Assembly: GCA_946555345.1 (NCBI GenBank)
Contig: CAMNSS010000026.1
Location: 1-34,881, forward strand
DNA length: 34,881 nucleotides
Direction of reading: 5' to 3'
Origin: an uncultured Eubacterium sp.
GTDB lineage: Bacteria > Bacillota > Clostridia > Peptostreptococcales > Anaerovoracaceae
Each line of letters begins with the position of its first letter. The first letter of the stretch is position 1. The position numbers were made by a program, and so were the translations under genes. Below are positions 1-34,881 of this stretch, one piece after another. Under the pieces are notes generated by a model. The model made no database searches. It saw only the letters and a list, made by a program, of their open reading frames with translations, and was not told the DNA's origin.

Positions 1-899
1 AGTTTCCCGATGAGGTTTCGCAGTTCGTTAGCTTGGCGATCCTTCTCATCATCGCTTTCCTCCAAAAAACTTAACTGCCCGTCTTGTTCCGCAATTCGGT
101 CCAGGATAACTTTCTCCGCATTTGTTATCGCGACCAGCCCAAATAGTTCCGATAGGGGCTGATGGCTGGCAATCTTTTGCACATTCGGGTTTTTCGTCTT
201 ATTTGACCTTTTCACAGTTTTCGCCTGGTCAAGCACCTCAAAAGTCAGCTCCCGCTTCACGTCTGAGGCGGCCGGTTCAGGAATGACCCATGACGGATCA
301 AAATTTTTTATGGTCTTCAAACTGGGAATAACGGAGGATTTCAAGCCCGATGGCGCAAAGATAATAAAGTTGTGCGCAAATGCGGGATTATGCGGCTCAT
401 TCATGGCAAAGTATAAATCCAGGTAAATAAACGCCGCCATCAAATAAGTCTTGCCGGCTCCCATTGGCAGGCTAAACAGATAATCCGTATACGTTAGCTG
501 ATAGAACGCATCATGGAAAAATGCCCTGCAATCGATATTTTTCGGGGCTTTTCGCATTTCAGCTTCCAATTTAGGAGAAACTTGTTTCCCCTCGCCGTTT
601 TTCAGGCAAGCGTATTCAAACAGGGCCGCTGCCGCCGCATCCGCTTGCAGAAAAGCCCTCGTATTTGCGGATAATTCAGCTTCTTCCAAATTCAGTGTAT
701 TGAACATCCCATGGCAAAATAGATCAGCCAGCGGCCTGCTGTCACAGGCAATTTTCAAGAACAAATATGTTTGAATCGCTTCAATCTGCACATCGCGCAG
801 TTCCCCTCTCTGCTCCATATAAGAAATAAGGGGCTTTACAGGGCAGGCGCTTGACGCCATCCATTCATTGCGCTTTGCCTCGATCATTTTATAAAACAT
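1..899 (-). CDS. DEAD/DEAH-box helicase family protein, N-terminal part (cut by window edge)
   Basis: Minus-strand frame open from an ATG at 899 to the window start, about 299 residues. An in-frame TGA lies 21 bases upstream and a GAGGGAAAGG ribosome site sits just before the ATG, so the start is well supported. Around residues 144-151 there is a Walker A motif, LPMGAGKT, followed by a helix (YLMAAFIYLDL) and a hydrophobic strand (NFIIFAPSG), the order seen in superfamily 2 helicases such as type III restriction Res subunits. The DEAD/DEAH box and helicase C domain would lie outside the window. It follows the DUF262 gene by 87 bases on the same strand, so the two are probably co-transcribed. 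A nuclease-associated or defence helicase is the likely role. The family assignment rests on the Walker motif and context, not on the full protein. Confidence 0.7.
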   Translation of the reverse strand, partial: MFYKMIEAKRNEWMASSACPVKPLISYMEQRGELRDVQIEAIQTYLFLKIACDSRPLADLFCHGMFNTLNLEEAELSANTRAFLQADAAAAALFEYACLKNGEGKQVSPKLEAEMRKAPKNIDCRAFFHDAFYQLTYTDYLFSLPMGAGKTYLMAAFIYLDLYFAMNEPHNPAFAHNFIIFAPSGLKSSVIPSLKTIKNFDPSWVIPEPAASDVKRELTFEVLDQAKTVKRSNKTKNPNVQKIASHQPLSELFGLVAITNAEKVILDRIAEQDGQLSFLEESDDEKDRQANELRNLIGK

Positions 900-986
900 A
901 TACGATTTGCCTTTCCCTCACCGATAAATATAACGAGCATTCCACCCTCGCCGCATTTTTTACATCACAGATTAAGGGCAAACGGC

Positions 987-2813
987 CTATAACGCATAAT
1001 AATACTCTTTTATCTTCTCCGCCATCAGCATTCTTCTTGCATCCAGAAAATCGGTATAATTGTCATGCGTCATATGGAAAATCGATTGCGGAATGCAATT
1101 CGCTTTCAGATTTGCATATAATTTATCAAGATCAAAAATGGTTCCCAGCTCTCCTGTTTTCGTATCGCACTGTGCTTTTGCAGCATTAAAATATTCCTCC
1201 GGCGCGCGATCGCTGATATCTTTATTGATTCCTGAATCAATATAAATATAGTTTGCCAGTTGATTGTATTGATTTTTCTCATATCCATTTTTCTTTAAAT
1301 ATGCCTTGGGGAAAATATGATGCATTTCACCTGCGCCAATCAAATCGTTGACACGGATATTATTGGACAGAAGCGACAGGTCGTTACCAGAGACTTGCGC
1401 CGCTTGGAAAACCTGGTAAACCGGGCTTATCGTGGACGTGCTGTCAAGATTTTGCACCAATGCAACATCCCAGAAATTATCCGACAGCTCGGCTGCTTCA
1501 ATTCTCGCCAGCGTTTCGATAACGCCATATTCCGCTATGCTCTTCAAATCACGGTAAAAAGCAGACTCCGGAGAGGTGCTGTACCTGCCGGTCAAGACGG
1601 ATAAGACATACCATTTCTGTACGATGCGCTTTGCTTCTGAATCACTGACATGGCCGATAGAATCGTTTTTCTTCAAAATTAAATACAAGGTATAGGCAAA
1701 GTCCAAGGCCATTTTGGAACGCACCAATTTAGGGCTTTTAAACCCAGCGCCCCGGATAGCGAGCATAAAATTCTTGAAGTTGTATTCATTGATTGCGTTA
1801 AGCACGCCTTCTTTGAGCTTTCCATAGGTATCGGATATGATTTCCGCATTATAGTCTTTTGTTTCAAAATTTCTGCCAGACAACAGCTTCACCAAATCCG
1901 CCAGCTTGGACCGGTTGAACATATGCATGAATGCAACACGGATTACGTCGTCACAGTCCGGGTCGTATACATTTTCATAGTCATCTTTCAGCCATTTCAA
2001 TTTCGGGAAGTATTCCGTGCCAGCAAAATCTTCATCCCGCTCCGCAATATGCCCATAAAAAGAAGGCTCTACGCAAAGATGGGCAAAATAATCGATCGCC
2101 TTTCTCAAAGCATTTCCATCGTTCGCTTCATCAGCGGCAATTTTAGACATGACGAAATCGCCCTGGCTTAACGCCGTCCCTTTTGAATTTATCCTGATAA
2201 AAATATCTGTAACGATATCAATCTCAATATGATTCGATAATTCGATTACCCCAATTTGAGAATTTTTTATGGATAAAAGATTCATGATGATATCGTTCAG
2301 CGCCTGCGGAGCCATTTCAGGGTTGTCCGCACAATATTGATTGATGAAATCGAAGGAAGCAAACTCATTTTTAAAAACATCCGCAATATCCGCTATCCAT
2401 CTTTTGCTTTTTACATGGGAAGAATCCTGGACTTCAAACAAAGAAGCATCGGCATCCTGTGACAACGCCGCAAACGGGTCAAATGCGATCTTAATCCGCT
2501 CCCGCCTAAAATCAGCGTTCGTTACCTCTTTTCCAGCGATCGCTGTCATCAAGGCAGTTACCCTCTGCTGCCCGTCTATGATGATCTTCCTGCCGCTAGA
2601 AATTGAGCCGTCCTTGAGCTTTACATCCGGATTGTCCCAAGTAATCAAATATCCCGTCGGATACCCCTTATACAGGGAATCCATCAAATCCCTGACCTGC
2701 GTCTTCCTCCATACAAAAGGCCTTTGAATTTGCGGAATCGCAATCAAGCCGCTTTCGATCAAGCCGAGAATGCTGCTAATGCTCATAGAGTTCGTGTTGA
2801 ATTTGGCGTCCAT
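987..2813 (-). CDS. DUF262 domain protein with C-terminal HNH-like (DUF1524-type) domain
   Basis: A 608-residue protein. The N-terminal region contains IPQIQRPFVWRK near residue 26 and the DUF262 signature IDGQQRVTAL at about residues 79-88, the ParB-like nucleotide-binding motif of GmrS-type proteins. Near residues 495-530 is HHIFPK followed by an Asn-rich segment (NQLANYIYI), which fits the HNH-type DUF1524 nuclease fold of GmrD. Together this is the single-chain GmrSD architecture known for type IV restriction of modified DNA and for related phage-defence nucleases. GGAGGT lies eight bases before the ATG. It is placed 87 bases upstream of a helicase gene and in the same island as a restriction-modification system. 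A defence nuclease is the best inference; the target is unknown. Confidence 0.85.
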   Translation of the reverse strand: MDAKFNTNSMSISSILGLIESGLIAIPQIQRPFVWRKTQVRDLMDSLYKGYPTGYLITWDNPDVKLKDGSISSGRKIIIDGQQRVTALMTAIAGKEVTNADFRRERIKIAFDPFAALSQDADASLFEVQDSSHVKSKRWIADIADVFKNEFASFDFINQYCADNPEMAPQALNDIIMNLLSIKNSQIGVIELSNHIEIDIVTDIFIRINSKGTALSQGDFVMSKIAADEANDGNALRKAIDYFAHLCVEPSFYGHIAERDEDFAGTEYFPKLKWLKDDYENVYDPDCDDVIRVAFMHMFNRSKLADLVKLLSGRNFETKDYNAEIISDTYGKLKEGVLNAINEYNFKNFMLAIRGAGFKSPKLVRSKMALDFAYTLYLILKKNDSIGHVSDSEAKRIVQKWYVLSVLTGRYSTSPESAFYRDLKSIAEYGVIETLARIEAAELSDNFWDVALVQNLDSTSTISPVYQVFQAAQVSGNDLSLLSNNIRVNDLIGAGEMHHIFPKAYLKKNGYEKNQYNQLANYIYIDSGINKDISDRAPEEYFNAAKAQCDTKTGELGTIFDLDKLYANLKANCIPQSIFHMTHDNYTDFLDARRMLMAEKIKEYYYAL

Positions 2814-3053
2814 TTAAAAATACCTCCAGCCCTGTTTCCAAAAAATGATACAGTTCTTGCTTTATTGATAATTTTAACATTTTTCTTCAAATTAGGCTAT
2901 GCATATTTCCGCCACGAAACACCAACCGCCTGCCTTCCCAGAACCCGCAGGATCTGCTTTCAGCTCCGGCCGCCAGATCATCAGGCTGGGCAGTTTTTAC
3001 AAGTGGCCGCAGCCGTCAAATGCACCATGCAGGGGCCACAGCTTATGCTCCCG

Positions 3054-3584
3054 TCACAGAGCTGGCGTTATTTCCTCTTTCAACAGGGAATACATCTTCA
3101 TATCGAGAACCTTTCCATTCTTCACGGCATTGCTCCTAAGCGTACCTTCGCATTGAAACCCCGCTTTTTCAAGAACCTTGCAAGATGCGATGTTATGTGC
3201 AAACGGCGACGCATAAATCCGAAGGATATCGCTTTTATGAAAAACATATGCGCAGATTTGCTTTACCGCTTCGGTTGCGATCCCCTTTCCCCAATATTCC
3301 TCAGCGATATAATATCCCAGCTCGGCGGTTTTCTGATGAATATTGCCCTGGCGGAAAACGCTGATACTGCCGATCGCAAGGCCTGCTGCATCGTCTGTAG
3401 CAATCGCAAATGCAAAGATCTCATTTTCATCGGCGGAAAGCATCTCCGAAATAAACGCCGCCCCGTCCTGCTCTGTATAAGGATAGGGCAAATCCCTGAG
3501 CTGTTCCTGCACTTTTTGATTGGAAAGCGCCGCCGCTAAAGCTTTAGCATCCGATACCCGCCATTTTCGTATGTTACACTTCAT
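3054..3584 (-). CDS. GNAT family N-acetyltransferase (RimJ/RimL-like)
   Basis: The reading frame is open from 3635, but the ATG at 3584 has GGAG seven bases upstream and begins MKCNIRKWRVSDAKAL, the usual first strand of RimJ/RimL-type acetyltransferases, so this start is chosen (176 residues). The acetyl-CoA loop is visible in AELGYYIAEEYWGKGIATEA, with the G-K-G-I-A/T pattern, and the family ending S-x-K-V-L-E-K-A-G-F is present. It should transfer an acetyl group from acetyl-CoA to an amine; the substrate cannot be told. It lies between the TfoX-like gene and DUF262 on the same strand with wide spacing, so an operon with either is not obvious. Confidence 0.85.
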   Translation of the reverse strand: MKCNIRKWRVSDAKALAAALSNQKVQEQLRDLPYPYTEQDGAAFISEMLSADENEIFAFAIATDDAAGLAIGSISVFRQGNIHQKTAELGYYIAEEYWGKGIATEAVKQICAYVFHKSDILRIYASPFAHNIASCKVLEKAGFQCEGTLRSNAVKNGKVLDMKMYSLLKEEITPAL

Positions 3585-3672
3585 TTTCTTTCTCCGGTTC
3601 CTATATTTTCTATACTGTTTTATTGTTTTTGGCATTGACCCGCCTTCAATGATTTCCCAGCATCCGCAAAAG

Positions 3673-3921
3673 CTACATCTGTTTAAAATAAGCTTTCAAA
3701 TCCGCCTTGCAGGCCTCGTCGAGCTGCTTGATTTCAGCCTCGCGAATCGCTGCTTCCAAATGATAGGCAATGACGACGCAAGTATTGGGGTACTGCTCCT
3801 TGAGCAAGGAAACCGCTTGCTTGCTGCCAGCCTTCTTTAGTTCCTCAGCCGAATGAATGCCAACGGAATGCAGTTTCTTTTCCATTGTCTTTCCCAAGCC
3901 TAACGCTGTAACCGATGCCAT
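3673..3921 (-). CDS. Small TfoX/Sxy C-terminal-domain protein
   Basis: An 82-residue protein. The frame extends to 4032, but the ATG at 3921 is preceded by an AGGAG site and starts MASVTALGLGKTMEKKL, matching the beginning of the TfoX C-terminal domain, a helical domain carrying helix-hairpin-helix-like turns (GLGKTMEKKLHSVGIHSAEEL). In Gram-negative bacteria TfoX/Sxy switches on competence genes, but single-domain versions are common in Bacillota and have no established role. The remainder, KEQYPNTCVVIAYHLEAAI, agrees with the domain. It is the second gene of uncertain purpose inside the restriction island and could be unrelated to defence. Confidence 0.7.
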   Translation of the reverse strand: MASVTALGLGKTMEKKLHSVGIHSAEELKKAGSKQAVSLLKEQYPNTCVVIAYHLEAAIREAEIKQLDEACKADLKAYFKQM

Positions 3922-3955
3922 GTATATCTCCTTTTCTTCTAAAACAGGCTGCAAC

Positions 3956-4111
3956 TTATGGAAAAATGGGCTTTTTCGTATGCGCTCTGAACGTGAGCCA
4001 GCCTTCGAATACCCATGGGAGATCTCCAACAATTAACAAGCAAGGCTCTTGCCAGCACTTTCCCTTGTAAAAGTTCTCATTGCCGAGCGGCGTTGCCGTC
4101 ATGCGGAACAT
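3956..4111 (-). CDS. Doubtful 51-codon ORF between the TfoX-like and GNAT genes
   Basis: A short open frame starting at ATG 4111 and ending in TAA at 3956. The predicted peptide has Cys, Trp and Gly residues in a protein-like pattern (GNENFYKGKCWQEPCLLIVG), and the frame stays open upstream of the ATG. No good ribosome site precedes it, and its 3' end is only 34 bases before the TfoX-like gene. I do not recognise a family. It may be a repeated intergenic sequence or chance. The rest of 3922-4170 contains no other candidate. Confidence 0.2.
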   Translation of the reverse strand: MFRMTATPLGNENFYKGKCWQEPCLLIVGDLPWVFEGWLTFRAHTKKPIFP

Positions 4112-4170
4112 CACGCAGCCATCAGGGCAGACGATCGCCTTGCTGCATTTTCCATCCCCGCCCAGGTTTC

Positions 4171-4647
4171 CTAAACCGCCCTTAATTTCTTTTCCATGAT
4201 TTCATAGACCAGCTTCACATCATTTTCCAGCTCGTAAATCCCATGCCCTGCCGTTTTGTACCCCCTATGCTCATAAAAACGCACAGCGGGAAGCGAAGCG
4301 TCCAGGACAGCGGTATCGTGCATTTTTGCAATTCCAGCCTCCAGGCAATCCATAATCTGCGAGCCGCAGCCTTTGTTCTGGCAAGCGGGCAGCACATATA
4401 CCCCTGTGATATGATTGCCGTCAAAACAGCCTGTCCCGATAACCGCACCGCCCTCCAGCAATACGCCCATGTTCCCGGACGCTATACCGTCCAGAATATG
4501 CGCCTTGCTGTGATGCCGGCAAAAGAAATCTGCCACCTCTTGCGGATAGTATTTCGGATATACCGTTCTGATCGCAGTATGCAAAACATTGTGAATCGCA
4601 TCTGCCATTTCGGGGGTTGCTGTTATATATTTCATGAGCGTCCTCAT
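4171..4647 (-). CDS. GNAT family N-acetyltransferase
   Basis: A 158-residue acetyltransferase. The acetyl-CoA-binding motif is seen as GVYVLPACQNKGCGSQIMDCLE (Q-N-K-G-C-G-S in place of the commoner Q/R-x-x-G-x-G/A), followed by ASLPAVRFYEHRGYKTAG, the usual last strand-helix pair. The start codon overlaps the stop codon of the upstream restriction endonuclease gene in an ATGA arrangement, which points to translational coupling. An alternative ATG four codons in, with GAGGACG before it, cannot be excluded. Being coupled to a restriction gene is unusual for an acetyltransferase and may reflect chance gene packing rather than a shared role. The substrate is unknown. Confidence 0.85.
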   Translation of the reverse strand: MRTLMKYITATPEMADAIHNVLHTAIRTVYPKYYPQEVADFFCRHHSKAHILDGIASGNMGVLLEGGAVIGTGCFDGNHITGVYVLPACQNKGCGSQIMDCLEAGIAKMHDTAVLDASLPAVRFYEHRGYKTAGHGIYELENDVKLVYEIMEKKLRAV

Positions 4648-5369
4648 TTTTTATAAGTCCCTTCAATATCTGCCCAACGGAGGATGTCCAACCTTTCTCC
4701 ATAATGTTCTTCATAGCTATCAAGGAATTGCCGCTTCCACGAGGCCGCCGAATTATGCGTTTTAGGGTTTTGATATACAGCTTCTTCAATCGCCGAAACA
4801 AAATCCTCCATCGTGCTGAACATAGGATAATTACCACGTTGCTCGCTATACCATACCCCTGGACGAATTTTATGTACGACATTCTGTTTTACTTGCAGAT
4901 TAATCGGCCAATTCCTCATGCGGCGTGTGATCTGCCATACTTTTTTGAGCCAAAGTTCTTTAATCGTCACGATACCGCTATCGCTCATGTCATAACCAAA
5001 GATCAAATAATCCACATACAGCATATAAGGCTTTTCAATGATTTCCTCTTCATACATCCTGAAATCAGCAATGTCAAAGCCCGGTGAAGCGCTTCTGTTA
5101 AAGGTCTTCACTTCCAGCAAGTCCTTCGTTAAATCATCGGGGTTCAAAAAGAAATCCGGCGGCATTTGCGTATTTCCACTTGGAGCATACGCAATTCCCC
5201 TTTTATCAAACCATCCTTGCAGCCACTCTTGTATGATATTTCCCACAACATCCTTTTGGCGTACTATGATATCAACATCCCCAAGGAAAAATTTTATTTG
5301 CCCTTGGAGTTCCAGGATTTTTTCTTCGTTAATCAGCTTATCATAAACCTCTTGGCTCGTAAGCCTCAT
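4644..5369 (-). CDS. Type II restriction endonuclease, NgoBV-like
   Basis: A 241-residue protein. The frame opens at 5381, but that ATG is itself part of the ribosome site for the second ATG (GGAGGATAAT then ATG at 5369), and the second start gives MRLTSQEVYDKL, which resembles the start of the NgoBV family as I remember it. A PD-(D/E)xK nuclease centre is visible: Pro71-Asp72, then Glu86-Val-Lys88 in LLEVKTFN. The conserved ADYLIFGYDM stretch follows. NgoBV cuts GGNNCC; the specificity here is inferred only from family resemblance. It lies 65 bases downstream of the cytosine methyltransferase, the normal pairing, and its stop overlaps the acetyltransferase start. The gene looks intact although the methyltransferase is frameshifted. 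Confidence 0.75.
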   Translation of the reverse strand: MRLTSQEVYDKLINEEKILELQGQIKFFLGDVDIIVRQKDVVGNIIQEWLQGWFDKRGIAYAPSGNTQMPPDFFLNPDDLTKDLLEVKTFNRSASPGFDIADFRMYEEEIIEKPYMLYVDYLIFGYDMSDSGIVTIKELWLKKVWQITRRMRNWPINLQVKQNVVHKIRPGVWYSEQRGNYPMFSTMEDFVSAIEEAVYQNPKTHNSAASWKRQFLDSYEEHYGERLDILRWADIEGTYKK

Positions 5370-5434
5370 ATTATCCTCCATTCTGCTGCTGACGCCGGCG
5401 GCACAAATCGTGATGAAAAATCTTATTTTTCACA

Positions 5435-6720
5435 CTATCCCTCCTTGCAATATAACTCAAGCACACGGGCGGAAACCGCTGCAATCACAGGCACAACGAC
5501 CGTATTCCCCAACAAATCATAACCCAAGCTTTTTTCGATATCCAGCTTGTAATCATCAGGATATCCGAATAGCCGCAATCCTTCCCTTAATGACAAAGTC
5601 CGCAGTCCGTCGCCATCTGTAACGTATAAGCGCTGCATATCCATTGCGACAAGCGTCGGCGCAATATCCTTCGCACTCATAATTTTACTGATTTCAAAGG
5701 ACATTTTGCCTGCAACGATATTATATCCTTTTGGCAATTCCGGATCGGGTTCTCGGCGTTTGCCGGCCTTTTTCTTCGGATGCTCATAGCGAAGGTATTT
5801 TTTCTGGACAAGGTCATTTAACAGTTCTTCAAGCTTCGGATGATCAAAAAAAGTCCTTATTTGGCCGATCGTTAACGGCATTCCATCCATCCAGTCAATG
5901 CCATACTCATCTGCCCATTTCTTTTTTCGACGTTCTTTCAGCATCATATTTAGCAAATCCCGCTGCGGTTTGCTGACGAAACCTTTCATTTCAATATCCC
6001 AGCTATGGATGTTGTTTTCTCCGCCCCGTTTATCCTTGAGCGATTTTCCTTCTAGTTCTTCAATTGGATAATGCGCCAATAGATTATCAATAAATTGGCT
6101 ATGTTCTACTGGCAATCCTTTTTCGAGGATATCACTTAAAACGCTTGTTGTATGCTTAAACTTTGAAAGATCAGGATATTCCCGTAACGTTCCTACAATA
6201 TATATTCTTTTTCTTTCCTGTGGTATGCCAAAAAACTTCGCATTTAATACGTCCCAGGAAACCTTATACCCCAAGTCTTTTAAATGTGCTAAAATCGTTT
6301 TAAGCGTCCTTCCAATTTTATCCTTTGCATTTTCCTTATCATGCGTTACAAGACCCTCAACATTTTCCAATACGAACCCATACGGCCTCTTTTCCTTCAG
6401 GATTCGTTCGACATCAAAAAAAGCGTACCCCTTGTGTCGGCAAATCCCAGCCTTTTGCCTGCGGAGGAAAAAGCCTGGCACGGAAATCCCCCTAATAAAA
6501 AATCAAAGTCAGGAATATCCTTGGCTTCAATTTGTGTAATATCTCCGTGAATTTCCTCATCGGGATGATTTTGCTTCAAAACCTCAACAGCGTGAGGCTT
6601 AATTTCTGAGGTAAAAACACATTCAGAAGGATAGCCTTTTTGGCTGCAAGCAAGCTCAAAGCCTTTGCGAGTACCGCCCATTCCAGCAAAAAGGTCAATA
6701 AATCTAATGTGCTTATCCAT
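5435..6720 (-). pseudogene. DNA (cytosine-5) methyltransferase, interrupted by a one-base frameshift in a T7 run
   Basis: Two overlapping minus-strand frames make one C5 methyltransferase of about 430 residues. The first (6720-6397) carries motif I (DLFAGMGGTRKGFE) and motif IV with the catalytic Cys (GGFPCQAFSSAG). The second (to 5435) carries ENVEGL (motif VI), QERKRIYIVG (VIII), LREGLRLFGYPDDY (IX) and LLGNTVVVPVI (X), with a target-recognition region between VIII and IX. The frames join at a run of seven A on the plus strand (6416-6422), that is T7 in the coding strand; an eighth T would give TRGTLFFDVERIL and restore one reading frame. All motifs are intact, so this is a recent mutation, a phase-variable gene, slippage-rescued expression or a sequencing error. 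It is the partner of the NgoBV-like nuclease. Confidence 0.85.
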
Positions 6721-6730
6721 TTCCGTCCCC

Positions 6731-6925
6731 CTAAAATGATTCCAGTAATATCTCCAATACCATGCTGTGAGCTGCTATGTATTCTGCCGAATATTTTGCA
6801 CGCACAAATTCATCACAATTTAACGTCATCAATGATATTTAAACTTATTTTACAGCGAGTAAAATGCTGCGGCTTATCTTTTTATCAGCCATCCGCTTCA
6901 AAAGTTTATCATATCCCCCCTCCAA
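6731..6925 (-). pseudogene. Possible decayed small ORF in the methyltransferase leader
   Basis: Between the inferred promoter and the methyltransferase start, two short minus-strand segments read like protein but in different frames: 6925-6845 (TTG start, including GGYDKLLKRMADKKISRSI) and 6829-6731 (ATG start, including CDEFVRAKYSAEYIAAHS). Joining them needs two frameshifts. It could be the remnant of a small regulator gene, two unrelated short ORFs, or chance. No family is recognised. Confidence 0.25.
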
Positions 6926-6959
6926 AGCAGATTCCTTTATTAATGCATTTACTATACAA

Positions 6960-6988
6960 ATTATAACATATGCTGCCTTAAAAACCAA
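6960..6988 (-). promoter_or_regulatory. Promoter for the restriction-modification genes
   Basis: On the minus strand TTGGTT (6988-6983), 17 bases, then a perfect TATAAT (6965-6960). Transcription would start near 6953, giving a leader of about 230 bases before the methyltransferase ATG at 6720. The -10 is perfect and the -35 is weak. Confidence 0.55.
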
Positions 6989-7351
6989 TTTTATTGATTC
7001 ATTCAAAAAAGCAAGTCCCTCAACTCATTTAATCGAATAAATATACAAATGAAAAATTTGCACAGATCAGCCCTGCGAATCGGGCAATTAGCCTCCCGGA
7101 AAAATATTTTTAATAATCAACCCTTTTACCAATTAAAAAAATGCCCCTAACCGTGAATTATCATCCACAGCGCAGGGCATTTCTAATATGGATTCATTTA
7201 AAAGAAGGCGAATGCTGTAAAAATGCATTGACCGCTTGTACCCATATATATTGGCAAACATTCATTTAACGAATGCGCCGCAAACAGTATCATCCTGTGT
7301 TCTATAGCCGGCGCAATCGAATATTTGCAATGGCTTTGCGGTGCAAGAGTT
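6989..7351. other. AT-rich gap between the restriction genes and guaA
   Basis: No credible coding frame. It holds the guaA terminator (7139-7182) and otherwise AT-rich sequence with stop codons in every frame. Confidence 0.6.
7139..7182 (-). terminator. Probable guaA terminator
   Basis: AAATGCCC (7139-7146) is complementary to GGGCATTT (7175-7182). On the minus strand the second arm runs into TTTTTTAATT. The 28-base loop is long for an intrinsic terminator, but position downstream of guaA and the T run fit. Confidence 0.5.
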
Positions 7352-8332
7352 CTATTCCCACTCGATCGTCCCGCTCGGCTTCGGCGTCAAATCATACAGC
7401 ACCCGGTTCACGCCCGCTACCTCGCGCGTAATCCGTTCGGTAATATGCTTTAATAACGCATACGGCACTTCCTCAACGGTTGCCGTCATGGCGTCTACCG
7501 TATTGACCGCCCTGATAATCACAGGAAACGCATACGTCCGCTTGCCATCCTTTACACCGACGGACTTAAAGTCCGGCACAGCAGTAAAATACTGCCAAAC
7601 CTTTCCTTCCAGGCCATTTTTCGCAAACTCTTCCCGCAGAATCGCATCCGATTCACGAACCGCTTCCAGCCTGTCACGGGTAATCGCACCCAAGCAACGC
7701 ACACCAAGCCCGGGACCCGGGAAGGGCTGACGGAACACCATATTATCCGGAAGACCGAGTGCGCTTCCCACCACGCGGACCTCATCCTTAAACAGCAACT
7801 TCACCGGCTCAACCAGCTCAAACGCCATATCCTCCGGAAGCCCGCCGACATTGTGGTGCGCCTTTACGCCATCGCTTTCCAAAATATCAGGATAAATCGT
7901 TCCCTGCGCCAAAAATGCGATGCCTTCCAGCTTATGCGCCTCCTCCTCGAACACGCGGATAAACTCCTCGCCGATAATTTTCCGCTTCCGCTCAGGCTCT
8001 GCAACGCCCGCCAGCTTGTCCAAAAATCGATCCACCGCATCCACGTAGATCAGGTTTGCATCCATTTCATCCCGGAAAACCTTCACCACCTGCTCCGGCT
8101 CACCTTTTCGCAGTAAGCCATGATTGACATGAACGCACACAAGCTGCTTTCCAATCGCTTTGATGAGCAAAGCCGCAACCACCGATGAATCCACGCCGCC
8201 CGACAATGCCAGAAGCACCTTTTTGCCGCCCACCTGGTCTTTTACCTTCTTGATTTCTTCTGCAATAAAAGCCTCCGCCTGCGCTTTTGTCGTAATGCGC
8301 TCCATCGTTTCAGGCCTCACGTTTTTATCCAT
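7352..8332 (-). CDS. guaA: GMP synthase, ATP-pyrophosphatase subunit without glutaminase domain
   Basis: A 326-residue protein that converts XMP to GMP with ATP and ammonia. The frame opens at 8356, but the ATG at 8332 has GGAGGA just upstream and is chosen. The PP-loop SGGVDSS is at residues 44-50, followed by the XMP-binding part ([14 protein letters not shown]) and the dimerisation domain ending in [12 protein letters not shown], the standard GuaA C-terminus. The roughly 190-residue class I glutamine amidotransferase domain normally fused in front is absent, and no glutaminase gene is seen nearby. This is the two-subunit arrangement familiar from archaea (GuaAb). A separate glutaminase elsewhere or direct ammonia use is inferred. 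The preceding leader is long and repetitive. Confidence 0.93.
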
Positions 8333-8585
8333 TTTGTTCCTCCATTTCTCGTTCATTTCTCATGATTGCACGATAAGTTTCTTGTCCTTGTAACCTTTTC
8401 CCTTGCTACCTCTCATTCAAGCCTTTTCATTCAGGCCGTCTCATGCAAGCCCTTTGTTCACTCTTTTTCGTTCAAGTGTTTTGTTCAAGCCTTCTCGCTT
8501 ACTGCTTCTCATGCACCTTTTTGTTCAGCGCTTTTCATCGGACGCTTTTTATTAGGTTTTTTCTGGCTAGCTCTTTTTATTCAGC

Positions 8586-8689
8586 CTTTCCCGTTTGATT
8601 TCCGCCCGATTCGGCTCACACTTTCCGTTTGGATTTCCGCCCAATTCGTTTGTCCTTTCCCGTTTGATTACCCGCCCGATTCGGCCCGC
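8586..8689. repeat. Three degenerate copies of a 34-35 bp unit in the guaA leader
   Basis: Copies begin at 8586, 8621 and 8655; the shared core reads CTTTCCCGTTTGATTTCCG then CCCGATTCGG. Copies 1 and 3 are most alike. The array lies between the inferred guaA promoter and the guaA start. Confidence 0.75.
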
Positions 8690-8703
8690 CAAACGTCCAA
8701 TTT

Positions 8704-8732
8704 ATTTTACCACAACTTTTTCGTCCTGTCAC
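8704..8732 (-). promoter_or_regulatory. Probable guaA promoter
   Basis: On the minus strand GTGACA (8732-8727), 17 bases, TAAAAT (8709-8704), with TG one base before the -10 (extended -10). Transcription would start near 8697. Confidence 0.5.
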
Positions 8733-9124
8733 TGCAATGGTTCTTTGCATTTTCCCCGCTGCCTATGTATGTCCGCAAATCCACGCCGCAAGGCTTCCGC
8801 AAAAATGCTGCATCAGCGTCATCGGCCTGCTCCGAAATTCCGCATTTGCGTATTTCAGCACAAACCAGTCCCCCCCCCACATCAATCACTGTCAAATATG
8901 CATCGCCTGTCTCTGCATATGCACATCTCAGCGCAGCGCAGCCCTGCCCTGGTTTTCTGCGTTTTTGTATTCTCATGCAAATCAGGTTCACGGCGCAAGC
9001 CGCCTGTCATAATCCACCGCATTGCCGAGCCGTCACTGTCATAGCCCTTTGCACTTCCCCCTCTGTCCCTTCCACTCCCCACAAAACGAAAATCCCCAAC
9101 GCAATCACGCATCTGAAAAACACA

Positions 9125-9487
9125 TCACATCGGCGTCCCCACCTCGATCAAATTCCCATCGGGATCATAAAATCGAACGACCTTCTGCCCCCAGCTATGC
9201 GTCATCAGCCGGTTCACGTATTTCACGTCTGGATATAAACGCTCCAGCTTTTGCACAAACGCTTCGATTTCACTTTCCTCAAAATATAATTCGCTGGCAT
9301 TGTTCTCCGCGACAATACTTTTGCCGAGAAAATCCTTCCAGATTTTTGCATCCTGAAGCACAAGGCCTTCCGTTAAAATCAGATTGCCGTCATTGTCGAG
9401 TATCGGCACAAGACCGAACAGATCATGGTAAAATTTTTTCGATTTCTCGATATCCTTCACGACAACCAATATATTTTTTAGTTTCAT
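9125..9487 (-). CDS. VOC (glyoxalase/bleomycin-resistance fold) protein
   Basis: A 120-residue single-domain member of the vicinal oxygen chelate superfamily. It starts with the typical beta strand and helix MKLKNILVVVKDIEKSKKFYHDLFG and ends with VVRFYDPDGNLIEVGTPM, including the metal-ligand Glu of the closing strand. Such proteins act as metal-dependent lyases, dioxygenases or antibiotic-binding proteins; the substrate is not evident. The ATG at 9487 follows AAAGGAGG by 12 bases, which is long. The start region is present in three tandem copies (9482-9575), so other ATGs lie upstream, but those are out of frame. Confidence 0.85.
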   Translation of the reverse strand: MKLKNILVVVKDIEKSKKFYHDLFGLVPILDNDGNLILTEGLVLQDAKIWKDFLGKSIVAENNASELYFEESEIEAFVQKLERLYPDVKYVNRLMTHSWGQKVVRFYDPDGNLIEVGTPM

Positions 9488-9575
9488 TGGCTGCTGTCGC
9501 CTCCTTTCTTGGTTTCATAGCCACGATCGCTTCCTCTCTTAGTTTCATGACCGCTGCCACTTCCTCTCAGTTTTG
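9482..9575 (-). repeat. Tandem triplication of the VOC gene's ribosome site and start codon
   Basis: Read on the minus strand, a 30-31 base unit of the form G/A-rich ribosome site, GC-rich spacer, ATGAAAC occurs three times, with ATGAAA complements (TTTCAT) at 9482, 9513 and 9543. The two outer copies share GAGAGGAAG. Only the innermost ATG opens the full VOC frame. Confidence 0.7.
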
Positions 9576-10347
9576 CAAAGGCTGCCGATTTCTTGGAAAA
9601 GCGATCCAGAGGATTCATCTTACGTCTGCTTTATGTGTACGCTGCCCGCTGCTCCACCGCCGACCGGCTCAATTCACACACCTTGTCATTTTCCGTTTTT
9701 ATTTAGTCTATCACAACCGTTGCCAAAAGTATATGTGCCGCTGAAAGAGAAATATATAAAAAGTACGCATCCATCAGACAGGTTTCACACCGTACAGTTT
9801 TGCGAAATAATCTACAAGCTTATTCTAAAAAATACACATAAAACGAATACGCTTCACGCTATGCAATCTCGTGAGACAATCGGCAAAGATATCCCAAAAG
9901 ATTCACATGAAATGAACAAATTTAATGAATCCACCCGAAATAAAACCTCCATGTTTTATATGCTAGCCATTTACCAGTACGAAAGCATAATCGTTTATTC
10001 TTTTTACTTTTCCTCATATTATGGCTTCACCGTTTGCCTGTTGTTTTTTACCTCAAACGGTGAAACCTCCCTTCGACAACCCCACCATCCCCCCTTCCCT
10101 TGCTTTCACCGTTCCGCTACCATTTTCCGCCCCAAACGGTGAATGCTTATTGCTCCAAACCTGCCCCCGTTACCTATTGCATCATTTCCCACCCACCCGC
10201 TCTGTGGCTTCACCATCTCCCACTTTTTTCCACCCTAAACGGTGAAGTCCATCGCCAGCGCCCCCCCGATTTCCTCTAACGTCCTCCTCCCTGCACGCAT
10301 CATTCCCGCACGCTCCCTCCCCGAAAATCGATTTTAAGGCGCAAAAA
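9576..10347. other. Non-coding stretch between the VOC gene and purC
   Basis: No credible gene. The left part (9690-10020) is AT-rich without recognisable signals; the right part holds the three TTCACCGTTTG-type inverted repeats listed separately. Confidence 0.6.
10026..10246. repeat. Three inverted-repeat modules upstream of purC
   Basis: Module 1 is perfect: TTCACCGTTTG (10026-10036) and CAAACGGTGAA (10054-10064). Module 2 has TTCACCGTT (10105-10113) with CAAACGGTGAA (10133-10143). Module 3 has only TTCACC (10209-10214) with AAACGGTGAA (10237-10246). The right arm is kept almost unchanged while the left arm decays. All three are upstream of the purC promoter. Confidence 0.8.
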
Positions 10348-10349
10348 AA

Positions 10350-10378
10350 TTTAAAAACGTCAAGCATTGTGCTATAAT
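10350..10378 (+). promoter_or_regulatory. purC promoter (extended -10)
   Basis: TGCTATAAT at 10370-10378 is a perfect extended -10. The -35 position (10350-10355, TTTAAA) is poor, typical for extended -10 promoters. The transcript would begin near 10385, about 100 bases before purC. Confidence 0.6.
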
Positions 10379-10487
10379 ATCCATATCTGTACGTTCGAGC
10401 AGATATCAATACAAAACTCAATCGGTTTTACCACCGAAACACCAATCAACTACCCAAAAAAGACAATGCAAAAAGGAGGCAATGCGA

Positions 10488-11171
10488 ATGGAAAAAATTT
10501 ATACAGGAAAAACCAAGGATGTGTTCAAGCTGGACAACGGCAATGTGCTGCTGCTGTTCAAAGACGACTGCACGGGCAAGGACGGAAAATTCGACCCAGG
10601 CGAAAACGCGATAGGGCTTACAATAGAAGGTATCGGCAGGGAAAATCTCAAAACCTCCATCCACTTTTTCGAGCTTTTAAAGAAAGCCGGCGTGAAAACC
10701 CACTATGTGAGCGCAGACATCGACAAATCAACCATGGAAGTGCTTCCCGCCAAAGTATTCGGTCACGGCCTTGAAGTAATTTGCAGGCTGGTTGCGACGG
10801 GCAGCTTCATCCGCCGCTATGGGGAATACATCGAAGACGGCACGAAAATCGAAGGCGGATATGTGGAAACCACCTTCAAGGATGATGCAAAGGGCGACCC
10901 GCTGGTAACTAAGGATGCGTTGGCTCTGCTGAACGTCATGAGTCCTGAAATGTACGACAGCATGAAAGAACAGACGCTCGCCATCACCAAAGTTGTGGCG
11001 GATGACCTCGCCAAAAAAGGCCTCCGGTTATATGATATCAAGTTTGAATTTGGCTACAGCGATAACGGCGAAGTAATCTTGATTGATGAGATTGCTAGCG
11101 GCAATATGCGCGTCTACAAAGATGGAAAAATCGTCGATCCGATGGATCTGACAAAGATGATTCTCGCATAG
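10488..11171 (+). CDS. purC: Phosphoribosylaminoimidazole-succinocarboxamide synthase (SAICAR synthetase)
   Basis: A 227-residue enzyme of purine synthesis that joins CAIR and aspartate using ATP. AAAGGAGG precedes two ATGs at 10482 and 10488; the second has the normal eight-base spacing and gives [13 protein letters not shown], the standard N-terminus, so it is preferred. The SAICAR signature is visible ([20 protein letters not shown]) and the C-terminal [20 protein letters not shown] carries the family's nucleotide-site acidic residues. Length is typical for the bacterial short form. It is monocistronic, with its own extended -10 promoter and a strong terminator, and faces guaB tail to tail. 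Confidence 0.96.
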
Positions 11172-11215
11172 GATGCCAATACCGCACGCTCTCTCGCATT
11201 CTGTTTTTGCACGAA

Positions 11216-11252
11216 AAATATCCTCAAACGCATAATTCGTTTGAGGATATTT
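11216..11252. terminator. Bidirectional intrinsic terminator between purC and guaB
   Basis: A perfect 15-bp stem, AAATATCCTCAAACG against CGTTTGAGGATATTT, with a 7-base loop. It is followed by GTTTTTG on the plus strand and by TTTTTCG on the minus strand, so it can stop transcripts from both converging genes. Confidence 0.9.
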
Positions 11253-11302
11253 GTTTTTGCCCGATTGTTACTTACCCGATCGTTTTTCGCAAAATCGCTT
11301 GT

Positions 11303-11420
11303 CACTCTATTTCCGCCAAAAATTTACATCAAAAACTTTCTGCTCGCTCTGCTTTCGCCCAAATGTTCTATCAAAATCTTCCATTCACTTTGCTTTCGCC
11401 TAAAACTTACCGCCAAATTT
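11303..11420. repeat. Three degenerate 41-43 bp units at the 3' end of guaB
   Basis: Units centred on TTTCGCC(C/T)AAA begin at 11310, 11353 and 11394, spaced 43 and 41 bases; similarity continues into ATTTACATC / GTTCTATC / CTTACCGCC. The last unit reaches the guaB stop codon. Confidence 0.5.
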
Positions 11421-12927
11421 ACCGGTTCGCCGTTCCCGTCGTATCCCTTAAAATAACGTCGTGCGCACCGCCTTCGACGATGCTCGTAGCCGATACGACC
11501 GTCAGCTTCGCATTCTTTTGCAAATCAGGAATCGTCAGGACGCCACAGTTACACATCGTCGATTTCACCTTCTGCAACGACTGCCGCACGTTATCGCTGA
11601 GCGGTCCTGCATACGGGACATAGGAATCCACGCCCTCCTCGAACGAAAGCTTGCTATCGCCGCCCATGTCGTAACGCTGCCAGTTTCTCGCCCGGTTCGA
11701 TCCCTCGCCCCAATATTCCTTCACATAGCTACCGTTAATCGTCAATTTCGCCGTCGGGGACTCGTCAAAACGGGAAAAATACCTTCCCAGCATCATGAAA
11801 TCCGCCCCCATTGCCAGAGCCAAAGTCATGTGGTAATCATACACAATGCCGCCGTCGGAGCAAATCGGTACATAAATGCCCGTCCGCTCGAAATATTCAT
11901 CCCTTGCCTTAGCGACCTCGATCACAGCCGTTGCCTGCCCGCGCCCGATACCCTTCTGTTCCCTGGTAATGCAGATCGAACCGCCGCCGATTCCTACCTT
12001 GACGAAATCCGCTCCAGCTTCCGCTAAATAATAGAATCCCTCTTTATCAACGACATTCCCTGCGCCAATCTTCACGCTGTCGCCATACCTTTCACGGACA
12101 AAATCGAGCGTCAGCTTCTGCCACTCGCTAAAACCTTCGGAGGAATCGATGCAAAGCACGTCCGCCCCAGCTTCCACAAGGGCTGGGATTCTTTCGGCAT
12201 AATCCCTCGTATTGACGCCTGCACCGACCATATACCGCTTATGCTCGTCCAAAAGCTCATCGGGATATGCTTTGTGGGTATCATAATCCTTGCGGAAAAC
12301 AAAGTATGCCAGCCGCTGGTCTTTTCCGATGATTGGCAAAGAGTTCAGTTTATTCTCCCACAGAATGTCGTTGGCTTCCGAAAGCGAAACGCCTTCCTCG
12401 GCATAGATGAGCTTTTCGAAAGGAGTCATAAAATTGCACACTTTTTCATCGAGAGGCGTTCTGCTGATCCTGTAATCCCTGCTGGTGACGAGGCCTACCA
12501 TTTTCCCTTCGGCCGTCCCGTCCTCCGTAACCGCCGTAGTGGAATGCCCCGTCTTTTCCTTGAGCGCCAGTAAATCAGCCAAGGTCTGGTCCGGCCTGAT
12601 ATTGGCGTCGCTCGTCACAAATCCGGCCTTATGCGATTTCACTTTTTTGACCATTTCCACTTGTTTTTCGATGGTCTGGGAGCCGAATATGAATGAAATC
12701 CCGCCCTCCTTTGCCAAAGCAATCGCCAGCCTGTCCCCGGAAACGGCCTGCATGATCGCAGATACCATAGGGATATTCATCTGTAACGCTGGTTCTTCGC
12801 CTTTCTTGAATTTTACGACCGGGGTCTTGAGCGAAACATTGTCCACCCTGCATTCTGTGGAAGAATAGCCCGGTACGAGTAAGTATTCGTTGAATGTTCT
12901 CGATGGTTCGTCAAAAATATGTGCCAT
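11419..12927 (-). CDS. guaB: IMP dehydrogenase of the Tritrichomonas-like type
   Basis: A 502-residue enzyme that oxidises IMP to XMP with NAD, the committed step to GMP. The frame opens at 13020, but the ATG at 12927 follows AGGAGGAAAAT and begins [20 protein letters not shown], the right start. The catalytic loop is [20 protein letters not shown] with Cys319, and the flap is [14 protein letters not shown] with Arg418-Tyr419. A CBS-pair insertion occupies roughly residues 95-220. The loop and flap wording and the residue numbers match my memory of the T. foetus enzyme and differ from the common bacterial GPGSICTTR type. Together with guaA and purC it makes a purine cluster, although each gene is transcribed separately. 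No clear promoter was found in the upstream 450 bases. Confidence 0.95.
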
Positions 12928-13378
12928 ATTTTCCTCCTGCTCCTCTTTTGTTTTTTCTCTTTCGCTTTCTATGATTGTTCCGTTCCAGTTGTCATGCGCC
13001 TTGCTTTGCTTGCTGAACATTGCGCTTGCGCCACCCTGAAACTGATTTGCGTTGGACTAACCGTGCCTTGATTGTGCAAACGCACCGGCCGCCAAAGCCC
13101 TCATCTTTGCCTCATCTGCATACAAGAAATTTATTTCCTGCCGCCTTCAGTTCATTCATATGCTGAACTTCTTGCCGGGCAGGCCGGGCAATGCATCCGC
13201 TCACCGCCCGCATTTGCTTGCCAGCAAGACGGCTTGCACAAATTCACGCCTGCCCGCCGAACGCCTTGTCCACAGCCCAGGCGGTCTTTCCGCCCCATCC
13301 GCCTGCCGCCAATTCCTGCAATTGTGATTCGGCGGCTGGTTTTATCCAGCCGCCGCCTATTTCCCTGTCCCGCAAGCC
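12928..13378. other. Non-coding stretch between guaB and the aspartokinase gene
   Basis: No credible coding frame. It contains a strong hairpin just past the aspartokinase stop, GGCGGCTGG (13331-13339) with CCAGCCGCC (13346-13354). No T run follows on the minus strand, so termination is uncertain. GC-rich partial repeats such as GCCGGGCAG/GCCGGGCAA lie near 13175-13195. Confidence 0.5.
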
Positions 13379-14695
13379 CTATGACACAAATGCGCCATAA
13401 ATAGCCTTAATTGCATTTTCAAAGTCCTTGTTTTCCACGCCGACGATGATATTCATCTCGCTCGAGCCCTGGTCGATCATCCTGATGTTGATTTTCGCCT
13501 CCGCCAGCGCCGCAAAAAGCTGTGCCGATACGCCGACCCGAGCGGACATACCGGACCCTACCGTCGCAATCAGCGCCATGTTTTCAAAGGTTTCCACATG
13601 GTCCGGCTTGAGCTGCCGCCTGATCTCCTCCGTAATCTCATCGAGCTTGCCATCGATGGCTTCATTTTCCAGCACCACTGAAATGGTATCGATGCCGCTC
13701 GGCATATGCTCAATCGCCACGCCGTTATCCTCCAGGATGCCTGCGAGCTTCCTGATAAACCCTCTTTCGTAGCTGAGCCCGTTTTTGGAGATTGCAATAA
13801 CGGTAAAATCCTTGCTGCCTGCAATGCCTGAAATAATCCTGCCATCCTGCTGCTTGCCGGGTTCTGCCGTGATCATCGTCCCTGGGTCTTCCGGTTTGTT
13901 GGTATTCCTGATATTGATCGGGATGTTCGCCACCCTCGCCGGATAGATCGCATCCTCGTGCAACACGGACGCACCCATATAGGAAAGCTCCCGCAGCTCT
14001 TTATATGAAATCGTGCTGATCGGCTTCGGATTTTTGACAATCCGCGGGTCTGCCATCAGAAAGCCCGATACGTCGGTCCAGTTTTCATACACATCGGCTT
14101 CCACCGCCCGCGCAATCAGCGCCCCCGTGATATCCGAGCCGCCCCGGGAGAACGTTTTCACGCTGCCGTCTATCTTTGCGCCGTAAAACCCCGGCACGAC
14201 CGCCTTCTCGTGCTTTGCAAGCTCTTTCTTAATCGCAGTATTGGTCAGGTCCTCCATGAAGCGGCCTTTCTCATCGAACTTGACCATCGCCGCCGCATCC
14301 ACGAAATCATATCCGAGGTATGAGGCGATGAGCTGTGCGTTCAAGTATTCCCCCCGGCTGGCAACGTAGTCGGCGGATGCACCAGCCTCCAGGTTTTTCT
14401 TGATCTCATCAAATTCCTTTTTCAGGTTGATTTCGGCGGACAGATTCGCATCCACGGCCATGAACCTGTCGTAAATCACCTGAAAAATCTGCTCATAGGG
14501 AAGCTTGTGTTCGATATGCGTCTTGCAAAGGTACAGGAGGTCCGTCACCTTGCTGTCCCCGCCGAACCGCTTGCCGGGCGCAGAAACCACCACATAGCGG
14601 ATGGTTTCATCGCCCTCGACAATATTTTTGATTTTTTTAATTTGCAGCGCATCCGCTACGGATGAACCGCCAAATTTCGCTACTTTGAGTCCCAT
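13379..14695 (-). CDS. lysC: Aspartate kinase (aspartokinase)
   Basis: A 438-residue enzyme that phosphorylates aspartate, the first step to lysine, threonine and methionine. The kinase motif KFGGSSVA is at residues 7-14 and the substrate loop is seen as TFSRGGSDITGALIA. Two ACT domains occupy roughly residues 300-438 (VIAISKNGLSYERGF and ALIATVGSGMSARVG), so feedback control by an amino acid is expected. The length fits the monofunctional YclM/LysC long type. The ATG at 14695 directly follows the metK stop codon with no gap and has AGGAAGGAA inside the end of metK, so it is translated from the metK transcript and falls under the SAM riboswitch. A possible terminator hairpin lies 25-48 bases past the stop. 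Confidence 0.95.
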   Translation of the reverse strand: MGLKVAKFGGSSVADALQIKKIKNIVEGDETIRYVVVSAPGKRFGGDSKVTDLLYLCKTHIEHKLPYEQIFQVIYDRFMAVDANLSAEINLKKEFDEIKKNLEAGASADYVASRGEYLNAQLIASYLGYDFVDAAAMVKFDEKGRFMEDLTNTAIKKELAKHEKAVVPGFYGAKIDGSVKTFSRGGSDITGALIARAVEADVYENWTDVSGFLMADPRIVKNPKPISTISYKELRELSYMGASVLHEDAIYPARVANIPINIRNTNKPEDPGTMITAEPGKQQDGRIISGIAGSKDFTVIAISKNGLSYERGFIRKLAGILEDNGVAIEHMPSGIDTISVVLENEAIDGKLDEITEEIRRQLKPDHVETFENMALIATVGSGMSARVGVSAQLFAALAEAKINIRMIDQGSSEMNIIVGVENKDFENAIKAIYGAFVS

Positions 14696-15883
14696 TTATA
14701 TTTCCTTCCTAAGATCGTCAGCCTTGTCGGTCTTTTCCCACGGCAAGTCGATATCAGTCCTGCCGAAATGCCCGTAAGCTGCGACCTGCCTGTAGATCGG
14801 CTTTCGCAGCCCCAGGTTTTTAATGATCGCCGCCGGCCTTAAATCAAAATGCTTCTTCACGATTTCCGCCAATTTTTCATCAGATACCTTGCCCGTTCCA
14901 AAGGAATCTACCAGCACCGATACAGGCTTGGCAACGCCGATCGCATAAGCCAGCTCGATTTCGCACTTATCCGCAAGCCCCGCCGCAACGATGTTCTTCG
15001 CTACGTACCTTGCCGCATAAGCTGCGGAACGGTCCACCTTCGTAGGGTCTTTGCCGCTGAATGCACCGCCGCCGTGACGCGCATATCCGCCATAAGTATC
15101 GACGATGATCTTTCTTCCCGTCAGCCCGGAATCCCCGTGCGGCCCGCCGATGACGAACCTGCCTGTCGGGTTGATGAAGTATTTCGTATCCGCATCTAGG
15201 AGTGAAGCGTCCACGATCGGTTTTACGACGTGTTCGATCAAATCTTTCCTGATCTGGGAAAGCTCCACGTCAGGATCGTGCTGGGTGGAGATGACGATGG
15301 CATCGATCCGCTTTACCTTATCTCCGTCGTATTCTACCGTGACCTGCGTCTTTCCATCAGGCCTCAGGTATGTAAGCGTCCCGTTCTTTCTCACTTCGGT
15401 AAGCCTTCTTGCCAGCTTGTGCGCCAATGCGATCGGCATCGGCATCAGCTCCGGCGTTTCATTGCAGGCAAAGCCGAACATCATTCCCTGGTCGCCGGCG
15501 CCTGTCTCTTCCAGCGCATCCGCATCTTCCGCCAATGCGCCTTCCTTATATTCGAGCGCCTTGTCAACGCCCATCGCAATATCCGACGACTGTTCGTCGA
15601 TGGCGGTCAGAATTGCGCAGACATTCCCATCATAACCATATTCGCTCTTATCATATCCTATGTCACAAATAACGCTTCGTGCCAGCTTCTGGATATCGAT
15701 ATAACAGTTCGTGCTGATTTCCCCCATTACCATAGCATATCCCGTGTTCACCGTCGTCTCCGCCGCAACCCTTCCCATCGGGTCTTCGGCGAGGATCGCA
15801 TCTACGATCGCATCCGAAATCTGGTCGCAGATTTTGTCTGGATGCCCTTCCGTCACGGATTCTGATGTGAATAATTTTTTCAT
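14696..15883 (-). CDS. metK: S-adenosylmethionine synthetase
   Basis: A 395-residue enzyme that makes S-adenosylmethionine from methionine and ATP. It has the ATP-site start [19 protein letters not shown], the signature hexapeptide GAGDQG near residue 126, and the phosphate-binding [19 protein letters not shown]. The C-terminus ([19 protein letters not shown]) is complete. AAAGGAGAATACGAA precedes the ATG. It is the first gene of a two-gene transcript with aspartokinase behind a SAM-I riboswitch, so the enzyme's product should shut off its own transcription. Confidence 0.98.
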
Positions 15884-15918
15884 TTCGTATTCTCCTTTTC
15901 ATTCAAATATATGCAGAA

Positions 15919-16081
15919 ACCTCTTTCCGACGGGGAAAGAGGTACAAATCACAGTTATCTTTCCTCATCTTTCAGAATAAAATATCCTGTAGGATTTAGC
16001 ACCTTCTGTGTCATGTCAAATGAATTTCACAAGGTTGCCGGGCTTCACAGGGCCTAGTCCCTCCACCACTCTTAATAAGGA
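15919..16081 (-). promoter_or_regulatory. SAM-I (S-box) riboswitch with terminator, controlling metK and lysC
   Basis: On the minus strand the leader reads CTTATTAAGAGTGGTGGAGG, GACTAGGCCCTGTGAAGCCC, GGCAACC, then AAGGTGCTAAATCC and GATGAGGAAAG. These are the conserved S-box blocks in order, with P1 formed by CCTTATT (about 16080) and GATGAGG (15962-15969). Downstream is an intrinsic terminator (ACCTCTTTCC with GGAAAGAGGT, 15919-15943, then TTTCTG). High S-adenosylmethionine should stabilise the aptamer and allow termination before metK. Confidence 0.96.
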
Positions 16082-16103
16082 TTTTTTGATTTCTTAATTT
16101 ATT

Positions 16104-16131
16104 ATTATATCGCAATAAAAATCTCTGTCAA
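16104..16131 (-). promoter_or_regulatory. metK promoter
   Basis: Perfect TTGACA (16131-16126), 16 bases, perfect TATAAT (16109-16104) on the minus strand, directly ahead of the riboswitch. Confidence 0.85.
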
Positions 16132-16158
16132 TAGTTAAACCTGCAAACTTTCCCCCTC

Positions 16159-16186
16159 TTGTAATTTTTTTTAAATAGGGTATACT
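16159..16186 (+). promoter_or_regulatory. Promoter for the unrecognised gene at 16217
   Basis: TTGTAA (16159-16164), 16 bases, TATACT (16181-16186) on the plus strand. It fires away from the metK promoter and would leave a leader of only about 25 bases. Confidence 0.6.
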
Positions 16187-16216
16187 TTCTATAGCAAATG
16201 AAGCGAGGTATTTAAT

Positions 16217-17410
16217 TTGAGCAAACCAAAATTTACAGTCATTAAGGGAGGCCTGTCGGGCTCCATCAATGCCAAAACCAAATATTTTATTTCCGCATAC
16301 GTGACGGATACGCGCCTCATGGGCGTGCTTGCCATATATGCGCACTGGCGGATCGCGGATTCCGATTCAGGGCAGAGCCTCCACCAATTCTTTTACATTG
16401 ACTGTGAAGAACGAGGCTTTGAGACCTATAAGAGCATTGTCGGCAATAATATGGAAGAGGTCGAGCAAATGGAACAGGCCTTGATCGGCGGGCTTGGCGC
16501 TGGAAAAATCGAGATTACCCAGCGGCAGTTGCAAGGCATTTTGACCCATTACCGGAAGTTCAACCAGGAAAACGGCCTGCCGCTTCCCGATGATTTCCCT
16601 GAATATAGTTTTCTGCTCGAGCCAGAAACAGTCCTCGAAGCCTATGAAGAATCGTATCTGATGCAGCGGATATGCGGTGAAATCAGTTCCGACTTCCAAG
16701 CGATCAACTATTTTCTCATGCGCGCCTTTGGCCGCGATCACCGTGGGGAAGCCTATCTGGCCGAAGAAGGCTGCCCGTTGGACATATACGACGATTACAA
16801 GCAGGCGACGTTTTGCAAAAATGTAATCGATAAGAAAGACACATATCCCGATGGCGCAGTTTCGTATTTATGCGAATCATTGATCGAAATGGATGGCAAT
16901 TATGAAACCGTTGTTTCCGAGGTCATCGTAAAAAACCAAAAGGTGATCTCTCTGCGCCGCTGTTCCGGCTTTGCCGTAAGCACAGCCGAAGCTGCCATGA
17001 TGCTCGTGAAAACGGAATTTGTCACCGTATACGAAGTGCTGCTATCCGATGCGGACATGAACCGCAACATCGGCGAGCTGACGGTAAATCTGAATACCGT
17101 TATGTCCACCCATGAAAACGGCAGATTGTTCATGGCGTTCAAACAGAACAACGATCATGTCAACAATCGCATTTTCCGCCTCAGCAACGATGTAAAGGGA
17201 CTGTATTTCCTCACCGATTACGGCCAGCTCATCGTGGCGTCATACAGTTTAAGCGATATCCGCTTCCTGGAAAATAAATTGAAAAACAGCCCCCTGGCGC
17301 CTTACCTTGTGACGACTGCCAAATACGAATTTAAAGAACCAGTGTTGTTTGAATTTATCCAAAGCGACTTTGAAGATTTCAGCGCCTTCCTTGAATTTAT
17401 CATGGAATAG
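16217..17410 (+). CDS. Unrecognised protein of 397 residues
   Basis: I do not recognise this family. The start is TTG at 16217, preceded by GCGAGG; the only nearby ATG (16199) stops after five codons, so TTG is the best choice. It has no signal peptide and no clear membrane segment, so it is probably cytoplasmic. The first 45 residues (KFTVIKGGLSG, then YFISAYVTD) are basic and beta-rich; residues 75-135 are helical and Glu/Gln-rich; the centre includes CESLIEMDGNYETVVSEVIV and a beta-rich part follows; the end is acidic and Phe-rich (QSDFEDFSAFLEFIME). It has a good promoter and balanced codon use like its neighbours, so it is a real gene. It is divergent from metK but shows no functional tie to it. 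Confidence 0.75.
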   Translation: MSKPKFTVIKGGLSGSINAKTKYFISAYVTDTRLMGVLAIYAHWRIADSDSGQSLHQFFYIDCEERGFETYKSIVGNNMEEVEQMEQALIGGLGAGKIEITQRQLQGILTHYRKFNQENGLPLPDDFPEYSFLLEPETVLEAYEESYLMQRICGEISSDFQAINYFLMRAFGRDHRGEAYLAEEGCPLDIYDDYKQATFCKNVIDKKDTYPDGAVSYLCESLIEMDGNYETVVSEVIVKNQKVISLRRCSGFAVSTAEAAMMLVKTEFVTVYEVLLSDADMNRNIGELTVNLNTVMSTHENGRLFMAFKQNNDHVNNRIFRLSNDVKGLYFLTDYGQLIVASYSLSDIRFLENKLKNSPLAPYLVTTAKYEFKEPVLFEFIQSDFEDFSAFLEFIME

Positions 17411-17726
17411 CCGCCTTTTACCTCCATCGCCTATGGCATTTTAGGAAGCGGCACGGGGCATCAGGCATTCTATAAAGCAATACGCTAGCGAAAATCCACG
17501 GCGGCAATGCGCCTGCGTTTCCTGTATCTGGCGCAGATGCAGGAAACGTCCAGCATACTGCACAGATGCGCTATAAGAAACCGCCTGCCTGCTGCGGGTC
17601 CTCCCGCATACGCCCTGCGGCACGCATGGCGTATGCAATCGCCTTTTATCCCTGTTTTCCCACCCCAATCGCCTATCAGCGATTGACATATTCATCAGCA
17701 TTTCGGCAAATCACCACAGCAAAACA

Positions 17727-17755
17727 TTGCAATCGATTTTCTTTTTCAGTATAAT
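17727..17755 (+). promoter_or_regulatory. Promoter of the aldo/keto reductase gene
   Basis: TTGCAA (17727-17732), 17 bases, perfect TATAAT (17750-17755). The leader would be about 185 bases and includes the repeat array. Confidence 0.75.
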
Positions 17756-17788
17756 AGAGGAATCAAACAGGCTGGATCAGTCTTTCGC

Positions 17789-17912
17789 CATTTGCACAAA
17801 GCATGAGGCGGGCGGAGGCAGCCCCCGCTATTTGCACAAAGCACTAGGCGGGCGGGAGCGCCCTTTCACCATTTACAAAAAAACGGGACAGGCGGGAACG
17901 ATCCTCCCGCCA
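17789..17912 (+). repeat. Three degenerate 40-41 bp units in the aldo/keto reductase leader
   Basis: Units begin CATTTGCACAAAGCATGAGG (17789), TATTTGCACAAAGCACTAGG (17829) and CATTTACAAAAAAACGGGAC (17870), each followed by GGCGGG. Copies 1 and 2 are nearly identical in their first 30 bases. GGGCGGGAGCGCCC in copy 2 can fold on itself. Confidence 0.85.
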
Positions 17913-17946
17913 TCCATATCAACAGCAATCGATAAGGAGCAGGAAA

Positions 17947-19077
17947 ATGCAACACAGACAATTCAAGAAAATCGGCACAGACGTTTCATTACTGGGAATG
18001 GGCGTTATGCGGCTTGTACAGGACGCCGAAGGCAAAATAGATGAGAACGCCGCAATCGGCCTCATCCGCTCGGCGATAGATTCCGGCATTACTTACGTGG
18101 ATACCGCCTATACCTATCACGGCGGCAACAGCGAAAAAATCATCGGCAAAGCGCTCAAAGACGGCTACAGGGAAAAGATTACCCTGGCGGATAAAATGCC
18201 GGCGTGGGTCGCCGAGGATGAAGAACACATGAAATCCATCTTCTACGAGCAATTAGAACGCCTGGATACGGACTGCATCGATATGTACCTGGTTCACAAC
18301 ATAACCGTTCCGATCTGGAAACGCGTAAAAAAGCTGAACGTGCTGCCTTTCCTCGAAGAGATGAAAGCGCAAGGCAAAATCAAACACATCGGGTTTTCTT
18401 TCCATGATTCGTTTGAATTTTTTAAAGAGGTAGCGGATGCTTATCCATGGGAATTTTGCCAAATCCAGCTCAACTATATGGACAAAAACCTCCAGGCAGG
18501 CGTAAAAGGGCTGAAATATGCCGCAGAAAAAGGGCTAAGCGTCATCATCATGGAACCGCTCAAAGGCGGCCGCCTTACCGACCTGATCCCGCCAAGCATC
18601 CAGAAGCTTTTCGATGAATTTCCGATCAAGCGAAGCCCGGCTGAATGGGCGTTTAAATGGCTTGCCAATATGCCGGAAGTAACGCTCATGCTCAGCGGGA
18701 TGAACGCACAGCCGCAAATCGAAGAAAACGTCAGGATTATGTCAGACGAACACCTGAATGAGCTTTCGGCGGAAGAAAAGGCGCTGATCGACAAGGTGTC
18801 CGATGAATATAACAGGCTGATCAAATACTCCTGCACGGAATGCGGCTACTGCATGCCATGCCCGCAAAAGCTGGAAATCCCGAAACTGATCCGCTATTTC
18901 AACGACTGGAATGTGTACCACCACAATCCATCCACGAAACTGGAATATACGACTTGGATCGCCGATGGCCGCCACGCATCCGACTGTATCGGCTGCAAGG
19001 CTTGCGAAGAAAAATGCCCGCAGTCTCTTTCCATTGCGCAAGCAATGCAGGATACCGCGAAAGCGTTTGGCGTGTAG
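17947..19077 (+). CDS. Aldo/keto reductase with C-terminal 4Fe-4S ferredoxin domain
   Basis: A 376-residue oxidoreductase. The aldo/keto barrel occupies about residues 1-285 with the usual catalytic set Asp52, Tyr56 (DTAYTYHGG), Lys83 (ADKMP) and His117 (LVHN). The C-terminal part has cysteines at 296, 299, 302 and 305 (CTECGYCMPC) and at 347, 350, 353 and 357 (CIGCKACEEKC), spaced as in two iron-sulphur cluster sites. This fused form is common in anaerobes, where electrons may come from ferredoxin as well as NAD(P)H; the substrate is unknown. AAGGAGCAGGAAA precedes the ATG. The gene has its own promoter and terminator. Confidence 0.93.
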   Translation: MQHRQFKKIGTDVSLLGMGVMRLVQDAEGKIDENAAIGLIRSAIDSGITYVDTAYTYHGGNSEKIIGKALKDGYREKITLADKMPAWVAEDEEHMKSIFYEQLERLDTDCIDMYLVHNITVPIWKRVKKLNVLPFLEEMKAQGKIKHIGFSFHDSFEFFKEVADAYPWEFCQIQLNYMDKNLQAGVKGLKYAAEKGLSVIIMEPLKGGRLTDLIPPSIQKLFDEFPIKRSPAEWAFKWLANMPEVTLMLSGMNAQPQIEENVRIMSDEHLNELSAEEKALIDKVSDEYNRLIKYSCTECGYCMPCPQKLEIPKLIRYFNDWNVYHHNPSTKLEYTTWIADGRHASDCIGCKACEEKCPQSLSIAQAMQDTAKAFGV

Positions 19078-19142
19078 GAAAACCGATTGAAATGCCAATC
19101 CGCAATGCGGAATGGATTCTCATAAAGCATGGCTGATTCGAG

Positions 19143-19185
19143 CAAACTGCCGCATGGACGAAAGACCCGTTCGCGCGGCAGTTTG
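19143..19185 (+). terminator. Terminator of the aldo/keto reductase gene
   Basis: CAAACTGCCGC (19143-19153) pairs with GCGGCAGTTTG (19175-19185), then TTTATC. An 11-bp stem with a 21-base loop. Confidence 0.75.
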
Positions 19186-19330
19186 TTTATCATGCAGGAA
19201 ATACTGCTATAAGCGGCATGGCAGAAATCGTTCCCATGCTATAAAAACGCACCAGGCGGAATCCAGAACCAAGCACGTGGTTTTGCCGCATAAAAAATAT
19301 CCCTGCGCCAAGCGCCCGTTTTCCCGCACA

Positions 19331-19365
19331 AAAGAAATCCCTGCAACGGGCGCAGGGATTTCTTT
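19331..19365. terminator. Second bidirectional terminator-like hairpin
   Basis: A perfect 14-bp stem, AAAGAAATCCCTGC (19331-19344) with GCAGGGATTTCTTT (19352-19365). The right arm can instead pair with ATCCCTGCGCC at about 19298-19308, so two folds compete. No gene lies between this and the neighbouring terminators. Confidence 0.7.
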
Positions 19366-19409
19366 AGACAAAAACTGCCCTACATCGATGGCAGAACCTC
19401 CCACACAAA

Positions 19410-19435
19410 AAACTGCCCCGAAAGCGGGGCAGTTT
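19410..19435 (-). terminator. Terminator of the saccharopine-dehydrogenase-family gene
   Basis: AAACTGCCCCG (19410-19420) and CGGGGCAGTTT (19425-19435) with a 4-base loop. On the minus strand the stem ends in a run of T (TTTTTTG). Compact and strong. Confidence 0.9.
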
Positions 19436-19471
19436 AAAGGTCTTATTGACGGTTACTGCATACAACCCATC

Positions 19472-20758
19472 TTATTTGTTGATCATATCCAGCATTGCTT
19501 TTTCGTTGATTGCATCAGCATATTCTGAATCCATCTCTCTGATTCCAGCAGGGAATTCATATTTTGCCAATCTTTCTACGAATGGATCTGGATCGAAGTG
19601 TTCAGGACCCCATGCGCCAGCTTCATTCCAGATGCCTTTCGCAATGAGTTCCATCATGATTACAGGGCCTACGGCAGTCTGTGCAACTACGGAGTTAGTC
19701 GTGTACTTCTTGATGCATTCCTGGTTGTCAGCGATCTGATAGAGGTATACTGATCTGTACTTGCCATCTTTCCATCCAGTCACCCAAGTACCTGCGCAGC
19801 CCTTACCAGTCATTGTGTCAGTTGCGCCAACCGGGCTAGGAATAACCTTGCAGACGAAGTCTCTTGGCGTGATTTCGCTGTCGCCAACCTTGATCTTCCT
19901 GTGCTTGTCAGAAAGACCATATTCGAACAGAACGAGCAGCTTCTTTCTGAAATCAGCAGGAACGCCGTACTTGAAGGTTACTCTGTTACAATCGATTTCT
20001 CTTGGAACGAGCAGTACTTCTTCGTGTTCTACGTTGATAACTTCTACATCGCCGATTCCGCCAGGGAAGTTGAAGATTTCAGGCTCTGAGAAGTGTTCTG
20101 TACAGAACCAGTGGCCTTCAGGATGCTCTTCGTTCTTTTCCCAGATTACTGGAGGAGCGAGGCATTCTTCGATGGTTGTCCATACGGAGAATCCGAAGTC
20201 GGAATCAGTATTTCCATAGTTGTCGCCGTCTCTTACGTCAACTCTGTCGATCTTGTCGAATAAATGCTTCTGTGCATACTTTGCAAATACGTCAGCCATG
20301 CCAGGCTCAACGCCGGAACCGCAGATAGCGATCTTGCCGGAAGCTTCCCATTCCTTCTGCTTAGCGAACTGATAGTCACCCAGCTTAATGTTGGACAGCT
20401 CGTAAGGCTTTTCTGGATGCGGTGTTCCCAGCGTCATAGCGCAGTCGAGGTAACCGATCTTGATTTCGAGGCAAGTGTCGAAAATCGTCTCGTTCATTCT
20501 TGGGTCGCAGCAGTTCATCGCAAAGTCGATGTCATGCTCTTTCGCAACAGCTTTAATGCTCTCAGCATCCATTGCATTGATGAATGCAGGTACGAATTTC
20601 CCGCCGCCGCAGATGTTGTTCGCAACTTCTTTTGCTCTGTCTTCGTTGAAGTCAGCAACAACAACTTTTTCAGCCCAGTCGCCTTCTGCTCCGGCTCTTG
20701 AAATGATTTTTGCAGCGGAGGTACCTACTCCGCCAGCGCCAATGATAAGTAATTTCAT
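19472..20758 (-). CDS. Saccharopine dehydrogenase family NAD(P)-dependent oxidoreductase
   Basis: A 428-residue protein. It begins with the dinucleotide-binding GAGGVGTSAAKII (residues 8-20), followed by VVVADFNEDRA (the acidic end of the second strand), and DFAMNCCDPRMNE. The later part (GSGVEPGMADVFAKYA and DNYGNTDSDFGFS) fits the LYS9/carboxynorspermidine-synthase branch. The exact reaction cannot be told; lysine or polyamine-related amino acid metabolism is the usual area. GGAGG lies seven bases before the ATG. Its codon choice is noticeably more restricted (many TCT, GTT, AAG, CTG codons) than its neighbours, a sign of high expression. It has a clear promoter and a compact terminator. 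An inverted repeat TTGTTTTGAAACAA (20777-20790) sits in the leader, and the AraC-type gene lies upstream. Confidence 0.85.
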   Translation of the reverse strand: MKLLIIGAGGVGTSAAKIISRAGAEGDWAEKVVVADFNEDRAKEVANNICGGGKFVPAFINAMDAESIKAVAKEHDIDFAMNCCDPRMNETIFDTCLEIKIGYLDCAMTLGTPHPEKPYELSNIKLGDYQFAKQKEWEASGKIAICGSGVEPGMADVFAKYAQKHLFDKIDRVDVRDGDNYGNTDSDFGFSVWTTIEECLAPPVIWEKNEEHPEGHWFCTEHFSEPEIFNFPGGIGDVEVINVEHEEVLLVPREIDCNRVTFKYGVPADFRKKLLVLFEYGLSDKHRKIKVGDSEITPRDFVCKVIPSPVGATDTMTGKGCAGTWVTGWKDGKYRSVYLYQIADNQECIKKYTTNSVVAQTAVGPVIMMELIAKGIWNEAGAWGPEHFDPDPFVERLAKYEFPAGIREMDSEYADAINEKAMLDMINK

Positions 20759-20902
20759 CTTTTTACCTCCATAAAATTGTTTTGAAACAACTGTTGAAAC
20801 GATATATTAATTACGAACAAAACCAGCTTCGCCAGTTTATCCCCAGAAGCGGGCTTTGCCGATATAGGGAAAATACCGTTTCCGATATTTTTCTATATCA
20901 AA

Positions 20903-20931
20903 ATAGTATCCTATTTATCTGAAAATTTCAA
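20903..20931 (-). promoter_or_regulatory. Promoter of the saccharopine-dehydrogenase-family gene
   Basis: TTGAAA (20931-20926), 17 bases, TACTAT (20908-20903) on the minus strand; leader of about 140 bases. Confidence 0.6.
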
Positions 20932-20972
20932 TAAGACTTTTGCTCCAAATGTGTACTAAGTTGCGGATATGG

Positions 20973-22508
20973 CTATATTTTATCGATTAAAATCAGTTCC
21001 GCCCCTAAGCCTTTGAAGATAGCCCGCACGCTCAATGCATCGGAACTCACATAATGGCCAGAAGATACATTCGCCACCGACGACATACTGTTTACCAGCA
21101 CTTCCCGCGGGCTAAAATCCCGGTCCGGGTGAATGGCGTCCTTAATGCGCGTCATAAGATGTTCCCGGTCTAGCCTGTAGCGCATGATCCTAAAATCACC
21201 GGAAAATCCCGTGCACCTTATCAGAAATTCGATCTCCTCTTCATAGTTTTTCACAATGCGCAAAAGATCTTCCTTCGCTACGATCTTTCGCAGGGATCTT
21301 CCGACATTCGCATCAAAGTTATATACGAGGATGCTGAGGCTGTCCAATGTCCCCGGATACCTATCCGCCGTCGTAACGATGAAATTTTCCCCAGAACAAA
21401 TGATATTTTCCCCCAGCTCCATCAGCTTCTGGTACGGCACGGAAAGCACCCGGTTGACGTCCCGTTCCATGATTTCGTTCATCACTGGACTATGCTTTTC
21501 CAGCGCAGCATAATCATCATAGATATCGATATCGATGATGATCGGTTTCATCTTCAATTTATCCGCATAATCCGCATATACGCCTTTGACTTGCTTCCTG
21601 ATCGCATTCTCGATCTGCGCAGGGGCGCTTTTCCTATATTTGGCCGCAATTTCCCTGCTGATGATTTTTCCAATGTACTTTTTCCTGTACTCCAGCGGAT
21701 GCATCCCGAACCAATGCTCAAAATGCTTGATGTAATACCTGACGGCGGAGAACCCCGTTTCCTCTGCAATCGCGCCGATTTTGCGGTTTGTCCCCAGGAG
21801 GAGCTTTTCCGATTCCTCCACCCTGATATAGCTCAAAAGGTCCTGGAAGCTGAGTCCCGTCGATTCTTTTATGATATGGGACAGATAGTAAATGCTCAGG
21901 TGTTCCTTTTCTGCGATCTCGCTTAACGTCAGTTTCCGCGCGTAATTTTCGTACATATAATCGGTTATCCGGTTCAGCCGCCCCGCTAGGATCTTGTTGC
22001 CTTTGTTCTTGGACTCGTTTTTGAATTTGCCGTCTTCCATCACGAAATACTGGAAATCCGACATCAGGCAGGCAATCAAGTTATGGGTGCTTTCGATAAC
22101 CTTGTGTTCATACCCGTACCCTTTCTGGAGCACTTCCATCATGATCCGCGCCAGGATCGTGCGCAGTACCTCCAAGCTTTCATCGCTGTCGTCTTCCATG
22201 TCGGTCACGAAAAAGTTATTTTTCAGGTTATCGTAGTAACGGGAAAAGTATGCCAGGTTCATCTGTAGCATCATGACCATGTTATCCTCGCCCGTGCTTT
22301 CAAAGCTGTGCATTTCCCTGTCGTTTAAAATGAAAACATCTCCCGTTTTCAAGGTGTATGTATAATATCCATTTCTGAGTATGACATTGCCCTCCAGCAC
22401 GTAGACGACCTCCATGTCGTCATGGAAATGAATCGGATATTCACTGATATTGGCAGTAATTACATTGATTGGTAATTCATCCTTGTAAATAATTTTTTCT
22501 TTCAACAT
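20973..22508 (-). CDS. AraC-family regulator with cupin N-terminus and long C-terminal extension
   Basis: A 511-residue regulator. The frame opens at 22562, but the ATG at 22508 follows GGGAGAAAAAA and is preferred. Residues 15-85 form a cupin sensor (YPIHFHDDMEVVYVLEGN, LKTGDVFILNDREMHSF). Residues 175-280 are the double helix-turn-helix of AraC proteins (LTLSEIAEKEHLSIYYLSHI and KIGAIAEETGFSAVRYYIKHF). Residues 285-511 are extra; LDSLSILVYNFD and MRYRLDREH look like the end of the glycoside-hydrolase-39-like domain often attached to clostridial AraC regulators, here shortened. It lies upstream of, and on the same strand as, the saccharopine-dehydrogenase-family gene (214 bases), which it may control. 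It acts as a DNA-binding sensor; the ligand is unknown. Confidence 0.88.
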   Translation of the reverse strand: MLKEKIIYKDELPINVITANISEYPIHFHDDMEVVYVLEGNVILRNGYYTYTLKTGDVFILNDREMHSFESTGEDNMVMMLQMNLAYFSRYYDNLKNNFFVTDMEDDSDESLEVLRTILARIMMEVLQKGYGYEHKVIESTHNLIACLMSDFQYFVMEDGKFKNESKNKGNKILAGRLNRITDYMYENYARKLTLSEIAEKEHLSIYYLSHIIKESTGLSFQDLLSYIRVEESEKLLLGTNRKIGAIAEETGFSAVRYYIKHFEHWFGMHPLEYRKKYIGKIISREIAAKYRKSAPAQIENAIRKQVKGVYADYADKLKMKPIIIDIDIYDDYAALEKHSPVMNEIMERDVNRVLSVPYQKLMELGENIICSGENFIVTTADRYPGTLDSLSILVYNFDANVGRSLRKIVAKEDLLRIVKNYEEEIEFLIRCTGFSGDFRIMRYRLDREHLMTRIKDAIHPDRDFSPREVLVNSMSSVANVSSGHYVSSDALSVRAIFKGLGAELILIDKI

Positions 22509-22611
22509 TTTTTTCTCCCGCCTTTTTATCGGTTTTATGTTAACTCCTGTTCTCGTTTGCATGACGATCTTTCAACAACCCAGCATCCGCAAAATAACGG
22601 GATCTTAGAAC

Positions 22612-22742
22612 TTATCCACACATTTTTCGAGATTGTATACGATTTTATCCAAAGCCCGTTGTGGATAAGTGCATTTTTAACTTTGTTGAAATTTCAACGC
22701 CTACACTTGTCAAGCCATTTTTGCCGCCTACACTTATCCACA
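22612..22742. promoter_or_regulatory. Cluster of DnaA-box sequences
   Basis: Three perfect TTATCCACA boxes lie within 131 bases: 22612-22620 (+), 22660-22668 (as TGTGGATAA, minus) and 22734-22742 (+). A one-mismatch box, TTATCCAAA, is at 22645-22653. A perfect 14-base palindrome, GTTGAAATTTCAAC, is at 22685-22698, and CGCCTACACTT occurs twice, about 29 bases apart. No dnaA or dnaN gene is near, so this may be a DnaA titration or regulatory site rather than the origin. Confidence 0.6.
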
Positions 22743-22795
22743 GGTTGTTCGCCTCTTATTTTAACACTAATATGTATACAATAACTTCCGTGATT

Positions 22796-23527
22796 TTACT
22801 GGGTTTTGTTACCATTTTCCTTTAAATACTTGCAAATGCTTGTATTTAAGGTTTTGGAAATTTTTTCTTGATACTGTGCTTTTTCTAAATTTTCCGCATC
22901 TTCAGAATTGGACAAAAACCCACATTCGACAATTACGATAGGGCTGTAAATATTGCGCAAAAGCAAAACGTCATTTTTTCCAAGTTCCGTCCGCTCTTTG
23001 CCGGTATTGATTTTTTGATTGAGGTTTTTCTGAATAATCTCCGCCGCTTGCTTGCTCTTCGCGACCAGTTTTCCATCGCCATCCGACGGGTAAAAAACCT
23101 GTGCGCCTTTTACAGAAGCATCTTGTGTAAAGCTATTCAGGTGGATGCTGACCACGAGATCCGCATGGGATTTTTTAATGATATTCTCCCTTTCATACAT
23201 ATCCTGTGTCTTAAGGCTTCTTATCGCACCCTCTGCATCCGCATCATAAAGCCCCTCATCACGATCCCTGGTCAAGATGACCTTGATATCCTCTGCTTCC
23301 AGCCGCTCCTGCAAGCTTTTGGCAATCTTCAAGTTAATATTCTTCTCCGCAGTGCCGCTGCTGCTTTCCGCACCGCCATCTATTCCGCCATGCCCGGGAT
23401 CCAAAACAACCACGGGCTTCGCTGCCGCCTTCCATACATAAGTTGCTACGTCTTCGTAGCTCGGCATACAGAAAACCACCCACAATAACAATCCCAAAAC
23501 CGCATAACCGATCGCCCTGTTTCTCAT
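22796..23527 (-). CDS. cwlD: N-acetylmuramoyl-L-alanine amidase (Amidase_3, CwlD-like)
   Basis: A 243-residue cell-wall hydrolase. Residues 5-21 form an uncleaved or signal-type membrane segment (AIGYAVLGLLLWVVFCM), and the rest is the extracellular zinc amidase domain: LDPGHGGIDGGA with the first zinc His, a Glu in the following helix region, SIHLNSF with the second zinc His, and VIVECGFLSN with the catalytic Glu. Size and layout fit CwlD, which trims muramic side chains during spore cortex formation, though vegetative amidases of this size also exist. The ribosome site GAGGTGGGAT can be masked by a hairpin with CCTCGCA upstream (23565-23571 with 23534-23540). It has its own promoter. Confidence 0.85.
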   Translation of the reverse strand: MRNRAIGYAVLGLLLWVVFCMPSYEDVATYVWKAAAKPVVVLDPGHGGIDGGAESSSGTAEKNINLKIAKSLQERLEAEDIKVILTRDRDEGLYDADAEGAIRSLKTQDMYERENIIKKSHADLVVSIHLNSFTQDASVKGAQVFYPSDGDGKLVAKSKQAAEIIQKNLNQKINTGKERTELGKNDVLLLRNIYSPIVIVECGFLSNSEDAENLEKAQYQEKISKTLNTSICKYLKENGNKTQ

Positions 23528-23533
23528 ATCCCA

Positions 23534-23617
23534 CCTCGCAAATGTCCTTATGGAATTTTATTCCTGCGAGGCAGTCCTTATCACAACAAATAAATGATTC
23601 TATCGTATAGTATACCA
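23534..23617 (-). promoter_or_regulatory. cwlD promoter and ribosome-site hairpin
   Basis: TATACT (minus, 23614-23609) is preceded by TGG, giving an extended -10. In the leader, CCTCGCA (23571-23565) is complementary to TGCGAGG (23540-23534), which includes the GAGG of the ribosome site; pairing would hide it. Confidence 0.5.
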
Positions 23618-23665
23618 TACCCACTCTTGCGAAAAAACAAATAAATACCGATTTGACAGCAAAAG

Positions 23666-23924
23666 TTTCACATATCGGGTTTCGCCGGGCGGTCCGCAAG
23701 CTGCGGCAGCCATGCAATGCCTGTGATGCTTTCACGGACTCTGCTTGTCCAGGGTAAACCCGCTCGCCGCATCGCTACAGAGGAGCAAAACGCAGATTGC
23801 CCACAAACCGCCGCCCTTGCCTGCGGCGGAAATGAAACCATCCTGGCAAGCCCCATAACGATTACATATACAGCGGCCAAACCTCTCCGCATTTTCACAT
23901 ATCGGGTTTCTCAGGGCGGTCCGC
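23666..23924. repeat. Two 32-bp direct repeats between cwlD and the AlaX-like gene
   Basis: TTTCACATATCGGGTTTC, then GGGCGGTCCGC, occurs at 23666-23697 and 23893-23924 with two mismatches. The rest of 23618-24083 holds no gene; GGCAAAACA(TA)CGCC occurs near 23961 and 24069 as another short pair. Confidence 0.75.
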
Positions 23925-24083
23925 TGAAAATTACTTCGCTACTCCGTATGCTTCACGACAGGCAAAACATACGCCATATGCGTCCAAAGCATGAACGCAT
24001 CAGCGGGAAACGAACTCCACAATGATGAAACCACATCGCTTGAACCTGCAACAATGCGTTTGGCGGCAGGCAAAACACGCCGT

Positions 24084-24112
24084 TTGACATTTCCTTCATT
24101 CTTATATAAAAT
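24084..24112 (+). promoter_or_regulatory. Promoter of the AlaX-like gene
   Basis: Perfect TTGACA (24084-24089), 17 bases, TAAAAT (24107-24112), just 32 bases before the start codon. Confidence 0.75.
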
Positions 24113-24144
24113 TTTATATATTGTTATTACCACAGGAGTTTAAA

Positions 24145-25470
24145 ATGATGAACACAACAAAACTATACCAGACAGACCGGTATTTAACGGAATGGGAGGC
24201 AACGATCACCTCCGTAACGCATGAAAAAGACACGTTGCTTTTGACCCTGGACCGGACAGCCTTCTTCCCCGAAGGCGGCGGGCAGAGCTGCGACCTGGGA
24301 ATGATTGGGGCTTATGAAGTGATTGATGTACAGGAAAAGGACGGGGTGGTCTATCATACGGCCAAAGCTGCTGGCATAATTGATGCGGCTGATATTGCTG
24401 ATGCGGCTGGCACGCCGGATACAGCTAATGCGGGCGATGCGGCTGGCGGCATTGCTGACGCTGTCCCGGCCTTCCCCACACAGCCAAATCCTGGCGATAC
24501 CGTTTCCTGCAAGCTCGATTGGGGCAGGCGCTTCGACAATATGCAACGCCATTGCGGGGAACATATCCTCTCGGGCGTCTTTTATCAATTATTTGGCGGC
24601 GTCAACCGTGGATTCCACATGGGAACGGACTACATGACCATCGATATCAGCCTGGAAGAAAACCCCGGCATAACCGAAATCACCTATGAAGACGCCTTGA
24701 AAGCCGAATTAGCAGCGAACGAGGTCATTTGGTCAGATGCCCCAGTCACGGTAATGGCTTTTGAAACCAGGGAAGAAGCCGAAAAAATGCCGCTACGCAA
24801 GGCGTTGGCTTTCGATGAGGATATCACGATCGTATCGGTTGGCTCGGTCGAAAATGCCGCCGACTGCGTAGCCTGCTGCGGCACGCATCCATCATCTGCG
24901 GGGCAGGTTGGCTTGATCAAAGTATTCAAAGTGGAAAACTACAAGGGAATGTTCCGCATTTACTTTGAAGCGGGGCAACGCGCATTGAAAGATTATGCCA
25001 AAAAACACGATATCCTAACGCAACTATCCAACCAATATTCCTCCTCCGTTGAGGATTTTCCCGAAAAGCTCCGCACACAAGAAGAAAAGCTCGCAAGCCT
25101 CAAAGATGAGCTTTTTCACATCAAAAAGGCGCTGATCGAAAATGAATGCATAAAGCTGGAAGAACTGCTGGCACATAACGATGATGCTTCGATCGCATAC
25201 CCTGTCAAACAGCTTTCCCTGCCAGATGTTTTCAACATGGCAAAGCGTTATATGGGAAAATGCAAACAGCTTATCATGCTCTATTCGCAGGCGGATACAT
25301 CCTACGTCCTGGTTTCCAGCGGCAAACCCGACTGCGGTGCGCTCGTCAAGGAATACGCATCCTTTTATAAGGGGAAAGGCGGCGGCAACAAAGTTTCCGC
25401 CAGGGCGATTTTTTCCTGCAAAGAGGACGCCGATCTGTTCGCCGGGCTGATCCAGAAGCATTTGCGGTAA
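24145..25470 (+). CDS. Alanyl-tRNA editing protein (AlaX type, with DHHA1-like C-terminus)
   Basis: A 441-residue stand-alone relative of the alanyl-tRNA synthetase editing half, which removes serine or glycine wrongly attached to tRNA-Ala. The ATG at 24145 follows ACAGGAGTTTAAA; an upstream in-frame ATG at 24121 lacks a ribosome site. Residues 30-55 have the typical DRTAFFPEGGGQSCD. The zinc site is visible as HCGEH in DNMQRHCGEHILSG and CGTHPSSAGQ (Cys-x2-x-His). A coiled helix (EKLRTQEEKLASLKDE) and a C-terminal DHHA1-like domain (GGGNKVSARAIFSCKED) follow. An Ala/Asp-rich stretch at about residues 84-125 (ADIADAAGTPDTANAGDAAG) is absent from relatives I know and comes from a low-complexity DNA expansion. 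Confidence 0.9.
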   Translation: MMNTTKLYQTDRYLTEWEATITSVTHEKDTLLLTLDRTAFFPEGGGQSCDLGMIGAYEVIDVQEKDGVVYHTAKAAGIIDAADIADAAGTPDTANAGDAAGGIADAVPAFPTQPNPGDTVSCKLDWGRRFDNMQRHCGEHILSGVFYQLFGGVNRGFHMGTDYMTIDISLEENPGITEITYEDALKAELAANEVIWSDAPVTVMAFETREEAEKMPLRKALAFDEDITIVSVGSVENAADCVACCGTHPSSAGQVGLIKVFKVENYKGMFRIYFEAGQRALKDYAKKHDILTQLSNQYSSSVEDFPEKLRTQEEKLASLKDELFHIKKALIENECIKLEELLAHNDDASIAYPVKQLSLPDVFNMAKRYMGKCKQLIMLYSQADTSYVLVSSGKPDCGALVKEYASFYKGKGGGNKVSARAIFSCKEDADLFAGLIQKHLR

Positions 25471-25473
25471 ATA

Positions 25474-25643
25474 AATCGAAAGGCGGCAGGCTCAGAGTTG
25501 CAAAAGCAAAACCACAGAATCAAGGCGGCAACATCAATGCGGCGAAGCTGCAAATTTGAATCGGTGGCTTCAAAGCGGCGGTGGCGAAGCCGCGGAATTG
25601 AATCTGTAGTATCAAAGCGGCAGTAGCAACGCTGTGGAAGTTT
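25474..25643. repeat. Four degenerate 41-44 bp units downstream of the AlaX-like gene
   Basis: Units starting AATC are at 25474, 25518, 25559 and 25601. Units 2 and 3 share GGCGAAGC then GAATTGAATC-type ends, and units 3 and 4 share TCAAAGCGGC(G/A)GT(G/A)GC exactly 42 bases apart. The remaining stretch to 25862 holds no gene. Confidence 0.7.
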
Positions 25644-25862
25644 GGTATGCGCAACGCATCTCAAATGGCAAAAAAGGAAAACCCTGTATTTTTTGCTTTT
25701 TCAGGCTGATAATACAGACTTTTTGACTATGCCTCCAGTCATACATATGCTGTATTGCTGTTTGATAAACTTAGTTTGCCGTTTTCGTGATTGTTACCGA
25801 AAATTACTGGCTAACAACAGTTTTTCAAACATTTTGCACAAAATTGCATAGGAACGCAAAAG

Positions 25863-25909
25863 AAAACTCTGTATAAATCGAACAAAACTGTTCATTTATA
25901 CAGAGTTTT
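25863..25909. terminator. Bidirectional terminator between the AlaX-like and 3D-domain genes
   Basis: A perfect 16-bp stem, AAAACTCTGTATAAAT (25863-25878) with ATTTATACAGAGTTTT (25894-25909). On the minus strand it ends TTTTCTTTT, fitting termination of the 3D-domain gene. The 25910-26075 stretch contains nothing else recognised. Confidence 0.75.
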
Positions 25910-26075
25910 AATGATATAGCAATCCATTTTATGATATCAGGGCGTTTCCTGCCAAGAGCAAGGGGGGCAAGCTCTATGCATCCACCCAGCAAACACAAAA
26001 GGGACAGTTTGCCATGCCTTCGCATCATCATTATCATGCAAATTCATTTTTATCGGTGATATTGCACCTTCCTTT

Positions 26076-27950
26076 TTATTGGATATATATCGTCACATAC
26101 CTTACGCCCCAACGCCTGCATTCCGCTTCGCTATCCATGTAAATGTCGATGGTGTTGCCTTTGATATTTCCGCCCGTATCCTCTGCGCGCCTTGCGCCAA
26201 CGCCTTCAATATACACGTTCGTTCCCAATGGAATCACGCTAGGATCGACTGCGATTTCGCCTACCCTGGCTCTCGTTCCCATTGCCGTCCTGCCTCCGCC
26301 CGTATAAGAGTACGCCTTTACGACCAGCTTCCGGCTGTAGGTTTTTCCGTTATAATCAATCCTGGTTCCTTTAGCAATTACCTCGTCCACCGCTGCCGTA
26401 ACGGATTGCCGGGCAATCTCCGTGCGGGATGCTTCCACGCCATCTATGTACGTCACTTCATAGGTAACTTGATCCTTGCCCTCCTGCCCTGGCGTCGCCA
26501 CCTCGGTCGTGCCTTCCCGCAGGGAGGAATCATTTTTGGTAACGGTTTTAAATGGAATCGCCTCTTCTACGACTTCCTGCTCCACCTCCACGCGCTGGAC
26601 AACGATATGAATGTCCTGCGTCATGAACGTATCAAGGGATGGCGTGACGATATCCCGCTCCCGCAATTTGACGCCAGCATCATCCAAGGCTTCTTGCACG
26701 GTATTGTCCAGTGTTTTATATTTTTTCGTCTTGCCATCTGCGGTAACTTTGAAATCGGTCGCATGATCGATTTCAAGTTTAATCCCGTCGTATATGTATG
26801 TGGTCAATGGCAAGGAGATATAATCGTCCTCGCAAAAAGCAATCTTTTCATCCTGCAAAAATTCTTCGACGGTGTATTCTTTCGTGGTAAAGCTAAATTC
26901 TTTATCGTTTATCGTCGCATAAACTTCCCTCGGTATCATCGTGGTGTAAATCAATGTAACTGCGAGGAGAATTGCAAAAGCGGCGGCAATTCCTGAACAC
27001 CAGCCGTAACGTCGGCACAGTGCAAGAAATTTTTCCTTAATTTGAAACGGTGGTTTTTGTATTGCGGAGAGACCGGCCGCAGGCGATGCGGCTGTTTCAG
27101 GCAGTTGTTCCGATTCCGAAGAGCCATCCGTTTCTTGCGGGGCATCAGCGGCTGATTTTAATACAGTCCCAGATTCCGTGCTCCCATTCGGCTCGGCTTC
27201 ACCCTCTGTTTTCATTTCTGAACGCACACCCGTTTCAGGCGGTTGTTCCGATTCCAAAGAGCCGTCCGTTTCTTGCGGGGCATCGGCGGCTGATTTTAAT
27301 ACAGTCCCAGATTCCGTACTCCCATTCGGCTCGGATGCATCCTCTGTTTTCGCTTCTGAACGCACATCCGTTTCGTGCGGTTGGTCCGATTCCAAAGAGC
27401 CGTCCGTTTCTTGCGAGGCATCAGCGGCTGATTTTAATACAGTCCCAGATTCCGTGCTCCCATTCGGCTCGGCTTCACCCTCTGTTTTCATTTCTGAACG
27501 CACACCCGTTTCAGGCGGTTGTTCCGATTCCAAAGAGCCGTCCGTTTCTTGCGGGGCATCGGAATCCGCCTGCCCTGCATTGATTTCTGGGGGCGTATCA
27601 GAATCTGGTTGGGCATCATCTGTTGAAGCCTCCGCCGCAAGCGGCGTTTCGGCAAGCGTATCGGAATCCGAACGCTGATCCGGTTTCGGGGATGCAGACG
27701 AAGCGGGCTGTTCGCTTTCCCCTGAAGATGCATCCGCTACACGCTCAAATTCTATGCCAAGCTTCGCGGCAAGCGGCTCTCTCTCCGAATCCCCACCCAT
27801 TTCGGCAGTCTTCGTTGCTTCGGAATGCAGTCCGGACGCCGAACCCGCATCCGCTACGACCTGTTCCGCTTCGCTTTCCAAGACCTGCTTCACATCCACG
27901 GACTTACCGCTGCTGCCTGAACCGAATATATTTTTGATATCTATCCTCAT
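26076..27950 (-). CDS. DUF348-G5-3D domain cell-wall protein with repetitive cytoplasmic N-terminus
   Basis: A 624-residue protein anchored by one membrane helix (about residues 316-339, IAAAFAILLAVTLIYTTMI). Outside are two DUF348 domains (about 341-450), a G5 domain (about 453-530) and a C-terminal 3D domain (541-624) with the three conserved Asp in AVDPSVIPLGT, EDTGG and TIDIYMDS. This is the YabE/Rpf-like layout of proteins that cut peptidoglycan as lytic transglycosylases. The start is unusual: residues 1-300 lie on the cytoplasmic side and are acidic and disordered, with a 46-residue unit (starting DAPQETDGSLESEQPPETGV) three times at 131-268 plus a partial fourth. AGGAG lies six bases before the ATG. 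It has a strong promoter and its own terminator. Confidence 0.92.
   Translation of the reverse strand: MRIDIKNIFGSGSSGKSVDVKQVLESEAEQVVADAGSASGLHSEATKTAEMGGDSEREPLAAKLGIEFERVADASSGESEQPASSASPKPDQRSDSDTLAETPLAAEASTDDAQPDSDTPPEINAGQADSDAPQETDGSLESEQPPETGVRSEMKTEGEAEPNGSTESGTVLKSAADASQETDGSLESDQPHETDVRSEAKTEDASEPNGSTESGTVLKSAADAPQETDGSLESEQPPETGVRSEMKTEGEAEPNGSTESGTVLKSAADAPQETDGSSESEQLPETAASPAAGLSAIQKPPFQIKEKFLALCRRYGWCSGIAAAFAILLAVTLIYTTMIPREVYATINDKEFSFTTKEYTVEEFLQDEKIAFCEDDYISLPLTTYIYDGIKLEIDHATDFKVTADGKTKKYKTLDNTVQEALDDAGVKLRERDIVTPSLDTFMTQDIHIVVQRVEVEQEVVEEAIPFKTVTKNDSSLREGTTEVATPGQEGKDQVTYEVTYIDGVEASRTEIARQSVTAAVDEVIAKGTRIDYNGKTYSRKLVVKAYSYTGGGRTAMGTRARVGEIAVDPSVIPLGTNVYIEGVGARRAEDTGGNIKGNTIDIYMDSEAECRRWGVRYVTIYIQ
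27147..27560 (-). repeat. Coding tandem repeat, 3 x 138 bp
   Basis: Three 138-base units in frame; the anchor GCTGATTTTAATACAGTCCC recurs at 27151, 27289 and 27427. Units 1 and 3 give identical protein; unit 2 differs at about ten residues. A shortened fourth unit lies at 27069-27146. Silent differences are few, so the expansion is recent. Confidence 0.9.
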
Positions 27951-27994
27951 ACAGTTCTCCTAAATGTATATTTTCCAACGAATATACGCATTTT

Positions 27995-28022
27995 ATTGTA
28001 TCAAAAAAGAATAATTTGTCAA
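27995..28022 (-). promoter_or_regulatory. Promoter of the 3D-domain gene
   Basis: Perfect TTGACA (28022-28017), 16 bases, TACAAT (28000-27995) on the minus strand. Confidence 0.8.
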
Positions 28023-28411
28023 GTTTTCTGGACTGCGCCAGCAAAGGCAGACGGTCATGTTCCGAAGACAGCAAAAAAATTTTTCCAATCATTTCATCAC
28101 CCAAAACATTATGCATTAAGCCAATTTAATGCTTTTTCTTTTACTTTCATATACCAATCCACTTCATTATCAGCTTTCCATACAATCTCTAATGAATAGT
28201 CAAATAATAGATTATACTATCGGGAACGTGGACGAGAATTTTCTTGACAAATTCATTTACGATCATAGGTGTTAATTCCGTTATTCCTGCATCTATACAT
28301 TATCCAAATGAAATTTATGCTTTTGTTGCATAAAGTCTTCTTTTTATTACCACTACGGAAAGAATATAATTTTTGCCAAAATAAAAAGATAACAAAATAT
28401 CAATAAAACGC
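28023..28411. other. AT-rich gap before marR with possible gene remnants
   Basis: No intact gene. On the minus strand a 35-codon open segment (28216-28109) reads like protein (SLEIVWKADNEVDWYMKVKE) but has no usable start, and an overlapping frame from ATG 28116 continues with HNVLGDEMIGKIFLLSSEH. This may be a decayed gene. The rest is AT-rich. Confidence 0.35.
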
Positions 28412-28466
28412 TTGACAAATAAAAAATTTTCAAGCATAATGCTAATAAAATTAGTAATATTATTAG
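28412..28466 (+). promoter_or_regulatory. marR promoter with overlapping palindromic operator
   Basis: Perfect TTGACA (28412-28417), 17 bases, CATAAT (28435-28440). Immediately after the -10 lies CTAATAA (28442-28448) with its mirror TTATTAG (28460-28466), covering the expected start point. A palindrome here is where MarR proteins usually bind to repress themselves. Confidence 0.7.
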
Positions 28467-28480
28467 ATAAGAGGATTGAT

Positions 28481-28906
28481 ATGGATTATAATGAATTAGC
28501 GGAGCAGCTTGTCGATATGCGCGCAAATATGCCGCAGGTCAAGCTGGAAAGAGCGATGTCCCAAATGGCAAGGGGTGAAATTCTTGCGCTGAATTATATA
28601 GCCGCTAACGGGAACAAGGTGCATCCAAAGGATATAAGCAAAGCGCTTATGCTTACAACAGCGAGAATTGCGGCAATGTTAAAATCACTTGAAAAACAAA
28701 ACCTGATTACCCGAATGCCCGATACTGCGGACAGCCGCCAGGTAATTGTTGAGCTGACAGAAGCGGGCGCTTCCGTAGTTGAAGAGCGCAGGGAAGCAAT
28801 GATAAAATCCGTCGCAAAAATGCTGGAGTCTTTAGGCCCGGAGGACGCAAAAGCGTATGTACGAATACAGAAAAAATTGATAGAAACAGGCGATATTTGG
28901 AGATAA
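28481..28906 (+). CDS. MarR family transcriptional regulator
   Basis: A 141-residue regulator. The frame opens at 28412, inside the promoter, so the ATG at 28481 with AAGAGGATTGAT before it is chosen (MDYNELAEQLVDM). The winged helix-turn-helix is clear: PKDISKALMLTTARIAAMLKSLEKQNLITR, then the wing RMPDTADSRQVIVELTEAG with the D-x-R signature. It probably represses its own promoter and the exporter genes that follow on the same strand, releasing when a small drug-like molecule binds. A strong terminator separates it from the exporter genes. Confidence 0.92.
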   Translation: MDYNELAEQLVDMRANMPQVKLERAMSQMARGEILALNYIAANGNKVHPKDISKALMLTTARIAAMLKSLEKQNLITRMPDTADSRQVIVELTEAGASVVEERREAMIKSVAKMLESLGPEDAKAYVRIQKKLIETGDIWR

Positions 28907-28945
28907 CACCGGCAACAAAAATAAAAGACACCATATTTTATGGAG

Positions 28946-28985
28946 ATAAGTCCTATGCGGAAAAACGCATAGGACTTATTTTTTT
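28946..28985 (+). terminator. Strong terminator between marR and the ABC exporter genes
   Basis: A perfect 14-bp stem (ATAAGTCCTATGCG with CGCATAGGACTTAT, 6-base loop) followed by seven T. It ends only 15 bases before the ABC ATPase ATG, and the ribosome site AAAGGAG starts straight after. No separate promoter can fit after it, so the exporter depends on read-through or a regulated fold. A tiny frame, MEISPMRKNA, runs through the stem. Confidence 0.85.
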
Positions 28986-29000
28986 GAAAGGAGAATAGAT

Positions 29001-29915
29001 ATGAACAGAATAATTGAGGTCGAACATTTTACGAAAAGGTACGGTGATTTCACTGCGGTGGACGACATTTCGTTTACTGTGGACGAGGGAAGCATTTTCG
29101 CGTTTCTCGGACCGAATGGTGCGGGCAAAACGACAACAATCAACACATTGTGTACAATTTTGGATAAATCGGAGGGCAATATTCAAATTCACGGACACGA
29201 TGTTACGAAAGAAAAGGCGTTAGTCAGAAAAGATATCGGGATTGTATTTCAGGACGCAACACTTGACGAGAAAATGACGGTGGAGGAAAATCTAAAATAT
29301 CACTGCGCATTTTACAAAGTGCCAAAAAACGAGGTGACAAAGCGTATCGATTTTGCGCTTGATTTGGTGGAACTGTCAGATTGGAAAAAGGCGGTTGTCG
29401 GCAGCCTGTCGGGTGGAATGAAACGCCGCGCTGAAATTGCGCGCGGTCTTGTGCATTATCCGAAAGTGCTGTTTTTAGACGAGCCGACAACGGGGCTTGA
29501 CCCGCAAACACGCGCGAATGTTTGGGCGTATATTCAAAAATTGCAAAAGCAGAAAAACATTACTATTTTTTTGACAACGCACTATATGGACGAAGCGGAA
29601 GTCTGCTCAAAAATCGTCATAATGGATCACGGTAAAATCATTGCACACGATACACCCGAAAATCTAAAAAAACAATACACAAATATTGAAATAACAGCGG
29701 TTTGTTCTAAATCAGAAATGCTGCAAAGCGCATTGATGAACAGGGACGTATCATATCATACAAACGAAAACACGATAAGTTTTCAAACAAAACAGCCGTC
29801 CGAGGCATTGGAAATTTTATCGGAATGCAAAGATGAAATCATTAATTTTGAGGTAAAAAAAGGAACGCTTAACGATGTGTTCCTCGCAATCACAGGAAAG
29901 GAGATTAGAGAATAA
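29001..29915 (+). CDS. ABC transporter ATP-binding protein (DrrA-like)
   Basis: A 304-residue ATPase of an ABC-2 type exporter. The Walker A motif is FLGPNGAGKTTTINTL (about residues 35-50), the Q loop is GIVFQDATLDEKMTVEENL, the signature is SLSGGMKRRAEIARGL, Walker B is VLFLDEPTTGLDP, and the switch His lies in FLTTHYMDEAE. The C-terminal part (from about 220) matches the DrrA accessory region. AAAGGAG precedes the ATG. Its stop overlaps the permease start (TAATG), so the two are translated together. Its bases are more AT-rich, with more AAA and ACA codons than the metabolic genes nearby, which together with marR suggests a transferred resistance cassette. Confidence 0.95.
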   Translation: MNRIIEVEHFTKRYGDFTAVDDISFTVDEGSIFAFLGPNGAGKTTTINTLCTILDKSEGNIQIHGHDVTKEKALVRKDIGIVFQDATLDEKMTVEENLKYHCAFYKVPKNEVTKRIDFALDLVELSDWKKAVVGSLSGGMKRRAEIARGLVHYPKVLFLDEPTTGLDPQTRANVWAYIQKLQKQKNITIFLTTHYMDEAEVCSKIVIMDHGKIIAHDTPENLKKQYTNIEITAVCSKSEMLQSALMNRDVSYHTNENTISFQTKQPSEALEILSECKDEIINFEVKKGTLNDVFLAITGKEIRE

Positions 29916-30760
29916 TGAACCCAATTACAGCAATCGTACAAAGAAATTTATTGAATTATGCGAGAAGCAAAGGCCGCGTTTTCGGCAGCCTGTTTATGTC
30001 AATGTTCATGCTCGTGATGTTTTCATTTCTGATGAAATCTTCTATGGGCAGCGTCAACGCACCGATGAATTATTTGATTTCAGGAGTAATCATCATGAGC
30101 GTTTTTCAAACGAGCATAAACAATTCTTCGGATATTTTATCCGACATTTCAAGCGGTTATATGAAAGAAGTCATGGTTGCGCCGATTTTGCGAAGTCAAA
30201 TTTCCATAGGAAATATTTTATCGGGTGCTGTTGTCGCAACGCTGCAAGGTGCAGTTACGGCGGTTATCGGCATTATAATAGGACTTAGAATCGACGTTTT
30301 GCAAGGGATTTTAATGCTTGCGGTTATGTTTATTTCAGCTATGACATTCAGTGCAGCCGGCCTGTTTTTAGCAACGGTATCGCGCAATTCGCCGACGTTC
30401 CAGACGATAAGCTCAATGATTATGATGCCGCTCACTTTCGTTTCGGGCGCATATATCCCGACAACAGTTATACCGTCGTTTCTGTTGCCGATTGTATATA
30501 TCAATCCGCTAACATATACAACTTCAATTTTCCGGTATATCGCACTCGGCGCAAATAAAATGACGGCAGCAGAGCTTGTAAACGAAGGCATAGCGTTTCA
30601 AATCGGCTCATTCACGATAATGCCCATTATGGGACTTTTCATTACGGTCCTAATCGGCGCAGTTTTCTTCGCAGTATGCGTAATGAAATTCAATAAAGCC
30701 GATTTTTCAACGGTAAAGGTCGCAAAAAATGTTCACGGAGGCGGTGCGCCTCAAAGATAG
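29915..30760 (+). CDS. ABC-2 type transporter permease
   Basis: A 281-residue membrane protein with six predicted helices, for example VFGSLFMSMFMLVMFSFLM, YLISGVIIMSVFQ, GAVTAVIGIIIGLR, GILMLAVMFISAMTF, TFVSGAYIPTTVIPSF and MPIMGLFITVLIGAVFFAV. The EVMVAPILRSQISIGNILSG segment and PLTFVSGAYIP are characteristic of the DrrB/ABC-2 family. It forms the channel for the ATPase encoded just before it and should export a hydrophobic or drug-like compound. The start codon overlaps the ATPase stop. Confidence 0.93.
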   Translation: MNPITAIVQRNLLNYARSKGRVFGSLFMSMFMLVMFSFLMKSSMGSVNAPMNYLISGVIIMSVFQTSINNSSDILSDISSGYMKEVMVAPILRSQISIGNILSGAVVATLQGAVTAVIGIIIGLRIDVLQGILMLAVMFISAMTFSAAGLFLATVSRNSPTFQTISSMIMMPLTFVSGAYIPTTVIPSFLLPIVYINPLTYTTSIFRYIALGANKMTAAELVNEGIAFQIGSFTIMPIMGLFITVLIGAVFFAVCVMKFNKADFSTVKVAKNVHGGGAPQR

Positions 30761-30772
30761 GAGGCGGTGTAT

Positions 30773-30877
30773 ATGGAGTTGAAATTTGAGCAGGTCTCAA
30801 AAAATTATAAGGAAAAAAGTCTTAAAAGGCATTTCCGTCCTTCGGCTGTTTCGGCCTATGAAAGCCGCATAAAATAA
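30773..30877 (+). pseudogene. Truncated ABC transporter ATPase start (34 codons)
   Basis: ATG at 30773 follows AGGAGG by eight bases, 12 bases after the permease. The first 15 residues (MELKFEQVSKNYKEK) are a typical ABC ATPase N-terminus; the sequence then changes to unrelated, basic residues and stops at 30877 without a Walker A motif. It looks like a third exporter gene deleted to its first codons. Confidence 0.65.
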
Positions 30878-30944
30878 GGATTTTTGAACCTCTAAATGAT
30901 AACATATCGGTGCAGGCATTTAAAGAAAAGCATCAATATAACAA

Positions 30945-30985
30945 AAACACGCATACTGCCTTATCATCAAGTGGTATGCGTGTTT
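30945..30985. terminator. Bidirectional terminator after the exporter cassette
   Basis: A perfect 12-bp stem, AAACACGCATAC (30945-30956) and GTATGCGTGTTT (30974-30985). It is followed by CCCTTT on plus and by TTTTTGTTAT on minus, so it can also end the pepV transcript. Confidence 0.75.
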
Positions 30986-31121
30986 CCCTTTACACCCTGT
31001 TTGTCGGTAAATCGTGATATTTTCAACGCTTCCTTATCACCATTCACCTAAGTGGCGGCATTTTTTCTTCAATCATGAAATGTAAACGATATGCATATGT
31101 TCTCATCCAGTGCAATCCCGC

Positions 31122-32549
31122 CTACGCAAGCTCCGACAAACGATACACCGCCTCCGCATATATCTCCGCCAGCTTCACCATATGATCGATCGGAATCCGC
31201 TCGTTTTTCTGGTGCATACGATCTTCATCTTCCGGAAATTTCGCCCCAAAGGCCACAGTATTTTCCACAGCCCTCGCATAAGTCCCCCCACCGATCACCA
31301 GCGGCTTGCTTTGCATATCGCCCGTGTGCCTGCGGTAAATCTCCATCAGGGTATTGATCAGCGGCGCATCCTCCGGCATATAAATCGGCTTTTCGTGCTT
31401 GCCTTTCACGATGCCCAGGCCGTACTGATCCAAGACGCCCATGATCCCACTGTAGACCGCCTCATCGTCCATCGTCACCGGATACCTGATGTTGATCGTC
31501 AGCTTCACGGTTTTTTTGTCCCAGTCTATCATTCCTACGTTGAAGACCAGCTTGCCAGAAGGTTCGTCCGCAAAAGCGCAGCCCATGTTTTCGCCATGCA
31601 GCCTGTCGCCGATATGAGTGTTATAAAAACTGATAAAATCATTCGTATCCTCGCTGGCGAAATTCAGCCTCCCAAGAAATTCCATCATGATCGTAACGGC
31701 GTTCTTTCCCTGCTCCGGCTTAGCGCCATGGGCAGAAATTCCCTGCACGGTCACCTCAAAACTCTTGCCGATGCCTTTGCAATTTATTTTACAGCCTTTT
31801 TCGCTACGGAATTGCGCGACTTTTTCCTTGAGCGTATCGTATCCTGCCCCCGTGCTATCATGCAAAACCGCTCGTGCGTGGTCTGCCACGGAATTTGCCG
31901 CAGTGCCGCCTTTGAAAGAACTCAGTTCAAGCCCTTTCATACCCATAGGGGGAAATTTCCTCACGATGTCGAAAACCAGGATGCCCATCTCGCCATGGAT
32001 CGCTGGGAAATCGCCGTCAGGCGTAAACCCAAAATCCGGCTGTTCGCCGACGTTTTCCATGTAATGCTTCATCCCATGCCAGTTGGTTTCTTCATCAAGC
32101 CCCAGGATCAGGCGGATCGTCCGCTTTGGCTGGTAGCCGCAATCCTTGAGCGCTTTCATCGCATAGAAAGAGGCGACGACTGGTCCTTTATCGTCCGTCG
32201 TTCCCCTGCCCCAGACTGCGCCATCGATCACGTCCCCGCCATAAGGTGCAAAATCCCAGCCGTCTCCTTCCGGGACGACGTCAAGATGCCCCACGACGCC
32301 GACGATGCCGGATTCAGTTCCAGGAAAGTCGATATGTCCGCCGTAATTGTCCGCATTGTAGGTTTGAAAACCTTCCGCCTCCGCCATTTCCATCATGCAC
32401 TGATACGCCCGGTGGACATTTTCGCCGAATGGCATATCATCCTTGGCATCGGAAACGACGCTCGGAATCGCAATAAGCTTGGACAGAGATGCTACCATCT
32501 CTGTCCTCGTTTCTTCTATTCGCTTGTTTACACTTGTTAAGATGTCCAT
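31122..32549 (-). CDS. pepV: Dipeptidase PepV (M20 family)
   Basis: A 475-residue zinc peptidase that splits dipeptides in the cytoplasm. The M20 metal centre is complete: VVGHLDVVPEGDGW (His and Asp), WGRGTTDDKGPVV (bridging Asp), LDEETNWHGMKHY (catalytic Glu-Glu), TPDGDFPAIHGE (Asp) and the late MHQKNERIP (His). The lid domain sits between about residues 190 and 380, and ISAHGAKPEQGKNA carries the His used in substrate binding. The length is right for PepV. The ATG is two bases past the stop of the NifU-like gene, with no strong ribosome site of its own, so translation is probably coupled. Confidence 0.95.
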   Translation of the reverse strand: MDILTSVNKRIEETRTEMVASLSKLIAIPSVVSDAKDDMPFGENVHRAYQCMMEMAEAEGFQTYNADNYGGHIDFPGTESGIVGVVGHLDVVPEGDGWDFAPYGGDVIDGAVWGRGTTDDKGPVVASFYAMKALKDCGYQPKRTIRLILGLDEETNWHGMKHYMENVGEQPDFGFTPDGDFPAIHGEMGILVFDIVRKFPPMGMKGLELSSFKGGTAANSVADHARAVLHDSTGAGYDTLKEKVAQFRSEKGCKINCKGIGKSFEVTVQGISAHGAKPEQGKNAVTIMMEFLGRLNFASEDTNDFISFYNTHIGDRLHGENMGCAFADEPSGKLVFNVGMIDWDKKTVKLTINIRYPVTMDDEAVYSGIMGVLDQYGLGIVKGKHEKPIYMPEDAPLINTLMEIYRRHTGDMQSKPLVIGGGTYARAVENTVAFGAKFPEDEDRMHQKNERIPIDHMVKLAEIYAEAVYRLSELA

Positions 32550-32551
32550 TT

Positions 32552-32776
32552 TTACAGCACAGCTTCCACGGATTTCACTTCAGGATAGCTTTCCTTTAAG
32601 ATTTTCTCCACAACGCCCTTGATCGTCATCTGTGCGCCCGGGCAGCCTGCGCAGTGTCCTTGCAGCCTTACTTTCACGACATTGTCATCCGTGTATTCCA
32701 CGAATTCGATATCGCCGCCATCCCTCTGTAAAAAAGGCCTGATCTGTTCTAATGCATCGCTAATTTTCTTTTCCAT
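32552..32776 (-). CDS. NifU-like C-terminal domain protein (iron-sulphur scaffold)
   Basis: A 74-residue single-domain protein. The frame opens at 32986, but the ATG at 32776 with AAGGAGAAAAAGAA before it gives MEKKISDALEQIRPFLQRDG, the standard start of this domain. The CxxC motif is in GHCAGCPGAQMTIKGVVE, where paired cysteines of a dimer hold a transient 4Fe-4S cluster for delivery to target proteins. The residues RPFLQRDGGDIEFVE are highly typical. It is first in a two-gene operon with pepV, two bases apart. Confidence 0.95.
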   Translation of the reverse strand: MEKKISDALEQIRPFLQRDGGDIEFVEYTDDNVVKVRLQGHCAGCPGAQMTIKGVVEKILKESYPEVKSVEAVL

Positions 32777-33336
32777 TTCTTTTTCTCCTTTTACCATTAT
32801 TATTTTCAGTTTTTTGATTTTATATGATTTGTTTCTGTTTTTTATTATGGCGGATATGCTGTGATTGTCGTTATGATTGATGCCAAACTGGATTGAAGCT
32901 TCTGCGCATATGCTTGCTAAACTGAAAGTCCTGCGGCTCTGCCGATAACCGACATTTGCCAATTTCCCGTGGCGATACCGGACCAAACCGGGTTTTTACG
33001 GATCTGCCGGGGCGTGCCAAAAGCCAGCATCCTTTTGCAAAATGCCGAATGCGGGAGCAAAAAGCAGACGTTCTGCCCTGCGGCAGGCTTCCTGCGAATC
33101 TGCCAAGCCAACTTTTTGTAAAATACCGAAGGCGGAGCGGATGTTCCATAAATGGGTAAATACCATGCGGCTAACATTTTCCAGAAAAACCGATCTCCCT
33201 GGGCAAATGCTGCACGCTTACGCAAACATTGCCCGCAAGATGCGCTGGCCTGTCCCATTCACCCGAAGTACGTGCGAACGCCACACGCATATGTAAATAC
33301 CACGCCCAGCATTCGGTTTATTCAAACGTGCTTATG
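32777..33336. other. Non-coding stretch between the substrate-binding lipoprotein gene and the NifU-like gene
   Basis: No credible gene. Degenerate, widely spaced partial repeats are present: TTTTGCAAAATGCCGAATGC (about 33034) resembles TTTTGTAAAATACCGAAGGC (about 33113), each preceded by ATCTGCC at 33001 and 33098. GTAAATACCA also occurs near 33155 and 33292. Confidence 0.5.
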
Positions 33337-34533
33337 CTACCTCGGATTCATCGTATGCAGCGACTTGATTTTTCCATTTTCCCAAGTACTGATATATGCT
33401 GTTTTAATCGGATCGCCCATGCTGTTAAATGTGATCACCCCGGATGCGCCCTGAAACTCATGCTGTCCCGCCAATACCTCACGGACCTCCCTGCTTCCAG
33501 CATCATCATCAGCTTTATCGATCGCATCTACCGCAATCACATATGCATCATAGCCAAGCGCCACGCTGTCCTGCGGAACGGCATCTTCTCCATACTTTTC
33601 CTGATAAGCCTTTTGAAAAAGCTCCGATTCCTTGCTGATAACCTCATCCGCCGCAAAGAAATTTACAAATGCGGTATTCTTTTCGCTTACGGTATCCCCC
33701 GCCAATTCCTTGAAATCATCACTGCTCCAATCCGTATCGCCAAGAAAAATCACATCAAGTCCCATCGTCTGCGCCTGCTGGATAATGTGAACCGAATCCG
33801 TTATTTCCCCTGGCAGCAATACGCTTTTTACGCCCGCATTTTTAATAGCGGTCAACTGTTTGCTAAAATCCTTTGCGCCTGGTTTGTACTCCTCATAGAC
33901 CACGATGGCATCTTCATTTTCCGTTTCGGCTTTCATCCGGTCCGTAAAAGCGGTCGTCATGGCCATGGCAAAATCATCGCCTTCTGGCAGAAGCACGCCC
34001 GCTGTGGTTTCCATTTTTTGTTCCAGCACATAATTTGCTAAAATATCACCCTGGTTGGAATCCACATAACACACCCTGAAATAATATGGGTTATTTCTCG
34101 TCACCAGCGGGTTGGTATTTGTAATTGCGATGGCCGGGATTTCTTCCTTGCTGATATGATCCCCTGCCACCATGGAATATACGCTCCCATAGCTCCCTAA
34201 GATTACCAGCGGTTTCTTGACCAGAAGTTCTTTGATGGCGGTTTCGGCGGTATAGATATCCGAGCCATTGTCAGCGTATACAAGTTCCACGATCTTGCCA
34301 TTTACCGTCGGATACATCTCATGCGCTAATTCAATTCCTTGAATCTCAAGCGCGCCCGCTTCGCTGTCAGCTCCGCTCATCGGTTCATATACGCCGATCT
34401 GGATAATATTTTTCCGGTCCTGTGGTTTATCAAGAAAGCCTTCTTTAAAATTATGAAAGGTCGTGCAGCCCGTCAATACGCTTAACGCCAGGACTACCAT
34501 TACTATAATGCAGATATATTTGCGATTTCCCAT
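33337..34533 (-). CDS. Substrate-binding lipoprotein of a branched-chain amino-acid-type ABC transporter
   Basis: A 398-residue periplasmic-binding-type protein (LivK/Peripla_BP_6). The frame opens at 34596 inside the tandem array, but the ATG at 34533 gives a lipoprotein signal: MGNRKYICIIVMVVLALSVL, then LTGC, whose Cys would be lipidated. The mature part starts with IQIGVYEPMSGADSEAGALE and shows LVILGSYGSVYSMVAGD and TNTNPLVTRNNPYYFRVCYVDS, the ligand cleft of this family, then YDAYVIAVDAID near the end. It binds a small ligand outside the membrane for uptake; amino acids are usual. AAAGGTG lies just before the ATG. No transport partner genes are visible in the window. Confidence 0.88.
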   Translation of the reverse strand: MGNRKYICIIVMVVLALSVLTGCTTFHNFKEGFLDKPQDRKNIIQIGVYEPMSGADSEAGALEIQGIELAHEMYPTVNGKIVELVYADNGSDIYTAETAIKELLVKKPLVILGSYGSVYSMVAGDHISKEEIPAIAITNTNPLVTRNNPYYFRVCYVDSNQGDILANYVLEQKMETTAGVLLPEGDDFAMAMTTAFTDRMKAETENEDAIVVYEEYKPGAKDFSKQLTAIKNAGVKSVLLPGEITDSVHIIQQAQTMGLDVIFLGDTDWSSDDFKELAGDTVSEKNTAFVNFFAADEVISKESELFQKAYQEKYGEDAVPQDSVALGYDAYVIAVDAIDKADDDAGSREVREVLAGQHEFQGASGVITFNSMGDPIKTAYISTWENGKIKSLHTMNPR

Positions 34534-34560
34534 GAAAACACCTTTTTCGTATATTCTTTC

Positions 34561-34881
34561 GCGTTCGTTGTAATGTACAAGCTTGTCGAAGCGCATTTCA
34601 ATGAACGCTTCCTCTCGGCAACGCCGTTTTATCCTTAGCGTTCATTATAATGTGCGAGCTTGTCGAAGCGCATTTCAATGAACGCTTCCTCTCGGCAACG
34701 CCGTTTTATCCTTAGCGTTCATTATAATGTGCGAGCTTGTCGAAGCGCATTTCAATGAACGCTTCCTCTCGGCAACGCCGTTTTGCCCTTAGCGTTCATT
34801 ATAATGTGCGAGCTTGTCGAAGCGCATTTCAATGAACGCTTCCTCTCGGCAACGCCGTTTTGCCCTTAGCGTTCATTATAA
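34561..34881 (-). repeat. 77-bp tandem array upstream of the binding-protein gene, running off the window
   Basis: Four full copies and part of a fifth, with GCGTTCATTATAA-type anchors at 34561, 34638, 34715, 34792 and 34869, exactly 77 bases apart. Inner copies differ at one or two positions (ATCC or GCCC); the copy nearest the gene is more diverged. On the minus strand each unit has GAGAGGAAGCG, then ATGCGCTTCGACAAG opening a 12-codon frame (MRFDKLAHYNER), and a perfect TATAAT in inner copies. GCGTTCATT and AATGAACGC form the ends of an inverted repeat within each unit. Confidence 0.95.

Follow-up and report, generated by a model that had tools for sequence, protein, structure and literature searches.

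The IMP dehydrogenase (IMPDH) of the cattle parasite Tritrichomonas foetus serves widely as a model in studies of IMPDH mechanism and in drug design. Its type already has a curated family, NCBIfam NF005493 (PRK07107 IMP dehydrogenase), and a solved bacterial structure, Lmo0132 (PDB 8ebc), which we take from its locus-tag prefix to be a Listeria protein. The roles of Cys319, Thr321, Arg418, Tyr419 and Glu431 are known from studies of the T. foetus enzyme, as set out in PMC2525682, where an IMPDH tree was built with T. foetus as query. PMC4342496 describes Arg241 and Trp269 as sandwiching the NAD+ adenosine in T. foetus, with a quite different placement in a bacterial enzyme, and it groups this T. 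foetus site with the eukaryotic NAD-binding mode. According to the same paper, inhibitors selective for the Cryptosporidium and many bacterial IMPDHs require an Ala/Tyr pair. Here, a guaB gene of the T. foetus type was analyzed in a 34,881-nucleotide stretch of DNA (the window) from an uncultured Eubacterium sp.

The gene encodes 502 residues and starts at the ATG at 12927, 5 bases downstream of a Shine-Dalgarno sequence (Table 1). The span given by the first-pass annotation was right in its coordinates; the gene itself runs on the minus strand, from 12927 to 11419, and the plus strand of the same interval contains several stops. A longer in-frame open reading frame begins at 13020, but homology to known enzymes begins at 12927. 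Translation and alignment placed the catalytic loop with Cys319 and the flap with Arg418-Tyr419 where that annotation had seen them. The Pfam CBS model gave 26.1 bits against a cut-off of 24, with its best stretch at residues 110-151.

Table 1. Positions of the T. foetus-type guaB gene, its features and other loci in the window
Feature	Position	Strand	Basis
guaB of T. foetus type, IMP dehydrogenase, 502 residues + stop	11419..12927	-	translation; NF005493 962 bits; 69% to PDB 1ak5, gap-free
Shine-Dalgarno AGGAGG	12933..12938	-	read from sequence
Bateman (two CBS) domain, about residues 108-214, limits approximate	12286..12606	-	alignment; Pfam CBS
Arg241, adenosine-site residue in T. foetus enzyme	12205..12207	-	alignment; role from PMC4342496
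Trp269, adenosine-site residue in T. foetus enzyme	12121..12123	-	alignment; role from PMC4342496
Catalytic loop, residues 312-331, with Cys319 (11973-11971) and Thr321	11935..11994	-	translation, alignment
Flap, residues 407-420, with Arg418-Tyr419 (11676-11671)	11668..11709	-	translation, alignment
GmrSD_N protein, 608 residues	987..2813	-	partial similarity to HEC-05, 105.8 bits
NgoBV-type restriction enzyme and adjoining C5 DNA methyltransferase	4644..6720	-	restriction enzyme: PF09564, 440 bits
C5 methyltransferase, rest	5435..6481	-	
C5 methyltransferase, first part with PCQ motif	6397..6720	-	motif by eye
GuaA-like protein, 334 residues	7352..8356	-	NF000848 matched from 190
lysC	13379..14695		
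metK	14696..15883		
SAM riboswitch	15962..16081	-	RF00162, 88.7 bits
Protein of 624 residues with DUF348, G5 and 3D domains	26076..27950	-	

Elsewhere in the window, the two parts of the C5 DNA methyltransferase lie in different frames, and the split is a frameshift or sequencing error. The GmrSD_N protein is partially similar to candidate defence proteins. The 624-residue protein carries its three domain types in the C-terminal part and, by eye, near-identical Ser/Glu/Asp/Pro-rich repeats in the N-terminal half.

A PDB search was used to find the closest known enzymes. The best match was 1ak5 (503 residues), with 810 bits and E = 5.7e-243 in an alignment that is gap-free over 1ak5 residues 1 to 496 and 69.3% identical over 495 residues; these values exclude chance similarity. 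The further matches were Lmo0132 at 679 bits, the best remaining enzyme at 266 bits and IMPDH I 1jcn, presumably the human enzyme, at 225 bits. 1ak5 is the T. foetus enzyme, because 1MEW, named TfIMPDH in PMC4342496, has the same sequence in the PDB search. The likeness that the first-pass annotation had proposed was borne out, with Cys319, Arg418 and Tyr419 at identical numbers and lengths of 502 and 503 residues.

The NCBIfam search gave 962 bits for NF005493 (cut-off 585; profile 1-498 of 502). The protein scored 350.5 bits with TIGR01302, the general IMPDH model that covers ordinary GuaB, which is below the cut-off of 481.5. A control ordinary GuaB showed the opposite pattern, with 661.5 bits for TIGR01302 and 347 bits for NF005493. 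The GMP reductase and GuaB1 models listed in this search all scored below cut-off for the window's protein. These results identify the gene as an ordinary member of a curated, already known bacterial family; the resemblance to T. foetus is real, and the gene is less special than had been implied.

The loop, the flap and the catalytic and adenosine-site residues are common to the window's enzyme and the T. foetus IMPDH (PDB 1ak5, 1lrt, 1pvn). The two differ in host, which is eukaryotic for T. foetus, and in flap residue 411, which is Ser in T. foetus and Asn in the window's enzyme; other bacterial members, at 74%, come closer to the T. foetus enzyme than the window's does. Both matched stretches of Lmo0132 are gap-free against the window's protein, but the solved Lmo0132 chain is without the CBS part. 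An ordinary GuaB accompanies the T. foetus type in some Listeria genomes, whereas none was detected in the window's genome. Ordinary bacterial GuaB (TIGR01302) has the same Cys319, Thr321, Arg418, Tyr419 and Glu431 and differs in overall identity (~36%), in its GPGSICTTR-type loop, in Ala/Tyr at 263/460 and in the absence of Trp269.

Residues were counted in an alignment of 120 T. foetus-type bacterial rows and 23 ordinary GuaB rows, in T. foetus numbering. Cys319, Thr321, Arg418, Tyr419 and Glu431 were present in 120/120 T. foetus-type rows. The loop contrast with ordinary GPGSICTTR held across the alignment: position 315 is Gly in 119/120 T. foetus-type rows and Pro in 20/23 ordinary rows, and position 320 is Ile in 120/120 and Thr in 23/23, respectively. 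In the second CBS repeat, Phe211 occupies a position (120/120) that is Thr in all 23 ordinary rows, a change that may alter nucleotide control.

The distribution of the type was determined by profile and sequence searches. Among 299 genomes of the same phylum (the window's own included), 34 were over the NF005493 cut-off. Their scores were at least 651.8 bits, the value of a partial copy at a contig end, and full-length copies had at least 831.8 bits; the best match below cut-off reached 364. With at most four candidates scored per genome, one match was counted in 20 of the 34 genomes and more than one in 14. No control genome (0/14) was over the cut-off. The phylum of an Actinomycetota-labelled MAG gave 8 over-cut-off genomes in 100, the MAG itself included. 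A genome-contig scan ranked by T. foetus returned at least 80 loci at 69 to 74% identity among the matches listed; by name, nearly all are Bacillota (Listeria, Clostridia, Negativicutes), with one Actinomycetota label and one uncultured bacterium.

Plasmid records, some of which run to millions of bases, contained 12 matches at E 1e-100 or better. Identities to the window were 67.5% for Parabacteroides distasonis, 54.8% for Mycolicibacterium alvei and 50 to 52% for Streptomyces and Embleya. The NF005493 cut-off was passed by 6/6 non-Bacillota plasmid-record copies tested (Streptomyces, Embleya, Mycolicibacterium, Parabacteroides), with 610 to 959 bits. The Actinomycetota genes among these records, 50 to 55% identical to the window, lie at L167 3001-4503, L169 2998-4491, L170 995-2488 and L172 971-2497. 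One scan of viral contigs returned one weak relative (31%, residues 269-390) and no sign of phage carriage. In these searches the NF005493/PRK07107 family is seen mainly in Bacillota, and it is far from ordinary GuaB.

The neighborhood of the gene was compared across 110 loci, the window's copy (L096) included. lysC was found in L096 alone, purC in 8 loci (L096 included) and the GuaA ATPase part in 3, and metK in 0/110, many of the loci having short flanks. Because no neighborhood is conserved across the 110 loci, it is unusable as evidence. At Rfam gathering scores, the window contains no riboswitch for guaB and only the SAM riboswitch upstream of metK, which is followed by lysC.

No second IMPDH was detected in the genome that carries the gene (2.85 Mb, 36 contigs, 96.0% complete), where the one further PF00478 match scored 22.4 bits, or 26.6 bits together with its neighbors in frame. 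Because no other IMPDH was found, the gene is very probably the housekeeping guaB of this genome. Fourteen genomes, with completeness not given, were picked from the loci of the genome-contig scan. Ten have no other IMPDH, including Butyricicoccus, Intestinimonas, Sinanaerobacter, Listeria ilorinensis, two Phascolarctobacterium and a Clostridioides difficile record. Four also carry an ordinary IMPDH, namely Listeria immobilis, L. fleischmannii (where it consists of two overlapping matches on one contig), Clostridium sp. LS and Eisenbergiella tayi. These four, and the further matches of some kind in 14 of the 34 over-cut-off genomes, would fit a second, specialized IMPDH-like enzyme, such as a reductase, in place of a housekeeping GuaB. 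That explanation is very improbable given the single copy in the window's genome, the sub-threshold scores with the GMP reductase and GuaB1 models, and the presence of the Arg418-Tyr419 dyad, which is absent from GMP reductases according to PMC2525682.

As a housekeeping GuaB, the enzyme would use NAD+ to oxidize IMP to XMP en route to GMP, and would so catalyze the first reaction leading from IMP to GTP. Judging from the residues common to the studied T. foetus enzyme, Cys319 would attack IMP, the hydride would pass to NAD+, and the flap would then close. Arg418 (or Thr321-Glu431) would activate the water, and XMP would be released.

The window also encodes a GuaA-like protein without the glutaminase half. 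It probably arose by domain loss and may be a GMP synthase that depends on ammonia. Elsewhere, the same genome encodes a full-length GuaA (open frame 524). The guaA genes that adjoin guaB in L086, L094 and L041 keep the glutaminase part, although in L094 and L041 the gene extends past the end of the locus.

The relation to the parasite enzyme was examined from the T. foetus side. With the T. foetus sequence as PDB query, Lmo0132 (a 395-residue construct) scored 654 bits, ahead of the next enzyme at 256 and 1jcn at 230. T. foetus IMPDH thus matches the NF005493 family far better than it matches human IMPDH or the IMPDHs of other bacterial types, and a transfer from bacteria to the parasite lineage is the best reading. 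T. foetus was the sole parabasalid and sole eukaryotic sequence in all trees, and what is said here of eukaryotes rests on the PDB bit scores.

For the trees, rows at least 90% identical to a kept row were dropped, which reduced 112 bacterial loci to 77. These rows, the window and T. foetus formed the 79 T. foetus-type rows of the first tree, to which 8 ordinary GuaB were added. L096 (the window's locus row) and the fragment L136 were left out of all trees, and the long-branch row L135 was left out of tree 2, tree 3 and the identity means. L175 (the same gene as L079) and L179 were left out of tree 2, and tree 3 was a chosen set of 50 rows. In the first and the 50-row trees, a branch with 100/100 support united T. 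foetus with the T. foetus-type bacterial rows and separated them from ordinary GuaB. The window's gene fell with T. foetus at this support and not among ordinary GuaB, the grouping that the first-pass annotation had named as speaking against its proposal.

The position of T. foetus within the family was read under two roots. With the ordinary-GuaB root, T. foetus lay within a 67-row subgroup at 84/99 in the first tree; this root is weak because branches reach length 5 on both sides. With five actinobacterial rows as root, tree 2 placed T. foetus in a clade of 73 rows (100/99) that left out 12 more bacterial rows, in an analysis whose bootstrap had not settled. T. foetus stood at the base of this clade with no supported sister, and the other 72 rows forked at 82/71. 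The window's gene grouped with Sinanaerobacter and a genome of its own family (99/97). The 50-row tree, with both outgroups, set the actinobacterial rows beside Parabacteroides.

AU tests were applied to trees in which the bacterial rows form one clade without T. foetus. With the ordinary GuaB outgroup, this arrangement had p = 0.516, and the T. foetus-outside tree scored marginally above the unconstrained tree, by 0.22 log units; with the actinobacterial outgroup, p was 0.329. The 50-row set with both outgroups gave p = 0.518, where the T. foetus-outside tree again scored marginally higher, by 3.38 log units, and p = 0.458. T. foetus lying outside the bacterial rows is not rejected by any of the four tests, so it is the wide occurrence of the type among bacteria that speaks for the direction of transfer. 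Mean identity to the 106 inner bacterial rows was 70.9% for T. foetus and 67.4% for the 14 outer bacterial rows. Among outgroup-polarized columns, nesting is favored by 7 (8 counts, since one column counts under either outgroup), a basal position of T. foetus by 2, and a grouping of T. foetus with the outer rows by 1. Inner and outer rows were named after tree 2, so the identity and column checks are not independent of it.

A family of ancient standing in eukaryotes, which bacteria acquired from a parabasalid or a parabasalid ancestor, would agree with the root on the T. foetus branch that the AU tests allow. This direction is most unlikely in view of the over-cut-off copies in 34/299 genomes of the window's phylum, in 8/100 of the Actinomycetota-labelled MAG's phylum and in 6/6 Streptomyces, Embleya, Mycolicibacterium and Parabacteroides copies. 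Identity among bacterial members also falls to ~50% when inner or outer rows are compared with actinobacterial rows, as against the 70.9% of T. foetus to the inner rows. Since the type occurs widely in bacteria, is divergent there and lies far from other IMPDHs, a bacterial origin of the T. foetus gene is probable.

The first-pass annotation had the parasite, or an ancestor, taking the gene from gut Clostridia. The bacterial half of this idea agrees with the bit scores (654 against 256 and 230) and the 100/100 grouping; its clostridial half fares less well, with no supported sister and with Listeria, Negativicutes, Actinomycetota and Bacteroidota in the family too. In path length T. foetus lies closest to Clostridia and to genomes of the window's phylum, and its highest identities among the matches listed (74%) are to Butyricicoccus and a Clostridia MAG. 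Listeria ilorinensis is about as close, at 73.5%, and the ranking of nearest relatives comes from the at least 80 listed loci, with Bacteroidota sampled by one record. Forcing T. foetus together with the window's clade cost 10.03 log units (p-AU 0.351), neither rejected nor favored, and forcing it with Parabacteroides cost 24.32 (p-AU 0.162), not rejected either. Acquisition by the parabasalid lineage specifically from gut Clostridia is somewhat less likely than not on these data, and descent from a bacterium in general is the preferred reading.

Reviews may have mentioned a bacterial descent of the T. foetus enzyme. Among the papers listed in the literature searches, which cover the field in part and few subscription reviews, none was recognized as stating this; those consulted include PMC4053834, PMC12428144, PMC9462843, PMC6336804 and PMC3315515.

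The cofactor site and the inhibitor motif were compared in the same alignment. Trp269 is present in 120/120 T. foetus-type bacterial rows and 0/23 ordinary rows, and position 241 is Arg in 117/120 and Lys in 3/120 T. foetus-type rows. The Ala/Tyr motif was placed at T. foetus positions 263 and 460 through alignment with ordinary GuaB rather than with a Cryptosporidium sequence. Position 263 is Ser in 120/120 T. foetus-type rows and Ala in 22/23 ordinary rows, and position 460 is Asn (116/120) or Ser (4/120) in T. foetus-type rows and Tyr in 23/23 ordinary rows. The window's enzyme has Ser263 and Asn460, so the motif is absent. Five divergent actinobacterial members have Ser263 (5/5) and Ser460 (5/5), with Trp269 in 1/5 and Ile320 in 1/5. 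Lys310 and Glu431 were considered as marks of mycophenolic acid insensitivity and do not set the family apart, because both also occur in 23/23 ordinary rows.

The main family keeps Arg241/Trp269 and is without the Ala/Tyr motif, and from these residues it is expected to bind NAD+ as the T. foetus enzyme does and to respond little to Ala/Tyr-dependent inhibitors. The different inhibitor response suspected in the first-pass annotation is thus supported as a prediction from Ser263 and Asn/Ser460, with the motif as given in PMC4342496. We lean, by a narrow measure, toward a wider reading in which the Arg241/Trp269 site belongs natively to a broad family of bacterial IMPDHs. On that reading, the IMPDH on which many gut Bacillota rely would bind NAD+ in T. 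foetus style, without the inhibitor motif and with the conserved Thr of the second CBS repeat lost, and the bacterial/eukaryotic cofactor split would not follow the tree of life.

Taken jointly, it is highly probable that the window encodes the housekeeping GuaB of a distinct family, NF005493, that the T. foetus gene most likely came from a bacterium, and that this enzyme would respond poorly to bacteria-selective inhibitors. The absent motif suggests that these bacteria would be spared by compounds directed against ordinary bacterial IMPDH. If the T. foetus enzyme is of bacterial descent, its structures and kinetics would be direct templates for a group of gut bacteria, which would include one Clostridioides difficile record in which the T. 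foetus type is the only IMPDH found. Conclusions drawn from T. foetus about eukaryotic enzymes would then need care. The gene also adds a plausible instance of a parasite lineage acquiring a gene from bacteria. It is of interest because a model parasite enzyme is likely bacterial in origin, and because of the inhibitor profile that is predicted.
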